This document shows, in pieces, positions 1 to 64,000 of a DNA stretch of 64,000 nt (position 1 is the first letter of the stretch; every line of letters starts with the position of its first letter). Source of the stretch: Dyadobacter sandarakinus. Lineage in GTDB: Bacteria; Bacteroidota; Bacteroidia; Cytophagales; Spirosomataceae. The DNA is taken from positions 3,412,001 to 3,476,000 of the forward strand of contig NZ_CP056775.1 in assembly GCF_016894445.1 (NCBI RefSeq), given 5' to 3'. The notes under the pieces are model-generated. The model ran no database searches, was not told where the DNA came from, and saw nothing but the letters and a program-made list of their open reading frames with translations. The translations under genes and the position numbers were made by a program.

Positions 1-630
1 TACATTCGGGCTGCGGATATAGTCGCTTTCCAGTACCAGGCTGCCGGTATTTTGGAGGGCCAGTACATCCCGGATCACCGGTCCTGCAAGGTGCCCGCCT
101 TTGAGTAGCACTGCCTTGCAGCCTTTTTCAAGCAGGATACCGGCCGCATGCTGCATGCTTTTCAAATCGGTTATTTTTTCAGAAACCAGGATTTCTGCCT
201 CGTCAATATTGGGCGTAATGAGGTCGGCGCGGGTAAGCAGCTCCTGCCACAATGCATCCACTGCATCCTCCCGGATCAGCCTGCTGCCGCTTGTAGACAC
301 CATGACGGGATCGAAAACAACAAAGCGAGGCTGGTAATCTGCCAGTGCACCCGCGATTACCTGCGCTGTTTCGGCCGTATTGACCATCCCGATTTTGACT
401 GCGTCAATGGTAAAATCTTCAAATACAGCTTCCAGCTGCTGACGTAAAAATTCGGGTGGCACCGCATGAATGGCGCGGACGCCGGTAGTGTTCTGGGCAG
501 TGAGCGCCGTGATGGCTGACGTACCATAAGCTCCCAGTGCAGCCACGGTTTTGAGGTCAGCCTGAATGCCCGCTCCCCCGCCGCTGTCAGAGCCGGCTAT
601 GGTAAGTACAGTAGGATATCGTTTAATCAT
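1..630 (-). CDS. thiD: Hydroxymethylpyrimidine/phosphomethylpyrimidine kinase ThiD (3' part cut by window edge)
   Basis: Kinase that phosphorylates HMP and HMP-P to HMP-PP, the pyrimidine half of thiamine. The reading frame starts with ATG at 630 (MIKRYPTVLTIAGSDSGGGA) and stays open for 210 codons to the window edge, so the C-terminus is missing. The N-terminal AGSDSGGGAGIQAD motif binds the pyrimidine. FDPVMVSTSG around residue 125 and LLKGGH near residue 190 are typical of the ribokinase-like fold. The gene starts 27 bases after the thiE stop on the same strand, so it is the third gene of a thiM-thiE-thiD operon under the TPP riboswitch at 2220-2295. Identity is secure; what follows downstream is not visible. 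Confidence 0.93.
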   Translation of the reverse strand, partial: MIKRYPTVLTIAGSDSGGGAGIQADLKTVAALGAYGTSAITALTAQNTTGVRAIHAVPPEFLRQQLEAVFEDFTIDAVKIGMVNTAETAQVIAGALADYQPRFVVFDPVMVSTSGSRLIREDAVDALWQELLTRADLITPNIDEAEILVSEKITDLKSMQHAAGILLEKGCKAVLLKGGHLAGPVIRDVLALQNTGSLVLESDYIRSPNV

Positions 631-657
631 GGTGGAAATGGGAATAAGGTCCTTTTA

Positions 658-1308
658 TCAGAGCCTGTTTTTTTTACCTGAAATAACAGCCTTCCGAAGC
701 TGCTCCGCGGCATACCCGGGGAAAGCCGCGCTGCAAATGGCCGATACCACCGCTATGCCGCTTGCACCATGTTGTATAGCCTGCGTCACGTTTTCGGTGT
801 TAATGCCTCCGATGACCACCAGCGGGTGACGGCTCACTTTCGCTGCCTGCTGCAACCCGGCCATGCCCCAGGCGGTCCCGGTATCCGGTTTAGTAGGTGT
901 ATCAAAAAGAGGGCTGATGGCCAGGTAGCTGATTTCCCAATCATTTGCCTCCTCAACATTTGCCATATTCTCCGCAGAAATACCCACGATGCTTTGGCCC
1001 GGAAGTACCTGGCGGAGCTGGTGATAATGCATGTCGCTTTGCCCGACGTGAACACCATCGGCGCCGGCTGCCAGCGCAACGTCCACACGGTCGTTAATGA
1101 TGAGCGGAACATTGTATGGAGCCAGCAGCTCTTTCATTTTGGAGGCTTTATCAATAAAATCCCGGGTGTCCAGGTTTTTTTCTCGAAGCTGTACCAGGGA
1201 TACGCCTCCTTTTACAGCCTCTTCCACAATCCAAAACAGATCACGACCAAGGCAGGCGGCCTCGTCGGTGACAAGGTACAGATCCAGAGGAAGTGTGCTA
1301 GCGGACAT
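658..1308 (-). CDS. thiE: Thiamine-phosphate synthase ThiE
   Basis: Joins HMP-PP and thiazole phosphate to give thiamine phosphate. The 216-residue product has the TIM-barrel signatures of the family: YLVTDE at the start, VSLVQLREKN near residue 38, INDRVDVALAAGADGVHVGQSD around residue 80, and VVIGGINTENV plus GASGIAVVSAI near the C-terminus for the pyrophosphate and phosphate sites. ATG at 1308 is chosen because the longer open frame upstream encodes sequence unrelated to ThiE and lies inside thiM. With this start the gene overlaps the thiM stop by 11 bases, which suggests translational coupling. It is the middle gene of the salvage operon. Confidence 0.95.
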   Translation of the reverse strand: MSASTLPLDLYLVTDEAACLGRDLFWIVEEAVKGGVSLVQLREKNLDTRDFIDKASKMKELLAPYNVPLIINDRVDVALAAGADGVHVGQSDMHYHQLRQVLPGQSIVGISAENMANVEEANDWEISYLAISPLFDTPTKPDTGTAWGMAGLQQAAKVSRHPLVVIGGINTENVTQAIQHGASGIAVVSAICSAAFPGYAAEQLRKAVISGKKNRL

Positions 1309-2116
1309 CAGCAGAACGATCCGGTGAAACGCTGATACGGGTAAGTTCAGCAAGGTGGTCCGGCGATACGGCCAGTGCATCCAGGAATGCAACCTGGAAA
1401 GACCCCGGGAGCTGGGCATGACGATAGGCGAGCTCGCCGCATACGCCCATGGTCGCTGCCGCAGATACGGCTGCCGCCAGCGGGTCGCTACATACCGCAG
1501 CATAGGCGCCGGCAATTGCCGAAGCTGAGCACCCCATTCCGGTAATACGTGTCATCAGCGGCACACCATTTGAGATGTAATACACCTTTCCATTCCCAAC
1601 AATCAGGTCGGTAACCCCGCTCACACTGACAACCGATCCGAAGCGGCGGTTCAATGCCAGCGCGGCATCCAGGCTCTGGTCGGAGGAGGCGGTACTGTCC
1701 ACTCCTTTGGTAGTGATGTTTGCACCGGCCAGTGCCATGATCTCAGAGGCATTGCCCCGGATAATGGCGGGCGGGGCGGTTTCCAGGAGCTGTGTCAGTA
1801 CCTGATTGCGGTACGAAGTGGCACCCGCTCCTACCGGATCCAGGACAATGGGCTTGCCGAGGGCAGCCGCACGGCTCATGGCCAGCTTCATGCCTTCTGC
1901 CCAGGATGCAGACAGTGTACCAATGTTGACCACGAGCGCGCCGGCAATGCTCACCATTTCCTCCACTTCTTCCACCGCATGCGCCATCACCGGCGATGCA
2001 CCCAGCGCCAGCAATGCATTTGCAGTGAAGTTCATAACCACATAATTTGTGATATTATGCACGAGAGGCACATTTTCACGGAGCAGCACGAGATTTTCCC
2101 TGATATTGATTTCCAT
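1298..2116 (-). CDS. thiM: Hydroxyethylthiazole kinase ThiM
   Basis: Phosphorylates hydroxyethylthiazole for thiamine salvage. The product has 272 residues, the normal family length. VPLVHNITNYVVMNFTANALLALGASPVM near the N-terminus binds the thiazole. IVLDPVGAGATSYRN near residue 120 and ITGMGCSASAIAGA near residue 200 (with the catalytic Cys in GMGCS) form the ATP site. ATG at 2116 is preferred over an upstream in-frame start at 2203, because the extra residues are not ThiM-like. It is the first gene of thiM-thiE-thiD and is preceded by a TPP riboswitch. The set of genes points to salvage plus condensation, with thiC/thiG not seen here. Confidence 0.95.
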   Translation of the reverse strand: MEINIRENLVLLRENVPLVHNITNYVVMNFTANALLALGASPVMAHAVEEVEEMVSIAGALVVNIGTLSASWAEGMKLAMSRAAALGKPIVLDPVGAGATSYRNQVLTQLLETAPPAIIRGNASEIMALAGANITTKGVDSTASSDQSLDAALALNRRFGSVVSVSGVTDLIVGNGKVYYISNGVPLMTRITGMGCSASAIAGAYAAVCSDPLAAAVSAAATMGVCGELAYRHAQLPGSFQVAFLDALAVSPDHLAELTRISVSPDRSADVR

Positions 2117-2219
2117 TTTTCTGATGTTTTGCAAAAAGAAAAAGAACGGAACCCGAGACAGGCAGGTTGTGCGGTGATTTCCGCATAAAGAAATTACAGG
2201 CACCCAAGTACCTCTGATT

Positions 2220-2295
2220 GCTTTTTCCTACGACAGTGCCAGCTGTTTCAGGTTCGAAGGGTATGAATCTCAGTCCTTTTGGACACCCCTAAAGC
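2220..2295 (-). promoter_or_regulatory. TPP riboswitch (THI element)
   Basis: Read on the minus strand, the conserved pieces appear in order: AGGGGTG, CTGAGA, ATACCC, AACCTGA and a closing GTAGGAAAA. GGCTTT at the 5' end can pair with AAAAGC at the 3' end as P1. It sits about 100 bases upstream of the thiM start, as expected for thiamine control of thiMED. Downstream lie two short stems, GGTAC/GTGCC near 2200-2213 and TGCGG/CCGCA near 2171-2186. No long U-tract follows either, so whether control is by termination or by blocking translation cannot be told from sequence. Confidence 0.93.
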
Positions 2296-2316
2296 CATTC
2301 TTAGCTGCGAATGTAG

Positions 2317-2324
2317 TAGTTTTG
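2317..2324 (+). promoter_or_regulatory. Candidate -7 box of a Bacteroidetes promoter for the HAD phosphatase
   Basis: TAGTTTTG matches the TAnnTTTG consensus and lies 60 bases before the ATG at 2384. No clear TTTG -33 element is seen at the right spacing, so this is a weak call. Confidence 0.3.
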
Positions 2325-2383
2325 GTTGTTTATGAAAAACACTTGCATCAACCGGTACTTATTTTCTTTTTTAAATTTTTGAA

Positions 2384-3058
2384 ATGATCAAAGCTGCAAT
2401 ATTTGATATGGATGGGTTGCTGATTGATTCAGAACATTTCTGGACAGAGGCTGCCCGCGAAGTGATGCGCAAGGTAAACTTTGAGCTTACCGATGCATTG
2501 AAACTCCAAACCACAGGACTCTCGGTTAAACTATTTCTTGACTTCTGCCACCAGCTGCAACCCTGGAATACACCCACTTTCGAGGAACTGGAAGCAGAAA
2601 TCCTGACCATTGCGCACCGCAAAATTCTTGAAAATGCCGAACCCATGCCGGGTGCCATTGCGCTGATCAAAGACCTGAAAGCCACGGGACTTAAACTGGG
2701 CGTAGCGTCGGCATCGCATATGGAACTGATCGAGGACGTGCTGGAAAGACTAGACATTCTTCAGTACTTCGATGTATGGCACTCGGGCGAGCTGGAAGAG
2801 TTTACCAAGCCGCATCCGGCCGTATACCTCACCACTGCTGCCAAGCTGGGCGTACTACCCGCTGAATGCATTGCGTTTGAAGATTCGCATGCCGGGCTGC
2901 GGTCGGCACATGCGGCAGGCATGATCACGATCTCGGTTCCGGCCAGGGAAGTTTTTGAAGATGCCAAGTTCAATATGGCGCATTATAAAATAAGGTCACT
3001 GGAAAAATTCGTATTAAGCGAAATGTCCGGAGTACCGCAAAATGTCCTGGAATCCTAA
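2384..3058 (+). CDS. HAD-superfamily sugar-phosphate phosphatase (HxpB/YniC-like)
   Basis: Predicted cytosolic phosphatase acting on small phosphosugars such as hexose phosphates. The 224-residue product shows all four HAD motifs: DMDGLLIDSE at residues 8-17 (Asp8 nucleophile, Asp10 acid/base), VASAS near 107, the Lys in TKPHP near 143, and FEDSHAG near 166. The helical cap between residues 18 and 80 is of the beta-phosphoglucomutase/HxpB type. The substrate cannot be fixed from sequence, and beta-phosphoglucomutase is a possible alternative. The gene is divergent from the thiamine operon and lies 27 bases upstream of the histidine kinase gene, with no obvious functional link. Confidence 0.85.
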   Translation: MIKAAIFDMDGLLIDSEHFWTEAAREVMRKVNFELTDALKLQTTGLSVKLFLDFCHQLQPWNTPTFEELEAEILTIAHRKILENAEPMPGAIALIKDLKATGLKLGVASASHMELIEDVLERLDILQYFDVWHSGELEEFTKPHPAVYLTTAAKLGVLPAECIAFEDSHAGLRSAHAAGMITISVPAREVFEDAKFNMAHYKIRSLEKFVLSEMSGVPQNVLES

Positions 3059-3085
3059 CCTGCCTTCGTCCACCTACACTATCCC

Positions 3086-4426
3086 ATGATCGGATTACGG
3101 CATTTCAGTATCATGATTATGATCAGGATCACCCTGATCGTACTTAGTGTGATCGGACTTGCGTGGCTGGCTTCGGTCCATACCAATAGTACGCTGGTGT
3201 ATGTCATCGGGACGATTTTCATTTTTGCCCAGGCTTCGCTTCTGTACCAGTATGTGACCAATGTAAACCGGAAACTGACGTACTTCCTGGAATCTGTCCG
3301 CTACTCGGATTTTACGATCAATTTCCGGGCAGACAACAAGATGGGGCGGACGTTCAAGGAACTGAACCAGCAGTTTAACGAAGTACTGCATGCTTTCAGA
3401 CAGGCGCGGGCCGAAAAAGAGGCCAATCTGCAATACCTGAATACCATTGTGCAACATATCGGTACGGGCCTGATCACATTTGACAGTACCGGGCAGGTTA
3501 ACCTGATCAACAATGCGGCATTGCGGATGCTGGGCATTTACCGGCTGCACCACCTCAACGAGCTCCGCGACCGCCACCCGCGGCTGTACGAGCTGCTCTC
3601 AACCCTCGACAGCGGCGTGCGGGAGCTTTACCGTACCCCATCCGACCAGCCACTGGCCCTGCAGGGAGCAGCCATCCAGCTGAGGGGAACCTGGGTACGT
3701 ATTGTTGTTTTACAAAACATACAGACCGAACTTCAGCAGCAGGAAATCGAGTCGTGGCAAAACCTGACCCGGGTGCTGCGGCATGAGATCATGAATTCCA
3801 TGACACCCATTGTATCGCTGGTAGGCACCATGCGCCTGATTGTGAACGAAGACATTGAACGCTCGACCAATGATCAGGAAGCCGTAAATGACCTAAAGGA
3901 AGCACTTTCGACGCTCGAAAAGCGTAGTAAGGGCATGATGCAGTTTGTGAATGCCTACCGGGATTTTACCACCCTGCCTAAACCGGTATTTGCCAGTATC
4001 AGTGTGGAAGAGTTACTGCAGGAAGTGATCCAGTTGCTTCAGACAGACCTGACCCGGTCGGGTGTGCTCTGGAAGCTGTCGGTAAAGCCCGAGGACCTGA
4101 CCGTAAAGGCCGACGCGAGCCAGATTCAGCAGGTATTGATTAATCTTATCAAGAATGCGTCGGAGGCATTTTCCACCCAAACCAACCGTACCATCAGTCT
4201 GTCGGCCTACCAGGTAGATAATGTTGTTATGATTGAGGTGGCCGACAATGGCGATGGCATTGAGCCGGAAGCTATGGAAAATATTTTCATCCCCTTTTAC
4301 ACTACCAAAAAAACAGGCTCAGGCATCGGGCTCAGTCTTTCGAGGCAGATTCTGCAGCAGCATAATGGTCAGCTGAATGTTGCATCCGACGTAGGAAAAG
4401 GTACAGTTTTTACGTTAATTATCTAG
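3086..4426 (+). CDS. Membrane sensor histidine kinase, NtrY/AtoS-like
   Basis: A 446-residue sensor kinase. Two hydrophobic segments (about residues 8-30 and 36-56) give a short periplasmic hairpin, so there is no large extracellular sensor. A linker helix and a PAS-like domain (about 110-215) follow. The dimerisation domain carries the phosphoacceptor His at about residue 233 in VLRHEIMN. The ATPase domain has the N box (NLIKNASEA, near 353), G1 (DNGDGI, near 388) and G2 (GSGIGLSLS, near 412). No response regulator gene is adjacent, so the partner is encoded elsewhere. In related bacteria NtrY-like kinases pair with sigma-54 activators, which is only a possibility here. Confidence 0.88.
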   Translation: MIGLRHFSIMIMIRITLIVLSVIGLAWLASVHTNSTLVYVIGTIFIFAQASLLYQYVTNVNRKLTYFLESVRYSDFTINFRADNKMGRTFKELNQQFNEVLHAFRQARAEKEANLQYLNTIVQHIGTGLITFDSTGQVNLINNAALRMLGIYRLHHLNELRDRHPRLYELLSTLDSGVRELYRTPSDQPLALQGAAIQLRGTWVRIVVLQNIQTELQQQEIESWQNLTRVLRHEIMNSMTPIVSLVGTMRLIVNEDIERSTNDQEAVNDLKEALSTLEKRSKGMMQFVNAYRDFTTLPKPVFASISVEELLQEVIQLLQTDLTRSGVLWKLSVKPEDLTVKADASQIQQVLINLIKNASEAFSTQTNRTISLSAYQVDNVVMIEVADNGDGIEPEAMENIFIPFYTTKKTGSGIGLSLSRQILQQHNGQLNVASDVGKGTVFTLII

Positions 4427-4528
4427 CAGTCAGCGCAAGGCAACCGTACCGGAATGAAATGCCGCAGTACGTTCCAACCTTCGTAAAAGCAGGACTGTCA
4501 TGATAAAAAAGCCAAAAACTTGACCGGT

Positions 4529-4972
4529 ATGAAAAACTACGTCTTAGCTGCATTGATGCTTGTTTGTACATCATGCAAAAACACGACGGTGGACAGGAAG
4601 GATGAGGAGATTATGTACAAACAGTCGGTTCTCCTCAATGATGTCCCCAAAGCTACACTTACATTTTTTGACGTTCAGGACAGTCGGTGCCCGCAGGGTG
4701 TACAATGCTTCTGGGCGGGCAATGCAACCGTGGACCTCCTGCTTTCGGGTGTAACTGCGGAAGGTGGCGTGAACGAACATGTAAAAATGTGCCTAGGCGA
4801 TTGCAGGACACTTTACAAAATGAGCTCCTTCAAAATGGCGGATACCCTGACGAAGCGTTTTGCCGATGAAAATTACCGACTGATCCTGACCGCAGTTAAC
4901 CCTGCCGCAAAGGTCGATAGTACCGGGAACAAGGAAAAACGTTCCATTCTGCTTAAAATTGAAAAGCAATAG
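4529..4972 (+). CDS. Small lipoprotein with DSRCP/WAGNA motifs, function unknown
   Basis: A 147-residue exported protein. MKNYVLAALMLVCTSCKN is a lipoprotein signal with the likely modified Cys at residue 16. The conserved-looking core is DSRCPQGVQCFWAGNA near residues 50-65, followed by a Cys pair (MCLGDCRT) near 86-92, which could form disulfides outside the cytoplasm. Lipoproteins with a D-S-R-C-P...W-A-G-N motif are familiar in Bacteroidetes, but I know of no assigned function. ATG at 4529 is chosen over a TTG three codons upstream because it gives a clean signal peptide. The next gene is convergent, 5 bases away. Confidence 0.75.
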   Translation: MKNYVLAALMLVCTSCKNTTVDRKDEEIMYKQSVLLNDVPKATLTFFDVQDSRCPQGVQCFWAGNATVDLLLSGVTAEGGVNEHVKMCLGDCRTLYKMSSFKMADTLTKRFADENYRLILTAVNPAAKVDSTGNKEKRSILLKIEKQ

Positions 4973-4977
4973 CTGGC

Positions 4978-6660
4978 TCAGGCCAGCTTGCTTCTGCGGT
5001 ACCCGTAGCTGAAATAAATCACAAGCCCGATGGCCAGCCAGATCACAAAAATAAGCCAGTTGGATGCCCCGAGCTCTGTCATGAGGTACAAATTGGTAAG
5101 GATGCCGGCTACGGGCAGCGATGAAAAGTTGTGTCGGTAGCTCAATACCGTGAGCACGGCCCAGGTAATCCAGAAAACAATGGTGAGCAGCTTGTGCTCC
5201 ATGATCTCAGCCAGCGAAAGCGCGCGCCACTCAGCAATCGTGTCCTGGCCATACAAAATGATACCGGCTATGGAAAGTACAAACAGCAGTCCTACAAGGT
5301 ATTTTCCATTGATATAAGGCACCTTGAACTTGGAGTTGGCAGAAATACCCTTGTGATCCAGATAGAGCACTCCGCCGCAAACGAGTATGAATGCAAAAAA
5401 TGTCCCCACGCTGGTGAGGTCCACAAAAAAATCCATTTTGAAAAACAAGGCCGGTATGCCGACCACAAAGCCGGTGACGATTGTTGCGAAAGAGGGTGTA
5501 TGGTATTTGGGGTGGATTTTTGCAAAACGTTTCCATAACAATCCGTCGCGGCTCATGGTCATCCAGATCCTCGGCTGGCCCAGCTGATACACAAGCAGGG
5601 CGCTGGTAATGGCAATCACCGAGCTGACGGAAATAACGCCTGCCATAAAGTCAAGCCCGTTTTTTTGAAAAACAAAGGCCAGCGGATCGCTTACATTGAG
5701 TTCCTTGTAATTGACCATTCCGGTTAGTACGAGGGTAATCAGCACGTACAGGATGGTGCAGATTACCAGGCAGTAAATCATTGCTTTGGGCATGTCACGC
5801 TGGGGATCGCGGCACTCTTCGGCGGTGGTGGAGATGGAGTCAAAACCGATAAATGCAAAGAATACGGCGGCTACCCCACTCAGTACGCCCGGTACACCAT
5901 TGGGTGCAAAGGGTGACCAGTTTTCCGGTTTTACATAAAATGCCCCTGCAAAGATCACCAGTAACACTACGGTGATTTTCAGGACAACCATGATGTTGCT
6001 GGCCGTACGCGACTCACGAATACCAATATACACCAGCGCAGTGATCAGAAGGGTGATCAGTCCCGCCGGCAGGTTGAGGATGACGGCCAGGTCGCCGATG
6101 CGCGGGGCCGACTGATAGGTTTGCGCGGCAAAGAGTTCATAGGAAGAAAGTGCGCCGGCTCCCGACTGCTGCAGTTTTTCAAATGCTTCATGCGCAGACT
6201 CCTGGTTCATGGTGAGCCAGCCAGGCAGCGTAATGCCAAATCCTTTGAGCATACTCACAAAGTACTCCGACCACGAAATAGCAACCACCATATTGGAAAC
6301 TGCATATTCCAGGATGAGCGCCCAGCCGATGATCCAGGCAAACAGCTCGCCAAATGCCACATATGCATACGTATATGCACTACCCGACACCGGAACTGTA
6401 CTCGCAAACTGTGCGTAGGACAAGGCCGTAAAAACGCAGGCAATCGCGGTAAATACAAACAGGAGCGAAACCGCCGGTCCGCCATTATAGCTGGCCAGAC
6501 CAATTGTACTGAATATCCCCGCGCCCACAATGGCAGCAATTCCCAGCGACACTAGGTCCCTCACGCCGAGTATCTTGGCCAGGCCTCCGTCCGAAGCATT
6601 TGCATCCCTTAATATCTGATCTACCGTTTTTTTCCTGAAAAGAGAAGAATTTTTTCCCAT
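4978..6660 (-). CDS. APC-family amino acid permease (CAT/YfnA-like)
   Basis: Inner-membrane amino acid transporter of 560 residues with at least 12 hydrophobic segments. The N-terminal VSLGIAAIVGAGIFSTIGLAS motif is the substrate-binding unwound helix of APC transporters. SGSAYTYAYVAFGELFAWIIGWALILEYAV and FFAFIGFDSISTTAEECRDPQRDMPKAM are typical of the cationic-amino-acid branch. An insertion of about 45 hydrophilic residues around positions 165-205 explains the extra length over the usual 460 or so. The substrate is not determinable. The gene stands alone on its strand, convergent with the small lipoprotein. Confidence 0.9.
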   Translation of the reverse strand: MGKNSSLFRKKTVDQILRDANASDGGLAKILGVRDLVSLGIAAIVGAGIFSTIGLASYNGGPAVSLLFVFTAIACVFTALSYAQFASTVPVSGSAYTYAYVAFGELFAWIIGWALILEYAVSNMVVAISWSEYFVSMLKGFGITLPGWLTMNQESAHEAFEKLQQSGAGALSSYELFAAQTYQSAPRIGDLAVILNLPAGLITLLITALVYIGIRESRTASNIMVVLKITVVLLVIFAGAFYVKPENWSPFAPNGVPGVLSGVAAVFFAFIGFDSISTTAEECRDPQRDMPKAMIYCLVICTILYVLITLVLTGMVNYKELNVSDPLAFVFQKNGLDFMAGVISVSSVIAITSALLVYQLGQPRIWMTMSRDGLLWKRFAKIHPKYHTPSFATIVTGFVVGIPALFFKMDFFVDLTSVGTFFAFILVCGGVLYLDHKGISANSKFKVPYINGKYLVGLLFVLSIAGIILYGQDTIAEWRALSLAEIMEHKLLTIVFWITWAVLTVLSYRHNFSSLPVAGILTNLYLMTELGASNWLIFVIWLAIGLVIYFSYGYRRSKLA

Positions 6661-6831
6661 GCAATACTTGGCTGGCTTGGTGCCGGTTCGTGATTATGTC
6701 TGGCTAAAATAAAGATAATCCGTGCTTGTCCGCTCTGCCAGCTTACAATTTGTTCGCAAGCTCGCGGATTCACAGGATGAAAATTGCCTTATATTTACTC
6801 CCTGACGGCACCTTCACCCCTGTAAAAACCG

Positions 6832-7611
6832 ATGAAAACTGCTACTATTCTGATGATGCTGCTTCCGCTGCAGCAGCTTGTGGCACAGCAGATCAAACCC
6901 TATACCACTGCCCAGGCGCATTCGCACAATGATTACGAGCGCCGGCGACCGCTGGAAGATGCCTATGAGCAACAGTTCGGCTCGGTAGAGGCAGATATTT
7001 TCCTGGTGCGCGACACCCTTTTCGTGGCCCATACTGCGGGAGCAATCCGTCCGGAGCGGACTTTCCGGAAACTTTATCTGCAACCACTTCTTGATAAGAT
7101 TGAAAAAAATGGTGGCAATGTTTATCCTCAGCAGGATATACCATTGCAGCTGCTGATCGACCTGAAAACCAGCGGAGAGGAAACCCTGGCGGCATTGGTC
7201 AGAGAGCTGGCACCGCATGAAAAGATCCTGGCGCCCCGGGGACTGATCAGGATTGTGGTGAGTGGCAATACGCCTGACCCAGCACAGTTTGACAAGTATC
7301 CTTTGTTCATCTACTTCGACGGCCGTCCCGAAATGACCTACACGCCCGAACAACTCGCGCGCATCGGACTGATCAGCCAGGCTTTTCAAAAATACTCCAA
7401 CTGGAATGGAGAAGGCACTCTGCCCGAACGTGACAAAAAACGCCTGTCCAAAACCATCAGCGACATTCACCAGCTCGACAAAAAAGCGCGGATCTGGGCA
7501 ACACCCGACAACATCAACGCCTGGAAAACAATGATGACACTGGGTGTAGACTATCTTAATACCGATAAGGTGAGGGAAATGGGCGATTACCTGCGAACTG
7601 CGCCAAGGTAA
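6832..7611 (+). CDS. Secreted PI-PLC/GDPD-like phosphodiesterase (AIM6-like)
   Basis: A 259-residue protein with a signal peptide (about residues 1-18, ending LVAQ). HSHNDYERRRPL at residues 31-42, GSVEADIFLVRD near 50-61, VAHT near 66 and LLIDLKT near 105-111 match the PI-specific phospholipase C/glycerophosphodiester phosphodiesterase fold, where the His, Glu and Asp residues bind a metal and act as general base. The C-terminal KARIWATPDN segment fits the last strand of the barrel. It resembles the family named after yeast AIM6. The substrate is unknown; a phosphodiester-containing lipid or headgroup is plausible. The ethanolamine-permease-like gene follows 105 bases downstream on the same strand. 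Confidence 0.78.
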   Translation: MKTATILMMLLPLQQLVAQQIKPYTTAQAHSHNDYERRRPLEDAYEQQFGSVEADIFLVRDTLFVAHTAGAIRPERTFRKLYLQPLLDKIEKNGGNVYPQQDIPLQLLIDLKTSGEETLAALVRELAPHEKILAPRGLIRIVVSGNTPDPAQFDKYPLFIYFDGRPEMTYTPEQLARIGLISQAFQKYSNWNGEGTLPERDKKRLSKTISDIHQLDKKARIWATPDNINAWKTMMTLGVDYLNTDKVREMGDYLRTAPR

Positions 7612-7716
7612 ATTAACGGAATTAAATACGGCGTAAATATAAAGTTATGCAGGAAGAAATGGTTTGAGAGCAGTTATAACCTATATTGTACTGTTCTAAC
7701 TCCTAAACCATTCTTT

Positions 7717-9021
7717 ATGTCGGCTGAGCAGACTGCTACCCTCAAGAAAGTTCTTAAGCCAATCCACCTGTGGGCCATCGCCGTGGGCCTTGTTATTTCC
7801 GGAGAATATTTCGGCTGGAATTATGGCTGGGGAGTGTCGGGCACAATTGGATTTCTGATTGCCACGCTGCTGGTCACAGTCCTGTATGTCACCTTCATTT
7901 TCAGCTTCACCGAGCTTACCACATCCATCCCGCAGGCTGGCGGACCTTTTTCTTATGCCTACAAAGCATTCGGCTGGTGGGGCGGGCTCATTGCGGGTTA
8001 TGCAACACTGGTTGAGTTCCTGATCACCCCTCCTGCAATTGCATTTGCACTGGGCAGCTATGCTCATTTTCTGTACCCTTCCTTGCAGGTACTTGAAGTG
8101 GCTTTTGCGTGCTACTTTATTTTTATCCTTATTAATTTACTGGGGATCAAGGAGTCAGCCATGTTTTCGCTTGTGGTAACCATTCTTGCCGTGGCCGAGC
8201 TGCTGGTGTATGTAGGGATCATTATGCCCAGCTTTTCAATGGAAACTTTCGTGACCGATCCTATGCCTTTTGGCTGGCCGGGTGTATTTGCCGCGCTGCC
8301 TTTTGCGATCTGGTTTTACCTGGCGATCGAGGGTGTGGCGATGGTGGCCGAAGAAGTGGAAGATCCCCGCCGCAACATTTCACGCGGCTACATTTACGGC
8401 ATACTGACACTGGTCGTACTGGCACTGGCAGTCATGATTTTTACGGGCGGCGCCGCCGACTGGAAGCTCCTCAGCAAGATCGATTATCCGTTACCGGCTG
8501 TGCTGGGCATGGTACTCGGCCGCGACAGCCCCCTGACAAAGCTTTTTGCGAGCCTGGGCCTTTTCGGACTTATTGCATCGTTCCACGGCACGGTGATCGG
8601 GTACTCGCGGCAAATTTATGCACTGGCACGGGCGGGTTACCTGCCTGCGGTACTGGGTGAGGTCAATGCACGCTTTCAAACACCTCACTGGGCCCTGGTT
8701 GCAGGCGGCATTGCAGGCTGTGCGGCGCTGCTGCTTGGCACAACAGACCAGGTGATTATCCTCGCCGCTTTGGGAGCTGTGGTCATGTACATGGTCAGCA
8801 TGGCTGCATTGTTTGCATTGCGTCAGAAAGAACCGGCCATGGACCGTCCTTTTTCCGTACCATTGTATCCCTGGTTTCCGGCCATTGCACTCCTGCTTTC
8901 CGCAGTTTGCCTGGTGGCGATCGTTTACTACAACCTGATGCTCAGCCTGTGGTTTTTCGGAGGGCTTGCTGCCATCGCAGGAATTTTTGTACTTACCAGA
9001 AATCAGGAAAGTGCGAAATAG
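7717..9021 (+). CDS. APC-family transporter resembling ethanolamine permease
   Basis: Inner-membrane transporter of 434 residues with about 12 hydrophobic segments. LWAIAVGLVISGEYFGWNYGW near residues 18-38 is the signature of the ethanolamine permease branch. PQAGGPFSYAYKAFGWWGGLIAGYA, FYLAIEGVAMVAEEVEDPRRNISRGYI and GTVIGYSRQIYALARAGYLPAVLGEV also agree with that group. No ethanolamine ammonia-lyase genes are in the window, so the substrate is inferred from similarity only. The PI-PLC-like gene upstream could release phospholipid headgroups, which would give the pair a common theme, but that is speculation. Confidence 0.8.
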   Translation: MSAEQTATLKKVLKPIHLWAIAVGLVISGEYFGWNYGWGVSGTIGFLIATLLVTVLYVTFIFSFTELTTSIPQAGGPFSYAYKAFGWWGGLIAGYATLVEFLITPPAIAFALGSYAHFLYPSLQVLEVAFACYFIFILINLLGIKESAMFSLVVTILAVAELLVYVGIIMPSFSMETFVTDPMPFGWPGVFAALPFAIWFYLAIEGVAMVAEEVEDPRRNISRGYIYGILTLVVLALAVMIFTGGAADWKLLSKIDYPLPAVLGMVLGRDSPLTKLFASLGLFGLIASFHGTVIGYSRQIYALARAGYLPAVLGEVNARFQTPHWALVAGGIAGCAALLLGTTDQVIILAALGAVVMYMVSMAALFALRQKEPAMDRPFSVPLYPWFPAIALLLSAVCLVAIVYYNLMLSLWFFGGLAAIAGIFVLTRNQESAK

Positions 9022-9359
9022 TTTTCTACCCCTTTGAGGTGTAGATATGGGCTAAGTTCACTTCAAAATTGCTCAACAGCCTTCGTATCGTTCAAAAAAT
9101 CCTTACTTTGTTTCCAAAACCTGATGCGTAACCGCTGGTCACCTAATGTATTGTTGTTCAGTTCGTTAGTTACCTCGTTTACACAGTTTGCTTAAAAAGT
9201 AGAGGAAAATCTGCTGGCACTAAATTAGTATTACAACAAAAATGAAAGGTGCAAGAATTAATTCGTAAATATTAGGTACCTTTCCTATCTAAATCACACA
9301 AAAAGAAAAGCCGGTGCCTTCAGGGTTTGTTTAGGCGGCAGGTTGAATGCTTAAAGTTC
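9022..9359. other. Gene-free stretch before the LytTR regulator
   Basis: No convincing gene is seen in these 338 bases. A near-perfect inverted repeat (gaaaggt near 9244 against acctttc near 9279) lies about 80 bases before the regulator start and could be a leader hairpin. TTACTTTG near 9111 is one base off the Bacteroidetes -7 box. The rest is AT-rich and unremarkable. Confidence 0.4.
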
Positions 9360-10097
9360 ATGATGAATATACTGATTGTCGAAGACGACTTTATTATTGC
9401 CAAGCATCTTCAGTTTTTGCTGAACGGGTTTGGTTATGAGGCCAACGATGTCGCCCCCGACTACCACACTGCGGTGGACCTGCTTGCCGGCAAAGTGTTT
9501 CACCTGGCAATTCTGGATATCAATCTGAACGGCTACCAGACGGGCATTGACCTGGCCGATCATATTCGTGAAAATTATAAGATCCCATTCCTTTTTCTGT
9601 CGAGTCACGAGGATATAGCCGTAGTGAATGCGGCCCTGCAATCGGCCCCGCATGCGTTTTTACAAAAACCGTTTCAGAAGATTACGGTGTATACTGCCGT
9701 AAAGTTGGCCCTGAAAAATTACAGGCTGGCAACGCTCGCGGGTGAGACGGATGCGGAAGAGAAGCAAAATACCACGGTGATCAAGGATGCCCTCTTTATC
9801 AAGGAAAAACATATGTTTACCAAGATCATGCTGGCCGACATCCTGTTTATCCGCAGCGACGACAACTACCTCGAACTACATACCGACAAGAAAAAATACA
9901 CAATCCGGGAGACGCTGAAGAATATGATCCAGCAATTGCCTGCCAACTTCTTTTTCCGGGTACACAAGTCGTTTATCATCAATCTCAATGCCATTACGGC
10001 CATTAATTACATTCACGTGATGATCAATGACATCGAGATACCGATTACGAATGACAACCGGAATGAGCTGCTGAGCCGGGTAAAAACCTTCTCCTGA
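9360..10097 (+). CDS. LytTR-family response regulator
   Basis: Two-domain transcription regulator of 245 residues. The receiver domain (1-125) has NILIVEDDF with the acidic pocket, the phosphoacceptor Asp at about residue 53 in LAILDINL, and the Lys in LQKPFQ near 104. The LytTR DNA-binding domain (about 145-245) contains DILFIRSDDNYLELHT and FFRVHKSFIINLNAI. Two adjacent ATGs at 9360 and 9363 are both possible; an upstream TTG at 9327 would add residues outside the domain. No LytS-like kinase is adjacent, so its input is unknown. Confidence 0.9.
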   Translation: MMNILIVEDDFIIAKHLQFLLNGFGYEANDVAPDYHTAVDLLAGKVFHLAILDINLNGYQTGIDLADHIRENYKIPFLFLSSHEDIAVVNAALQSAPHAFLQKPFQKITVYTAVKLALKNYRLATLAGETDAEEKQNTTVIKDALFIKEKHMFTKIMLADILFIRSDDNYLELHTDKKKYTIRETLKNMIQQLPANFFFRVHKSFIINLNAITAINYIHVMINDIEIPITNDNRNELLSRVKTFS

Positions 10098-10261
10098 TTT
10101 CTGGCTGTAACAACCCGCTTTATACCTATCTATTTTGCCGGCTTGCCACAAAAAAGTTGTACTTCGCCACATTCGTTTGTCGAATGTTATGCCACGAAGT
10201 AATTTCAAATCACGTAAGCCCCCTATCGGTGATCCGATGATAAAGAATGTTATTGAATGAC

Positions 10262-10304
10262 TGCCCGGGTCTCAAAAGTTTTTATGTTTTTTGAGACCCG
10301 GGCA
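10262..10304. repeat. Perfect 16-bp inverted repeat
   Basis: The arms 10262-10277 (TGCCCGGGTCTCAAAA) and 10289-10304 are exact reverse complements around an 11-base loop. It lies 165 bases after the LytTR gene. No T-tract follows on either strand, which is unusual for a standard intrinsic terminator. Confidence 0.7.
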
Positions 10305-10434
10305 TCTAATTGTAAGCTGGAAACGTAAGTTAGTTGTCTGGTTTCAGAGAAGATTTTGATTGACCCACTAATTTTAACATTAACCTAAACTAAATTATTA
10401 AATAGGTTTTCGACGAATAATATCGCTGATATTG

Positions 10435-10474
10435 AAAACATCCCGGGATACTTCTTCCCGGGATGTTTTGTTTT
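10435..10474. terminator. Intrinsic terminator hairpin
   Basis: A perfect 14-bp stem, AAAACATCCCGGGA (10435-10448) with its complement at 10456-10469 around a 7-base loop, is followed on the plus strand by a T-rich tail. It lies 30 bases beyond the stop of the minus-strand muramidase gene, so it can serve transcripts from both directions. Confidence 0.75.
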
Positions 10475-10499
10475 CTATTCCAAAAAAAGAATATTCCGC

Positions 10500-11762
10500 T
10501 CAGGGATAAAGTAGGTATTTTTTACGCATGGTTTTGTAGGCAGATAGTCCCGGTTCCCAGCTTGCCCGGATTTCCTTTTCAGAGGCTCCTGCAATGATCT
10601 GTTTTTTAAGGTTTTCAGTACCTGCCAGCTTATCAAAGTTCCCCATCTGCTTGCTCTGGCTCATATCAAAAAACCGCGCCTGATCGGGATAAGCCTTATA
10701 CATCTCGATGAGCCAGGCAAGGTTGATCTGTCCCGACTTCCGAAGCTTTGCCATGTCATATTTCCGCAGATCAATGCCGTAACATTCCTGATCCTGGTGC
10801 AGGGGCGTTTCACTCATACCTTTGATGCTCTGCGGTTTGAAAGAAAATGCATACTTGCCTTTCAGCTGGGGAGCGCCCAATACTGTAAATGGCATATAAG
10901 TACCCCGCCCCTGGCTGATGATCGTCCCTTCAAACATGCAAATGTGAGGATACAGCATGATAGACTGCTGCGTATTGAGGTTGGGCGAAGGCATTACAGG
11001 CAGCTCATAGGGCATGTCGTGCCGGTAATCTGCCACTTTGATAATTTTCAGTTTGCATTGCGCCTTACCGGGGAGCCAGCCTTCCCCGTTGATCATCTGC
11101 GCAAATTCACCGATGGTCATACCATGGGAAATGGGAATGCGGTACATCCCGATGCCCGAGTGCAGGTGATCTTCCAGCAAAGGGCCATCTACCAGAAAAC
11201 CGTTCGGATTGGGGCGGTCGAGGATCATGAGCTCTTTGCCATTTTCGGCGCAGGCTTCCATGATGTGGCCCAATGTATTGATATAGGTATAAAACCTGGC
11301 CCCGACATCCTGAATATCAAAGATCATGATGTCCAGCCCGGCCATCTGTTCTTTAGTAGGCTTTTTCAGTTTTCCGTAAAGGGAAATAGCAGGGATACCG
11401 GTTTTTTCGTCCACACTGTCACTTACTTTGGCACCATTGCTTGCATTCCCCCTGAAACCATGCTCCGGCCCGAATATCAGCTTGATGTCTACCCCCATCG
11501 CCACCAGGCTATCCACCAGCGGCGTCTTACCGATCACGGATGTCTGATTAACGAGTATACCTGCTTTTTTGCCTTTCAGGTATTCCAGGTATAAGGCGGT
11601 TTGTTCAGCTCCGGTTTGCGGTACTTTGGCGGGCGCGGAAGCCGCAGGCTGTATGTTCAGGGAATCAGCTGCAACCGTGCTTTTGCGGTGTAACGAACCG
11701 GCACAGTTACCATTTATGCTGAATAAAAGGAGCAGGCTCAGGATAGAAAGGCAGGATTTCAT
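10500..11762 (-). CDS. namZ: DUF1343 exo-beta-N-acetylmuramidase, NamZ-like (GH171)
   Basis: Predicted exported enzyme that removes terminal N-acetylmuramic acid from peptidoglycan fragments. The product has 420 residues from ATG 11762, starting with a signal peptide (MKSCLSILSLLLLFSINGNCAG). Family signatures include GILVNQTSV, IFGPEHGFRG, ISLYGKLKKP, IFDIQDVGARFYTYINT, ILDRPNPNG and the late LNTQQSIMLYPHICMFEGT. A longer frame starting at 11837 is rejected because the added residues precede a clear signal peptide. NamZ activity is established for Bacillus subtilis and Tannerella forsythia members; assignment here is by family. It is 103 bases downstream of the radical SAM gene on the same strand. 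Confidence 0.87.
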   Translation of the reverse strand: MKSCLSILSLLLLFSINGNCAGSLHRKSTVAADSLNIQPAASAPAKVPQTGAEQTALYLEYLKGKKAGILVNQTSVIGKTPLVDSLVAMGVDIKLIFGPEHGFRGNASNGAKVSDSVDEKTGIPAISLYGKLKKPTKEQMAGLDIMIFDIQDVGARFYTYINTLGHIMEACAENGKELMILDRPNPNGFLVDGPLLEDHLHSGIGMYRIPISHGMTIGEFAQMINGEGWLPGKAQCKLKIIKVADYRHDMPYELPVMPSPNLNTQQSIMLYPHICMFEGTIISQGRGTYMPFTVLGAPQLKGKYAFSFKPQSIKGMSETPLHQDQECYGIDLRKYDMAKLRKSGQINLAWLIEMYKAYPDQARFFDMSQSKQMGNFDKLAGTENLKKQIIAGASEKEIRASWEPGLSAYKTMRKKYLLYP

Positions 11763-11865
11763 AGGATTTCTTTTTAGCCACGAATACACGAATGGACACC
11801 AATATACATGTTCATCCGTATATCTGTGGCAATGCATTGAGACTTAAAAGTATTTGCCTGTTATT

Positions 11866-12918
11866 TTAAAAAAGGCGCATCTGACCGGCGCGCACAAATT
11901 GCGTGCAATCCAGCTCAGGCAGAGATTTATCTTTGAAGTATTTACGGCAGGCCAGCTCATGCAGCTGACGGATGTTTTCGGCAAAAATCCCCTCGCCTGT
12001 CATTCTTGTTCCAAACCGTGAGTCATTGACCATTCCTCGGTGACAACTTCTGATCTGGTTCAGTACTTTGGCGGCCTTGTCGGAAAAGTGGTGATGGATC
12101 CATTCTTCAAAAAGTGTGCTGATGGCTCCGTTGAGTCTTACGACCGTATAACTTGCCCATACCGCGCCGTTTTCCGAAGCCGCTTTGACGATAGCAGGAA
12201 TCTCATGGTCATTCAATCCAGGTATAATCGGTGCGGTCATAACTCCGGTGGGTACTCCGGCTTCATGCAGTGTTTTTACAACCTGTAACCTTCTCTGGCC
12301 AGTGACCGTACGCGGTTCGAGCGCACTGCGCAGCTCCTCATTAAGTGTTGTAATGGAAATAGCCGCATGCACGAGGTTGAGCTTCGCCATTTTTTCAAGA
12401 ATGTCCCTGTCACGGAGTACCAATGCATTTTTGGTCAGAATGCTGACAGGATTGCGGTATTTAAGACAGATTTCGAGCAGCTGGCGCGTGATCCGGTACT
12501 TCTTCTCTCCGGGCTGGTAGCAGTCGGTGTTGCCCGACAAATGGATCGCGTGCGGTTCCCATTTTTTGGAGTTAAAAAGCTTTTCCAATAACTGGGGAGC
12601 ATTCTTTTTGACAATAATCTTGGTCTCAAAATCAAGACCGGCAGAATAACCCCAGTATTCGTGAGAGTTGCGTGCATAGCAGTAAATGCACCCGTGCTCA
12701 CAACCGCGGTAAGGATTAATGGAATGAAAATCGGGAAGGTCAGGACTCTTCGACACGTTCACCAACGTTTTAGAGTCCTCTTCAATAAACTGCGTTTTGG
12801 GATTGTCTTGGGGATCATCCCATCGCTGCCAATCTTCCAGAATATACTCCACCTCATGCCTGGTAAACTTATTCTGAGGATTAACAGCAGCTCCTCTTCC
12901 CTTTACGCGATTGTCCAT
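11866..12918 (-). CDS. Radical SAM protein, PA0069 family (SplB-like)
   Basis: A 350-residue radical SAM enzyme of unknown reaction. PYRGCEHGCIYCYARNSHEYWG near residues 69-90 supplies the three cysteines (CxxxCxxC) for the 4Fe-4S cluster, with the family-typical YCYAR. IHLSGNTDCYQPGEKKYRITRQLLEI and LTKNALVLRD follow as the SAM-binding barrel, and ITTLNEELRSALEPRTVTGQRRL is diagnostic for the PA0069/Rv2578c group related to spore photoproduct lyase. The ATG at 12918 lies only 16 bases from the edge of the large repeat region, so the whole upstream sequence is repetitive. Function is unknown; a DNA-repair-like or anaerobic role has been guessed for the family but not shown. Confidence 0.85.
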   Translation of the reverse strand: MDNRVKGRGAAVNPQNKFTRHEVEYILEDWQRWDDPQDNPKTQFIEEDSKTLVNVSKSPDLPDFHSINPYRGCEHGCIYCYARNSHEYWGYSAGLDFETKIIVKKNAPQLLEKLFNSKKWEPHAIHLSGNTDCYQPGEKKYRITRQLLEICLKYRNPVSILTKNALVLRDRDILEKMAKLNLVHAAISITTLNEELRSALEPRTVTGQRRLQVVKTLHEAGVPTGVMTAPIIPGLNDHEIPAIVKAASENGAVWASYTVVRLNGAISTLFEEWIHHHFSDKAAKVLNQIRSCHRGMVNDSRFGTRMTGEGIFAENIRQLHELACRKYFKDKSLPELDCTQFVRAGQMRLF

Positions 12919-12933
12919 GGGGAGGTGGTTTAA

Positions 12934-13217
12934 TTTTGAATGATTGAATGACTGAATGATTGAATGATGGAGTTTTGAGTTAGTGAGTTAGTGAGGGAGT
13001 GAGTTTTGAATGATTGAATGAGTGAATGAGTGAATGAGTGAGTTTTGAGTTAGTGAGGGTGTGAGTGAGTAAGTTTTGAATGATTGAATGACTGAATGAT
13101 TGAATGAATAAGTTTTGAGTTAGCGAGGGTGTGAGTGAATGAATTTTGAATGATTGAATGACTGAATGATTGAATGAGTGAGTTTTGAGTTAGTGAAGGT
13201 GTGAGTGAGTGAATGAA
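12934..13217. repeat. 70-bp tandem repeat array, left half of an inverted satellite
   Basis: Four tandem copies begin at 12934, 13004, 13074 and 13144 (spacings 70, 70, 70, the last copy 74). Each copy is TTT, nine quartets mostly TGAN (TGAA TGAT TGAA TGAC ...), TTT, then about seven more TGAN/GGTG quartets. The copies differ by a few substitutions. On the plus strand TGA falls in all three frames. The array starts 16 bases upstream of the radical SAM start codon. Confidence 0.92.
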
Positions 13218-13370
13218 TTTTGAATGATTAAATTTTAAATATCTAAGCAATCTAAGATATGCATGTTGAAGTTATTCAGTATTATTTCAAATATGCACTC
13301 ACTTACTAATTTACTCACCCAAAATTCATTAGTCATTCAGAAATCACTAATTCGAAATTCTTCCAATCAT
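13218..13370. other. Core between the two repeat arrays
   Basis: The bases from about 13228 to 13297 are AT-rich and not built of the quartet. They contain a short palindromic patch (ATATGCAT near 13257) and ATATGCAC near 13292. From about 13298 on, degenerate NTCA quartets appear and grade into the right-hand array. Confidence 0.6.
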
Positions 13371-13742
13371 TCAAATTCACTCAATCATTCGCTCACTCGA
13401 TAACTCAAAATCCATTCAGCCATTCAAAACTCAGTAATTCAATAATTTAAAACTCAATCATTCAAATTAACTCAGTCATTCGCTCACTCACTCACTCACT
13501 CACTCAAAATTCATTCAATCATCCAGCCATTCAAAACTCAGTAATTCAATAATTTAAAACTCAATCATTCAAATTCACTCAGTCATTCGCTCACTCACTC
13601 ACTCACTCACTCAAAATTCATTCAATCATTCAGCCATTCAAAACTCAGTAATTCAATAATTTAAAACTCAATCATTCAAATTAACTCACTCATTCGCTCA
13701 CTCAAAACTCATTCAATCATTCAGTCATTCAATCATTCAAAA
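13371..13742. repeat. 107-bp tandem repeat array, right half of the inverted satellite
   Basis: The marker CCATTCAAAACTCAG recurs at 13420, 13527 and 13634, an exact 107-base period. Each unit is made of NTCA quartets (ATTCA, CTCA, TTCA, ATCA) broken by AAA spacers, that is, the reverse complement of the left-hand TGAN/TTT grammar. Within each full unit a CTCA run of five to six copies looks like a microsatellite. A shortened first unit precedes 13420. Confidence 0.9.
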
Positions 13743-13816
13743 TTAGATCACTCCCTCCCTCACTCACTCACTAACTCAAAATTCATTCAATCATTCAATC
13801 ATTCAGTCATTCAAAA
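13689..13816. repeat. Inverted copies of the left 70-bp unit
   Basis: The stretch to 13739 and again the stretch 13747-13816 read ACTCA...AAAA-type sequence closely matching the reverse complement of the 70-bp unit at 12934-13217 (CACTAACTCAAAA followed by ATTCA/ATCA quartets and ending TCATTCAAAA). They end 6 bases before the M42 peptidase stop codon. The repeat thus fills the entire space between the two genes. Confidence 0.82.
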
Positions 13817-13821
13817 ACCTC

Positions 13822-14892
13822 TCACCTGATATACCGATAATCCTCTCCGCCTTTCAGCGACAGGAGGACGTCGTACATGAGCTGAATTACGTTTTGAACG
13901 TCTTCTTTATGCACCATTTCAACGGTTGTGTGCATGTATTTCAATGGAAGTGAGATCAATGCAGAGGCGATACCTTCGGTGGAGTATGCAAATGAATCGG
14001 TATCGGTGCCTGTTGAACGGCTCACAGCCTGGCGCTGGAAAGGAATGTTTTTTTCCTCCGCCACCCGGATCAGCATGTCGCGCACATTGTTCTGCACGGC
14101 AGGCCCGTAACAAATTACCGGCCCGTTGCCACATCTCAGGTCACCCTGCTCTTTTTTGTTATACATCGGCGACTGTGTATCGTGGGTCACATCCGTACAG
14201 ATAGCCAGGTCCGGTCTGAGCCGGCGCGCGATCATTTCGGCACCCCGCAAGCCGATTTCTTCCTGTACCGCATTGACCACATACAAGGTAAACGGCAGCT
14301 TTACACCATTTTCATGCAGCATTCGTGCCACTTCGGCGATCATAAATCCGCCCATACGGTTGTCCAGCGCGCGTCCCAGGTAAAAGCGGTCGTTCAGTTC
14401 GTCAAGGCCGTCCGCAAAAGTGACTACCGTGCCCACATGAATGCCCATTTCAAAAACCTCGTCTTTTTTGGTGGCCCCCACGTCAATGAACAATTCATGC
14501 ACTTTCGGAACCTGGTCTTTGGCAACGTCCCGCACGTGGATTGCCGGCCAGCCGAACACACCTTTTACCACACCCTTGGCCGTATGCAGGTTCACGCGCA
14601 TGGAAGGGGCAATGGCTGCGTCGGAGCCTCCGTTCCGGCGCACATGAATGTAGCCCTCTTCGGAAATATAATTGACAAACCACGAAATCTCGTCGGAATG
14701 CGCTTCGATGACGACCTTGTAATCCTGCCCGCCATTGATGACGCCCACTGCAGTACCGTACACGTCTACGATCTGCTCGTCAATGTACGGCCGGATATAG
14801 TCAAGCCAGATTTGCTGCCCTGTGGACTCGAAGCCGGTAGGGGAAGCATTGTTGAGGTACTTATAAAGAAATTCGGTGCTTTGATCTGCCAT
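13822..14892 (-). CDS. M42-family metallo-aminopeptidase (FrvX/glutamyl aminopeptidase type)
   Basis: Cytosolic dinuclear metal aminopeptidase of 356 residues. Metal ligands can be recognised: His in EAHSDEIS near residue 65, Asp in RALDNRMGG near 179, the catalytic Glu pair in VQEEIGLRGAE near 212, Asp in ICTDVTHD near 234, and His in KYMHTTVEMVH near 323. The central beta-barrel insert (about 70-160) is the M42 dimerisation/oligomerisation domain. Such enzymes assemble into tetrahedral dodecamers that trim peptides. It is the last gene of a minus-strand run greA, small HExxH protein, peptidase, before the repeat region. Confidence 0.92.
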   Translation of the reverse strand: MADQSTEFLYKYLNNASPTGFESTGQQIWLDYIRPYIDEQIVDVYGTAVGVINGGQDYKVVIEAHSDEISWFVNYISEEGYIHVRRNGGSDAAIAPSMRVNLHTAKGVVKGVFGWPAIHVRDVAKDQVPKVHELFIDVGATKKDEVFEMGIHVGTVVTFADGLDELNDRFYLGRALDNRMGGFMIAEVARMLHENGVKLPFTLYVVNAVQEEIGLRGAEMIARRLRPDLAICTDVTHDTQSPMYNKKEQGDLRCGNGPVICYGPAVQNNVRDMLIRVAEEKNIPFQRQAVSRSTGTDTDSFAYSTEGIASALISLPLKYMHTTVEMVHKEDVQNVIQLMYDVLLSLKGGEDYRYIR

Positions 14893-14927
14893 TTTGTTTA
14901 TCTGAAAATTAACATGTCAATACTTAA

Positions 14928-15251
14928 CTATATGTACCTGCAGAAAGCCCAGAAGCGCCGCCGCCCCAGGTATTCCAGGTCGGCCTGGTGGCTGTAAGCT
15001 TCCCGCTCGAAGGAAATATGCAGGTAGGCCAGGTAATGCTTTCTGTACTGTGCCAGCCGGACAAGATACTCTGCAAAATACCAAATGTAAAAGAGTATGA
15101 TCCCCATTTCAAGCTGCTGACGCAAATGGATGCGCTCATGGTTAAGCAAAAACCGCCCCGCGTGCTTGTGCCTGAGCAGGATGAATGGAAACAAGGCCAT
15201 TCCTTCCACCCAGAGGAAAGATACATTCACACAAAACCCCCTGAACTTCAT
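14928..15251 (-). CDS. Small membrane protein with HExxH motif, function unknown
   Basis: A 107-residue protein starting at ATG 15251 (MKFRGFCVNVSFLWVEGMA). Two hydrophobic stretches (about 8-26 and 53-70) flank NHERIHLRQQLEM, which contains an HExxH zinc-protease-like motif near residue 42. A downstream ISFEREAY supplies a conserved-looking Glu that could be the third ligand. Similar short Bacteroidetes proteins exist as hypothetical or M56-like, as far as I recall. A longer frame to 15389 is rejected because its first 46 residues are antisense-like sequence running into the greA end. It is 36 bases upstream of the M42 gene and 103 bases downstream of greA on the same strand. Confidence 0.72.
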   Translation of the reverse strand: MKFRGFCVNVSFLWVEGMALFPFILLRHKHAGRFLLNHERIHLRQQLEMGIILFYIWYFAEYLVRLAQYRKHYLAYLHISFEREAYSHQADLEYLGRRRFWAFCRYI

Positions 15252-15354
15252 ACCGCCGGCAAAGTGCCTTTTTAAAAGTAAGTTCAAAAAAAATGTTGGA
15301 TTGCAAAATGGCGTGCCATTTAACAATCCAACACTGGAAAATTGTATCCTTAAA

Positions 15355-15837
15355 CTACTCGCTGAAGCGGCTGATATCAAGTACTTCAAATTCCATCATG
15401 CCGGCCGGCACTTTGATTTCGGTTGTTTCACCTACTTTTTTACCCAGCAAACCCTTTCCAATCGGTGATCCTACGGAAATTTTTCCGGCTTTCAGGTCGG
15501 CTTCTTCCTCAGAAACCAGCGTATAGGTTACTTCCATACCATTTTTACGGTTTTTGATCTTCACTTTGGAAAGCACAGATACCTGCGAATTGTCTATGGA
15601 TGACTCGTCGATCACGCGTGCATTGGACAGGATTTCTTCCAGTTTGGCGATTTTCATTTCGTGCATACCCTGTGCATCCTTGGCAGCATCATATTCTGCA
15701 TTCTCGCTCAAATCCCCCTTGTCACGCGCCTCTGCAATTTGTCGTGCAATCTCCGTGCGGCCTTTTGTTTTCATATCATTCAGCTCGTTCTTCAGCTTAT
15801 TGAGTCCTTCTTCCGTATAGTATGAAATCTTAGCCAT
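15355..15837 (-). CDS. greA: Transcription elongation factor GreA
   Basis: Rescues backtracked RNA polymerase by stimulating transcript cleavage. The 160-residue length is typical. The N-terminal coiled coil (about 5-75) carries the catalytic acidic tip in ARDKGDLSENAEYDAAKDAQ near residues 37-56. The C-terminal domain contains SPIGKGLLGKKVGE near 125-138 and ends in the FEVLDI strand. The start ATG at 15837 gives the normal MAKISYYTEEGLNKL N-terminus. It is divergent from fmt and is probably the first gene of greA-HExxH protein-M42 peptidase, although the 103-base gap leaves this open. Confidence 0.97.
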   Translation of the reverse strand: MAKISYYTEEGLNKLKNELNDMKTKGRTEIARQIAEARDKGDLSENAEYDAAKDAQGMHEMKIAKLEEILSNARVIDESSIDNSQVSVLSKVKIKNRKNGMEVTYTLVSEEEADLKAGKISVGSPIGKGLLGKKVGETTEIKVPAGMMEFEVLDISRFSE

Positions 15838-16069
15838 GACCTTAATTGATGTTTAGTAATCCTTTGATTTGTAGAGTTATGAATAAAAAAAAAGAACGGC
15901 TCTATGACCGCTCTACCAGAGAAAAAACGCTCGCAGTAGAAGGTTAGAAAACCTCGTCTTTTCGGCTCATATGTGATTTTAACTTCCTCATGATTTTCAA
16001 CTATGAACGACAAAAATAACAATATTTGTAAACGTTAACACCTTTTTCGTCCAAAAGCGGCAACAAACT

Positions 16070-16990
16070 ATGTCCGACTCTTTAAGAATAATTTTCATGG
16101 GAACGCCTGAATTTGCTGTCCCGAGTTTACAAAGCCTGGTTGAGAATAATTCTAATGTAGTAGCCGTGGTGACCGTCCCGGACAAGCCGTCCGGACGTGG
16201 TCAGAAGCAGACCGAATCACCTGTCAAAATATACGCAAAAGAAAAAGGAATTCCTGTTTTACAACCTGAAAAACTTAAAAGCCCGGAGTTCCTGAAAGCG
16301 CTTGCCGGGTACCGCGCCGACCTGCAGGTGGTGGTTGCTTTCCGGATGCTGCCCGAAGTGGTATGGAACATGCCGCGCTATGGAACGTTCAACCTGCACA
16401 GCTCCCTGCTGCCGCAGTACCGCGGCGCAGCGCCGATCAACTGGGCCGTGATCAATGGTGATACCGAAACAGGCGTAACTACATTTTTTATCGAGAAAGA
16501 CATTGATACAGGCAAGATCATTTTCCAGGAAAAAGAACCCATTCACCCCGGGGATGATGCAGGCAGCGTGCACGACAGGCTCATGCAGCTTGGTGCCCGG
16601 CTGGTACTGAAAACCGTGCATGCAATTGAAGCAGGCAACTATCCCCAGGAGCCGCAGGAAAATACAGCTGACCTCAAAGCCGCTCCGAAGATTTTCAGGG
16701 AGACCTGCGAAATCAACTGGGATCAGCCGGCAGCAGCCATTCACAACTTTGTACGCGGGCTTTCGCCCTACCCTGCTGCCTGGACCACCATCCAGGGGCT
16801 TTCCTGCAAGATCTATAAAACAGCTCTTGCAGATTCGGATGGTACCGGTGATACCGGATCGTACCGCACCGACCAGAAATCGTACCTTCAATTCAAAACA
16901 GCAGATGGCTGGATCTCGATTGAGGAATTGCAGATGGAAGGAAAAAAACGAATGAAAATTGCTGACTTTTTGCGTGGTTACAGGCTATAA
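16070..16990 (+). CDS. fmt: Methionyl-tRNA formyltransferase
   Basis: Formylates initiator Met-tRNA using 10-formyltetrahydrofolate. The 306-residue product has IIFMGTPEFAVPSL at the N-terminus. Around residues 105-135 come the catalytic Asn/His region NLHSSLLPQYRGAAPINWAVINGD and the Asp of EKDIDTGKI. A C-terminal OB-like tRNA-binding domain (about 205-306) includes IHNFVRGLSPYPAAWT. The folA start lies 12 bases after the stop, so the two folate-linked genes are likely cotranscribed. Confidence 0.97.
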   Translation: MSDSLRIIFMGTPEFAVPSLQSLVENNSNVVAVVTVPDKPSGRGQKQTESPVKIYAKEKGIPVLQPEKLKSPEFLKALAGYRADLQVVVAFRMLPEVVWNMPRYGTFNLHSSLLPQYRGAAPINWAVINGDTETGVTTFFIEKDIDTGKIIFQEKEPIHPGDDAGSVHDRLMQLGARLVLKTVHAIEAGNYPQEPQENTADLKAAPKIFRETCEINWDQPAAAIHNFVRGLSPYPAAWTTIQGLSCKIYKTALADSDGTGDTGSYRTDQKSYLQFKTADGWISIEELQMEGKKRMKIADFLRGYRL

Positions 16991-17002
16991 ACCTACATCA
17001 TA

Positions 17003-17497
17003 ATGCTCATTTCCCTTATTGTAGCGGTGTCCGACAACGGTGTGATCGGCAAGGACAATCAGCTGCTCTGGCGCCTGCCGGATGATCTCAAACGGTTTAA
17101 ACAACTGACCCTCGGACATCCGATGATCATGGGCCGCAAAACGTTCGAGTCGATCGGCAAGCCGCTGCCCGGCCGTACCTCCATCGTTGTCACGCGAAAT
17201 ACAAGCGTTGAAATAGAGGGCGTGATGGTAGTGCATTCCCTGGAAGACGCCCTGGCCGAAGCCCGGAAAATTGAAGCGTTGGAGGTATTTATCATCGGCG
17301 GCGGAGAGCTTTACACCCAAGCCCAGTATCTGGCCGACAGGCTGTATGTAACTGAGGTTCACAGTGCTTTTGAGGGAGATACTTGTTTCGCGATAGAAGA
17401 TCCTACGACCTGGACAGAAAACAAGAGGGTGCATCACGGGACGGATGAACGACATATTTTCCCGTTTGATTTCGTTGATTATTTTAGGCAAGAATAA
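17003..17497 (+). CDS. folA: Dihydrofolate reductase
   Basis: Reduces dihydrofolate to tetrahydrofolate with NADPH. The 164-residue product has the classic signatures: AVSDNGVIGKDNQLLWRLPDDLKRFKQLT with the active-site Asp near residue 28, MGRKTFESIGKPLPGRTSIVVTR near 45-67, and FIIGGGELYTQAQ near 95-107. It is tightly linked to fmt and probably expressed with it. The C-terminal half is of normal length and no substitution in the core motifs is apparent. Confidence 0.97.
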   Translation: MLISLIVAVSDNGVIGKDNQLLWRLPDDLKRFKQLTLGHPMIMGRKTFESIGKPLPGRTSIVVTRNTSVEIEGVMVVHSLEDALAEARKIEALEVFIIGGGELYTQAQYLADRLYVTEVHSAFEGDTCFAIEDPTTWTENKRVHHGTDERHIFPFDFVDYFRQE

Positions 17498-17504
17498 TAT
17501 TAGC

Positions 17505-17512
17505 TAATTTTG
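17505..17512 (+). promoter_or_regulatory. Candidate -7 box upstream of the esterase gene
   Basis: TAATTTTG matches TAnnTTTG and lies 31 bases before the ATG at 17544. The nearest upstream TTG (17475) is 27 bases away, longer than usual, so the call is tentative. Confidence 0.35.
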
Positions 17513-17543
17513 GTGTCACGTAACCCTCAGTGACAGTGTAACC

Positions 17544-18641
17544 ATGATACAAGTTGAAATTGCAGTTCTTACCATAGAACTGACCACCCCCTCATACGAC
17601 AAACGTCCGGTGTACATTACCGGTAATTTTTGCAAATGGCTCCCTGATCTCGAAGCATACCGGATGACGCAGGTCAGTCCGGGCGAGTACGTTTTCCGGT
17701 TCCCGGAAGATGCCGAGCTCCCTTTTCCGCTGGAATACAAGTACACCCGCGGAGGCTGGGACCAGGTAGAGCTGGATGAACATGGACAGCCTTATGCCAA
17801 CCGGGTCATTTACCAGCCTCACGACACCGTAAAGAACCATGTTACGCGCTGGCAAATTGACTTTACCAAAAAACAAGACCTTTCCCCGATTATAGAGGTT
17901 CTTTCGGAAACCTTCGAGATACCCCAGCTCAACAAAAAGCGGCGCGTACACGTACTGCTTCCGCACGATTACTACGAGTGCCCCGACAAGCATTATCCGG
18001 TACTGTACATGACGGATGCGCAGAATCTCTTCGGGGAAGGTGACGGATTTGGCAACTGGAAGATCGACCGCAGCCTGACCAACCTGGCCAGGGAAGACAA
18101 GGCCGGTGTTATTATCGTGGCAATCGACCATGGAGATGAGGACCGTATCCGTGAGTTTTCACCTTATGACAATCCCCGCCTTGGAAAAGGGCTGGGCTCC
18201 CGGTTCCTGCGTTTTCTTACCGAAACACTCAAACCGCATGTGGACCTACAATACCGCACACGTCCGGACCGTCTGAATACCGGTTTGGGGGGAAGTTCGG
18301 CAGGTGGTTTGCTGAGCATTTATGCCGCGCTGATGTTCCCGCAGGTATTTGGCAGGCTGATGATTTTTTCACCTTCGCTCTGGATTTCGCAAAAGGTCTA
18401 CTTTGACGCAATTCATTTTTTTGAACCCTTTGAAACGCGCATTTATATGTATGCCGGCGGAAAAGAAGGGCCTAATATGCTCCCCAACTTTGAGCAACTG
18501 CAGCAAACGCTGAAAAACCAAGGATTCGGTTACAGCCGCGTCAAAATCCACACGTCGATTGATCCGGCCGGAGAACATACCGAGGAACAATGGCAGAAGG
18601 AATTTCCAAAAGCATTGAAGTGGCTGTATTTTGAGGGATAA
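17544..18641 (+). CDS. Esterase-family alpha/beta hydrolase with N-terminal early-set domain
   Basis: A 365-residue protein without a signal peptide. Residues 1-105 look like a CBM48/CBM20-like sandwich (PVYITGNFCKWLPD, YVFRFP, LEYKYTRGGWDQVELDEHG). The esterase-D/enterochelin esterase fold follows, with VHVLLPHDYY near 134, YPVLYMTDAQNLFGEG near 149 and the nucleophile Ser in GLGGSSAGGLLS near 248. The catalytic His is probably in the GEHTEEQW segment near 350. Enterochelin esterase and feruloyl/xylan esterases share this layout, so the substrate is unknown. A strong terminator follows. Confidence 0.8.
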   Translation: MIQVEIAVLTIELTTPSYDKRPVYITGNFCKWLPDLEAYRMTQVSPGEYVFRFPEDAELPFPLEYKYTRGGWDQVELDEHGQPYANRVIYQPHDTVKNHVTRWQIDFTKKQDLSPIIEVLSETFEIPQLNKKRRVHVLLPHDYYECPDKHYPVLYMTDAQNLFGEGDGFGNWKIDRSLTNLAREDKAGVIIVAIDHGDEDRIREFSPYDNPRLGKGLGSRFLRFLTETLKPHVDLQYRTRPDRLNTGLGGSSAGGLLSIYAALMFPQVFGRLMIFSPSLWISQKVYFDAIHFFEPFETRIYMYAGGKEGPNMLPNFEQLQQTLKNQGFGYSRVKIHTSIDPAGEHTEEQWQKEFPKALKWLYFEG

Positions 18642-18670
18642 AAAAAGGCGGGTTCTACCGCCTTTTTTTA
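18641..18670. terminator. Bidirectional intrinsic terminator between esterase and hslU
   Basis: AAAAAAGGCGG and CCGCCTTTTTTT pair around GTTCTA, giving an A-tract on one side and a T-tract on the other. It lies between the two convergent stop codons. Confidence 0.88.
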
Positions 18671-18688
18671 TTTACATGCTTTGTAACA

Positions 18689-20083
18689 TTACAAAATATA
18701 CTGACTCAGATCGCGGTTTTTGACCAGGGAAGATAGTTTTTCTATCACCATATCCGCAGTGATGATGATCTGCGAGTCGGCTCCGATCATGTCGGGAATA
18801 TCAAACATGAAGTCATTCAGCAGTGAGCTCATGACTGTCTGCAGGCGCCGGGCACCAATGTTTTCGACCTCGCTGTTGACTTCAAATGCAATTTTGGCAA
18901 TTTCCCGCAAAGCTCCGTCTTCAAACTGCAGGGAAACTCCCTCCGACTCCATCATTGCCTCATACTGCTTGGTGAGCGCATTTTTAGGTGTTTTCAGGAT
19001 TTGGTAAAAATCCCCCTCCGTCAGACTGTTCAGCTCCACCCGGATCGGGAAACGACCTTGCAGCTCGGGAATCAGATCAGAGGGTTTGGACACATGAAAT
19101 GCGCCTGCCGCTACAAACAAAATATGGTCGGTATGGATTACGCCATGCTTGGTAGTCACAGCACTGCCCTCCACGATCGGCAGCAGGTCGCGCTGTACAC
19201 CCTCCCGGCTTACATCCGGGCCGCCTGCATTGGACTTGCTGGATGCTACTTTATCAATCTCATCAATAAAGATAATCCCCAGATTTTCAGCTTTCTTGAT
19301 GGCTTCCAGCTTTACTTCGTCCATGTCGATCAGCTTGGAAGCTTCTTCGTCGAGCAACAGCTTGCGGGCCTCTTCCACAGTGACCTTCCGCTTTTTGCCC
19401 CTTTTTGGCATCATGTTGCCGATCATCTCCTGAATGTTCATCATGGAAACATCATCAACAGTCCCGCCGATCATTCCTACGCTGGGTGCCTGGTTTTGCT
19501 GTACTTCAATATCGATCTTGCGTGCGTCCAGTTCTCCGTTCCTGATCTTTTCACGGAAGCGTTCGCGCGTTCTCTGATTGAGCTCGGCATCATCCTCCGG
19601 AATTCCGTCCGTCACACCATTGTCGGCCTTTACTTTGGCTGTACCGCCATGATGCACGGGCGGGATCAGTGCATCCAGGATAATATCTTCAACGGCCTGC
19701 TCAGCCTTGATCTTCACTTCTTCTTTTTTCTGGGTCCGCACCATCCCTACTGCCTGCTCCACGAGGTCGCGCACCATGCTTTCCACGTCACGGCCCACAT
19801 AGCCAACCTCTGTAAACTTGGAGGCTTCCACTTTCACAAAGGGTGCATCAGCGATTTTGGCCAGCCGGCGCGCAATTTCCGTTTTACCTACGCCAGTCGC
19901 CCCGATCATCAGTATGTTGTTGGGAATGATCTCCCGCTGGATATCCTCAGGACTGTTCATTCGCCTCCACCGGTTACGCAGCGCGATGGCAACATTGCGT
20001 TTCGCATCGTGCTGGCCGATAATATACTGGTCCAGCTCAAACACGATCTGGCGTGGGGTGAGACGATTCAGGTGTTCTGTCAT
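18689..20083 (-). CDS. hslU: HslU, ATPase subunit of the HslUV protease
   Basis: AAA+ unfoldase that feeds proteins to the HslV peptidase. The 464-residue product has Walker A GATGVGKT at residues 61-68, the pore motif GYVG near 98, the long helical I-domain (about 115-250), Walker B IIFIDEID near 270, and sensor/arginine motifs toward the C-terminus (NIGARRLQTV). The terminal LSQYIL matches the HslU tail that docks into HslV, so a partner is expected. No hslV gene lies next to it in the window, in contrast to the common hslVU operon. Confidence 0.96.
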   Translation of the reverse strand: MTEHLNRLTPRQIVFELDQYIIGQHDAKRNVAIALRNRWRRMNSPEDIQREIIPNNILMIGATGVGKTEIARRLAKIADAPFVKVEASKFTEVGYVGRDVESMVRDLVEQAVGMVRTQKKEEVKIKAEQAVEDIILDALIPPVHHGGTAKVKADNGVTDGIPEDDAELNQRTRERFREKIRNGELDARKIDIEVQQNQAPSVGMIGGTVDDVSMMNIQEMIGNMMPKRGKKRKVTVEEARKLLLDEEASKLIDMDEVKLEAIKKAENLGIIFIDEIDKVASSKSNAGGPDVSREGVQRDLLPIVEGSAVTTKHGVIHTDHILFVAAGAFHVSKPSDLIPELQGRFPIRVELNSLTEGDFYQILKTPKNALTKQYEAMMESEGVSLQFEDGALREIAKIAFEVNSEVENIGARRLQTVMSSLLNDFMFDIPDMIGADSQIIITADMVIEKLSSLVKNRDLSQYIL

Positions 20084-20120
20084 TGTTAATTATTCGATAC
20101 GTAGCTTAATAGAACTCATA

Positions 20121-20128
20121 CAAACGTA
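20121..20128 (-). promoter_or_regulatory. Candidate -7 box upstream of hslU
   Basis: On the minus strand TACGTTTG matches TAnnTTTG and lies 38 bases before the hslU start codon. A matching -33 TTTG is not seen at 17-23 bases. Confidence 0.35.
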
Positions 20129-20295
20129 AACCGCTTTGTAGCGCAGGATTACGAATTAATATAATACTTTTTTCTTAAAGCGGTTTTTGCCGGTTTCAGA
20201 TATGATAAAGAACCATGCCGATACAAATTGGCAGTACAAGCTGTCAGGCTGGCAAATCTTTCCTGCACGGTAATTCTAGTTAACCGCCTGTACAT

Positions 20296-20303
20296 TACAT
20301 TTG
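20296..20303 (+). promoter_or_regulatory. Candidate -7 box upstream of the GH92 gene
   Basis: TACATTTG matches TAnnTTTG and lies 46 bases before the ATG at 20350, leaving a leader of about 40 bases. No clear -33 element is seen. Confidence 0.35.
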
Positions 20304-20349
20304 TCGCGCATGGCACCCTGCCTGCAATCCATATCAAAGATTTGTTCAG

Positions 20350-22638
20350 ATGAAAAAAATCCTGTACACCCTTTTAACCCTGCTGCTTTCCCCCGTTTTT
20401 CTTTTTGCGCAAACTACCGTAAAAACGAACCTCGTAGATTTTGTCAACCCATTGATGGGTACCCAGTCCAAATTCAGCCTTTCCGCGGGCAACACCTATC
20501 CGGCGATTGCGATGCCGTGGGGTATGAATTTCTGGATGCCGCAAACCGGCAAGATGGGCGACGGATGGAGCTATATGTATGATGCCGAAAAGATACGCGG
20601 CTTCAAACAAACCCACCAGCCCAGCCCCTGGATCAACGATTACGGGCAGTTTTCTATTTTCCCGATGACAGGCAAGCTCAAAATTGACGAGGAGAGCCGT
20701 GCCAGCTGGTTTTCACACAAAGCGGAAACTGCCAAACCCCATTACTACAAAGTATACCTGGCCGATTACGACGTCACTACGGAAATCGCTCCCACCGAGC
20801 GTGCCGCCCAGTTCCGTATCACCTTTCCGGCAGCGGATACTTCCTATATTCTCGTGGATGCATTTGACAAAGGTTCGTATGTAAAGGTAATCCCGGCCGA
20901 GCGCAAGATCATCGGGTATACCACCAAGAACAGCGGCGGTGTGCCTGCCAATTTCAAAAACTACTTTGTGCTTGTTTTCGACAAGGCATTTACGTTTTCT
21001 TCCGCTTTCCGCGGCAAGCAGCTTGCAAAGGATACGCTTGAACTTCAGGCCAATCACGTAGGGGCCGTCGTAGGTTTCAAAACCAGGCGGGGTGAGCAGG
21101 TCGGCATCAAAGTGGCATCCTCATTTATCAGCCCGGAGCAGGCACAGCTCAACCTTGACCGTGAGCTCGGCAAGGATACCTTTGATGCAACCATGGAAAA
21201 AGGCCGCAAAACCTGGGAGCAGGAGCTTTCACGCATTCAGGTGGAAGGCGACAACATTGACCAGGTGCGGACATTCTACTCCTGCCTGTACCGCGTATTG
21301 CTCTTCCCTCGCAAGTTCTATGAATTTGACAAAGCCAATAAAGTAGTGCATTACAGCCCGTACAACGGACAGGTGCTGCCAGGCTATATGTTTACGGACA
21401 ATGGTTTCTGGGATACTTTCCGCGCGGTGTTCCCGTTTTTCACCCTCATGTACCCTACCATGAATGCCCACATCATGGAAGGTCTTGCCAATGCATACGA
21501 CGAGAGTGGCTACCTGCCCGAGTGGGCCAGCCCGGGCCACCGCGACTGTATGATCGGATCCAACTCGGCCTCGCTCATTGCAGACTCTTACGTGAAAGGA
21601 ATTCGCGGGTACGATATCAACAAGCTGTATGAGGCCGTGATCAAAAACACGGAGAATGCAGGACCGGTAAGCTCGGTCGGGCGGTTCGGTCATGAATACT
21701 ACAATGAGCTGGGCTATGTTCCCTATGATGTAAAAGTGAATGAAAATGCTGCCCGCACGCTGGAATACGCATATGCAGACTTTTGTATTTCCCAGCTGGG
21801 CAAGGCTTTGAAAAAACCGCAGTCGGAAGTTGACATTTACCTGAAACGCAGCCAGAACTACAAAAATGTTTTTGACCCTGAAACCAAATGGATGCGCGGA
21901 AAAAACAAGGACGGACAGTTTCAAAAACCATTTAATCCATTCAAATGGGGTGACGCATTTACCGAAGGAAACAGTATCCATTATACCTGGTCTGTTTTCC
22001 AGGACGTAAAGGGCCTCATGGGCCTGATGGGCGGTCGTGAGGCTTTTGTACAAAAACTCGATACGGTGTTCACACTCCCTCCTATTTTCGACGACAGCTA
22101 CTATGGGTTCCCTATCCATGAAATACGTGAAATGCAGATTATGAACATGGGCAACTATGCGCATGGCAACCAGCCTATTCAGCACATGATTTACCTGTAC
22201 AACCATGGAGGTGCTCCCTACAAAGCACAATACTGGGCCCGCCAGGTAATGCAGCGCATGTACCAGCCTACTCCCGACGGATACTGCGGGGACGAAGACA
22301 ACGGACAGACCTCAGCCTGGTACGTGTTTTCTTCCCTCGGATTTTACCCGGTTACGCCGGGCACTACTCAGTACGTGATCGGCTCGCCCCTTTTCAAAAA
22401 AGCGACCATTACCCTGGAAGATGGCAAGAAGTTTACGGTACAGGCACCGGCAGCAAGCGAAAGCAACCTGTATATCCAGGGTGCAACCCTCAATGGTAAG
22501 CCCTACGATTTTACATTCCTGGAACATGCAGATATTCAAAAAGGCGGAACCGTGCAGTTTAACCTGGGCAGCAAGCCGTCCAAAACCTGGGGTACAAAAC
22601 CGGAATCTGCGCCTTTTTCGCTAAGCAACGGTAAGTAA
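20350..22638 (+). CDS. GH92 family alpha-mannosidase
   Basis: Exported calcium-dependent exo-alpha-mannosidase, typically acting on alpha-1,2 or other mannose links of N-glycans or mannans. The 762-residue product starts with a signal peptide (MKKILYTLLTLLLSPVFLFAQ). Family features include VDFVNPLMGT near 28, DGWSYMYDAEKIRGFKQTHQPSPWINDYGQFSIFP near 75-108, SGYLPEWASPGHRDCMIGSNSASLIADSYVKGI near 390, and near the C-terminus GNQPIQHMIYLYN and GDEDNGQ (about 648), which carries the catalytic-base Asp. Linkage specificity cannot be told. It is not beside a SusC/SusD pair here, so it may act on scavenged glycans independently. Confidence 0.95.
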   Translation: MKKILYTLLTLLLSPVFLFAQTTVKTNLVDFVNPLMGTQSKFSLSAGNTYPAIAMPWGMNFWMPQTGKMGDGWSYMYDAEKIRGFKQTHQPSPWINDYGQFSIFPMTGKLKIDEESRASWFSHKAETAKPHYYKVYLADYDVTTEIAPTERAAQFRITFPAADTSYILVDAFDKGSYVKVIPAERKIIGYTTKNSGGVPANFKNYFVLVFDKAFTFSSAFRGKQLAKDTLELQANHVGAVVGFKTRRGEQVGIKVASSFISPEQAQLNLDRELGKDTFDATMEKGRKTWEQELSRIQVEGDNIDQVRTFYSCLYRVLLFPRKFYEFDKANKVVHYSPYNGQVLPGYMFTDNGFWDTFRAVFPFFTLMYPTMNAHIMEGLANAYDESGYLPEWASPGHRDCMIGSNSASLIADSYVKGIRGYDINKLYEAVIKNTENAGPVSSVGRFGHEYYNELGYVPYDVKVNENAARTLEYAYADFCISQLGKALKKPQSEVDIYLKRSQNYKNVFDPETKWMRGKNKDGQFQKPFNPFKWGDAFTEGNSIHYTWSVFQDVKGLMGLMGGREAFVQKLDTVFTLPPIFDDSYYGFPIHEIREMQIMNMGNYAHGNQPIQHMIYLYNHGGAPYKAQYWARQVMQRMYQPTPDGYCGDEDNGQTSAWYVFSSLGFYPVTPGTTQYVIGSPLFKKATITLEDGKKFTVQAPAASESNLYIQGATLNGKPYDFTFLEHADIQKGGTVQFNLGSKPSKTWGTKPESAPFSLSNGK

Positions 22639-22749
22639 TCTGTATGCAGCAGCTGTATCCTTTTTGCTTGAAAATTGACTGGCATGTTTATTTAAAAGCG
22701 ATGCGATCATAACCACATGCATTAAGGCACAGCATAAAGTATATAAATC

Positions 22750-23763
22750 ATGGAATACAGAAAAGTAAGCAGCTCGGACCATCCTGAAAAACCGGATCTG
22801 AAATTATCAGTGATCACGTTCGGAGCCTGGGCAGCAGGTGGCTGGATGTGGGGAGGTACTGAAAGGTCAGAAGCAGTGAAAGCGATCCGCGAGTCCTATG
22901 ACGCAGGCGTCACGTCCATTGATACTGCTCCGATTTACGGACAGGGATTGAGTGAGGAAATTGTGGGTGAGGCTATCAAAGACCTTCCCCGGGACAAGGT
23001 TCAGATCCTCACAAAATACGGTATGCGCTGGGACCTGGCCAAGGGCGACCTCGCCATGCATAGCAAGAACAATGCAGGCGAGCCCATTGATGTATATAAA
23101 TATGCAGGGCGCGACAGCGTGATCCTTGAATGTGAAAACAGCCTTAAACGCCTCGGCACCGACTATATTGATCTTTACCAGATTCACTGGCCGGACCATA
23201 CAACCCCGATTGAGGAAACGATGGAAGCCGTTTCGCAGCTGATTAAGGAAGGAAAGGTACGTTATGCAGGGGTATGCAATTACGACACTGCATTGATGCG
23301 CGAAGCTTCACAGCACATTCACCTGGTATCCGACCAGGTACCTTACAGCATGGTCAAAAGGGATATAGAAGCTGAGCTGGTACCCTATTGCATTGAGCAT
23401 GAAAAAGCGATCCTGGCATATAGTCCGATGGAAAGAGGGTTGCTGACGGGCAAAATGAAGCCCGGGCACCAGTTTGCCGAAGACGATCACAGGGCATCTT
23501 TGTACTTTTTTAAAGATGAAAATCTGACAAGGGTGAATGAGTTTCTCAGCAAGATCAAACCAATTGCGGATGACAAGCATGTCACACTCGGACAGCTCGT
23601 GCTGAAATGGACCATCGAGCAGCCGGGCATTACCATTGCCCTGGCCGGCGCCCGTAATGCGGAGCAGGCGCGGCAAAACGCCGCAGCTGCGGACATCGTT
23701 CTCGACCAGGGTGAAATAGACCTGATCACCCAGCATCTGAATGCACTGGAACTGGTGAAATAA
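22750..23763 (+). CDS. Aldo/keto reductase
   Basis: NAD(P)H-dependent oxidoreductase of 337 residues with the TIM-barrel tetrad: Asp in SIDTAPIYG near residue 59, Tyr in the same motif, Lys in ILTKYGMRWD near 84, and His in YIDLYQIHWPD near 137. IALAGARNAEQARQNAAAADI near 300 is the cofactor phosphate-binding region. It resembles the IolS/YghZ-like general aldo/keto reductases of AKR11/13 type. The substrate is unknown. It stands alone between GH92 (111 bases upstream) and a terminator. Confidence 0.9.
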   Translation: MEYRKVSSSDHPEKPDLKLSVITFGAWAAGGWMWGGTERSEAVKAIRESYDAGVTSIDTAPIYGQGLSEEIVGEAIKDLPRDKVQILTKYGMRWDLAKGDLAMHSKNNAGEPIDVYKYAGRDSVILECENSLKRLGTDYIDLYQIHWPDHTTPIEETMEAVSQLIKEGKVRYAGVCNYDTALMREASQHIHLVSDQVPYSMVKRDIEAELVPYCIEHEKAILAYSPMERGLLTGKMKPGHQFAEDDHRASLYFFKDENLTRVNEFLSKIKPIADDKHVTLGQLVLKWTIEQPGITIALAGARNAEQARQNAAAADIVLDQGEIDLITQHLNALELVK

Positions 23764-23767
23764 AGGA

Positions 23768-23797
23768 AAAGGTAGCCCGGCGGCTACCTTTCTTTTG
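23768..23797 (+). terminator. Intrinsic terminator after the aldo/keto reductase gene
   Basis: AAAGGTAGCC pairs exactly with GGCTACCTTT around CGGC... and is followed by CTTTTGTT. It starts 5 bases after the stop codon. Confidence 0.85.
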
Positions 23798-23853
23798 TTA
23801 CCTTTGAAATGGTTTTTATTCCTTTAAATACAGCAATCATTCACCTTTAACCT

Positions 23854-25029
23854 ATGAACAAAAACATTCCATTACTAAAAAAATACCTTCCTGTCGCACT
23901 GGGCGGAATGATGCTGGTGTCCGCTGCGGCACTCATGAGCAACAGTGGTGCCGGCTCCAAAGACGAAAAGAAGTTTTCGGCCGCAGACATTCAGGTGGAT
24001 ACCGTGGCTACCGGACTTACCACTCCCTGGGCCTCTGCCCTGCTGCCCAATGGTGACCTGCTCGTCACCGAGCGCGGCGGCAAGCTCCGCCTCGTGAAAG
24101 ACGGCAAGCTGGATGCCCAGGAAATTTCGGGTGTTCCCGCGGTGTATAACAAAGGACAGGGAGGCTTGCTCGACATTGCCCTTCACCCTGACTATAAAAA
24201 GAACGGATGGATCTACATCAGCTTTTCTTCCCCGAAAGCAGCAGGTGAAGAAGGGGATGATGATGGTGCCAACACAGCCCTCATCCGCGCCAAGCTGAAA
24301 GACCATGCACTGGTAGAAATTCAGCAGATATTTAAGGCAATTCCTAATGTGAAGGCCAATGTACACTTTGGCGGACGTATTGTTTTTGATAAAAAAGGGT
24401 ACGTTTTCCTTTCACTGGGCGAGCGCGGCCAGAAAGAAAACTCGCAGAACCTGAGCCGCGACCAGGGTAAGGTTGTGCGCCTGTTTGAAGACGGCAAAAT
24501 TCCGAAAGACAATCCTTTTGTAAAAACCGAGGGTGCCCGGCCGGAAATCTGGACATACGGCCATCGTAATCCGCAGGGAATGGTGATCAATCCTTCCACC
24601 GGCGTGATCTGGGAACATGAGCACGGCCCGCAGGGCGGCGATGAGCTGAACATCATTGAGCCGGGCAAAAACTATGGCTGGCCGCTGATCACATTTGGTA
24701 TCGACTATGACAACAGTATTATTTCCAAAGACACTGCCCGCGCCGGCCTCGAACAGCCTGTGGTGTACTGGCGGCCGTCTATCGCACCTTGCGGAATGAC
24801 GTTTGTTTCCAATCCGAAATTCAAGGACTGGAATGGTGACCTGCTGGTAGGCTCACTGAAATTCATGTATCTGCAGCACCTGACCGTAAAAGGCAATAAA
24901 GTAATAGCCAGGGAGATCATTTTTGAAAAACTGGGCCGGGTACGGGATGTGCGCCAGGGCTGGGACGGGAATGTGTATGTAGTACTGGAAAATTCGGGCA
25001 AGGTGGTTCGCCTGAGCCCAAAAAGCTGA
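23854..25029 (+). CDS. PQQ-dependent aldose/sorbosone-type sugar dehydrogenase (YliI-like)
   Basis: Periplasmic six-bladed beta-propeller dehydrogenase that would oxidise sugars using PQQ. The 391-residue product has a hydrophobic N-terminal export segment (about residues 12-33). Motifs include LTTPWASALLPNGDLLVTERGGKLRLV near 55, GGLLDIALHPDYKKNGWIYISFS near 105, the Arg-containing GHRNPQGMVINPSTGVIWEHEHGPQGGDELNIIEPGKNYGWP near 232-275, and RVRDVRQGWDGNVYVVLENSGKVVRL at the end. The next gene is a c-type cytochrome, a natural electron acceptor. PQQ biosynthesis genes are not in the window. Confidence 0.9.
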   Translation: MNKNIPLLKKYLPVALGGMMLVSAAALMSNSGAGSKDEKKFSAADIQVDTVATGLTTPWASALLPNGDLLVTERGGKLRLVKDGKLDAQEISGVPAVYNKGQGGLLDIALHPDYKKNGWIYISFSSPKAAGEEGDDDGANTALIRAKLKDHALVEIQQIFKAIPNVKANVHFGGRIVFDKKGYVFLSLGERGQKENSQNLSRDQGKVVRLFEDGKIPKDNPFVKTEGARPEIWTYGHRNPQGMVINPSTGVIWEHEHGPQGGDELNIIEPGKNYGWPLITFGIDYDNSIISKDTARAGLEQPVVYWRPSIAPCGMTFVSNPKFKDWNGDLLVGSLKFMYLQHLTVKGNKVIAREIIFEKLGRVRDVRQGWDGNVYVVLENSGKVVRLSPKS

Positions 25030-25065
25030 GGAACCGGAACCTGGCTTTACAGCTGATCAGATGAT

Positions 25066-25473
25066 ATGAAACTACTGACATTATTTTCAATGCTGGCATT
25101 TGGCTCACTTGCCATTCCGCGTCAGGACGATGAGCTTGCCAAGAGTATTGAGCGGGGCAAAATGGTGTACTCCGAAAACTGCATTACCTGCCACATGGGT
25201 ACCGGTGAAGGCGTCACAGCCACTTTTCCTCCCCTCGCAAAATCAGACTACCTGATGCAGACGCCGGAAAACGCGATCCGGGCGGTGAAATTCGGGCTCA
25301 TGGGTAAAATCACGGTTAACAAAGTGGATTACGATAACATGATGCCCAATCCGGGCCTGGACGATGCGGAGGTTGCTGATGTGCTGAACTACATTATGAA
25401 CTCCTGGGGCAACTCTTCCGAAAAGAAAATGATCACCAAAAAAATGGTCGAAGAGGTTAAGGAGAAGAAATAA
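25066..25473 (+). CDS. Small c-type cytochrome
   Basis: Exported monohaem cytochrome c of 135 residues. A short signal (MKLLTLFSMLAFGSLAIP) precedes the haem-binding CITCHMGTGEG near residues 39-49. A likely distal Met ligand sits in NMMPNPGLDDAEVADVLNYI near 94. The Lys-rich tail after residue 115 is not part of the fold. It lies 36 bases after the sugar dehydrogenase on the same strand, so it probably carries its electrons towards the respiratory chain. Confidence 0.9.
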   Translation: MKLLTLFSMLAFGSLAIPRQDDELAKSIERGKMVYSENCITCHMGTGEGVTATFPPLAKSDYLMQTPENAIRAVKFGLMGKITVNKVDYDNMMPNPGLDDAEVADVLNYIMNSWGNSSEKKMITKKMVEEVKEKK

Positions 25474-25490
25474 GATTTACCGCATTTCGT

Positions 25491-25529
25491 AAAAAAGCAG
25501 GACTGGCCGAAAGGTAGTTCTGCTTTTTT
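25491..25529 (+). terminator. Intrinsic terminator after the cytochrome gene
   Basis: AAAAAGCAGGACT pairs with AGTTCTGCTTTTT (one G-T pair) and ends in a T-tract, closing the dehydrogenase-cytochrome unit. Confidence 0.85.
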
Positions 25530-25669
25530 GTTGAACATCTTCGAACAAAACCTCCGTGGTACATCAACTTTAATCTTATTTGAAATAAATCTAAATAAAT
25601 ATTTGTAAAGCATGAGTCCGCATAGGATATTTGCCGACCATTCAACTATTTAGTCCAATTTCAAATTGT

Positions 25670-28066
25670 ATGAAAAAAATTTTAATCCTTCTCCTGCTTG
25701 TGTGCTCGGTGACGGCGGCGTTTGCGCAAACGGGTAAAATAACGGGTCAGATCCTGAGCTCGGACGGACAGCCTGCCGAACAGGTGTCTGTCGGAATCAA
25801 GGGAAGCTCCAAAGGTGCGGTTTCGGATGAGCGTGGCCGGTTTTCCATTGAAAAAGTAAAAGCAGGTTCCCACATTTTGCTCGTGAGCTTCGTGGGGGTT
25901 GCCACTCAGGAGCGTGAAGTAGAGGTAGTGGCCGGAGAAACGGCGGAAATATCATTTACACTGACCGAAAGTGCCAACGAACTGCAGGAAGTAATTGTAA
26001 AAGGTGCCAATCAATATAAATCCGACCAGGTATCCCCCAGCCTTAAATTAATGACCCCGATCCTTGAAACGCCTCAGAATGTACAGGTGGTTACGGGCAA
26101 GGTGCTGGCCGACCAGCAGGTGATCAGCATGAGCGACGGACTGGTGCGTAATGTAAGCGGTGCCACGCGGGTTGAACACTGGGGCGATATGTATGCCAAC
26201 ATTACCATGCGCGGTTCGCAGATCCAGGCATTCCGCAATGGTTTCAATGTTGTAAATTCCTTCTGGGGGCCACTTACCGAGGACATGAGCTTTGTGGACC
26301 ATATTGAATTTGTAAAAGGTCCGGCCGGTTTTATGCTGGCAAACGGAGATCCGAGCGGACTTTATAATGTAGTTACCAAAAAGCCTACCGGCGAAAACAA
26401 AGGAGAAGCCAGCTTTACCATGGGCAGCTTCGACTTATACCGCGCTACGCTGGACCTCGACGGAAAGCTTAGCAAGGATGGCAAGTTTCTGTATCGCCTG
26501 AACCTTGCAGCCCAGAATAAAGGTTCGTTCCGGCCAAACGAATATAATAACCGTTACAGCATCGCTCCGGTGATTACCTACCAGATCGACGAAAAAACCA
26601 AGCTGACTGCGGAATATGCCTTGCAATATGCAAAAATGACTGACGTAGGGTCGTACTACGTTTTCTCGCCGGAGGGATATGCTACCTTGCCAAGAAATTT
26701 TACCTCAACACCTCCGGGCCTCAAACCTACGAAAATCACAGACCACAGCATTTTTGTTAATCTTCAGCATGAACTCAACCAGGACTGGAAAATCACTGCC
26801 CAGCTTGCCTACCTGAACTACAAAATGGCTGGCAGCAGCCAGTGGCCGTGGCTTGTTAACCACGATGCGACCATGCAGCGCGGCGTGGGACTTTGGGATG
26901 CAAAAAGCGAAATGACTTTGGGTCAGGTATTTGTGAATGGTAAAGTAAACACGGGAGGCGTGGTACACCGGCTGCTGGGAGGTATTGATGTGGGTACAAA
27001 AGAGTACTTTGCAGACTGGTCTCAATCGCGTGCGCTGGACACCCTGGGTGGTCTTTTTAATCCTAAGAACCCGGTTTATGGCGTACCTAACAATGGTTAT
27101 CCCGTTTTTGACCGGTCACTGAACCTGGAAGCCCGCGCCGTAGGTGCCGGAGGTTTGATGGATCAGAAGTATACGGGTCTGTACGTGCAGGATGAGCTTG
27201 GTTTTCTGGACAACAAAATCAGGCTGACCATCGCAGGACGTTATACCCACCTGAGCCAGGCCCAATGGGGTGCGGCACCCGACAAGGCAGACCATTTTAC
27301 ACCGCGCCTCGGCCTGAGCATCTCCCTTGACAAAAATACCTCTGTTTACGCCTTGTACGACCAGGCATTCCTTCCGCAATCGGGACGTCTGAGCAGCGGC
27401 AGGAAAGTACAGCCGGTGACAGGAAACAATACCGAATTCGGCTTCAAGAGAGATTGGGCAGAAGGCCGCTGGAACACAACCCTTGCATTTTACCGCATTC
27501 TTAAAAACAATGAACTTACAGGAGATCCAACCCGGCCAAACTCGGGATTCAGTGTGGAACTGGGTCAGAAAAGAGCGCAGGGAGTTGAGTTTGATGTGCG
27601 CGGCTCGCTGCTACCGGGCCTGAACCTTACTGCCAATTATGCCTACACGAACTCAGAAGTTACCAAAGTAACCGAAGGTGTCACTGTGGCTACCGTAGGC
27701 GACCCGATCCCGGGTTTTGCAAAGCATACTGCGAATGGCTGGCTGAGCTACAAAGTGCAGAAGGGTGGCTTGAAAGGCGCCGGGATTTCGGGCGGCTTCA
27801 CTTACCTGGGCGATCGCGCTACCTCTACATGGAGCGACAAGGATGATACTTACAACCTGCCCGACTATTTCAAACTGGATGGAGGTGTATTTTGGGAAAA
27901 AGACAAGATCCGCCTGACCCTCAATGTTTTCAACATTCTGGATAAGTACCTGTACAGCGGCGGAACATACAACTTTGTTACCGATACAGGAAACCCGATC
28001 ACATCCTACTACTGGCAGGCCGAACCGCCACGGAACTACCGCCTGAGTATTTCATACAAGTTTTAA
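25670..28066 (+). CDS. TonB-dependent siderophore-type receptor with carboxypeptidase-like N-terminal domain
   Basis: Outer-membrane active transporter of 798 residues. ATG 25670 gives a clear signal peptide (MKKILILLLLVCSVTAAFAQ); an upstream in-frame start adds only unlikely residues. A CarboxypepD_reg-like domain follows (about 22-105, with GRFSIEKVKAG). The plug (about 120-260) has TPQNVQVVTGKVLADQQ and VEFVKGPAGFMLANGDPSGLYNVVTKKP, the pattern of the FhuA/FecA-like siderophore receptor family. The barrel ends in YRLSISYKF with terminal Phe. The ligand may be a ferric siderophore or another small molecule. No FecI/FecR regulators are adjacent. Confidence 0.92.
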   Translation: MKKILILLLLVCSVTAAFAQTGKITGQILSSDGQPAEQVSVGIKGSSKGAVSDERGRFSIEKVKAGSHILLVSFVGVATQEREVEVVAGETAEISFTLTESANELQEVIVKGANQYKSDQVSPSLKLMTPILETPQNVQVVTGKVLADQQVISMSDGLVRNVSGATRVEHWGDMYANITMRGSQIQAFRNGFNVVNSFWGPLTEDMSFVDHIEFVKGPAGFMLANGDPSGLYNVVTKKPTGENKGEASFTMGSFDLYRATLDLDGKLSKDGKFLYRLNLAAQNKGSFRPNEYNNRYSIAPVITYQIDEKTKLTAEYALQYAKMTDVGSYYVFSPEGYATLPRNFTSTPPGLKPTKITDHSIFVNLQHELNQDWKITAQLAYLNYKMAGSSQWPWLVNHDATMQRGVGLWDAKSEMTLGQVFVNGKVNTGGVVHRLLGGIDVGTKEYFADWSQSRALDTLGGLFNPKNPVYGVPNNGYPVFDRSLNLEARAVGAGGLMDQKYTGLYVQDELGFLDNKIRLTIAGRYTHLSQAQWGAAPDKADHFTPRLGLSISLDKNTSVYALYDQAFLPQSGRLSSGRKVQPVTGNNTEFGFKRDWAEGRWNTTLAFYRILKNNELTGDPTRPNSGFSVELGQKRAQGVEFDVRGSLLPGLNLTANYAYTNSEVTKVTEGVTVATVGDPIPGFAKHTANGWLSYKVQKGGLKGAGISGGFTYLGDRATSTWSDKDDTYNLPDYFKLDGGVFWEKDKIRLTLNVFNILDKYLYSGGTYNFVTDTGNPITSYYWQAEPPRNYRLSISYKF

Positions 28067-28071
28067 TTATA

Positions 28072-28111
28072 AAAAAAGGTCCCTGTAAATGTATTTACAG
28101 GGACCTTTTTT
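28072..28111. terminator. Strong bidirectional terminator
   Basis: AAAAAAGGTCCCTGTAAAT pairs exactly with its complement around a very short loop (GT), with A/T tracts on both sides. It lies between the convergent receptor and FGGY kinase genes. Confidence 0.93.
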
Positions 28112-28118
28112 ATGCTGA

Positions 28119-29579
28119 TCAGATACCTTGCGCAACCATGGCCTGAGCACCTTTATTAAATTTTGCGCTCAGCTTTTTATAAACAGCATGCGCATTTTCA
28201 TCCGGGTCAAACTCCTGCCCCACGGTAGTGAAGTTCTGCATGTCGGAAAACTTCTGATGAACCTGCAATGCGCGCAGGCCCATCATTGCTGCTCCAACAG
28301 CACCGGTTTCTACGGTCTCATTCAGCCTTACTTTCTTCCCGCTTACATCAGCCAGCATCTGCACCCACTCGGGGCTTCTTGCAAAACCACCATTGGCATA
28401 GATCGTGTCTATCTCCTGCCTGTCCTGCAATATTTTAATAATGCTGTAAAGATTAAACAGGATGCCTTCCATGACAGCTCTCGCAAAATGGGCACGGGTA
28501 TGCTGGATATCCAGCCCTGAAAATCCGCCGCGAACCGTGGAGCTCCAAAGCGGCGCGCGCTCGCCCAGCAGGTAAGGATAAAACAAAAGTCCGTCGGCTC
28601 CCGGCGCTATCTTCGCTGCCTCTTTAAAGACTGCATCATACTCTTCTCCCGGAAAAAAGGTGGTCATCAGCCACTCAAAAATCACAGCACCATTGTTGGA
28701 CGGACCACCTACTATAAAGGTATTTTCGTCCAGTACGTAGCAGAATGTCTGCATAAGGCGGTCCGAATACGCTTCGGCCGAGGAAATCCGGACGGCCGCA
28801 CTCGTACCGATCGTAACCGCCATTGTCCCGTTTCTGATTGCGCCGCTACCAAGGTTAGCCAGGCAGCCGTCACTGGCACCCATAATGAGCGAGGTGCCTT
28901 CGGGCAGTCCGGCCGGATTTTTGGCATTTACCTTTTCAATGTGATAAGGAGATACAGCCTCCGAAAGTTTATCGGGCGTAAGTCCGAGCTTCTGCAGGGT
29001 ATATTCATCCCATTTCAGTTCGCGGATATTGAAAAGGCCCGTGGCCGACGCAATGGAATAGTCCACTACATATTTTCCCGTGAGTCTGAAAATTACATAT
29101 TCCTTGATGCTCAGAAAGCGGGCTGCTTTTTTATAGATCCGAGGCTCGTACTTTTTGAACCACAGTAACTTACATACCGGTGCCATGGCATGTACCGGAG
29201 TGCCGTTGTTTTCGTAAATCTTTTTCCCCACTGCAGATTTCCGCAGCTTGACTGCAATATCTGAGCTGCGGTTGTCGGCCCAGATCACCAGGTCAGCAAG
29301 CTTTTTGCCCTGCTGATCGACCGCCATCACGCCGTGCATGGCGGCACTGAAACTGATACCCAGCAGCTCACCTTTGTCTTTGCAAGCATTGGTTACATCC
29401 AGGAGCGTCTTACAGGCGGCTTCAAAAATCTGGTCGGGGTCCTCCTCACTCCAGTCGGGGTGCGGATGCTGCATATCATAGGATTCGCTGTGAGCAGCCA
29501 GGATCTGACCCGATACAGAGTCAAAGGCTACGGATTTTGCATTTGTTGTGCCGATATCACAACCAATAATATAGGGCAT
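28119..29579 (-). CDS. FGGY-family carbohydrate kinase, gluconokinase-like
   Basis: Cytosolic sugar kinase of 486 residues. The N-terminal IIGCDIGTTNAKSVAFD is the phosphate-binding loop. HPDWSEEDPDQIFEAAC, FSAAMHGVMAVD, IWADNRSSD and TPVHAMAPVCKLLWFKK (near 125-145) favour gluconokinase over xylulokinase. The C-terminal ATPase lobe contains GTSAAVR, LLGERAPLWSSTVRGGFSGL and ANGGFARSPEWVQMLADVSGKKV. Gluconate kinase would fit with the sugar dehydrogenase 3 kb away, which could produce aldonic acids. That link is inferred. It is transcribed towards the receptor gene. Confidence 0.83.
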   Translation of the reverse strand: MPYIIGCDIGTTNAKSVAFDSVSGQILAAHSESYDMQHPHPDWSEEDPDQIFEAACKTLLDVTNACKDKGELLGISFSAAMHGVMAVDQQGKKLADLVIWADNRSSDIAVKLRKSAVGKKIYENNGTPVHAMAPVCKLLWFKKYEPRIYKKAARFLSIKEYVIFRLTGKYVVDYSIASATGLFNIRELKWDEYTLQKLGLTPDKLSEAVSPYHIEKVNAKNPAGLPEGTSLIMGASDGCLANLGSGAIRNGTMAVTIGTSAAVRISSAEAYSDRLMQTFCYVLDENTFIVGGPSNNGAVIFEWLMTTFFPGEEYDAVFKEAAKIAPGADGLLFYPYLLGERAPLWSSTVRGGFSGLDIQHTRAHFARAVMEGILFNLYSIIKILQDRQEIDTIYANGGFARSPEWVQMLADVSGKKVRLNETVETGAVGAAMMGLRALQVHQKFSDMQNFTTVGQEFDPDENAHAVYKKLSAKFNKGAQAMVAQGI

Positions 29580-29737
29580 TTCACATCGCTTTAAAGGAAT
29601 GCGGACTGGCAGACCTGCATGTACATGAAAAACAAATGTATGGATTCAGGGTTTAAAAATTGGGTACAAAGGCTGTTACCTTGGCGGCTTTTATTTATTT
29701 TCGCAAAAACAAACTTTTGATTTAATACGAGCACAAT

Positions 29738-29929
29738 ATGTCAGAAACAACTCCAACAGAATCAGGGCCGCTTTCCACTGCGGTTTATGTCGGGATTTTT
29801 CTCCTGTTCTTTTTCATTTTGGCCATTTTTGGAGACCTGTTTACTTTCATAGTGGGCACAATCGGCCTGATCATTGCATTTGCGGGTTTCTATAAGGATA
29901 GCAGCCACAGCGACGGGCACCATCACTAA
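29738..29929 (+). CDS. Small single-pass or hairpin membrane protein with His-rich tail
   Basis: A 63-residue protein not assigned to a known family. Residues 1-12 are polar, about 13-52 are almost entirely hydrophobic (two helices, split by GD near residue 32), and the tail DSSHSDGHHH is His-rich and could bind metal. ATG at 29738 has an upstream AT-rich leader. The protein-like composition and clean topology argue that it is real. It is divergent from the FGGY kinase and convergent with the phosphoesterase gene. Confidence 0.6.
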   Translation: MSETTPTESGPLSTAVYVGIFLLFFFILAIFGDLFTFIVGTIGLIIAFAGFYKDSSHSDGHHH

Positions 29930-29960
29930 TGTAACACATACCAGGGCAGCCTGCCTGCCT

Positions 29961-31190
29961 TTATCTGACGGCCAGCTCAGGAAGCACATGCAGCAGCTTC
30001 CAATCGAGCCGGCCGTTTTTCTTTTCTACGGACCAGCTTTCTGCATACACGCAGGTATCTTCCAGGTCGCGGTACTCGGCAACCAGCTCCGGACCATTGA
30101 GCTTTACCATCACAAATCCATTGTATCCCAGCTGGTGTCTTTTGATAACCTTTCGTACGCGCTGGTCGTAATAAGCGATCTTGCCGGATTCGCCGGGATC
30201 AGGCATTTGTACCTCTACCGGCAAACCTCCATGTCCGATACAGCGGCCAAATGCGGTCACGCCGTCGCCGTTTTTGTTTTGCTGGTAAACGACCATGCGG
30301 TGATCGTGACCCCACAGCCATACTACCGGCCTTTCGGCCTCTCCGAGTAGCTCTTTCAGCTGGCTGCCCGGCTTGGCATAATCTTCCCGGAATGCTGAAA
30401 AGTAAGGATGGTGGCTCAGGAATAGCAATCCGCGTGTATCTGCCGGATCGCCAAGCTTGACAACGTCGCGCAGCCAGGCCACCTGCTCTTTCCGCAAATG
30501 ACAATCGGGTGGAAAAAGAATTTCCTGAAAAGGCCTTCCTACCGAGGTATAGCCGGTGTCCAGCCCGATAATCCTCCAATGCTCGTTTTCAAGACAGAAA
30601 AATCCGGCCTGCTGCGTTTTTTTTACCGTACCGTCGAGCGCATACATCGCAGGCAGCAGGTGTTTGAAAAATGCATTTCCATTGGAATACATCTCATGAT
30701 TACCCGATAGCGCCAGGCTGCCCGATGCCCCGTAATACCAGGACGCATGGGGCGCCGTAAAGTTTTCTTCGACCTCCTGCGGGCTTCCTACAAAATAAAT
30801 GTCACCCATATGCACGGTGTAGTCGGGTGCATAGCGCGCTACCAGATGCGCTACAGCGTCAGACTCTGCAGTATCACTCCCCCAGTCCGACAACAATGCC
30901 AGTGTAATTTCCTGCCGGGAGGGTATGGATGATTGCAACTGGTAAATCCCTAAATCACCATTTCTAGGATAGGCCTGGTACGGATGCCTCGGTCCGAACC
31001 GGCTCTTCAGATAGTGCCAGGCAAAGCCGATGAGATTGGTAGAAAAAAATTCGGAGATCACGTTCGTAACCGAACTGGTATCCCTTACATGCTTCTCGTA
31101 AAGTTCAAGTTGGGTTTTAGCATGATTTTCTGCTTCGCTATGGCCCAGATCCAGGTATTTTTTACTTCTTTCCTCTGCTGACTCGGCCAT
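29961..31190 (-). CDS. Calcineurin-like metallophosphoesterase
   Basis: A 409-residue phosphoesterase without an evident signal peptide. After about 95 residues of N-terminal helical sequence, the metal-binding motifs come in order: LLSDWGSDT near 100, HMGDIYFVGS near 127, SGNHEMYSNG near 162, LSHHPYFSAF near 258 and LWGHDHRM near 293. DWG in place of the usual DxH at motif 1 is worth noting, although it occurs in some groups. The C-terminal 90 residues form an extra domain. The substrate is unknown, whether nucleotide, phospholipid or phosphoprotein. Confidence 0.82.
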   Translation of the reverse strand: MAESAEERSKKYLDLGHSEAENHAKTQLELYEKHVRDTSSVTNVISEFFSTNLIGFAWHYLKSRFGPRHPYQAYPRNGDLGIYQLQSSIPSRQEITLALLSDWGSDTAESDAVAHLVARYAPDYTVHMGDIYFVGSPQEVEENFTAPHASWYYGASGSLALSGNHEMYSNGNAFFKHLLPAMYALDGTVKKTQQAGFFCLENEHWRIIGLDTGYTSVGRPFQEILFPPDCHLRKEQVAWLRDVVKLGDPADTRGLLFLSHHPYFSAFREDYAKPGSQLKELLGEAERPVVWLWGHDHRMVVYQQNKNGDGVTAFGRCIGHGGLPVEVQMPDPGESGKIAYYDQRVRKVIKRHQLGYNGFVMVKLNGPELVAEYRDLEDTCVYAESWSVEKKNGRLDWKLLHVLPELAVR

Positions 31191-31338
31191 TTTTAAAATT
31201 TGTAATCAATGGAACAACGGCTTTGATGATATCTGCAAACAATATAAATCTTTCCATATAAATGTTGGGAGATATTGACAATCGTGCAGGTTACAACTAC
31301 CTTTCATCCAAGTAAAAACCACCAAAACAAAAAATCGA

Positions 31339-31854
31339 ATGAAAAAAATGTCTATTTTCTGCATGATGCTGATCGGTGTTCAGGCTGCATTGGCTCAGAC
31401 GATGGTTGAAAAACAGGTTGCTGAATGGGAAAGAGCAAAAACCTACACCAAAGAATATCTGGATGCAATGCCTGACGACGGCTATGCATTTAAGCCCACG
31501 CCGGAAATCAGGTCATTTGCCCAGCAGATGGACCACATTGCCGATGCCAATTTCGCATTTATTTCAGCTGCGTCCGGCAAGCAGAACCCTATGACAACTC
31601 CCGCTGAAAAAATGGCTGACCAGTCCAAAGCAGCCGTTTCCAAGGCGGTACTCGACAGCTATGATTTTGTGATTGCGTCGCTGAAAGGTATGGGCGATGC
31701 CGATCTGGCGAAGAGCGTGAAAGTTTTTAATATGGATATGAAAGCGGGCACTGCCTACGAAAAAGCCTTTGAGCATCAAACGCACCACCGCGGGCAGGCG
31801 ACGGTTTACCTCCGGTTAAAAGGTGTAAAACCACCGCAGGAAAAGTTGTTCTGA
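31339..31854 (+). CDS. DinB-like/DUF1572-type four-helix protein, exported
   Basis: A 171-residue protein with a signal peptide (MKKMSIFCMMLIGVQAALAQ). The DinB fold is suggested by the three metal-ligand histidines: one in QQMDHIADAN near residue 67 and two in FEHQTHHRGQ near 150-155. DinB/YfiT-like proteins include thiol-dependent metal transferases, but most Bacteroidetes members are uncharacterised. Export by a signal peptide is unusual for thiol transferases and makes a cytosolic bacillithiol role unlikely. A bidirectional terminator follows immediately. Confidence 0.82.
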   Translation: MKKMSIFCMMLIGVQAALAQTMVEKQVAEWERAKTYTKEYLDAMPDDGYAFKPTPEIRSFAQQMDHIADANFAFISAASGKQNPMTTPAEKMADQSKAAVSKAVLDSYDFVIASLKGMGDADLAKSVKVFNMDMKAGTAYEKAFEHQTHHRGQATVYLRLKGVKPPQEKLF

Positions 31855-31896
31855 AAAACAATAAAACCGGGTCAGCTGATCCGGTTTTATTGTTTT
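31855..31896. terminator. Bidirectional terminator between DinB-like and glycosyltransferase genes
   Basis: AAAACAATAAAACCGG and CCGGTTTTATTGTTTT form a 16-bp stem around GTCAGCTGAT. The right arm overlaps the stop codon of the minus-strand glycosyltransferase. Confidence 0.9.
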
Positions 31897-32884
31897 AAGA
31901 GGCTTTTTCCCGGGCTTTCAGGTTATATAAACCCAGGGCAAAAAAACTATAAACCCGCATTACAACCGGAGGTAGCACAAAGTCACGGATCACCTCTTTC
32001 TTTTTTTCCGGAGCAGGGTCAGCCATGGACAGGTACTTGAGTGCATATTTCACCCTCGGCCAGTAGGAGTTTCCATATTCTCTGGAAAACAGCAATTTAT
32101 AATAGTAAGTCGCAATATTTTTTTGCAGCCGGTCATCGTACTTGTACTGCAGCTCTTTGTTGATGTTGGCATACATCTGTATCCGGTTAAACAGGAAATC
32201 TGCTCCGTAGTGATTGTCGGCAAAGCTGGCACCCGCCCGGTTTTTCCTGTACACCGACATTACTTCATCAATATACCCGATCGGGCCGCGGGTTGCGAGC
32301 ATGATATTTCTGGGAATATCCCCGCTGGTTGAAAGGTTGGTCCACTCCGGATCAGGGTGTTTCTCAAAATCCTCGCGCCTGAACATCAGGCTTGACGTCG
32401 CTATAAAACAAAGCTCATCCTCACCGATCAGATCATCTACAGTATACTCGCGCTTTGTGAGCGTATTGACCAGGTACGGCGGCGCTGCATTGTCATCAAA
32501 AATCACCTTTGCATTGTGAAAGCAGGCGGAATATTCAGGATGAGCATCCATGAGCGCTACCTGCTTCTGAAGCTTATGCGGTGAGATGAGATAGTCATCT
32601 CCGTCAAACTGGGCGATGTACTCGCCCCTGGCAGCTGCAAAAGTGGCCAGTGCATTGAACTTCCCATTTAAACCAAGGTTTTTAGCATGCAGCAGCAGCC
32701 GGATCTTATCGGGAAAACGTTCCTGGTAACTTTTCAGAACCGCCCGCGTATTATCCCGGGAGCAATCATCGCCGACAATAATCTCAAATGGAAAAGTCGT
32801 TTCCTGCATTAAAATGGAGTCGAGCATCTGCCCTACAAACTTTTCATGATTGTAGGTCACCACACACACGCTTACTTTGATCAT
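31895..32884 (-). CDS. Family 2 glycosyltransferase
   Basis: A 329-residue GT-A glycosyltransferase. VSVCVVTYNHEKFVGQMLDSIL at the N-terminus, IIVGDDCSRDNTRAV near 40 and the metal-binding AQFDGDDYLI near 90-98 are the GT2 signatures. ATG at 32884 starts the protein just before the first beta strand; a GTG two codons earlier is also possible. It resembles enzymes adding sugars to surface polysaccharides or glycoproteins. It sits about 4 kb away from the polysaccharide locus, so membership is not certain. Confidence 0.88.
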   Translation of the reverse strand: MIKVSVCVVTYNHEKFVGQMLDSILMQETTFPFEIIVGDDCSRDNTRAVLKSYQERFPDKIRLLLHAKNLGLNGKFNALATFAAARGEYIAQFDGDDYLISPHKLQKQVALMDAHPEYSACFHNAKVIFDDNAAPPYLVNTLTKREYTVDDLIGEDELCFIATSSLMFRREDFEKHPDPEWTNLSTSGDIPRNIMLATRGPIGYIDEVMSVYRKNRAGASFADNHYGADFLFNRIQMYANINKELQYKYDDRLQKNIATYYYKLLFSREYGNSYWPRVKYALKYLSMADPAPEKKKEVIRDFVLPPVVMRVYSFFALGLYNLKAREKAS

Positions 32885-33050
32885 GAGCACTGGAATTGGT
32901 AAAATTGTTGTGCAGCATAAAATTACGGATTATCTCTTTGCTGCACCATTCACCCAGGTATAACCACTTCCTTCTGCAAATAAATCCGGTGCACGGTTTA
33001 GCATTACACCGCGCATTGATGCATTTTAGCAAAAAATAACAGATTAAAGC

Positions 33051-33824
33051 ATGCCAACAACCGACAGCCTGACAACGCCCATGTATCGTTGCCCTGCTAT
33101 TTTCCAGGGCCAGGCCAGCCTGATTGCAGCAGAAAGCACCCGGCACGGAGGCGTGAGCCCGGCGCCCTATCATTCACTGAACCTTGGGGGCTCCACACAG
33201 GACGACCCGGCTCATGTAGCTGAAAACAACCGCCGTTTTTTTGCTGCTCTGGGTGTAAAACCGGAACAGGTTGCAAAGTCACACCAGGTGCACGGCGACC
33301 GGATATTACCGGTAACTACTCCGGGAAGGTTCGAAGGCTATGATGCCCTGATTACGCATACACCCGGTGTGCAAATAGCAGTTACCGTAGCTGATTGTAC
33401 CCCGATCCTGATTTATGATCCTGTCAAAAAAACCGTGGCTGCAATTCATGCCGGTTGGCGGGGAACCGTGGCGCACATTGTCCGCAAAACACTTGTGCTG
33501 TTTGAAAGCGAGTACGGAGTACAACCTGATACCTGCCTCGCCTATGTAGGTACGTGCATTGATGAATGCTCTTTCGAGGTGAATGAGGATGTGGCGATGC
33601 ATTTTGATAGCAGCTTTAAGCGCTGGGACAGCGAACGCAGTAAGTTTTTTATTGATCTGAAAAAAGCCAACCGCGAAGACCTGTTGGAAGCCGGCGTAAG
33701 ACCGGAAAATGTTGAAGTTTCGGCATTTTCAACGGTGCTCAACAATGAAGATTACTTTTCACACCGCCTTGAAAAAGGCCTTACCGGCAGAATGCTTGCT
33801 ACGATAGGTATTGCAGGTACATAA
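33051..33824 (+). CDS. pgeF: Peptidoglycan editing factor PgeF (DUF152/YfiH, laccase-like)
   Basis: A 257-residue cytosolic enzyme of the DUF152 family; the E. coli member (YfiH) removes wrongly incorporated L-Ser from UDP-MurNAc precursors, and other members act as purine nucleosidases. Metal-binding motifs are visible: VAKSHQVHGDRI near residue 70-80, VADCTPILIYDP near 111-123, and AIHAGWRGTVAH near 130-142. YVGTCIDECSFEVNEDV near 165 completes the site. The start ATG at 33051 is followed by an alternative Met at residue 7. It is monocistronic here. Confidence 0.92.
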   Translation: MPTTDSLTTPMYRCPAIFQGQASLIAAESTRHGGVSPAPYHSLNLGGSTQDDPAHVAENNRRFFAALGVKPEQVAKSHQVHGDRILPVTTPGRFEGYDALITHTPGVQIAVTVADCTPILIYDPVKKTVAAIHAGWRGTVAHIVRKTLVLFESEYGVQPDTCLAYVGTCIDECSFEVNEDVAMHFDSSFKRWDSERSKFFIDLKKANREDLLEAGVRPENVEVSAFSTVLNNEDYFSHRLEKGLTGRMLATIGIAGT

Positions 33825-33873
33825 AAAAAACCAACCCTTTTGGAGTTGATTTCTTGGTTCATGCATTTCTCTT

Positions 33874-34290
33874 TTAGTCAGCTTTTTCCAGCTCAGATCC
33901 TGCATTGTCAACCGCTGGCGCCAATGCTTTGGAAGCAGCCTTGGGCACTCTACCCGGTCGGCGGGTACTGGCCTGCTTTCCGACGGTTGGTTTCAGAGGG
34001 GGCGCAACCGGCACTTTTGCAGAAGCAGCCTCAACCAAAGCCGCTACTTTCTTGCTGGGCTTGATCTTCTTGTCTTTCGACTTAACCTTCACCTTTTTAG
34101 CAGCGCTTTTCTCGTCTTTCTCCTTTTTCTTTAATGTCTCTTTTTCAAACTTGGCAACTTTCTTAGCCAGCTTTGCGGCAGCTTTTTCAATGGATTTCTT
34201 GATCTTTTTTGAACCGGCAGAAACCGCACTGATTTTTCCGGCAAGGGTTTCCGCAATTTCTGTCGTTAATTTTTTAGTGGCAGATTTCAT
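33874..34290 (-). CDS. Histone H1-like Lys/Ala-rich protein
   Basis: A 138-residue basic protein made mainly of Lys, Ala, Val, Ser and Glu. Residues 1-55 could be an amphipathic helix (KKLTTEIAETLAGKISAV). Residues 55-85 are a Lys-rich stretch (KKKEKDEKSAAKKVKVKSKDKK), and the rest is Pro/Ala-rich with TRRPGRVPKAASK, an AT-hook-like RPGR core. Such proteins bind DNA non-specifically in Bacteroidetes and Chlamydia. The start is at 34290. A role in nucleoid packing is likely but not shown. It is convergent with pgeF. Confidence 0.75.
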   Translation of the reverse strand: MKSATKKLTTEIAETLAGKISAVSAGSKKIKKSIEKAAAKLAKKVAKFEKETLKKKEKDEKSAAKKVKVKSKDKKIKPSKKVAALVEAASAKVPVAPPLKPTVGKQASTRRPGRVPKAASKALAPAVDNAGSELEKAD

Positions 34291-34404
34291 AACGTAAATG
34301 ATAGATACAATGAAAAATGGAGCGGTCTCCCGCGGGCCGCACTGAGGCGATAATCCGCAATAACCGTTAATTAACCCTTAATTACCTAATTTTTACTGTT
34401 ATAT

Positions 34405-34935
34405 TTATGTTAAATTTTTCTTCACGAATTCCCATAGTACAATCCCTGCTGACACGGATACATTGAACGAATGTTTGGTGCCAAACTGGGGAATTTCGAC
34501 GCTTCCTTCGGCCAGTTCCATGATTTCGTCCGCAACTCCCTCTACTTCATTGCCGAATACAAATGCATACCTCGCTTCTGGTACCGGGTCGAAATGCTGC
34601 AGCAAGGTACTTCCCTCCGCCTGCTCCACACACCAGATATGGTAGCCCGCGGCTTTCAACTTAGTTACTGCATCGAGCGTGGTGGCTTCTTTCTCCCACG
34701 CGACCGAAAGTTCGGCTCCCAGGGCACTTTTGGAAATGTCGCGGTGCGGCGGTGCCGGCGTGTAGCCGCACAGCACGATCTTTTCAGCCCGGAAAGCATC
34801 GGCCGTCCTGAAGAATGAACCTACATTATTCAAACTCCTGATGTTATCCAACACAATTACAAACGGGAATTTTGCCGCATCCCTGAACGCGCCGACCGTA
34901 AGACGGCCAAGTTCTTCCATCACTAATTTTCTCAT
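34405..34935 (-). CDS. TrmH/SpoU-family RNA 2'-O-methyltransferase
   Basis: SPOUT methyltransferase of 176 residues with the three TrmH motifs: LDNIRSLNNVGSFFRTADAF near residue 30-49 (catalytic Arg), VFGNEVEGVADEIM near 127-140, and IPQFGTKHSFNVSVSAGIVLWEF near 149-171. ATG at 34935 is chosen over an upstream in-frame start at 34959 because MRKLVMEEL is a natural N-terminus for the family. There is no N-terminal rRNA-recognition domain, so a tRNA target (TrmH/TrmL type) is somewhat more likely than 23S rRNA. Confidence 0.9.
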   Translation of the reverse strand: MRKLVMEELGRLTVGAFRDAAKFPFVIVLDNIRSLNNVGSFFRTADAFRAEKIVLCGYTPAPPHRDISKSALGAELSVAWEKEATTLDAVTKLKAAGYHIWCVEQAEGSTLLQHFDPVPEARYAFVFGNEVEGVADEIMELAEGSVEIPQFGTKHSFNVSVSAGIVLWEFVKKNLT

Positions 34936-34997
34936 ACGCAAAACCGATACTGCCGCCAAACCTACGATTTTCGATCAAATGTTTCGGTGGAGCACAC

Positions 34998-35030
34998 AAA
35001 AAAGCCCCTGACCAGGTTGTGGACAGGGGC
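34998..35030 (-). terminator. Intrinsic terminator after the NarL-type regulator
   Basis: On the minus strand GCCCCTG pairs with CAGGGGC (35024-35030 and 35004-35010) and is followed by a run of six Ts. It lies 23 bases past the regulator stop codon. Confidence 0.82.
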
Positions 35031-35052
35031 ATCACGTCGGGCCGGAAACCGG

Positions 35053-35673
35053 CTACTTGATCTTTGTGATCAGCTCTACAATGTTTTTAACACCCAGCTT
35101 TTCAAAAATGCGGGCTTTGTAAGTGCTGACAGTCGAAAGCTGCAAGTTCAGCTTTTCGGCAATTTTTGCAGTACCCAAACCTTCCTTCAAAAGATTCATC
35201 ACATCGGTTTCCCGCGGAGACAGGCTCACAATCGGATCCGGCAGATATTCTTTCGGGTTAATGAGGCGGTTGATATTCATTTGCTGCATATCTTCGCTCA
35301 TATACTTTTTATTGCTCAGGACGCTTAAAACCGCAGTTTTAAACTCTTCCTCCGGAGCATCTTTTGACAGATACCCATCGGCCCCGGCTTGCAGGTACAT
35401 CAGGCCATACAACTGTTCGTCGTAGCTGGAAAACATCAGAATTCTGATCCCCGGAGATTTCGACCGGATAGTCTCCACCATTTTGGTAGTATTACCGCCC
35501 GGAATGTTAATATCAAGAATCAGTAAATCATAAGGTCGTTCGTCCAGTTCCTGAAGGACCTTGTCGAAATCCTCGACGTCGGATACATAAGAATCCGGAA
35601 TCATTGATTTGAGGAGGTGTTTGGTACCGATACGCACCACAGCGTGGTCTTCGGCAATAAGTATGTGTTTCAT
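35053..35673 (-). CDS. NarL/FixJ-family response regulator
   Basis: A 206-residue two-domain regulator. The receiver has AEDH at residues 7-10, the phosphoacceptor Asp54 in LLILDINIPG, and Lys in YLSKDAPEEEF near 105. The LuxR-type HTH (about 145-206) contains LSPRETDVMNLLKEGLGTAKIAEKLNLQLSTVSTYKARIFEKLGV. No kinase gene is nearby. On its strand a TAAATTTG box (35715-35722) lies about 40 bases before the start codon and matches the Bacteroidetes -7 consensus. Confidence 0.93.
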   Translation of the reverse strand: MKHILIAEDHAVVRIGTKHLLKSMIPDSYVSDVEDFDKVLQELDERPYDLLILDINIPGGNTTKMVETIRSKSPGIRILMFSSYDEQLYGLMYLQAGADGYLSKDAPEEEFKTAVLSVLSNKKYMSEDMQQMNINRLINPKEYLPDPIVSLSPRETDVMNLLKEGLGTAKIAEKLNLQLSTVSTYKARIFEKLGVKNIVELITKIK

Positions 35674-35714
35674 GCAATGGGTTTGGTCCTTTAAGTACGA
35701 AAATATCCCGGTGT

Positions 35715-35722
35715 CAAATTTA
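35715..35722 (-). promoter_or_regulatory. Candidate -7 box of the NarL-type regulator
   Basis: TAAATTTG on the minus strand matches TAnnTTTG, 41 bases before the ATG at 35673. No clear -33 element was seen. Confidence 0.35.
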
Positions 35723-35932
35723 ATTAAACGATCTGCTTAACAGTTACGGATTTACAATTTTATTAGTGGCCGTCGCATTCCCACCAGAATAAGTTCTGCA
35801 CTAAGTACCCGAACTGTTTGATTAATAAACAAAAGTACTAATCAGCACTGTATTAAACATAAAAAATATCAAATTAGTATCCTGTAAATTACCAAGCGTC
35901 TAAGATTTGCTATATTTTCGGTACAATTACCT

Positions 35933-36949
35933 GTGCGAAGCGGGCAATTTTTCAAAATATTGAAAACGGTAATTATCACACCTATCCCTGAATTTTGTCC
36001 GTTTGAGCCCGGCGCACGTGTTTTTGTCTCCGAATCGCCGGACGTGCCTCTGCGGCTGGCATTTACACCTTTCCTCTACCTCAGGTCCGATCATCTCCAA
36101 ACGCAATCGGAAAAGTCCTGTATTTCGTTTTACCTGATCCGGGAAAGTGAGGAAGCCGCAAGTGCATGTCTTCATTGCTTTGAACATGAAAACGGTATTT
36201 TACATAGTCCCGGCAGGGCTCCTTTCGGCGGGGTGCAATGCAGTGAACATTGCAGCGCCCAGGAAATAACCTGGTTCCTGAACTCGATAAAATGCTGGCT
36301 CAGACATAAAAAAGGCATGCAACTGGTTGTCAAAACTGCTCCTGCCTGCTACCAGCCCGGTCTACATTCCCTCCTGCATTCCTCCTACCTTTCAGCCGGC
36401 TTTATTGTCGAACAACAGCATAGCAACCGGCATATCAATGTTGCAGATCCCTTCGAAGATCTTTTGCATAACTCGGAAAAAAGACGGCTGCGCAAATGCC
36501 GGGTCACTGGCTTTGAGATACCTGCCCCGGGCAGCCTGCCTGTGAGCCTGGTTTACAACTTTATACATGCCTGCCGGCAGCAGAAAGGATATCCGATGTC
36601 GATCTCGGGTGCGCAGGTTGAGCACCTGGCCGGCAAATTTCCGCAGGACATTATGACTTTCGGATTAATGTACGACGGAAAACTGGCAGCCGCAGCCCTG
36701 ACCGTGCAGGTTGATCAGCACATTCTGTACAACTTTCTTTCCGACTACGATCCGGCTTTCCGGCATTACAGCCCGGTGGTGCTTCTTACGAAAACAATAC
36801 ACGACTTTTGTAAAAAACAAGGTATTAACATGCTGGATCTCGGCATTTCACTGGACGAAAACGGACGGTATAAACCATCCCTGGGACGATTTAAGGAGCA
36901 TTTGGGCGGCGTAGTCAGTGAAAAACTTACCTACACGCTGCACCTATAA
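35933..36949 (+). CDS. FemAB/GNAT-like acyltransferase with Cys-rich N-terminal part
   Basis: A 338-residue protein if the GTG at 35933 is used; a TTG at 35960 (before KTVIITPIPEF) is an alternative. The C-terminal half (about 170-338) looks like a FemAB-type GNAT domain: RRLRKC near 187, GLMYDGKLAAAALTVQ near 245-260, and LDLGISLDENGRYKPSLGRFKEHLGG near 302-327, a pattern common in Bacteroidetes acetyltransferase-like proteins. The N-terminal half has several cysteines (residues 63, 79-82, 103-107, 120). The product's role is unknown, but it opens the polysaccharide locus. Its stop codon abuts the stop of the next, convergent gene. Confidence 0.6.
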   Translation: MRSGQFFKILKTVIITPIPEFCPFEPGARVFVSESPDVPLRLAFTPFLYLRSDHLQTQSEKSCISFYLIRESEEAASACLHCFEHENGILHSPGRAPFGGVQCSEHCSAQEITWFLNSIKCWLRHKKGMQLVVKTAPACYQPGLHSLLHSSYLSAGFIVEQQHSNRHINVADPFEDLLHNSEKRRLRKCRVTGFEIPAPGSLPVSLVYNFIHACRQQKGYPMSISGAQVEHLAGKFPQDIMTFGLMYDGKLAAAALTVQVDQHILYNFLSDYDPAFRHYSPVVLLTKTIHDFCKKQGINMLDLGISLDENGRYKPSLGRFKEHLGGVVSEKLTYTLHL

Positions 36950-37594
36950 CTATATACCGAGGCAATTCTGATCACGGTAGAATACGCTTGTGCAGGTTTC
37001 AATACCGACGATGGGTGTCATGCCAATAAAATCGAGGCGGCGAAAACCCTTGTCCCGCAGGTAATCCTTGGCGGGCTGGTACCATTCTCTTTCGGCATTA
37101 TCCAGAATCAGGACACCTTTTTCGGAAAGAAAGTCGGCTGCATAGCAAGCGCATTTCACCCTCTTTCGTCCGTCTACGATAATGATATCGTACTTCTTCC
37201 CGGCGGCTGCTACTGCCTGGATATATGAGTCACCCAATACTTCCTCACGCAGCTCGGCATTGGAAGGCAGCTTTTTCCTCACAATCGTTACCCAAGCCGA
37301 ATCGTGCTCAACTGCCGTAATATGCTTTACGCGAGCAGCATACCATTGTGTAGAGTTACCCGAACCATATTCAAACACATTCAGGTCAGGACTGAGCCGT
37401 GGTTCGAGAAAGCGGATGAAAGGATACGTGTACCAGGGAATCGGCTGGCCCTGTGCATCCACAGATTGTTTCAGATTGTAGCTTTTAAACCAGCCATACT
37501 GTTTGAGCGCTCCGCTCATGACGAGTTGCAGGCTTCCCCCTACGCCTACTTTGTTCAGAATGCTCCATAGTGAGCCCTTAATTTGCTTGATCAT
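36950..37594 (-). CDS. Class I SAM-dependent methyltransferase-like protein
   Basis: A 214-residue Rossmann-fold protein. NVFEYGSGNSTQWYA near residue 73-87 is the SAM-binding motif I, ITAVEHDSAWV gives the acidic motif II near 95, and YDIIIVDGRKRVKCA near 137 is the post-II region, with VLILDNAEREW near 160. The SGNST variant is common among Bacteroidetes polysaccharide-locus methyltransferases. The target is unknown. It lies 23 bases downstream of wecB on the same strand, so the two are probably cotranscribed. Confidence 0.75.
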   Translation of the reverse strand: MIKQIKGSLWSILNKVGVGGSLQLVMSGALKQYGWFKSYNLKQSVDAQGQPIPWYTYPFIRFLEPRLSPDLNVFEYGSGNSTQWYAARVKHITAVEHDSAWVTIVRKKLPSNAELREEVLGDSYIQAVAAAGKKYDIIIVDGRKRVKCACYAADFLSEKGVLILDNAEREWYQPAKDYLRDKGFRRLDFIGMTPIVGIETCTSVFYRDQNCLGI

Positions 37595-37617
37595 CCGCGG
37601 GTGCGTTTCATTTATCG

Positions 37618-38715
37618 CTACAAATTAAGGTATTGTGCCTTCAATATCGAAACGATCCTTTCAGCAGTCCGGCCATCCCAGTACTCCGGGATGCTCCCTT
37701 TCTTCCATAAACCTTGCTGAATAGCCGCGATATTGTCTTCAATGCGTTTTTCGTCAAAAGGGTACAACAGCAGGTTACTGCCACGTTCTACCGTCACCGG
37801 GCGCTCCGTGGATTCTCTTAATGTAATGCAGGGAATCTGCAAAAATGTGGTCTCCTCCTGTACGCCGCCCGAGTCTGTCACCACCACCATTGCACCAGTC
37901 ATCAGTTTCAGAAACTCCATATAACCCTGCGGCGGCAGTACCTGCACGTTCCTGATGCTGCACAACTGATCTGCCAGACCAAAAGTGCAGAGATTTTTCA
38001 TAGTGCGGGGATGCACCGGAAATAGGACTGTCCATCGTCTGGCAAGATGCGTGATCATTGCCAGCATTTTCGTCAGCATCACCTCGGTATCTACATTGGA
38101 GGGTCGATGCATGGTCCAGAGAATGTACCTGCTTTGCTCTGAAATATTGGTTGCACTTTCAGGGCACCAGCTCCCTGTAATCCCGATCAGCGAATCGATC
38201 ATCACATTACCGACCAGATGGATTTTCTGCATCGGCACGTTTTCGAGGAGCAGGTTTTGTACAGCCGAGGGCTCGGTCACAAACAGGTGTGCGGACAGGG
38301 CGTCTGTCAGGATCCGGTTAATTTCCTCAGGCATGCTCCGGTCGCCGCTGCGCAGGCCCGCTTCCACGTGGGCTACCGGTATATCCGCCTTGGATGCTGC
38401 CAGCGCGCAGGCAAGGGTCGAATTTACATCTCCCGCTACCAGCACCAGGTCAGGCTTTTCTTTCTGCAGGATTTTCTCAAAACCCGTCATTATTTCTGAA
38501 AACTGGCATGTAGCCGATGCCGCGCTTAACCGGAGCAAATAATCGGGAGGAGGCATTTTCAATTGTTCCAGAAACACGTCAGACATGCACGCATCGGAAT
38601 GCTGCCCGGTATGCACAACAATTGAATGTATTTCGGGAAAGCGGGAAAATGCCCGGTGAAGCGGCGCGACCTTCATAAAGTTAGGCCGCGCACCTACCAC
38701 GTTTATTACCTTCAT
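37618..38715 (-). CDS. wecB: UDP-N-acetylglucosamine 2-epimerase (non-hydrolysing)
   Basis: Converts UDP-GlcNAc to UDP-ManNAc for surface polysaccharide. The 365-residue product has VGARPNFMKVAPLHRAF at the N-terminus, VVHTGQHSDACMSDVF near 37, AHVEAGLRSGDRSMPEEINR near 115, the His-Arg of TMHRPSNVDTE near 210, and VTDSGGVQEETTFLQIPCITLRESTERPVTVE near 280-310. ATG at 38715 is chosen; the upstream extension to 38769 is non-homologous-looking. The nucleotide-sugar dehydrogenase 4 kb away could take UDP-ManNAc on to UDP-ManNAcA. It is divergent from the flippase gene. Confidence 0.94.
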   Translation of the reverse strand: MKVINVVGARPNFMKVAPLHRAFSRFPEIHSIVVHTGQHSDACMSDVFLEQLKMPPPDYLLRLSAASATCQFSEIMTGFEKILQKEKPDLVLVAGDVNSTLACALAASKADIPVAHVEAGLRSGDRSMPEEINRILTDALSAHLFVTEPSAVQNLLLENVPMQKIHLVGNVMIDSLIGITGSWCPESATNISEQSRYILWTMHRPSNVDTEVMLTKMLAMITHLARRWTVLFPVHPRTMKNLCTFGLADQLCSIRNVQVLPPQGYMEFLKLMTGAMVVVTDSGGVQEETTFLQIPCITLRESTERPVTVERGSNLLLYPFDEKRIEDNIAAIQQGLWKKGSIPEYWDGRTAERIVSILKAQYLNL

Positions 38716-38835
38716 AGTGTGCCTGTTGGTTGCGCCGGAATGTATGAAATGCAAACCGGAACGTCCCAAAAGAATTACCGTTAGGCTATCTAAACCTTTT
38801 TATCTTATTTCGCCCCCGTAAAAGGTGACACCTCG

Positions 38836-40356
38836 ATGGGGATTATTGTACGGCAGGGATTTAAGAGTTCGATCGTTTCTTACGTCGGCGTAGTGATTGG
38901 GATTTTCAATATTCTGATCCTTTATAATAAATTTCTCACGCAGGAGCAACTTGGTTTATACGCCTCTACCCTCCTTACTTTCCCGGTCATTTACATGTCA
39001 TTTGCGCTGCTGGGAGTACCTTCGGTAGCAGTCCGGTTCCACAGCCGGTTCCAGGATTATGAGTCGCGGCGGCAGCTTTTCACATTCATTCTCATCACTC
39101 CGCTGGTCGGTCTGGCTGCATTTGTGGCATTGTACCTGCTGTTTAAGCCGCTTTATCTCAAATTTTACCTTGACCACTCGCCGCTGCTCGTCCGGTACTA
39201 TTATGTATTTATTCCGCTGACGGTCGGCATGGTGTATTTGCTGGCATTGGAATCGTACTCGCGCATTCATTTGCGTATTGCTGTACCATCGCTGATCCGG
39301 GAAGTGGGCCTGCGGCTGGCCAATAGTCTGCTGGTAATTCTGTTCGGGTTCAATGTGATAACTTTTGACACCATGGTTAACCTGACGGTAGTAAGCTACG
39401 TACTGGCCATTGCCGCCATGCTCGTGTATCTGTACTTTCAGGGACGGCTTTACAGCAGGCTCGATTTCGGATTCATAAGGCATCCTGCATTCAAAGAAAT
39501 GTACCGCTACGGACTCTGGGTGCTGCTCGGCGGGGCAAGTGCCGCATTGCTTCCGCACATTGAAAAAGTACTGCTCCCAGCCTTTGAAGGCGGACTTGGA
39601 AGTACCGCCGTTTTCGACATTGCTTCGCGGATTGCACTGGTAATTTCAATTCCCAGAAACAGTATTGTCATGATCAGCGCCCCGATTATTTCCGAGGCGT
39701 ACGTCCGCAATGACATCCCGAGCATTGATTCCATTTATAAAAAATCATCCCTTAACCTTTTCATCATCGGCACCTTCCTTTTTCTGGGTATATGGGCCAA
39801 TATCGACGCAATTTTCGGGCTCATTCCCAAATCGGAAATTTACTCACAGGGAAAATGGGTGGTGCTGATGGTCGGTGTATCCAGGATCGTTGATATGATG
39901 ACCGGGCTGAACTCTGAAATCCTGACCAACTCGCGTTTTTACAGGTACGACATCGTTTTTATACTTTTCTTCACCATCCTGATCCTTCTCAGCAGCCAGC
40001 TTCTGATTCCGATGTACGGTTACAATGGAGCTGCCGCTGCTGCACTTTTGTCTACCGTCACCTATAATGTCGTCAAGCTTTTTTTTATACGTAAAAAAAT
40101 GGGCATCCAGCCATTTACCACAGCTACACTGAAAGTAATACTCCTGGCTGCCGCTGCTTACCTCGCAGCCTGGCTGGTTCCCTCCGGGAGCAAGGGCGAT
40201 CTGCTTTCAATCATGGCCATAATGCTGGTACGTTCCGTTCTGATTACCATTGTGTTCCTGGGTGGGATATTGTTATGGAATGTATCGGAAGACATCTCAG
40301 CAGGCTTTCAGGGTGGTCGCCAGCTTGTCATGCGCACATTACGCCGGAATAGGTAG
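38836..40356 (+). CDS. Wzx-type polysaccharide flippase (MOP superfamily)
   Basis: A 506-residue integral membrane protein with about 12-14 hydrophobic segments spread through its whole length. The pattern matches lipid-linked oligosaccharide flippases and O-antigen transporters: VVIGIFNILILYNKFLTQEQLGLYA near 18, an amphipathic loop about 190, and PIISEAYVRNDIPSIDSIYKKSS near 285. It would move lipid-linked repeat units across the inner membrane. No Wzy polymerase was recognised in the window. The start ATG at 38836 leads straight into a typical N-terminus. Confidence 0.87.
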   Translation: MGIIVRQGFKSSIVSYVGVVIGIFNILILYNKFLTQEQLGLYASTLLTFPVIYMSFALLGVPSVAVRFHSRFQDYESRRQLFTFILITPLVGLAAFVALYLLFKPLYLKFYLDHSPLLVRYYYVFIPLTVGMVYLLALESYSRIHLRIAVPSLIREVGLRLANSLLVILFGFNVITFDTMVNLTVVSYVLAIAAMLVYLYFQGRLYSRLDFGFIRHPAFKEMYRYGLWVLLGGASAALLPHIEKVLLPAFEGGLGSTAVFDIASRIALVISIPRNSIVMISAPIISEAYVRNDIPSIDSIYKKSSLNLFIIGTFLFLGIWANIDAIFGLIPKSEIYSQGKWVVLMVGVSRIVDMMTGLNSEILTNSRFYRYDIVFILFFTILILLSSQLLIPMYGYNGAAAAALLSTVTYNVVKLFFIRKKMGIQPFTTATLKVILLAAAAYLAAWLVPSGSKGDLLSIMAIMLVRSVLITIVFLGGILLWNVSEDISAGFQGGRQLVMRTLRRNR

Positions 40357-40403
40357 CTGCGGGCGAAAGCTCAGGGCGGACTCTCTATCATGGCAAGATT
40401 TCT

Positions 40404-40411
40404 TATCTTTG
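40404..40411 (+). promoter_or_regulatory. Candidate -7 box for the methyltransferase-glycosyltransferase genes
   Basis: TATCTTTG matches TAnnTTTG and lies 50 bases before the ATG at 40461. The predicted leader contains the hairpin at 40424-40446. No -33 element is evident. Confidence 0.4.
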
Positions 40412-40423
40412 ACCAAACAAGAA

Positions 40424-40446
40424 AACGCAGCATCTGCCGCTGCGTT
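40424..40446 (+). other. Leader hairpin or upstream terminator
   Basis: AACGCAGC (40424-40431) pairs exactly with GCTGCGTT (40439-40446) and is followed by CATTTTCTTT and then the ATG at 40461. It may end transcripts from the flippase gene or act as an attenuator in the leader of the next gene. Confidence 0.55.
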
Positions 40447-40460
40447 CATTTTCTTTCCAA

Positions 40461-41075
40461 ATGTCGTTAAAGCAAAAAATCATCGCAGGACTCCTGAAAG
40501 AGCCTTTCAGCCGGTATCAGCTGGTTACCTACAATCCGGCCGAACCCGTGAATATGGTGGTAGGATCCATGTACTCACTTTATAAGGGATGGATCCACTC
40601 TGACATTGAAACCCTCAACCTGCTGATACGCAGTGATTGGGAGCGGTATTTCACCGTAAACTCCATCGACCGGATTCTGGCGGAACACGTTTGGGAACAC
40701 CTTACGGAAGATGAAGGGAAGGCTGCATTCAAAAATTGCTATGATTTTCTTAAACCCGGCGGTTTTCTGCGTGTAGCCGTGCCCGACGGTTTCAGCTCCA
40801 ATCCGGCTTACATTGACTATGTAAAGCCCGGAGGTACCGGCGAAGGTGCGCACGACCACAAGTTGTTGTACAACTATCAGCTTATGTCCCGTAATCTTCA
40901 GCAGATTGGCTTTACCGTCAGGTTGCTCGAATATTATGATGAAAATGGCATTTTTCATAAAAACCCCTGGTCGGCCAGTGATGGAATGGTCCGGCGATCT
41001 GCTGACCACGACAGCCGCAACCACGGTGGCGAACTGGGCTATACCTCATTAATCATCGATGCCGTTAAAAGCTGA
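40461..41075 (+). CDS. SAM-dependent methyltransferase of the polysaccharide locus
   Basis: A 204-residue class I methyltransferase-like protein. The N-terminal SAM motif is weak. The acidic/post-I region is clear in IDRILAEHVWEHLTEDEGKAAFKNCYDFLKPGGFLRVAVPDG near residue 70-112, a pattern seen in cluster methyltransferases and proteins annotated as predicted SAM-dependent methyltransferases. The product lacks a recognisable GxGxG loop, so it may be a degenerate family member. Its 3' end overlaps the next gene by 17 bases, indicating coupling with the glycosyltransferase. Confidence 0.7.
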   Translation: MSLKQKIIAGLLKEPFSRYQLVTYNPAEPVNMVVGSMYSLYKGWIHSDIETLNLLIRSDWERYFTVNSIDRILAEHVWEHLTEDEGKAAFKNCYDFLKPGGFLRVAVPDGFSSNPAYIDYVKPGGTGEGAHDHKLLYNYQLMSRNLQQIGFTVRLLEYYDENGIFHKNPWSASDGMVRRSADHDSRNHGGELGYTSLIIDAVKS

Positions 41076-41982
41076 TCCTGCATCCGCATCAGATACTTTG
41101 GCGCCGGTCGTTTTATTTTGCTACAACCGGCCGCACCACCTGCAACAGACCATTCTTTCGCTGCGGGCAAACTACCTGGCTGCGGAAACCGACCTGATCA
41201 TATTCAGTGATGGCACCCGGTCACAGGCAGACGAAGCCGATGTACAGAAAGTACGGAATTTCCTGGCTACTATCACGGGTTTCAAAAGCATCCGGGTTCA
41301 TGCAGCAAGCCAAAACCTGGGCTTGTCGGGCTCCGTAATTCAGGGTGTAACCGACACGCTGGCCTGCCACAATGCTGTGATCGTGCTTGAAGACGATATG
41401 CTGACAACACCTGATTTCCTGGAATATATGAATCAGGCACTATCCATCTACGCCCGCAGAAGCAACATTTTCTCGGTAACTGCATATGCACCGCCGGTCG
41501 CAATTCCGGCAGGCTACCCACACGATGTGTACCTCGCGCCGCGTGCAAGCTCGTGGGGCTGGGCTACCTGGGCCGACCGCTGGGCAAAAGCAGACTGGTC
41601 GGTGCAGGCATTTGAAAAACTGAAAACTGACCGCGCATTCCGCACGCGTTTTGTGGAAGGAGGTGACGATCTCTGGCCGATGCTCGCAAAACAGCAGAAA
41701 GGTATTATCGACTCCTGGGCGATACGCTGGACTTACAGCCAGTTCATCAACCACGCATTGGGACTATATCCTGTCAGGTCCAAAATCCGGAACATCGGGA
41801 CTGACGGCAGCGGTACTAATTTTACCTTCAAAACCGGGTACTACGACGCTGACCTCAATGCTGGACCTGTGATCATGCCAACTAATCTGCAGCCCGATAG
41901 CGCGGTAATCCGTGAATTCCGTAAATACTACCGGCTTCCCCTATATTTGAAGATCAAAAACCGGATCAAATACGGTTTGTGA
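41059..41982 (+). CDS. Glycosyltransferase (GT-A fold, GnT-I-like)
   Basis: A 307-residue glycosyltransferase. APVVLFCYNRPHHLQQTILSLRAN near residue 14-37 starts the nucleotide-binding half, LIIFSDGTRSQADEADVQKVR follows, and VIVLEDDMLTTPDFLEYMNQAL near 110-131 contains the metal-binding D-D-M motif. YLAPRASSWGWATWADRWAKADW near 158 is typical of sugar transferases in LPS and capsule loci. The donor and acceptor are unknown. It overlaps the upstream methyltransferase by 17 bases and precedes the FkbM gene by 25 bases on the same strand. Confidence 0.85.
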   Translation: MPLKADPASASDTLAPVVLFCYNRPHHLQQTILSLRANYLAAETDLIIFSDGTRSQADEADVQKVRNFLATITGFKSIRVHAASQNLGLSGSVIQGVTDTLACHNAVIVLEDDMLTTPDFLEYMNQALSIYARRSNIFSVTAYAPPVAIPAGYPHDVYLAPRASSWGWATWADRWAKADWSVQAFEKLKTDRAFRTRFVEGGDDLWPMLAKQQKGIIDSWAIRWTYSQFINHALGLYPVRSKIRNIGTDGSGTNFTFKTGYYDADLNAGPVIMPTNLQPDSAVIREFRKYYRLPLYLKIKNRIKYGL

Positions 41983-42007
41983 CGCTTTTTGTGACAATCC
42001 TGAACTT

Positions 42008-42814
42008 ATGTACTGGCTGAAATACCTCCTTAAAGAACCGTTTCATGCATTAAAAACCCGTGAGGCGCGGGAGTTTGTCAGATTACTGACCCGCTATGGC
42101 GACAAGCAGCGGCATGTACGGTCGAATGTACAATTTGCCGGATACCGGATCTCGGTTCCGGATCTGATGTCTTTTCTCTGGCAGTACAAGGAGATTTTTG
42201 TAGACGAATTTTACTTTTTTAAAGCAGATACCCCATCTCCGGTCATATACGACTGCGGTGCCAATGTCGGCATGAGTGTTATTTATTTTAAAAAACTTTT
42301 TCCTAATGCTCGCATTACTGCCTTTGAGGCCGAACCTGCTATTGCGGCTATGCTGACTGCCAATCTGAAAAACAATCAGGTACAGGGTGTTAGCATTGTT
42401 GACAAGGCAGTCTGGAAAGATAATGAGGGCGTCTGGTTCGGGAGCGAGACGGCAGATTCTTCATCCATTTTTTCATTGGCTGAAAAAAAGAAAATTTCTT
42501 CGGTTCGTTTAAAGGACTATCTGACCCGGGAGGCGTCCATTGATTTTCTCAAAATCGATATTGAAGGAGCAGAAACCGACGTACTGGAAGATTGCAGGAC
42601 AGAGCTGGGCAGGGTTAAAAATCTGTTTGTAGAATTTCACTCCTACATCGGCAACCAGCAGGGACTGGCCAATATCATGCAGATTATCGAAGAAAATGGC
42701 TTCCGCTACTACATTGATACAAACCAGCATCGCACCAGACCTTTTGTAAATCATCAATACAAAAACAATGATGTAATGGACCTGCAACTCAACATTTCCT
42801 GCTGGCGGGAGTAG
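42008..42814 (+). CDS. FkbM-family methyltransferase
   Basis: A 268-residue O-methyltransferase-like protein. PVIYDCGANVGMSVIYFKKLFPNARITAFEAEPA near residue 78-112 is the FkbM SAM-binding region. VRLKDYLTREASIDFLKIDIEGAETDVLED near 164-194 includes the diagnostic KIDIEGAE. FkbM enzymes O-methylate sugars or lipids. It lies at the 3' end of the plus-strand run methyltransferase-glycosyltransferase-FkbM, and its stop nearly touches the stop of the convergent dehydrogenase gene. Confidence 0.9.
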   Translation: MYWLKYLLKEPFHALKTREAREFVRLLTRYGDKQRHVRSNVQFAGYRISVPDLMSFLWQYKEIFVDEFYFFKADTPSPVIYDCGANVGMSVIYFKKLFPNARITAFEAEPAIAAMLTANLKNNQVQGVSIVDKAVWKDNEGVWFGSETADSSSIFSLAEKKKISSVRLKDYLTREASIDFLKIDIEGAETDVLEDCRTELGRVKNLFVEFHSYIGNQQGLANIMQIIEENGFRYYIDTNQHRTRPFVNHQYKNNDVMDLQLNISCWRE

Positions 42815-42816
42815 GC

Positions 42817-44082
42817 TCAAAGGCGCGCATCCACCAGCTCCCGCGGCAGGACGGATTTGAGATCATAGATCACTGAATTCGTCTTGGTAAAATCCCGGAA
42901 CTCGATCGTCCCAAACACATCATGGGCTACCGCTAATACAATCGCCTCGTACTGACCTCCGGGCTTTTGCAGTAACTGAATGCCATACTCGGTAAAAACC
43001 AGCTCGGCAGATGCCCAAGGGTCGTATACCTCCACCTGCATGCCAAAATCTTTCAGCTCTTTGACTACGTCGATCACCCGTGTATTGCGTATGTCAGGAC
43101 AGTTTTCCTTGAACGTCAATCCGAGGATCAGTACCCGGCTCCCTTCAATTTTATGTCCTTTCCGGATCATCAGTTTTACCAGCTTGTTGGCTACAAACAC
43201 GCCCATTGTATCATTCACCCGCCTTCCGGAGAGAATTACCTGCGAATAATACCCCAGAGATTCGGCCTTGTAAGCCAGGTAATATGGGTCTACACCAATG
43301 CAATGCCCGCCCACCAGTCCGGGCTTATAATTCAGAAAGTTCCATTTCGTCGCGGCTGCCTGCAGTACTTCGGTCGTATCAATGTTCATCCTGTCAAAAA
43401 TCAGGGCAAGTTCATTTACGAATGAAATATTGAGGTCCCGCTGGGCATTCTCGATGGCCTTGGAAGCTTCCGCAACTTTGATACTCGATGCCCGATGCGT
43501 GCCTGCTTCAATAATTCCGGCATAAAGGTCATCAATCCAGGCAGCAGCCGCAGGTGTGGAACCGGAAGTAACCTTCCTGATCTTTGTCAGCGTATTTACC
43601 TTATCGCCGGGATTAATGCGCTCGGGCGAGTAACCGCAAAAGAAATCCACATTGTACCGCAAACCGCTCTCCTTTTCCAGCACCGGCACGCAATCCTCCT
43701 CAGTACAGCCCGGATACACCGTGGATTCATATATCACCACATCGCCCCGCTTCAATGCCTGACCGACCTGCCGGCTGGCATGCAGCAGCTGGGTAAGGTC
43801 AGGCTTTTTGTAACTGTCGATTGGAGTGGGTACGGTCACAATGAACACATTACAGTTGCGCAGCGCACCCGCACTGTCACAAAAGCGAAGATGAATGCTC
43901 TCCCTGAGATCCTTTTCGCCTACTTCGCGTGTCCGGTCCAAGCCGGCTTTCAGTTCGGTAATGCGCCTGGAATTGATGTCAAAACCTGTTACGGGATACT
44001 TTTTACCAAATGCAACTGCCAGTGGAAGGCCTACATAACCTAGTCCGATTACCGCAATGTTTTTCTCTGATCCGGGAAGCAT
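42817..44082 (-). CDS. Nucleotide-sugar 6-dehydrogenase (WbpA/TviB type)
   Basis: NAD-dependent UDP-HexNAc dehydrogenase of 421 residues producing a uronic-acid donor. IAVIGLGYVGLPLAVAFG near residue 9-26 is the NAD loop. YESTVYPGCTEEDCVPVLEK near 118, EASKAIENAQRDLNISFVNELA near 205 and GGHCIGVDPYYLAYKAESLGY near 252-272, with the catalytic Cys of HCIG, are typical of the TviB/WbpO/WbpA group. The exact substrate, UDP-GlcNAc, UDP-GalNAc or UDP-ManNAc, is not fixed; the wecB gene nearby makes UDP-ManNAc plausible. Confidence 0.93.
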   Translation of the reverse strand: MLPGSEKNIAVIGLGYVGLPLAVAFGKKYPVTGFDINSRRITELKAGLDRTREVGEKDLRESIHLRFCDSAGALRNCNVFIVTVPTPIDSYKKPDLTQLLHASRQVGQALKRGDVVIYESTVYPGCTEEDCVPVLEKESGLRYNVDFFCGYSPERINPGDKVNTLTKIRKVTSGSTPAAAAWIDDLYAGIIEAGTHRASSIKVAEASKAIENAQRDLNISFVNELALIFDRMNIDTTEVLQAAATKWNFLNYKPGLVGGHCIGVDPYYLAYKAESLGYYSQVILSGRRVNDTMGVFVANKLVKLMIRKGHKIEGSRVLILGLTFKENCPDIRNTRVIDVVKELKDFGMQVEVYDPWASAELVFTEYGIQLLQKPGGQYEAIVLAVAHDVFGTIEFRDFTKTNSVIYDLKSVLPRELVDARL

Positions 44083-44221
44083 ATAGCGTGGTTCAATTTG
44101 AATGCGGCATAAAGCTAGGGAAGATTATGACTTCCAAAAAATGTAAAAAAGATGTGTGACTTTTTGCAAAAATGCCCGTCCTGAGGATAAGTACACCATT
44201 TTCATACACAATCCCCTAAAC

Positions 44222-44719
44222 ATGGAACTGACGACCATTCAAAAAAAGGTAATTTCACTACGAGGGTGCCGGGTTATGCTGGACTTTGAACTTGCCGCGC
44301 TTTACGAAGTAGAAACCCGCCTGCTGAAACAAGCTGTGAGGCGTAATCAGGACCGCTTCCCACCCGATTTTATGTTTGAGCTCACTGCGGAAGAAATTGC
44401 CGGCATGGTATCACAAAATGTGATACCCTCAAAAAGCTTCCTTGGTGGCGCAACACCCTTTGCATTCACCGAGCAGGGTGTAGCCATGCTGTCCAGTGTG
44501 CTGAAAAGCCAGAAAGCATTGCAGGTCAACATCATGATCATGCGGGCATTTGTGCTGATGCGCCAGTATGTTCAGGATTACGCGGAGCTGAAAGAGCGGA
44601 TCAATGGCCTTGAAACAGAAATGAATGCCAAGTTCAGCGACATTTACCAGGCATTGGACTACCTGCTTGATCCACCCCGCCCCGCCCGGAAGCAGATCGG
44701 CTTCAAGCCGGATGACTAG
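44222..44719 (+). CDS. ORF6N-domain protein
   Basis: A 165-residue protein with the ORF6N domain of phage antirepressor-like proteins. LRGCRVMLDFELAALYEVETRLLKQAVRRNQDRFPPDFMFELTAEE (about residue 14-60) is diagnostic, and TPFAFTEQGVAMLSSVLKSQKALQVNIMIMRAFVLMRQ (about 79-117) is the conserved second half. A coiled-coil stretch (119-145) follows. ATG at 44222 is chosen over the in-frame upstream start at 44156. No phage genes surround it. Such single ORF6N genes are scattered in Bacteroidetes genomes and their role is unknown. Confidence 0.87.
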   Translation: MELTTIQKKVISLRGCRVMLDFELAALYEVETRLLKQAVRRNQDRFPPDFMFELTAEEIAGMVSQNVIPSKSFLGGATPFAFTEQGVAMLSSVLKSQKALQVNIMIMRAFVLMRQYVQDYAELKERINGLETEMNAKFSDIYQALDYLLDPPRPARKQIGFKPDD

Positions 44720-44722
44720 CAG

Positions 44723-45631
44723 TTAACGCGCATACGGATTGGGCGGAAAAACATGTACCTGAAAGCCGGCCTCATGCATAGCCCTGATCACACTTGGAGA
44801 AGGTACTTTCTTGAAAATAACCGCACATAATACCTGGTAAGGCATCAGTGAGGTTTTACACAGAAAATCGTGCATAGCAAGTTTACGCTTAATTTTCCGG
44901 AATGCGGGAGAACTGTCATCCGCTTTTTCCAGGCTTGACGCCGGATGGTAATAGTTGTTATTGATCCCTTTAAAGGCAACCATCGGAAGTCCCATTCCGT
45001 TAGCCAGCTTGTCCATTTCACGCTCGGAAAGCTTAAAAACGTAATTACCGACTTCCTCAAACGAGTAGCGGTTTTTCCAGTACTTCTGCAACAGGCCCGT
45101 ATCGATCCGGTCGAAAATGTTCCTTAATGCAAGTAAAAAAGGCATTTTGGAGATCGGATCGTGCGGCTCGACAAGTATGATGGCTTCCCTGGCAACGCGG
45201 ATCATCTCGTACACGCCAAGGTATGGGCGGGGAAAATGATGGTAGGCTTCCTTGCAGAAAACATAATCGAAGCTATCATCCTGAAAACTCAGCTTTTCAA
45301 CATTTTCAACAGAATATTTATCAATAAATCCACGTGAGGCAGCCAGCGGAAGGAATGTCTCCGATATATCCGTGGCAGTAACATCCAGTCCTTTTCTGAA
45401 AAAATGGTTGGCATCGAAACCATAACCGTCCCCAATGGTCAGCCACGATTTCGGCTCCTGCGTAAACGGATTGGCAAGCTGCAGCTGGCGCTGATGAATC
45501 CAGTCATTGATGGTATGATGCTGCCTGTCATACTCCCAGCGCGCTATCGCCTTGTCTTTGGCTTCGGAGGTTGCATACTGTATTTCATACCATTCCGAAT
45601 GCGCCTCGTGGCTGCGCTTCTCTGTTGACAT
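44723..45631 (-). CDS. Class I SAM-dependent methyltransferase
   Basis: A 302-residue methyltransferase. WLTIGDGYGFDANHFFRKGLDVTATDISETFLPLAASRG near residue 63-101 gives motif I (GDGYG) and motif II (DIS). SFQDDSFDYVFCKEAYHHFPRPYLGVYEMIRVAREAIILVEPHD near 115-158 covers the post-I region with the HHFPRP element of UbiE-like enzymes. The C-terminal 130 residues are an extra domain. It lies between ORF6N (convergent, 4 bases) and the GT4 gene (divergent), inside the polysaccharide locus, and probably modifies a sugar. Confidence 0.85.
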   Translation of the reverse strand: MSTEKRSHEAHSEWYEIQYATSEAKDKAIARWEYDRQHHTINDWIHQRQLQLANPFTQEPKSWLTIGDGYGFDANHFFRKGLDVTATDISETFLPLAASRGFIDKYSVENVEKLSFQDDSFDYVFCKEAYHHFPRPYLGVYEMIRVAREAIILVEPHDPISKMPFLLALRNIFDRIDTGLLQKYWKNRYSFEEVGNYVFKLSEREMDKLANGMGLPMVAFKGINNNYYHPASSLEKADDSSPAFRKIKRKLAMHDFLCKTSLMPYQVLCAVIFKKVPSPSVIRAMHEAGFQVHVFPPNPYAR

Positions 45632-45735
45632 TATACGCCGGGGATAATTTTGGGATAAAGATACCTTGAAGGAACAAATTTTTAACCGGCTAAGTACTTA
45701 ATTTTGCCGGTGCCGGCTTTACTATCTCCTTTGCA

Positions 45736-46983
45736 ATGATTCTTCACCTCAGTACTTTTCACCTCGAAGGAGGCGCGGGAATCGCAGCCACCAGGCTGCA
45801 CCGTGCATTGCTGAAAGCAGGCGTGCAGTCGGCCATGCTTGTGCCGGACACCCGGCATCCTGAAAATGGTGTGACTGCCCTGGCTGATACTACCTGGAAA
45901 AAGCAGCTCGTTTTTGCACGTTTTGCGGGCGAGCGGCTGCATTTTCTCCCCCATGAAAAAGACAGGTCCGTACGGTTTGCATTTTCGCCCGCCCGGATCG
46001 GTGCGGACATCAGCAGCCACCCGCTGGTGCAGGCTGCCGATATCCTCCATCTGCATTGGTTCAACTTCGGGTTTCTTTCCATGCGCTCACTGGAAAAGCT
46101 GTTTAGGCTGGGTAAACCTGTCGTGTGGACGATGCATGATATGTGGGCTGCAACCGGTGGCTGCCACTATAATCGCGGATGTGACCATTTTCTGACGCAT
46201 TGCCGGCATTGTCCCTATCTGTCCACTGCGGGGCCCTATGATATTTCATTTACACAATTTGAAAAAAAACAAAGCTTGTACGGCATCCCGCGCATTGCGC
46301 TCGTGTCGCCCAGCAACTGGCTTGATCATACGGTAAAAAGCGCAGCCCTGACCGCGCCTTTACATTCATTAAGCATTCCCAACTGCATTGATACGCAAGT
46401 GTTCAAACCCGGCGACCAGGCTAGTGCCAGACAGCGTCTGCAACTGCCTGACGGCAAAAAGCTCATACTTTTTGCCGGTGCCAACACCCAGGACCCGAGA
46501 AAAGGCTTTTCTTTTTTTAGGGAAGCGATTGAACCCCTGCACATGCAGTACCCCGACCTTGAAGTGATAATGTTTGGTAAAACAAAGAATGCAGCACTTG
46601 CCGACCTGGCCGCGAAGGTGCATTACCTTGGCAAAATTACGGATACCGCACAGATGGTTGATGCTTACAATGCTGCTGATGTGATTGCGGTCCCTTCGCT
46701 GGAAGACAATTTACCCAACACCATTATGGAAGCAATGGCCTGCGGCACTCCGGCGATAGGATTCAGGACCGGCGGCATTCCCGAAATGATCGACCATCAG
46801 CTGAATGGTTATGTGGCTGAGGCAGGCAGTTCTCCCGGACTGGCCGAAGGTATCAGCTGGGTACTGGCACACAATGAACAGGGAAGGCTGTCACACCACG
46901 CGCGGGAGAAGGTACTAAGCCACTATGCAGAGGAAGTTGTGACACGCCGGTACCATCAACTTTACGAATCCATGCTGCCATGA
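45736..46983 (+). CDS. Family 4 glycosyltransferase (WcaC-like)
   Basis: A 415-residue GT-B glycosyltransferase. ILHLSTFHLEGGAGIAATRLHRAL at the N-terminus and IVWTMHDMWAATGGCHYNRGCDHFLTHCRHCPYL (near 131-160), with several cysteines, match the colanic-acid WcaC-like branch. The donor site is LILFAGANTQDPRKGFSFF near 240, VHYLGKITDTAQMVDAYNAADVIAVPSLEDNLPNTIMEAMACGTPAIGFRTGGIPEMI near 295-352, with the E-x7-E motif. ATG 45736 is used. The last four bases overlap the next gene's start (ATGA), so the two glycosyltransferases are translationally coupled. Confidence 0.92.
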   Translation: MILHLSTFHLEGGAGIAATRLHRALLKAGVQSAMLVPDTRHPENGVTALADTTWKKQLVFARFAGERLHFLPHEKDRSVRFAFSPARIGADISSHPLVQAADILHLHWFNFGFLSMRSLEKLFRLGKPVVWTMHDMWAATGGCHYNRGCDHFLTHCRHCPYLSTAGPYDISFTQFEKKQSLYGIPRIALVSPSNWLDHTVKSAALTAPLHSLSIPNCIDTQVFKPGDQASARQRLQLPDGKKLILFAGANTQDPRKGFSFFREAIEPLHMQYPDLEVIMFGKTKNAALADLAAKVHYLGKITDTAQMVDAYNAADVIAVPSLEDNLPNTIMEAMACGTPAIGFRTGGIPEMIDHQLNGYVAEAGSSPGLAEGISWVLAHNEQGRLSHHAREKVLSHYAEEVVTRRYHQLYESMLP

Positions 46984-47756
46984 CAGAGCCCTTGCTTACC
47001 ATTGTCACAATTACCTACAACGCTGAAAAATACATTGAAAGAACCCTGGAAAGCGTCAGCAAGGCCGTAAACCGGCTGGAAGGAGGATTGCGGCCGGAGT
47101 ACCTGGTTATCGATGGTAATTCCCGGGACGCTACACTTGCTATTGCCGGCAGGTACCGTAACATCGTTTCGGGCATCCTATCCGAGCCTGATAAGGGTAT
47201 TTATGATGCTATGAATAAAGGTCTGGCTGCTGCAAAAGGAAAATACATCTGGTTTTTAAATGCAGGAGACGAAATTGCCGCCGACATGGTTCTCCCTGAT
47301 CTTTACGCCGCTTTTGAAACCGACGCAGACATTTTTTACAGCGATGCCATGCTCGTAAGGGAAGATGGCAGTGAGTTTGGGTTGAGAAGCCGGTTTACAC
47401 CCCACAGTTTGCCCAAACAATTGCGCTGGCAGGACTTTGCCCTGGGTATGAAAGTGTGTCATCAGGCATTTATTGTAAAAACCAGCCTGGCTCCTACTTA
47501 CGACATTACCAATCTGAGTGCAGACATTGATTGGGAAATTACATGCCTCAAACGTGCCACTTCGGTGCACTATCTCCCGTTTACCCTGTGCTGCTACCTG
47601 ATGGGCGGCGCTTCCATTCAAAATCACCGCCGCTCGCTTACAGACCGGTTCAAAGTGCTCACGAAACATTTCGGTCTGGTGCCCTCCCTCTTCAACCATC
47701 TCCGGATCTTCTGGCGCGGCTTTATTTTTACCAGGAAAAATGGAAAATACTGGTAA
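46980..47756 (+). CDS. Family 2 glycosyltransferase (WcaE-like)
   Basis: A 258-residue GT2 enzyme. LTIVTITYNAEKYIERTLESV at the N-terminus, YLVIDGNSRDATLAIAGRY near 42 and WFLNAGDEIAADMVLPDLY near 90 are the GT-A features; SEPDKGIYDAMNKGLAAAKGKYI is typical of WcaE-type transferases. The start overlaps the GT4 stop by four bases. The pair ends the polysaccharide locus, 194 bases before the SusC gene. Confidence 0.92.
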   Translation: MTEPLLTIVTITYNAEKYIERTLESVSKAVNRLEGGLRPEYLVIDGNSRDATLAIAGRYRNIVSGILSEPDKGIYDAMNKGLAAAKGKYIWFLNAGDEIAADMVLPDLYAAFETDADIFYSDAMLVREDGSEFGLRSRFTPHSLPKQLRWQDFALGMKVCHQAFIVKTSLAPTYDITNLSADIDWEITCLKRATSVHYLPFTLCCYLMGGASIQNHRRSLTDRFKVLTKHFGLVPSLFNHLRIFWRGFIFTRKNGKYW

Positions 47757-47884
47757 ATACTGTAAAGTACCGTTTGCTTCATTCAAGGCATTTACAATGG
47801 CATCAGCTAATCATTTCAAAATGCTTTTTCCCTGATTAATCCTATTTAACAAAATAGGCACTAATCCATAAAGGACTTACATTC

Positions 47885-47915
47885 TTTGGTATTTGTGATA
47901 ACAAGGCTAAATTTG
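47885..47915 (+). promoter_or_regulatory. Bacteroidetes-type promoter of the first SusC gene
   Basis: TTTG at 47885-47888 and TAAATTTG at 47908-47915 are separated by 19 bases, a full match to the TTTG/TAnnTTTG promoter with accepted spacing. It lies 35 bases before the ATG at 47951. It is the best promoter seen in the window. Confidence 0.65.
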
Positions 47916-47950
47916 TTTTACGTTTCCTTGAAATAACCAAAACTAACTTT

Positions 47951-50900
47951 ATGAAAAAATTTCTGCTCTTAGCATTGTCTCTCTTGCTAAGTACATGGTT
48001 GTCCGTCTATGGGCAAACACAAATTTCCGGAAAGGTTACGGCCGACGATGATGTATCTGTATTGCCTGGTGCTTCGGTACAACTGAAAGGATCATCGACG
48101 GGCACGCAAACGGATGCCGAGGGTAATTACGCCATTAGCGTTCCCTCTTCCGGCGCGGTACTGGTTTTTAGTTTCGTCGGTATGTCCACGCAAGAGGTCA
48201 CCGTAGGAAACCAGTCGGTGATTAATGTAAAACTGACCAGCGACACACGCAGCCTGAATGAGGTGGTCGTCACAGGATTCGGCTCACAGATCAAGCGAGA
48301 CCTTACCGGTAACATCGCTCAGGTAAAAGGCACTGAAATCCAGAATATGCCTGTTGCCAGTGTTGATGCAGCCCTGCAGGGCCGTGCAGCCGGGGTGTAC
48401 GTAAACAGCGGTACGGGCAAGCTCGGACAGGCGATCAATGTGCGTATCCGCGGGAACTCATCAATCAGTGCAAGCAGCCAGCCCCTCTATGTAGTGGACG
48501 GAATGCCCATTACCACAGCTAACCAAAGCAACAGTGATGGTGGCGGAACAAACCCCCTCAACGACATCAACTCCAATGATATTGAATCCATTGAAATCCT
48601 GAAAGATGCATCGGCGGGAGCGATTTACGGCTCACGCGCTGCCAATGGGGTTGTACTGATCACGACCAAACGTGGCAAAGCAGGAAAAACCAATGTGAGT
48701 GTCAACTACCAGCTGGGATCCGCGGAAGCTACCCGCCGCGTCGACTTCCTGAATGCTGATCAATATGTGAAGTTTTACACCATGGCGGCTGCCAACAGTG
48801 ATCGCCTGGACGGTATTGATCCTTCGGATCCGGAATCGTCAACCTCCTACATGCTGAGTAACCTGGACTATTACAGTCTGGGTACTGCCAATACGCCCAA
48901 TCAAAAGAACTATGCATGGCAGGATCAGGCTTTCCGGAAGGCGCCCATGCAGCAGCTGGACTTTCAGATGAACGGGGGAAATGACAAAACCAGGTTCTTC
49001 TTATCGGGACAATATCTGGGTCAGAAAGGAACACTGATCGGAAACGAGCTGGATCGTGTATCGGGACGCATGAACCTCGATCATCAGGCTTATAAATGGC
49101 TTCAGCTGGGATTGTCCATGGGTCTTTCAAGAACGGTAAACAAACGTTTGCCGGGTGACAATGCCTTCTCAAACCCGCTGCAAATGGCCGCAATCACTCC
49201 GCTTACACCGTTTACGGATCCCGAAACAGGACTGCCTATCGGTACGCCTCCGGGAGATCCGAACCTGCCATTGTATTTCAACCCGATGATCTCGATCAAC
49301 TATGCTCATTTTACTGCAACCTCATTCCGGAACCTGACCAGCGGCTATGCCCAGATCAATTTCAGCCCTGAGCTCAAATTCCGCAGTGAGCTGGGTGTGG
49401 ATGTGTTAAACCAAAATGAAGAAGGATATTACCAAAGCCAGAACAACAGGAATATCGCCGCAGCCAGCAACGGACTGGGTGAGAGTTACGGAACGTTTGT
49501 GACCAATTATAACACCAATAACTTCTTTTCTTACGACAAAACTTTTGGTGTTCATTCCCTTGGAGCCACGCTGGGGATGTCGTACCAGCAATCACAAACC
49601 AAAATTAATTTCGTGCAGGGTACCCAGTTCCCTTCCGACAGTTATACTAAAATAGCCAGTGCAGCCACCAAATCGGATGGCAGCTCAACTGAAACCAATT
49701 TCCGCTTCCTGTCCTATTTCCTGCGCCTCAACTACAAGTTTTCGGACAAATACCTGCTATCTGCAAGTGCCCGGATTGATGGTTCGTCCAGGTTTGGGGT
49801 AAATTCAAAATACGGATTTTTCCCGTCTGTCTCCGGAGGCTGGGTATTATCGGAGGAAAACTTCCTGAAGAACAACAATACCCTCAGCTTTCTTAAACTA
49901 CGGGCCAGCTACGGTTCAACCGGAAACTCTGAGATTGGGGACTTTCCACAATTGGGACTGTTTTCGGGTGACGCAGGTTATGCAGGTGCAGCCGGACAGC
50001 GTCCGTCACAGCTTGCCAACCCTGATCTGAAATGGGAAACAACCAGGCAGGCTGATTTTGGCGTTGATTTTGGTTTTTTCAACAACCGGATCAATGGAGA
50101 AATTGACTACTACGTAAAAAAGACGAATGGTCTTTTGCTGGAAGTAAACGTACCGGCTACCTCCGGCTTTTCGATACAGGTTGCCAACGTAGGGAAACTA
50201 GAAAACAAAGGTGTGGAATTCGTTCTGAACACACAGAACCTTATTGGTGCATTTAAATGGAATACATCTCTGAACCTGGCGAATAACAAAAACAAGGTTA
50301 CCGATATCCAGGGACAGATTATCGAGGGAGGAATAAGAAATATGAGCCGGGTTATGGAAGGCCAGGCGGTCGGGGTGTTTTACACCGTTGAATATGCAGG
50401 TGTGGATCCCGCAAACGGAGATGCCCTGTTTTACAAAAATACCCCCGGCGCAGAAGGCCCTGACCGCACGACGGTCAACAATGACGGATATAATAGCGCA
50501 ACCCGCGTGGTAGCCGGAAACCCGAATCCGAAATTGGTAGGCGGTATTACCAACACGTTTTCTTACAAAGGCTTCGACCTGAATGTATTTTTTAATGGTG
50601 TTGCAGGAAACAAGATCAACTTTTATGGCGTAGGCCAGTATGCATCTGCCAACGGTATTTATGAGGACAACCAGACGGTAGACCAGCTGAATGCGTGGAC
50701 ATCCGAAAACCCCAATACCAATGTTCCTGAGGCCCGCTTCTATCAGGGAAATGGCAACCAGGCTTCTACCCGGTACATCTATAATGGATCCTATGTGCGC
50801 CTGCGCACGCTGACACTGGGTTATAACCTGCCAGCCGGCCTGCTCAAACGCATTAAAACAGAGCGGATCCGCATTTACGCTTCTGCGATGAACCTGGCGA

Positions 50901-51043
50901 CGTTTACCAAGTACAAAGGATGGGACCCTGAGGTGAATACCGATGACCTGGGTGAACGGGATACGAAGTTTGCGCTTGGAAACGATTTTTACACTGCTCC
51001 TCAGCCGCGCACAATCCTGGTTGGTATTAATGTCGGCTTGTAA
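47951..51043 (+). CDS. SusC/RagA-family TonB-linked outer-membrane transporter
   Basis: Nutrient importer of 1,030 residues. A signal peptide (about 1-22, ending VYGQ) precedes a CarboxypepD_reg-like domain (24-105: [39 protein letters not shown]). The plug follows with the family marks [31 protein letters not shown] and [32 protein letters not shown] (about 215-246). The barrel runs to the end. It works with the SusD gene 27 bases downstream. There is no glycanase, peptidase or anti-sigma gene with it, so the substrate is open. Confidence 0.96.
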   Translation: [1030 protein letters not shown]

Positions 51044-51070
51044 CAATAACCTGTTTTGAACCTGAAGATT

Positions 51071-52456
51071 ATGAAAAAGAAAATATATAAGAGCTATGCG
51101 GCCTTCTTCGCGGCCTTGCTTTTAACAACTGCCTGCGACAGTAAACTTGACGTAAAACCCACGCAAAGTATAGATGAAAGTGTTGCATTGAGCACTTCCC
51201 GCGATGTGGAGGTTACCCTGATCGGCTGCTACGACGGCTTGCAGGATTCCGATGTTTACGGTGGTGGATTCCAGTACTCGTCCGAGCTGCTGGGCAACAG
51301 TGACGAGCTGCTTTTCGGCGGCACTTTCCAGAACCTGCTGGAAATGAATAATAAACAGATCACCACTGCCAATGTAACAGCCCTGGCAACGTGGCGGGAC
51401 TCCTATATCACCATTAACCGGTGCAACAATGTATTGTCTGCACTCGATATTGTTGATGAAGACAAACGCCAGCGCATAGAGGGTGAGGCCAAGTTTATCC
51501 GGGGCTCCCTGTTTTTTGATCTGGTAAGATTGTACGCCAAAACCTGGGGTGATGGTGATAATGCAGCAAACCCGGGCATTCCGCTGGTACTGAAACCGAC
51601 ACGCATTATCACGGATGCAGACAAGGTACCAAGAAACTCAGTGGCAGAGGTATACGCGCAGGTACTGTCCGACCTGACAGAAGCCAAGGCTCTTTTGCCG
51701 GAAGTAAACGATGTGAATATCAACTATGCCAATAAGTACGCCGCAGCTGCGCAGCTGTCGAGGGTATACCTGATGCAATCCAACTTTGCTGCTTCGCGGG
51801 ACGAAGCGAACGAAGTGATCGAGTCGGACAAATATAAACTTGCCCCTACTTTCAGCTCTTTGTTCTACACCTTCCTGCGCAATGGCGGCGCCAACCCTGC
51901 CGAGTACATCTTTTCGATGATCGTGACCCAGCAGGATGGTGTCAATGATATGAATACGTTTTTTGGAACCCAGATCTCGGGTATACCAGGAACTTCGGGA
52001 AGAGGCGACATCCGTATTGCTGCCAGACACCGGGCACTGTATGAGGCGGGCGACGAAAGGGGTGCGTTTTTCCTGACTCCAACCAATAATACCTTTACTC
52101 AGAAACACCTTGATACCTATGGTAATGTACTGCAGTTCAGGCTGGCTGAAATGTACCTGACGCGTGCAGAAAGCAATTTCAGGCTGGGTACTTCGGTTGG
52201 TGCAACGCCGCTTGCCGATATCAACCTGATCCGTACACGTGCAAAACTGCCCGCTGCCACAACGGTCACGCTGGCTTCCATTCTCAAAGAACGCCACCTG
52301 GAACTGGCATTTGAGGGGCACATGCTGCATGACCTGAAACGCAACAAAGCGAATGTTGGCTCACTGCCATACAACTCTCCAAAGCTGATCCTGCCGATCC
52401 CGCAACGCGAGATCGATGTAAATCCAAAGCTGGTCCAAAATGAAGGGTATAACTAG
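51071..52456 (+). CDS. SusD/RagB-family nutrient-binding lipoprotein
   Basis: Surface lipoprotein of 461 residues that caps the SusC barrel. The signal MKKKIYKSYAAFFAALLLTTAC gives the lipidated Cys22. The TPR-like helical body includes FIRGSLFFDLVRLYAKTWGD near 140 and AQLSRVYLMQSNFAASRDEANEVI near 230. LQFRLAEMYLTRAESNFRLG and the C-terminal ERHLELAFEGHMLHDLKRN are the usual RagB/SusD endings. ATG 51071 is preferred to one five codons upstream because it starts the signal peptide. It pairs with the SusC gene upstream and is closed by a terminator. Confidence 0.95.
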   Translation: MKKKIYKSYAAFFAALLLTTACDSKLDVKPTQSIDESVALSTSRDVEVTLIGCYDGLQDSDVYGGGFQYSSELLGNSDELLFGGTFQNLLEMNNKQITTANVTALATWRDSYITINRCNNVLSALDIVDEDKRQRIEGEAKFIRGSLFFDLVRLYAKTWGDGDNAANPGIPLVLKPTRIITDADKVPRNSVAEVYAQVLSDLTEAKALLPEVNDVNINYANKYAAAAQLSRVYLMQSNFAASRDEANEVIESDKYKLAPTFSSLFYTFLRNGGANPAEYIFSMIVTQQDGVNDMNTFFGTQISGIPGTSGRGDIRIAARHRALYEAGDERGAFFLTPTNNTFTQKHLDTYGNVLQFRLAEMYLTRAESNFRLGTSVGATPLADINLIRTRAKLPAATTVTLASILKERHLELAFEGHMLHDLKRNKANVGSLPYNSPKLILPIPQREIDVNPKLVQNEGYN

Positions 52457-52477
52457 CAAATACCGTATGTTATGCAA

Positions 52478-52516
52478 AAAGCGCACTGCCGGCCAGGCAG
52501 TGCGCTTTGTTTTTTA
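52478..52516. terminator. Intrinsic terminator after the first SusC/SusD pair
   Basis: AAAGCGCACTGCC (52478-52490) pairs exactly with GGCAGTGCGCTTT (52496-52508) around GGCCA, followed by GTTTTTTAT. It lies between the two convergent uptake loci. Confidence 0.92.
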
Positions 52517-52595
52517 TACGCGCTGAAAGTTTTTAAAGCTGAAATAAAGTTGCTTGTAAATGAGGCACGCGACTGTTTTTTAAAGCCTGTTCAAA

Positions 52596-53897
52596 CTAAA
52601 ACCAGCTGATCCAGGCTCTGGCATCTTTGGCACTTACCATATCATAGGTAGTTGGTGAAGTTTGTACGAGATAAAAACCGCTGGCATCATAAAGCAAATT
52701 AATGGTGCTTGCAGCCGGACCCGTAGTCGGAGCCGGCATACCGAAACCTCCGCCCTCTTTAAAAATAACACGCCCGTCAGTGGTAAAAGATGCTATCGGC
52801 GCGTAAGCATAGTCATTATCCAGGACGTTATCTGCAAAAAACACCGGGCCGAAATAGTCGTATCTCGCACTGATAGGCTGATAAATTACGTAAGCATATT
52901 CACCTTTGGTCGAGGTCAGCTTAGAAATCCCGAAGGCATCTTCAACGCCATTGACAGAAAACCCGGTCCAGGATCGCCAGTATGCCCCGGACGCAACAGG
53001 CGCCTGCCACCAGCGGCGGGGAGCTGCCGCATCTACTGCTACGGGCTTTACAGCACTCGCTACCACGCCGCTCGCCCCGCCACCCGAGAATCCGAGTTGT
53101 ACGGTATTCGCATTCCAGGTAACATTACTGAAGCCGGCAATTGTCTGGGAACCATTTACAAGTGGGGTGGTAAATACCAGTCCGGCAGATGTGAAATAAT
53201 AAGTAGTGGTAAAATTTCGGGGTGTTGCGCCTTCAAGCCAGGTTAGCTTCATGGTGCGCGACGTGGCATTGGCCGTGATCTCGTAAGTTGTATTCCCCAG
53301 TGTGATGCGCTTGAAGTAAGTAGGATATTTGGTGATATTGTTAAAAAGAACTGCTTTGGCCAGCGCACCGCTTGTATATGCCGCAGCCTGCGCTTCGGAA
53401 GCTCTTGTCAGCACAAGCCTGCTTTTATTTTGCCGGCCTACCAGGGTAATCACATCCGTTTTTACGGAATCGGGAAAGATGCTGAACTCGAAATCAGACA
53501 GCAATCCTACGCCCAGATCTCCGCCATTTACCTCAGCATCAGGGTCAGCCAGCACATGCAGGTAGGAGTATGTATCAAAAATCAATGCAGGTGTCTGCAA
53601 TGCTTTGAGCCGGTAGCTGCTTTCCTTGGGGGTAGCCGCCGAGGAATCCGTAAAATCGGAATACATCACTACCCGGTTCTGGTTATTGAATTTGAAATAA
53701 AAACCATAGCTGCCTCCGCCTGCCGGGTAAATCACCGCATTCCAGCCACTGGACGCCTCCACCAGCTGCTTTTCGTACGATGCCAGGGCTGCATTCAGCC
53801 GTGTATCCGCGGTTTCTTCGAACACCGTGTCCTCCTTGCGTTCGCAGCCAAAAAGTACCGAGCCGATAAAGAGAAAATATAAAAGGGAGTTTTTCAT
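52596..53897 (-). CDS. DUF4302-like lipoprotein of the second uptake operon
   Basis: A 433-residue lipoprotein. The signal MKNSLLYFLFIGSVLFGC gives lipidated Cys18. The N-terminal part (about 30-230), with LNAALASYEKQLVEASSGWNAVIYPAGGGSYGFYFKFN and a LLSDFEFSIF segment, matches what I know as DUF4302. The rest is Ser/Thr/Gly-rich and beta-like, probably another sandwich. It is the last gene of the minus-strand operon SusC-SusD-zinc metallohydrolase-this protein, 21 bases after the metallohydrolase. It most likely sits on the surface as an accessory binding protein. Confidence 0.78.
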   Translation of the reverse strand: MKNSLLYFLFIGSVLFGCERKEDTVFEETADTRLNAALASYEKQLVEASSGWNAVIYPAGGGSYGFYFKFNNQNRVVMYSDFTDSSAATPKESSYRLKALQTPALIFDTYSYLHVLADPDAEVNGGDLGVGLLSDFEFSIFPDSVKTDVITLVGRQNKSRLVLTRASEAQAAAYTSGALAKAVLFNNITKYPTYFKRITLGNTTYEITANATSRTMKLTWLEGATPRNFTTTYYFTSAGLVFTTPLVNGSQTIAGFSNVTWNANTVQLGFSGGGASGVVASAVKPVAVDAAAPRRWWQAPVASGAYWRSWTGFSVNGVEDAFGISKLTSTKGEYAYVIYQPISARYDYFGPVFFADNVLDNDYAYAPIASFTTDGRVIFKEGGGFGMPAPTTGPAASTINLLYDASGFYLVQTSPTTYDMVSAKDARAWISWF

Positions 53898-53918
53898 CCT
53901 TGAATTTGATAAATGATC

Positions 53919-54845
53919 TTAAAAGAGCCGGTTCATAGAACGCCGCACCCGGGTCTGCAGGCTGTAAAAGTCGATGTTCCAGGTATTCTTGTAATAGGCC
54001 ACGACGATCGCCTCTTTCTGCCGTAAAGCCGCCTGCGCCTGCGCGCGGGTCGTGCCGCGATCACTGGTTCCTTCGGGAATCGAATTGATGATCTTGTCAA
54101 AACCAACTTTACCCTCCGTGAGCATCATCGCAATCATTTCTACAAAATCTTCGTCAAAGGCCGATGAGCTGTATGCCGTAATAAAGCCGTCACGGCGGGC
54201 ATCGGCGTCCGACCAGTTGATCCAGTTTCCTCCCTGGTACAGTGCCTTGCTGATGTTGCGGTACTCCACCGGGTACAATACAGTCTGATGCAGGATATGA
54301 CCGAATTCATGATGAATCGTATGCAGAAACCAGTCTTTCACAAAAGACGAATCACGGGCAGCATTGTAGCCCGGCATTCCTTTGATCTTGAAAAGATTCA
54401 CGCCATAAAGGACAACTTTCCGGCCCCCCTCGGCCGTTCCCAGCGTTACAGAGCCTTCTGCATTGTACTCATTGCTCCCTGAAAGAATGAAGAACTTGGG
54501 CGAATATTTATTATAAAATATCTTTCCTGCCTCCTCCACATAAGGCTGTGTCCAGGCTTTCCTGATGGTGCTCAGGAGCGGAATTACCTGAGCTTCGTCA
54601 GGCGGCACAAGCGTTTTGGTAATGTTTGCAAACTCAAACTGGTCCCATTTGTACTTGGCGGAAATGTTGTACGGCGTGGTAAGGCTGTCGAGTATCCACT
54701 GGTCAACCGGACCTTTCACCCACGTATCGCCTCCCAGCCCCGGAATTTCCTCCACATCGCCGATTTTTTCCTCCTTGCAGCTGCCCAGCGTCATGCTGAG
54801 TACCAGCACGGCCGACAAAAGTTTTATTACTGATTTGCTCATCAT
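53919..54845 (-). CDS. Substrate-import-associated zinc metallohydrolase lipoprotein
   Basis: A 308-residue surface lipoprotein (lipidated Cys at about residue 23, LGSCKEE). HTIHHEFGHILHQTV near residue 174-188 is an HExxH zinc site, and the downstream EDFVEMIAMMLTEG near 232-245 supplies a likely Glu ligand. The overall sequence matches the family described as SusC/SusD-associated zinc metallohydrolase lipoproteins (TIGR04549). It lies 15 bases after the SusD gene. A role in trimming a peptide or other polymer before import is implied by the context, with no proof of activity. Confidence 0.88.
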   Translation of the reverse strand: MMSKSVIKLLSAVLVLSMTLGSCKEEKIGDVEEIPGLGGDTWVKGPVDQWILDSLTTPYNISAKYKWDQFEFANITKTLVPPDEAQVIPLLSTIRKAWTQPYVEEAGKIFYNKYSPKFFILSGSNEYNAEGSVTLGTAEGGRKVVLYGVNLFKIKGMPGYNAARDSSFVKDWFLHTIHHEFGHILHQTVLYPVEYRNISKALYQGGNWINWSDADARRDGFITAYSSSAFDEDFVEMIAMMLTEGKVGFDKIINSIPEGTSDRGTTRAQAQAALRQKEAIVVAYYKNTWNIDFYSLQTRVRRSMNRLF

Positions 54846-54860
54846 ATCTGCTGTGTAAGC

Positions 54861-56357
54861 CTACCTGCTGTTTTGTTCAATGCCTGAAATCGCTGCTGTT
54901 TGCGGGATCTGAAGTACCCGCCTCGGGTCACTCGCCGGAACGGTAATGACAGTTCCGGTAGCCGTCTGATGCGTGACCGAAATGCCGTAGCGCTGCAGAT
55001 CAAACCAACGCATACCTTCCTGTACAAATTCCACCCGCTTAAAGCTCAGTATGGTATTTACCAGTCCCTGCGTGGTATTGGAAGTTCCAAAGAAACTGCG
55101 GATGCTCGCTGCAGTCACTGCATGCCTCGAAGCATTGTAATTGGCAACCCTTTTACTTACAAAAAGGTTGAGATCGGCCAAAGCCGCAGTCGGGTTATTC
55201 AGGTAAGTATTGGCCTCAGCCCTGTTGAATAATACTTCCTCGGCAGTAAAAAGCGGGAGCATGACATACGGGAAGCCAATTTCAGCATTGACAGACTCGC
55301 GCACAAAGTACTCAGTCAGCTTTGGTACAAAATAATTATTATCACCCCGGTAGTACAGCGGATATACCCAGTTGCCCGAGCCGGTAATGATCCCTTCACC
55401 CGCTGAAACTTCCTGCCATTTCTGGTAGGTCATGCCGAACCGGTATTGCGAAACATTGCGTCCCCAGAGCGATGCGGTTTCGGCCAGCAGCAGGTTGGCA
55501 TTCTGGTTGGCGCGGGAGTAAATGTTAAAGAGTTCAGCCGGGGACAGGCTTGCATAAGTCGTGTTCCAAGGTCGCAGATTGTCACCTATGCTCGTGCCGG
55601 CAAAAGCCAGATTGGCATATTCGAGCACTTTGGCATAATCCCGTTTTACAAGATAAAAACGTGTTGCAAATGCATAAGCCGCTGCCCGGTTAAAATGATA
55701 TTTAGGCACTGTATAAGCCCCGTCGCTGATCAGCGGCAAGCCTTCCAGCAGGTCCTTTTCAATCATTTCGTAAACGGATGCGACGGTTTTGCGCTCATAT
55801 TGCTTGATTACGATAGTTTCGGGCTCGGTTACATAAGGAATTCCCGGATCTGAATTAGGCTGCTGCGGGTTGTAGAATTTGGAAAAAAAGCTGACCAGCA
55901 TAAAATGCGCGTAAGCCCTGGCCACCAGCGCCTCGCCCCGCTGCGCCCTGAACTGGGATGAATCGGCAGCATGTTCAATAATGTCGAGTGCTTGGTTTGC
56001 GACAGAAATGGCACGGTAACACTCTACCCAGTACCGGTCCGGCGAATCCTCCTGGTCTACCGTGGCTTCCACGACATCAAAAAGGTATGAGGCACGGTTA
56101 ATGCGGTCGTCTACGCCTACTCCCTTATCGGCTACATTGTCGCTCATCGATTCTGCAAATACCACATAGCCACCCTGGGGATAAGCGGTGGTCAGCAGCT
56201 GTGAAACCTGCTTGGGCGTACTGATCACCGCCCGGGTACTATCCGGCTCCTTGGACAGAAAATCCTCACACGAAACCAGCAGCAATGCCGGAAAGGCAAG
56301 CATCATCGCCCGGGCTGCATTGCTTTTTATTTTAGTAAAAAAAGTCATTTTGTTCAT
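54861..56357 (-). CDS. SusD/RagB-family lipoprotein of the second uptake operon
   Basis: A 498-residue SusD-like lipoprotein. The signal has an N-terminal Lys/Arg region and ends LLLVSCEDF with lipidated Cys30. Body motifs include AQRGEALVARAYAHFMLVSFFSKFYN near 130, YHFNRAAAYAFATRFYLVKRDYAKVLEYANLAF near 205 and LFTAEEVLFNRAEANTYLNNPTAALADLNLFVSKRV near 355-392. The C-terminal KRVEFVQEGMRWFDLQRYGI is family-typical. It starts 14 bases after the SusC stop, and the metallohydrolase follows, so all four genes form one operon. Confidence 0.95.
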   Translation of the reverse strand: MNKMTFFTKIKSNAARAMMLAFPALLLVSCEDFLSKEPDSTRAVISTPKQVSQLLTTAYPQGGYVVFAESMSDNVADKGVGVDDRINRASYLFDVVEATVDQEDSPDRYWVECYRAISVANQALDIIEHAADSSQFRAQRGEALVARAYAHFMLVSFFSKFYNPQQPNSDPGIPYVTEPETIVIKQYERKTVASVYEMIEKDLLEGLPLISDGAYTVPKYHFNRAAAYAFATRFYLVKRDYAKVLEYANLAFAGTSIGDNLRPWNTTYASLSPAELFNIYSRANQNANLLLAETASLWGRNVSQYRFGMTYQKWQEVSAGEGIITGSGNWVYPLYYRGDNNYFVPKLTEYFVRESVNAEIGFPYVMLPLFTAEEVLFNRAEANTYLNNPTAALADLNLFVSKRVANYNASRHAVTAASIRSFFGTSNTTQGLVNTILSFKRVEFVQEGMRWFDLQRYGISVTHQTATGTVITVPASDPRRVLQIPQTAAISGIEQNSR

Positions 56358-56371
56358 CGCTCAATGGTCCC

Positions 56372-59300
56372 TTACAAGCTCAACTTGATCGCTACCGTAA
56401 ACTGCTTCTGAATGGGCTGAGCCACTCCGCCTGCATTAAAAAACTCCGGATCCTGCCCTTTCAGCTTTTTGTCGGCATAAATCAGCCAGGGATTGATGGA
56501 CGAAAGCTGAATGCTTGCCCCCTTGAACCCGGCCTTCATCGCCACCGGCAAAGGCACCTTATACATCAGTGATACAGACTTTAGACGGACAAAGTCACCT
56601 TTGGCCACCCGGTCTGTAGAATAATTATAAATATTATAGGGATACGTTCCGGTAAGGTATTGTTTTTCAAGCAAATCAGGAATGGAAGGAATGCTTGGCA
56701 CACTTTCATCCCCGGACATAACCCAGCGATCCAGAAATTCCCTCGGCATCGCATCCAGGTCGCTGAACGTGGTTTTATACAATGGGTTCAGGCGGATTTT
56801 GTTGCCGGCCTGGTAGGTCAGGAACACGTTCAGTGACAGGTTTTTGTAGGTTAATGTATTATTGAAACCTCCTGTAAAAGGCGGATCCACCGGACCTTCA
56901 TATTTCAGGTAGCTGACATTCTGGTCCTGTAAGTATACATCGGAGCTTACTTCCCCATTTTCATTTACAAAAACCGGCACACCCGTTTCCGCTTTGAGCG
57001 CACGATAGTCTATGGAAAACAAGCTGCGTACGGGCTTGCCCTGCACATTGGCTCCTTCGGCTTTTACGAGATCAAAAATTCCCGGGTCATTTTCCACATT
57101 GGTAATGCGTGTCTGGGCATACCCCAGTGTAATGCGCGACCGGAAATCCCAATCCTTGTTTTTGAACAGAACTCCATCAACCGAGAAGTCAATCCCGTGC
57201 GATTCCATATCCGCATAGTTGGCCACCTTGTAGATCTGCCCGCCAATCCCGGAGGTCTTGATCTGGTCGATCAGGTCAAAACTCTGGCGCATGTAGCCAT
57301 CGAGTGAAAAGTTGATCCGGTTACCCAGAAAACCTAAATCAAGGCCCACGTTGCCGCTGTACAGCTTTTCCCAGGTCAGCTCGGTATTTTCGAGTGAGCT
57401 GAGCTGGATGGCCGATTCCTTTTCATCCGTATAAGGTCTGCGGGTGATGATGCTTTGAAAAAGTACTGCTGTATTGGTAGCCGGGCCGGTATCGGCAGAT
57501 AGTCCGTAGCTCGCACGAAGCCGCCCCATACTCAGCCACTTGAATCTCTTGATGAAGTTTTCCCGGTCAAAATTCCAGGATCCCGCCACGGTGTAGGTCG
57601 GCAGCCAGCGCGCCTGGGCCGACTTTCCAAATCCATTGGAACCATCGTACCGGATGTAGCCGGTAAAGTTGTACTTCTCATCCAGCGTATACCCGGCACT
57701 TCCATAAAATGCTGCAAAGCGTTCGTAATCCATCTGCATTCCATAATACTGGAAGTTACTTTCAATGGTCTGTTTCAGAATACGGTAATCGACAAAAGGG
57801 GTTCCTCCCTGCTCATATTGGAAGCCATAACCCGTATTGTTGGCGTTTTGCCGATTGGTAAACTTCACCTCCTGCCCTACCAGAAAGTTCAATGCATGCC
57901 GGTCATCAAAGATCCGGTTGTACCTCAAATTGTTACGAACATTGTAAAACAGCATCTGGTCCTCATTGCGGTTGTAAAAACCTCCGCTCGGCAGCACCAC
58001 TACGGGGTATGCATTGGGAACATCGGGATCGGTATAGAGGTACTTGTTGGCCAGCGCGATCGTTGCATTGTCGGCAGCGCGGTAGGCATTGGCCATATTG
58101 GAGTTTTCTGTAATTGTATGCTCGCGGCCCGTCTGTATGTAGCGCAGCGCACCCAGGAAATCGTAGGTCAGGTGATCGTTGATCTTGAAAGACAATTCTC
58201 CCTGGAGCTTAATATCGGCCAGGTTGATGTTGATCCTGTTATTGGCGAGTTCGGATATGATGTTGAAGGGGGCAAAATTTCTGCGGAAAAATTCCAGATT
58301 CCCATTTTCATCGTAGGCAGTCAGCGTGCGGCTGGTGTTCAGGGCGTAGCTGAAAGGATTGATATCAAAGTCACGGTCAAACTTACCCTCGACCGGGTTG
58401 CTCCTCCGGTTCAGGGAACCCGGTGCCTGCTGCCGCCTGACAGACGCCAGCGTGGAGGTAGTAAGGCTGAGCCGGTCAGAAATATTGTACGTGTTCTTGA
58501 AGTTCAGGGTGTAGCGCTTCACTTTATCGGCGATCGTCCATCCATTGTCGTCCAGGTAACTGGTTGAAAAGTAGGAGCTGGATTTATCCGTACCAAAAGA
58601 AATACTGATGGAATGTTCCTGGATAAAGTTTTGCTTGAAAAGCACGTCAAACCAGTCTGTATTGGCCCTGGCATAACGCATCAGGAAATCCTTTTTAGCC
58701 TCCTGCGTATTGGCGATCGGGAAATTACCTTCATTGTCGCCATTGAGTGCATTGTAATATTTACCATAAACCCCAAAATCCGGCTTGGACAAAACATTGG
58801 AAGTAAGGTAACCTTTGCGTTCGAGCTCGCCCAGCACAGACATTTGCTGGGCCGAATTCATGATGTTGAAATTACGGTAGGAAGGCGTAAGCTGGGTGCT
58901 GAAATTGCCGGAATACGTAATCGCCGGTTTGCCGCTCCGTCCCTTTTTAGTTGTGATTACAATAACACCATTCATCGCCCGCGCGCCGTAAAGCGCAGCA
59001 GCGGCAGCGTCTTTCAGGATATCAAAGGTCTCTATGTCATTCGGGTTGATACCTGCTACGGCTGAGCCCAGCAAGGTAGTAGGATCACCGCTCGACAGCT
59101 GGTCGTTTGAAATGTTCACAATATCCTCCTGCACCACACCGTCGATGACCCAAAGTGGCTTATTATCCCCGTTTAGCGAGGTTGCGCCGCGGATACGAAC
59201 TTTGGGTGCAGCGCCGAATGTACCCGAAACGTTTTGAATGGAAACACCCGCAGCACGACCTTCCAGCATCCGGCTCACATCGGGCAGCCCGTCGATCCTG

Positions 59301-59728
59301 ACGTCGTCCGTTTTCAGCGTGACGGCTGAACCGGTAAATTTGTCTTTATCAATCTGCTGAAAACCGGTCACCACCACAGCCTGAAGGCCTACTGCATCCT
59401 CTGCAAGCTCCACGGACACGCTCCTGCCGGCTTTTATTTCTTTGGGTAAAAAGCCGATCATTGTTACCACCAGGGTCGCATTATCATCAACACCGGTGAT
59501 GCTGAACTCGCCCCGCTCGTTGGTGACGGTACCCTTTTGCGTGCCTTTCACCCGCACCGTAGATCCGACCAGCGGCTCTCCGGAAGTGCTTTTCACAACA
59601 CCTTTTACCTCGATGTCGGCAACAATGGATGCGTAAACTGTACCTGAAAAATGAATTGAAAGAGATGTTATACCGCAGAGCAACACAACAAGCCGTCCCA
59701 GGCCTCTGATCCGATAAAAAACATTCAT
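56372..59728 (-). CDS. SusC/RagA-family TonB-linked transporter of the second uptake operon
   Basis: Outer-membrane transporter of 1,118 residues. After a signal region (about 1-35) a CarboxypepD_reg-like domain (40-110: VKGVVKSTSGEPLVGSTVRVKGTQKGTVTNERGEFSI) leads to the plug with VVVTGFQQIDKDKFTGSAVTLKT, LWVIDGVVQEDIVN and ETFDILKDAAAAALYGARAMNGVIVITTKKG (about 230-265). No STN/secretin domain is seen, so anti-sigma signalling is not expected. The barrel occupies the rest. It is the first gene of the SusC-SusD-metallohydrolase-DUF4302 operon, consistent with import of a substrate processed at the surface. Confidence 0.95.
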   Translation of the reverse strand: MNVFYRIRGLGRLVVLLCGITSLSIHFSGTVYASIVADIEVKGVVKSTSGEPLVGSTVRVKGTQKGTVTNERGEFSITGVDDNATLVVTMIGFLPKEIKAGRSVSVELAEDAVGLQAVVVTGFQQIDKDKFTGSAVTLKTDDVRIDGLPDVSRMLEGRAAGVSIQNVSGTFGAAPKVRIRGATSLNGDNKPLWVIDGVVQEDIVNISNDQLSSGDPTTLLGSAVAGINPNDIETFDILKDAAAAALYGARAMNGVIVITTKKGRSGKPAITYSGNFSTQLTPSYRNFNIMNSAQQMSVLGELERKGYLTSNVLSKPDFGVYGKYYNALNGDNEGNFPIANTQEAKKDFLMRYARANTDWFDVLFKQNFIQEHSISISFGTDKSSSYFSTSYLDDNGWTIADKVKRYTLNFKNTYNISDRLSLTTSTLASVRRQQAPGSLNRRSNPVEGKFDRDFDINPFSYALNTSRTLTAYDENGNLEFFRRNFAPFNIISELANNRININLADIKLQGELSFKINDHLTYDFLGALRYIQTGREHTITENSNMANAYRAADNATIALANKYLYTDPDVPNAYPVVVLPSGGFYNRNEDQMLFYNVRNNLRYNRIFDDRHALNFLVGQEVKFTNRQNANNTGYGFQYEQGGTPFVDYRILKQTIESNFQYYGMQMDYERFAAFYGSAGYTLDEKYNFTGYIRYDGSNGFGKSAQARWLPTYTVAGSWNFDRENFIKRFKWLSMGRLRASYGLSADTGPATNTAVLFQSIITRRPYTDEKESAIQLSSLENTELTWEKLYSGNVGLDLGFLGNRINFSLDGYMRQSFDLIDQIKTSGIGGQIYKVANYADMESHGIDFSVDGVLFKNKDWDFRSRITLGYAQTRITNVENDPGIFDLVKAEGANVQGKPVRSLFSIDYRALKAETGVPVFVNENGEVSSDVYLQDQNVSYLKYEGPVDPPFTGGFNNTLTYKNLSLNVFLTYQAGNKIRLNPLYKTTFSDLDAMPREFLDRWVMSGDESVPSIPSIPDLLEKQYLTGTYPYNIYNYSTDRVAKGDFVRLKSVSLMYKVPLPVAMKAGFKGASIQLSSINPWLIYADKKLKGQDPEFFNAGGVAQPIQKQFTVAIKLSL

Positions 59729-60028
59729 ATGGGAAGTAAGTAAAAGTCTATCTAAATGAATGGATTGCCACCTGGCGGTTTAAGGATTAACAAACTCAAT
59801 AATACGCATTATCACCAAAAACGAAAAGCAAACGTCGCCGGAACACCGGCAAAAGCATTTATTTCATTTTTTAAACAAAAACAAAAATAAAATAACAGTA
59901 TACGACCTGAATGCGGCATAATGATGCAACAGGTACAAGCTGATACGCAATAATCCTGTATTTGTTATTAAACAGGCAAGTTTTTGAATTATTGTGGACG
60001 TCCGGGGGTGTTTTTCAGGCAAATGAAT
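59729..60028. other. Upstream region of the second uptake operon
   Basis: These 300 bases hold no gene. Read on the minus strand, the 5' leader of the SusC gene contains a GCCGG/CCGGC hairpin (59837-59850). A nested inverted repeat (CAATAAT/ATTATTG outside CCTGT/ACAGG, about 59949-59996) lies closer to the precorrin-2 dehydrogenase stop and could be its terminator. No exact TAnnTTTG box was found on the minus strand. Confidence 0.4.
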
Positions 60029-60607
60029 TCATTTCGGCCCGGCGGTAAGTACGGATGTAATGCGGTTGAGCTCATCGACTTTCTGAGCAAAGTCGCCACT
60101 CAGCATTTCGCGTACGGCACGCAATTGCTCCATAGCGGTTTCAAGATTATCCGGGAGGGCTTCGCCGAGCACTTCTTTCAGCCTTTTTGCGAGCGTAGGC
60201 GACATGCCGTTTGTAGAAATTGCCACTTTCAGGTTACCCTTCCTTACGACAGAGGATAGATAAAAATCGCAGATGGCGGGCGTATCAGCCACGTTCACCA
60301 GCATATGCCTGACGCGTGCTATACTGGCGATCCGCTGGTTTTCGAGCTTATCGTTGGTGGCCACGATCACCAGGTCTTTCGCGTCCAGATCTTGTTCTTC
60401 AAACTTCCGGAAAATCAATGTAAGACGCTCCCGGACTTGCGCCAGTTCCTGTATTTCATCCCTGATTTCGGGTGCTACGAGGGTCACCGTAGCTTGGGGG
60501 GAATTGTCCAGTACAGCCGTGATTTTTTCAAGTCCTACATAACCTCCGCCTACGATCAGTGTGTGCAGATTTTCCAGTTTCAGGAATATGGGAAAAAGAT
60601 TGTTCAT
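60029..60607 (-). CDS. Precorrin-2 dehydrogenase/sirohydrochlorin ferrochelatase (siroheme synthase N-terminal type)
   Basis: A 192-residue protein like yeast Met8p and the N-terminal part of CysG, which oxidise precorrin-2 with NAD and insert iron to make siroheme. NLFPIFLKLENLHTLIVGGGYVGLEKITAVLDNSPQATVTLVAP near residue 2-45 is the NAD-binding Rossmann region. ATND near 83, VNVADTPAICDFYLSSVVRKGNLKVAISTNGMSPTLAKRLKEVL near 103-145 covers the catalytic Asp and the dimer/chelatase region. There is no methyltransferase domain, so a separate SUMT gene is needed. ATG 60607 is chosen over one five codons upstream. Confidence 0.9.
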   Translation of the reverse strand: MNNLFPIFLKLENLHTLIVGGGYVGLEKITAVLDNSPQATVTLVAPEIRDEIQELAQVRERLTLIFRKFEEQDLDAKDLVIVATNDKLENQRIASIARVRHMLVNVADTPAICDFYLSSVVRKGNLKVAISTNGMSPTLAKRLKEVLGEALPDNLETAMEQLRAVREMLSGDFAQKVDELNRITSVLTAGPK

Positions 60608-60747
60608 TTTTCTGGTGTTCAAAAATCAATGGGCAGACGGAACGTGTATATAATCAAATTTACAATAATAATGCTTGTTTCGGACGAGGCGCATTTGGTT
60701 TATAACTATTCCAACAAGTACGCGTTTACTATGTGCGCCTTTCGGCT

Positions 60748-60755
60748 TACCTTTG
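60748..60755 (+). promoter_or_regulatory. Candidate -7 box directly before the ABC-F start codon
   Basis: TACCTTTG matches TAnnTTTG, but it ends only 4 bases before the ATG at 60760. If it is used, the transcript would be leaderless or nearly so. Confidence 0.35.
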
Positions 60756-60759
60756 TATT

Positions 60760-62709
60760 ATGATCGCGATAACGAACCTCAGTTATTTTCTGGGAGACAG
60801 GGCACTTTATGACACTGCTTCCCTGCATATAAAACCCAAACAAAAAATCGGCCTGATCGGCCTGAACGGAACCGGAAAGTCTACGTTGCTCCGGATGATT
60901 AATGGAGAATTCCAGCCGGACGGCGGAAGTATTTCCAAGTCGGGCGACTGCACTATCGGCTTTCTCAACCAGGATCTCCTTTCCTATCAGACTGACGATA
61001 CCATTCTCTCGGTGGCCATGCAGGCTTTCGGGCGGCAAAACGAGCTGCAAGTGCAAATGGACAAGATCCTGCACGATATGGAGCACAACTATACAGATGC
61101 CCTGGTAGACCGGCTTGCAAAAGTTCAGGACGAATTTGAGGCATTGGACGGCTACTCGGTACAATCCAAAGCCGAAGCGATCCTGGAAGGTCTGGGTTTC
61201 TCTACAGACGATCTGCACAAGCCGCTGCGGCAATTTTCGGGAGGCTGGCGGATGCGGGTAATGCTGGCGAAGCTGCTTCTGCAGAAACCTTCCCTGCTGA
61301 TGCTTGATGAACCTACCAACCACCTTGACCTTCCGTCCATTCAGTGGGTTGAGAAATATGTGCAATCGTACGAAAATGCAGTGATCGTGGTTTCCCACGA
61401 CCGGCAGTTCCTGGATAATACCATTGATACAACGGTGGAGGTTTCGGGCGGAAAGTTAAATTACTACGCAGGCAACTATTCTTTTTACCTTGAAGAAAAG
61501 TCGCTGCGGAACGATATCCAGCGAGGTGCCTATGAAAACCAGCAGGCCAAAATCAGGCAGACCGAACGTTTTATTGAACGCTTCAAAGCCAAGGCAACCA
61601 AAGCACGCCAGGTACAAAGCCGGGTAAAAGCCCTCGACAGAATGGATGTTGTAGATGAGGTACTTGATGAAAATGCGAAGGTCCATTTCAGGTTCCAGTT
61701 TACCACCCAGCCGGGCAGGCATGTGTTTCAGCTGGAAGATGCCTCCAAAGCTTATGGCAACAAGGTCATTCTTGACCATACCAACATCAGCATGGAGCGC
61801 GGCGACAAAATCGCGCTGATCGGGGCAAACGGACGGGGAAAATCCACTGTGCTCCGGATCGTGGCGGGTACTGAAGGCATCGAAGGTAAAAGGCGGCTCG
61901 GGCATAATGTGTCATTTACATTCTACGCACAGCACCAGCTCGAATCGCTGAATGTCCAGCATAACCTGATTGAAGAGCTGAAATATGCCAATCCTGAAAA
62001 GTCGGAGACGGAGCTCAGGACCGTACTGGGATGCTTCCTGTTTACAGGAGATGATGTTTTCAAGAAAATAAAAGTACTCTCGGGAGGTGAAAAATCGCGG
62101 GTGGCGCTTGCGAAGGTACTGTTGTCGCAAGCCAACTTCCTGCTGCTCGATGAGCCGACGAACCACCTTGACATGCAGTCTGTGAACATCCTGATCCAGG
62201 CATTGCAGCAGTACGAAGGCAGCTACATTGTGGTTTCCCATGACCGGTATTTCGTTGAAAATATTGCCAATAAAATCTGGTACATCGAAGATCACCAGAT
62301 TAAGGAATACCCCGGCACCTACGAGGAGTATGAGACCTGGGTGGAAGAGCGGGGACTGCAATCGGCAGTGAGCGAGAAAGTAGTGGTAAGCAGTGCGCCT
62401 CCGCAGAAAAAACAGGTGCAGACAGTTGCACCGGCACTGGCTCCCAGCAACCGGACCCACTCAGGTGAAGATGCGCAAAGGTTGAAAAAGGCGCGCAAGC
62501 AGATTGAAGAACTGGAAGCCACAATCAATAACCTGGAAGCCCGGAAGGCCGAGGCCGAGGGCAGGCTGGCTGATCCGAAGATCTACGACGATGCCAAAGC
62601 ATTATCAGAACTTAACCAGTTTTATGCCGACATTCAGCAAAAGCTGGAATCCGCTACTGACTCGTGGGAAAATGCGATGATGGAAGTGGAAGAGCTGGCG
62701 GGGAAATAG
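60760..62709 (+). CDS. ABC-F family ATPase
   Basis: A 649-residue soluble protein with two ABC domains and no membrane segments. Domain 1 has Walker A LNGTGKSTLL near residue 35, signature FSGGWRMRVMLAKLLL near 160 and Walker B LLMLDEPTNHLDLPS near 183. A linker rich in charged residues (about 245-320) follows. Domain 2 has Walker A ANGRGKSTVL near 360, signature LSGGEKSRVALAKVLL near 443 and Walker B LLLDEPTNHLDMQS. A C-terminal coiled coil (about 570-640) is typical. ABC-F proteins act on ribosomes, either in translation or antibiotic protection. ATG 60760 starts a family-typical MIAITNLSYFLGD. Confidence 0.93.
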   Translation: MIAITNLSYFLGDRALYDTASLHIKPKQKIGLIGLNGTGKSTLLRMINGEFQPDGGSISKSGDCTIGFLNQDLLSYQTDDTILSVAMQAFGRQNELQVQMDKILHDMEHNYTDALVDRLAKVQDEFEALDGYSVQSKAEAILEGLGFSTDDLHKPLRQFSGGWRMRVMLAKLLLQKPSLLMLDEPTNHLDLPSIQWVEKYVQSYENAVIVVSHDRQFLDNTIDTTVEVSGGKLNYYAGNYSFYLEEKSLRNDIQRGAYENQQAKIRQTERFIERFKAKATKARQVQSRVKALDRMDVVDEVLDENAKVHFRFQFTTQPGRHVFQLEDASKAYGNKVILDHTNISMERGDKIALIGANGRGKSTVLRIVAGTEGIEGKRRLGHNVSFTFYAQHQLESLNVQHNLIEELKYANPEKSETELRTVLGCFLFTGDDVFKKIKVLSGGEKSRVALAKVLLSQANFLLLDEPTNHLDMQSVNILIQALQQYEGSYIVVSHDRYFVENIANKIWYIEDHQIKEYPGTYEEYETWVEERGLQSAVSEKVVVSSAPPQKKQVQTVAPALAPSNRTHSGEDAQRLKKARKQIEELEATINNLEARKAEAEGRLADPKIYDDAKALSELNQFYADIQQKLESATDSWENAMMEVEELAGK

Positions 62710-62737
62710 GCGGGAATATGGAGGAATGGATAAAGGG

Positions 62738-62768
62738 AGAAGGGAATCGTTTGATTCCCTTCTTTTAT
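62738..62768. terminator. Intrinsic terminator between ABC-F and Uma2 genes
   Basis: AGAAGGGAATC (62738-62748) pairs exactly with GATTCCCTTCT (62753-62763) around GTTT, followed by TTTATTT. It serves the convergent genes. Confidence 0.88.
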
Positions 62769-63343
62769 TTAAGATCTTCTGTTTCGGCGTAAATATCGGC
62801 CAGTAGCAGGGTAATGCCTATACTTGCTATTTCTATGGATTCATTGACAGTATAAGCTTCCGATGCCAGGTACCAGACGCCCAGGTCATTTTTACGGTAC
62901 ACCTCTGCGGCAATGGATAGCGAGTTGATCAGGACATATTCTTTTAAAGAGGGTATACTCCGGTAAAAGTGAAACTTTTCCCCGCGGTCATAGCCGGAAG
63001 TCGTAGGAGACAATACTTCGATGATCACTACCGGGTTCAGGATTGTGTCCCTCTTTTCATCCAGAAACTCATTTTTACCGCACGTAATGAGCAGGTCGGG
63101 ATAGGTGTACAGTCCATTTGCAGGAATATGCATGCGCAGGTCACTTGAAAAAGTACGGCAGCTTTTTCCTTTAAGATACCCACCGATATCAACAGAAAGA
63201 TTTTCTACGATCCGGTTATGGTTATAGCCCGCTCCCGACATGGCGAAGATCTCGCCCCGGTAGTATTCGCTTTTAAATGCAGCTTCCCGCTCCATTTCAA
63301 GATATTCCTGCTCCGAGTACATTTTCTGTAATTGTGCTGTCAT
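62765..63343 (-). CDS. Uma2-family protein (DUF820, PD-(D/E)xK-like)
   Basis: A 192-residue protein of the Uma2 family, which has a restriction-endonuclease-like fold. YPDLLITCGKNEFLDEKRDTILNPVVIIEVLSPTTSGYDRGEKFHFYRSIPSLKEYVLIN (about residue 85-145) holds the likely catalytic D...E-x-L region with a following Lys. SEYYRGEIFAMSGAGYNHNRIV near 29-50 is the family N-terminal signature. ATG 63343 is chosen over a start five codons upstream. The biological role of Uma2 genes, which are abundant in some Bacteroidetes and cyanobacteria, is unknown. It is divergent from the T9SS gene. Confidence 0.88.
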   Translation of the reverse strand: MTAQLQKMYSEQEYLEMEREAAFKSEYYRGEIFAMSGAGYNHNRIVENLSVDIGGYLKGKSCRTFSSDLRMHIPANGLYTYPDLLITCGKNEFLDEKRDTILNPVVIIEVLSPTTSGYDRGEKFHFYRSIPSLKEYVLINSLSIAAEVYRKNDLGVWYLASEAYTVNESIEIASIGITLLLADIYAETEDLK

Positions 63344-63440
63344 TGACCTGATTAGCAAAAATAGTTATTAAAATGAAAACCACGTTTCATTAACCAGACG
63401 TACCTTAACGGGTAAAGTAACGTTATCCTTTCAAAAATTT

Positions 63441-64000
63441 ATGCGCCTCTTTTCCCTGCTGTTCCTGCTTGCAGGCCTGGTACAGGCAGTAGCCCAGCCC
63501 AGGAACCTCCGGCTCGAAGATCACATTTATGCTCAGAAAATCCGGACTGTTTTACTTTACCCAGCCATTGAAGACGCTGAAAATCCACGGCGGTTGCTCA
63601 GCCCGCCCGTCATGCCGGTAAGTAACCCTGCTCCCTTGGTGTTGGAATATGATGACCTCTCCACTGACTTTGAGGGTTACCGTGCTAAGATTGTTCACTG
63701 CAATGCAGACTGGACCAAGTCGAACCTGAATGACATTGAATTTACGTATGAATTCAATGAATACCCCATTACCAGCTACGAACAATCTTTCAGCACCAAG
63801 GTCCCATATTTCCACTACCGGTTTGAGCTTCCGAAACTGAAACTGGCCGGCAACTATGTGATCTATGTTTATTCCGACCGGGACCGGCAGCCCATACTCA
63901 GCCGACGGTTTATGCTATACGAATCAAGGGTCAGCATTGATGCCAAAGCACGTTTTTCGCAGGGTATACAGCAGCAGTTTACCGACCAGCAGATTGATTT
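63441..64000 (+). CDS. Type IX secretion system plug protein (DUF5103), 5' part only
   Basis: The frame opens at ATG 63441 and stays open to the window edge (186 codons), so the C-terminus is missing. A signal peptide (MRLFSLLFLLAGLVQAVAQ) precedes RTVLLYPAIEDAENPRRLLSPPVMPVSNPAPLVLEYDDLSTDFEGYRAKIVHCNADW and LNDIEFTYEFNEYPITSYEQSFSTKVPYFHYRFELPKLKLAGNYVIYVYSDRDRQPILSRRFMLYE. This matches DUF5103, now called the T9SS plug protein, which closes the secretion pore SprA. Its presence suggests that the organism has a type IX system and possibly gliding. Confidence 0.88.
   Translation, partial: MRLFSLLFLLAGLVQAVAQPRNLRLEDHIYAQKIRTVLLYPAIEDAENPRRLLSPPVMPVSNPAPLVLEYDDLSTDFEGYRAKIVHCNADWTKSNLNDIEFTYEFNEYPITSYEQSFSTKVPYFHYRFELPKLKLAGNYVIYVYSDRDRQPILSRRFMLYESRVSIDAKARFSQGIQQQFTDQQID

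What the first reader, a model, noticed from the sequence alone, without database searches (positions are those of the whole stretch)
12934..13816. Inverted satellite of TGAN quartets with TTT spacers fills a whole intergenic region
The left half is four 70-bp copies made of TTT, nine TGAN quartets, TTT and seven more quartets. The right half has a 107-bp period and the exact reverse grammar (NTCA quartets, AAA spacers), plus copies of the 70-bp unit itself in inverted orientation. The two arrays share one tetranucleotide rule but have different higher-order periods, which suggests repeated local duplication within an inverted structure. Nothing in it looks like a mobile element or CRISPR.
Basis: seen in the sequence. 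Interest (0 to 1): 0.78.

Follow-up and report, generated by a model that had tools for sequence, protein, structure and literature searches.

The report
Inverted repeat arrays hugging gene ends
Between two genes of a Dyadobacter bacterium lies an 883-base mirror-image array of short repeats, one of about 36 such places in the genome; many sit tightly against gene ends and recur in the same gaps of related species, keeping a seven-letter word while the eighth letter changes freely, which hints that something still maintains them.

Summary
The array is real. It fills 883 of the 903 bases between a radical-SAM and an M42-peptidase gene and is a long imperfect inverted repeat (DNA fold z = -20.5). 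It is one of about 36 dispersed places in this 6.07-Mb Dyadobacter genome. The unit is TTT(TGAATGAB)n, B = C, G or T. Arms read away from the gene edge they abut; outer ends lie a median of 0 bp from stop codons. At least 20 of 40 array gaps have an array in the same gap of another species, although 147 of 201 four-fold sites differ from G016. 35 of 48 genus genomes have a hit, against 2 of 395 sampled across the phylum, this one included. Between sister species the seven fixed letters change slowly (10 of 250), the eighth fast (14 of 30; four-fold sites 13-18%). Most likely: an old family of extragenic fold-back repeats, rebuilt by octamer gain and loss, working like REP/BIME hairpins; single arms, however, favour start codons. 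Membership in REP is not met; no U-tract terminator was found. Function is inferred, not shown.

The parts
12934..13233 (+). left arm: 4.3 units of 70 bp, each a TTT(TGAATGAB)n block followed by a TTT block of TGAG with TTAG or GGAG; reads away from the radical-SAM gene
13234..13376 (.). irregular centre (loop side) with decayed repeat traces
13377..13704 (-). inner part of the right arm: 3.1 copies of a 107-bp unit, NTCA quartets on the + strand
13705..13816 (-). outer part of the right arm: inverted counterparts of the left-hand blocks (two TGAATGAB blocks around one TGAG/TTAG block); reads away from the M42 gene
12919..12933 (.). 15 bases between the array and the radical-SAM start codon; the leader of about 55 bp seen in several relatives is absent here (read by eye)
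13817..13821 (.). five bases between the array and the M42 stop codon
11866..12918 (-). radical-SAM gene (PF04055), downstream neighbour in the direction of transcription
13822..14892 (-). M42 aminopeptidase gene (PF05343), upstream neighbour; the array follows its stop codon

Best explanation
It is the longest continuous array I examined of a Dyadobacter family of gene-edge-anchored fold-back repeats. An arm begins with AATTTTGAATGAB next to a stop or start codon and runs away from that gene as (TGAATGAB)n, in this genome with TGAG-type blocks in between. In most array gaps the opposite edge carries a second arm, so the gap can fold into a long imperfect hairpin. Shown: dispersal, orientation rule, edge anchoring, recurrence in the same gaps of other species, gain and loss of whole octamers, and slower-than-synonymous change of the seven fixed letters with free change of the eighth. 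Inferred: arrays grow and shrink by octamer slippage and by larger (70- and 107-bp) duplications; the seven-letter word and the fold-back geometry are kept because the transcribed repeat acts at the ends of messages and between cistrons, in the manner of REP/BIME hairpins (3'-end protection or differential expression within a tandem pair), or because a factor reads the word. Here the array would lie in the M42 3' UTR and directly before the radical-SAM start codon.
For: About 36 places in the genome (64 matches grouped by hand; 40 of 53 first-look candidates were scored; one place, L153, fell below my cluster threshold). Order of arms in 126 array gaps of Dyadobacter loci: +- 74, - only 26, + only 22, +-+- 3, +-+ 1, never -+. 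Of 48 single-arm gaps the arm is nearer the edge it reads away from in 35, nearer the other in 5, undecided in 8. Outer ends (taken as 3 bp before the first TGA.TGA) lie a median of 0 bp from stop codons (82 of 106 within 10 bp) and 10 bp from starts (47 of 98 within 10 bp). Array gaps are divergent less often than other gaps of the same loci (13 of 126 against 109 of 499, odds ratio 0.41, p = 0.004). The same gap is occupied in another species for at least 20 of 40 own array gaps, and 12 of 20 G016 regions match, although 147 of 201 comparable four-fold sites of the neighbour genes differ between G000 and G016. At the M42 gap 43 of 45 species fold at -17 kcal/mol or lower and 38 of 45 reach z <= -3 against 50 mononucleotide shuffles, two of them at a rounded -3.0; in 39 of the 45 the sequence is not TGAN. 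Sister species: 10 of 250 fixed letters and 14 of 30 eighth letters differ; four-fold sites 52 of 297 and 42 of 316.
Against: No expression data. In tandem gaps with one arm, the arm belongs to the start-codon edge in 32 of 43 and to the stop edge in 11, which does not favour a purely 3'-end role and fits a leader role as well. Convergent gaps are not significantly enriched (27 of 126 against 82 of 499, p = 0.19). At the second gap 6 of 30 species have only 1-5 bp between the stop codons, and two relatives show no hairpin at the M42 gap, so the array is dispensable. Some one-arm arrays show no fold-back stem in their predicted fold (without a shuffle control). Free letters of the two arms do not pair beyond chance, which pairing-driven selection would not predict. 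Arm lengths correlate weakly (Spearman 0.28, 95 elements). Why the eighth letter is seldom A is unexplained.
Confidence: 0.4

Rival explanations
1. Neutral slippage satellite: octamer microsatellites that arose in gaps tolerant of insertion, expand and contract, and do nothing; gene edges are simply where coding constraint stops them.
For: Neighbouring eighth letters within an arm agree more often than expected (332 of 689 against 268 +- 12), as slippage predicts. Whole-octamer indels separate sister species. Nearly pure (TGAG)n and (TCAA)n runs occur.
Against: A neutral process should treat all eight positions alike, but one is free and seven are held. Arrays recur in the same gaps although four-fold sites are nearly saturated. 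The orientation rule (never -+ in 126 gaps) needs an extra cause.
Confidence: 0.26
2. A non-autonomous transposable palindrome (REP/MITE-like) that spread through a clade ancestor by a transposase now lost or unrecognised, and has since decayed and expanded in place.
For: A constant outer end, AATTTTGAATGAB, in both orientations (A at -2 and -1 in 93% and 86% of 136 outermost arms, positions that no search pattern required). Dispersed copies, and presence/absence between relatives: gaps of 1-5 bp against arrays of 41-619 bp.
Against: No target-site duplication recognisable between filled and empty gaps (read by eye). No fixed length or core. Many gaps are shared between species. The only Y1_Tnp match of the genome lies in a 3.3-kb locus with no TGA.TGA.TGA or TCA.TCA.TCA and with hairpins of another sequence. 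Transposases of other families were not searched.
Confidence: 0.2
3. Bidirectional intrinsic transcription terminators.
For: Hairpins directly after stop codons, few arrays in divergent gaps, and other hairpins in the same gap in relatives.
Against: The stem ends in AAAA, not in a U tract, and the scan of 12300-14400 finds no terminator-like site in the array (4 hits, all below 12601). Convergent pairs without room for a terminator exist. Single arms favour start codons.
Confidence: 0.05
4. Templated repeat addition: a telomerase-like reverse transcriptase adds TTTTGAATGAB repeats to both 3' ends of a break between genes, which are then joined.
For: Would explain arms that read away from both edges, arms independent at the variable letter, single arms and the absence of target duplications. 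Tandem-repeat DNA synthesis by bacterial DRT10 is reported in a preprint (PMC12632851; start of the abstract in the listings, passages).
Against: The genome has one RVT_1 match, closest to Drt6 and Drt4 models, with no TGAATGA or TCATTCA in its 3.5-kb locus. Some sister arrays share all or part of their variable letters and differ by one octamer (L067/L323, left arm of L089/L318), which looks like slippage. An odd GC-rich module recurs in both arms at one gap (G003).
Confidence: 0.04

Closest known systems
TAACTGA direct repeats of Beggiatoaceae, Cyanobacteria and some Bacteroidetes (MacGregor 2015, PMC4679880; abstract and sections 7 and 12 read)
   Same: Short-word tandem repeats in gene gaps, most of them tight against start codons and oriented by the gene edge; [quoted passage not shown] Patchy over Bacteroidetes and Cyanobacteria.
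   Different: Heptamer word TAACTGA; sets of two to six copies in the main genome of that study; 1 inverted set of 170 there, whereas 78 of 126 gaps here carry both orientations; an octamer with one free position here.
REP / BIME extragenic palindromes (PMC3733652 passages; starts of other abstracts in the listings)
   Same: Extragenic, dispersed, able to fold, near gene ends, several units per gap.
   Different: No GTAG or CGTC tag, no 20-40 bp unit, no RAYT association found, about 36 places instead of the more than 100 copies usual for REPs (abstract of PMC2817692 in the listing), and a fold built from an octamer repeat.
Tetranucleotide simple-sequence repeats (contingency loci; recalled, no call)
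   Same: Steps of four or eight bases, local length variation.
   Different: Inverted, dispersed as one family, edge-anchored, with a held word and a free base; not inside a coding sequence.

Membership tests
REP / BIME | 20-40 bp palindrome tagged GTAG or CGTC at one end | tested here: not met
   Outer end is AATTTTGAATGAB; definition from PMC3733652 (listing, passages)
REP / BIME | associated RAYT (Y1) transposase flanked by the same repeat | tested here: not met
   One Y1_Tnp match; its 3.3-kb locus has no TGA.TGA.TGA or TCA.TCA.TCA, one lone ATTCAAAA, and AAGGTGCGTAGCACCG-type hairpins
REP / BIME | extragenic and able to form a hairpin | tested here: met
   for this array (z -20.5, 0 of 20 shuffles fold as well); one search shows one-arm arrays without such a stem
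MITE | terminal inverted repeats | tested here: met
   78 of 126 gaps carry both orientations; 48 carry one arm only
MITE | target-site duplication at filled sites | tested here: inconclusive
   Gaps of 1-5 bp against filled gaps show no recognisable duplication, read by eye
MITE | related autonomous element | not tested
   Only Y1_Tnp, RVT_1 and the 23S-IVP family were searched
TAACTGA-type edge repeats | repeat word TAACTGA | tested here: not met
   Word is TGAATGAB
TAACTGA-type edge repeats | tandem short words abutting start codons in one orientation | tested here: met
   47 of 98 arms at start edges lie within 10 bp of the start; orientation
Intrinsic terminator | GC-rich stem followed by a U tract | tested here: not met
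Known RNA family | Rfam match above gathering score | tested here: not met
   12300-14400: one match below its cut-off (SCARNA7, 20.5 bits against 65), taken as chance
CRISPR array | near-identical repeats separated by unique spacers | tested here: not met
   Units are contiguous without spacers; cas genes were not searched
Telomerase-like RT product | RT with a nearby RNA template of the repeat | tested here: not met
   a template elsewhere in the genome is not excluded

The most novel reading that the evidence does not exclude
Gene-edge repeats are a maintained system rather than debris: a protein or RNA factor reads TGAATGA words (free eighth base, seldom A) laid outward from stop and start codons, and bacteria change the word between lineages (TGAATGAB here, TAACTGA in Beggiatoaceae, possibly the GTCAGG and GTCATTGG arms seen in other Dyadobacter gaps) while keeping the geometry.
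Probability: 0.18. Interest if true: 0.85.

Novelty: new variant of a known kind. Interest (0 to 1): 0.57.

Why it matters
Bacterial gene gaps usually turn over quickly. Here low-complexity arrays recur in the same gaps, in the same orientation, in species whose four-fold sites are nearly saturated, with one base in eight free and seven held. That allows direct tests of whether such extragenic repeats are selected, homogenised or continually re-made. It also offers a natural series (1-bp gaps to 619-bp arrays at one convergent gene pair within one genus) for testing what hairpins between genes do to their neighbours.

Tried and rejected
RAYT/REP origin: rejected as membership because the single Y1 match carries other hairpins. 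IVP (four-helix, PF05635) cargo: such a gene lies between two arms at L168, but the genome has only two matches to the family. In four other species (G003, G011, G040, G043) a pattern hit lies about 100 bp from an IVP match, which looks like one shared gap; orthology was not checked. Telomerase-like synthesis: tested through the only RT and not supported. Recent inversion or palindrome correction as the source of the arms: not supported by chance-level matching of the free base. A Bacteroidetes -7 box (TAnnTTTG, motif recalled) at the outer end: 67 of 136 outermost and 23 of 86 inner starts fit; since AA and TTTT belong to the repeat itself this was not pursued. The orientation rule in other words: too few cases (AGTCAGG 6 gaps, GTCATTGG 7 gaps); the GC-rich hairpin word GTCACCCTGAGCG shows both orders (15 gaps), so the rule is not general.

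The distance from array to M42 stop was corrected to five bases.

Limits. Genes were called by my own longest-ORF script, so start codons are approximate. Cluster thresholds were 5 marks. The statistics use G000, G016 and 16 named genomes; the loci of three further named Dyadobacter (L093, L127, L133) and of other genera were left out, while one search also counts one Larkinella and one Saprospiraceae element. Loci and the G016 regions were found with patterns that contain TTTTGAATGA, so conservation of those letters is partly built in; one search gives figures from gaps found through their genes and from the G000 places (after a perfect heptamer the next seven letters are conserved at 67-92%, the eighth letter is A in 8-11%). 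In one search, 46 of 48 genomes matched; 45 were analysed (30 returned loci and 15 fetched) and G060 was not fetched. In one search, 46 of 48 matched; the 30 returned as loci were analysed. The sister comparison used six aligned stretches from two species pairs; the L058/L315 pair, in which the arrays of the two species were detected in different gaps, and the inner part of L329/L331 were left out. Its excess at the eighth letter may come partly from aligning octamers that are not homologous. An earlier count said 14 of 20 G016 loci; the scripted count is 12 of 20. Literature: the listings showed no paper on this family, but several were cut to the best 15 or 20 of many, and one search did not require the word TGAATGA in every paper, so this is no proof of absence.

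Full report
Observation. The region 12934-13816 is a real, highly non-random array. Tandem Repeats Finder reports a 70-bp unit (4.3 copies, 12932-13233) and a 107-bp unit (3.1 copies, 13377-13704). TGANTGANTGA occurs 58 times in the window, all inside the array, against 0.47 expected. Written in quartets, each 70-bp unit is a TTT block of TGAATGAB octamers followed by a TTT block of TGAG with TTAG or GGAG. The whole folds as single-stranded DNA with -211.7 kcal/mol against -93.1 +- 5.8 for 20 shuffles, left arm against right arm. The gap is 903 bp long, between a radical-SAM gene starting at 12918 and an M42 peptidase gene ending at 13822, both on the minus strand. No Rfam family reaches its gathering score, and no promoter-like or terminator-like site of the simple scan falls in the array.

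Not a private satellite. The window lies in a closed 6.07-Mb genome. The genus is inferred to be Dyadobacter: same-genus genomes G010, G014, G020, G043, G056 and G058 have contigs of exactly the length of named Dyadobacter records. The left arm matches 64 stretches of the genome at E <= 0.01 (40 of 53 first-look candidates scored), which I grouped by hand into about 36 places. The pattern TTTTGARTKANTGARNGNNTGA has 51 hits against 1 for its reversed control. I fetched the 35 other places; 34 of 35 pass a simple cluster threshold (L153 does not). Cluster spans run from 23 to 877 bp.

Geometry. In 126 array gaps of Dyadobacter loci (G000, G016 and 16 named genomes) the order of marks is +- in 74, - in 26, + in 22, +-+- in 3 and +-+ in 1, never -+. 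Of the 48 single-arm gaps, 35 have the arm nearer the edge it reads away from, 5 nearer the other, 8 undecided. The outer end of an arm lies a median of 0 bp from a stop codon (106 arms) and 10 bp from a start (98 arms). The outer end has the consensus AATTTTGAATGAB. Array gaps are divergent in 13 of 126 cases against 109 of 499 for other gaps of the same loci (p = 0.004); the excess of convergent gaps is not significant (27 of 126 against 82 of 499, p = 0.19). Against a purely 3'-end role, single arms in tandem gaps belong to the start edge in 32 of 43.

Two gaps in detail. At the window gap 45 species were compared. This genome has 903 bp, the others 57 to 273 bp. Five others (G016, G014, G042, G039, G051) carry short versions at the M42 stop codon. 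They belong to one clade of seven (support 100/100), of which the other two (G019, G007) have no hairpin at all. Of the 39 species without TGAN marks, 37 (all but G019 and G007) fold at -17 kcal/mol or lower with other sequences; over all 45 species, 38 reach z <= -3 against mononucleotide shuffles. At a second gap, between two convergent genes (a DUF423-like and a RodA-like protein, names recalled), 30 species were compared. Seventeen carry arrays of 41-619 bp, four carry remnants of 13-21 bp, six have only 1-5 bp between the two stop codons, and three have other sequence. The array usually starts directly at the stop codon of the first gene, or a TGA stop codon is itself the first word of the array, while that protein ends at the same residue in 28 of 30 species (read by eye).

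Age and distribution. Of 40 array gaps of this genome, 20 (in 18 of 36 places) have an array in the same gap of at least one other species, requiring both flanking genes to match and be adjacent; 12 of 20 G016 regions match. These are lower bounds, because not all arrays of other species were fetched. Of comparable four-fold sites of the two neighbour genes, 147 of 201 differ between G000 and G016, so inheritance without constraint or renewal should have erased the grammar. In the genus 35 of 48 genomes have at least one hit to TTTTGAATGANTGAATGANTGA and 29 have three or more. Laid on the tree (rooted at the midpoint for drawing only), 28 of 29 genomes of one half have three or more, against 1 of 16 of the other half (G041). 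In a phylum sample 2 of 395 genomes have a hit, this one included. Sporadic copies occur in Larkinella, Pontibacter, Persicitalea, Spirosoma, Saprospiraceae bins and a few cyanobacteria; that they share the TTTTGAATGA end is partly due to the search pattern.

The eighth letter. In chains of TGAATGAN the free base is T 355, G 340, C 244, A 35, with different mixtures in different species. In gaps found through their genes and in the G000 places, the base after a heptamer is A in 11% and 8%, while the next seven letters are conserved at 67-92%. Free bases of left and right arms agree in 60 of 151 pairs, as expected by chance within species (61.6 +- 5.0). Within an arm, neighbours agree more often than chance (332 of 689 against 268 +- 12). 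In six stretches from two sister pairs, 14 of 30 free bases and 10 of 250 fixed letters differ, where four-fold sites differ at 13-18%. Octamer-wise gain and loss, visible directly in L067/L323 and L089/L318, can explain much of the free-base turnover. It does not explain why the other seven letters are held.

Reading. The best-supported account is an old family of extragenic fold-back repeats that expanded in one part of Dyadobacter, recurs in place, and is rebuilt by octamer slippage under constraint on the heptamer. Its position (at stop codons and just before starts in tandem pairs, rare between divergent genes) and the presence of other hairpins in the same gap of relatives make a REP/BIME-like role in messages the most likely function. 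This step is inference; the start-edge excess of single arms leaves a leader role, as proposed for TAACTGA repeats, open. Absence in several species shows that the role is dispensable at a given gap.

Comparison with known kinds. REP/BIME: may work alike, membership not met (tag, unit, RAYT). MITE: ends partly alike, duplication inconclusive, autonomous partner not sought. TAACTGA repeats (PMC4679880): the same edge-oriented geometry with another word and almost no inverted sets. Terminators: not met. Telomerase-like products: not supported. The novelty is therefore a new variant: an octamer word with one free position, inverted arms, stop-codon anchoring, and recurrence in the same gaps.

Noticed in passing
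L156, L159, L172, L174, L184 (own genome); L187, L201, L207 (window gap of relatives): A dispersed GC-rich hairpin repeat (TTGTCACCCTGAGCGGAGTCGAAGGG and variants) lies between or beside TGAN arms, or stands in their place at the same gap.
   Followed up: partly
L159 around 3900-4200; L191, L209; L290, L302, L310: Short GC-rich inserts (CCGGGCCGCCGGGCGG-like, GACCGGGTCGCCGGGCGAT, CCGCCGTGGAACGGGG) sit inside the GC-rich hairpins and inside TGAN arms, in L290 in both arms, like very small insertion units.
   Followed up: no
L288, L313 (second gap); L041, L046, L170: Arrays of other words (AGTCAGG, GTCATTGG) appear in gaps of the same kind, some with inverted arms; case numbers are too small for a rule.
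   Followed up: partly
L231 (G000:C1:4023811-4024152): The single Y1 (RAYT-like) transposase match is flanked by AAGGTGCGTAGCACCG-type hairpins, a separate repeat family.
   Followed up: partly
L168:4693-5058: A 23S-rRNA-IVP-like four-helix protein gene lies between a TGAN arm and an NTCA arm; pattern hits about 100 bp from IVP matches in four other species suggest the same gap there.
   Followed up: partly
L314:1090-2922: The only RVT_1 match of the genome is a Drt6/Drt4-like defence reverse transcriptase.
   Followed up: yes
L151:4911-5025: A nearly pure (TGAG)n run of about 20 quartets follows a 178-aa ORF; a likely length-variable marker.
   Followed up: no
window 8852-8902: A 2.3-copy 22-bp tandem repeat.
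   Followed up: no
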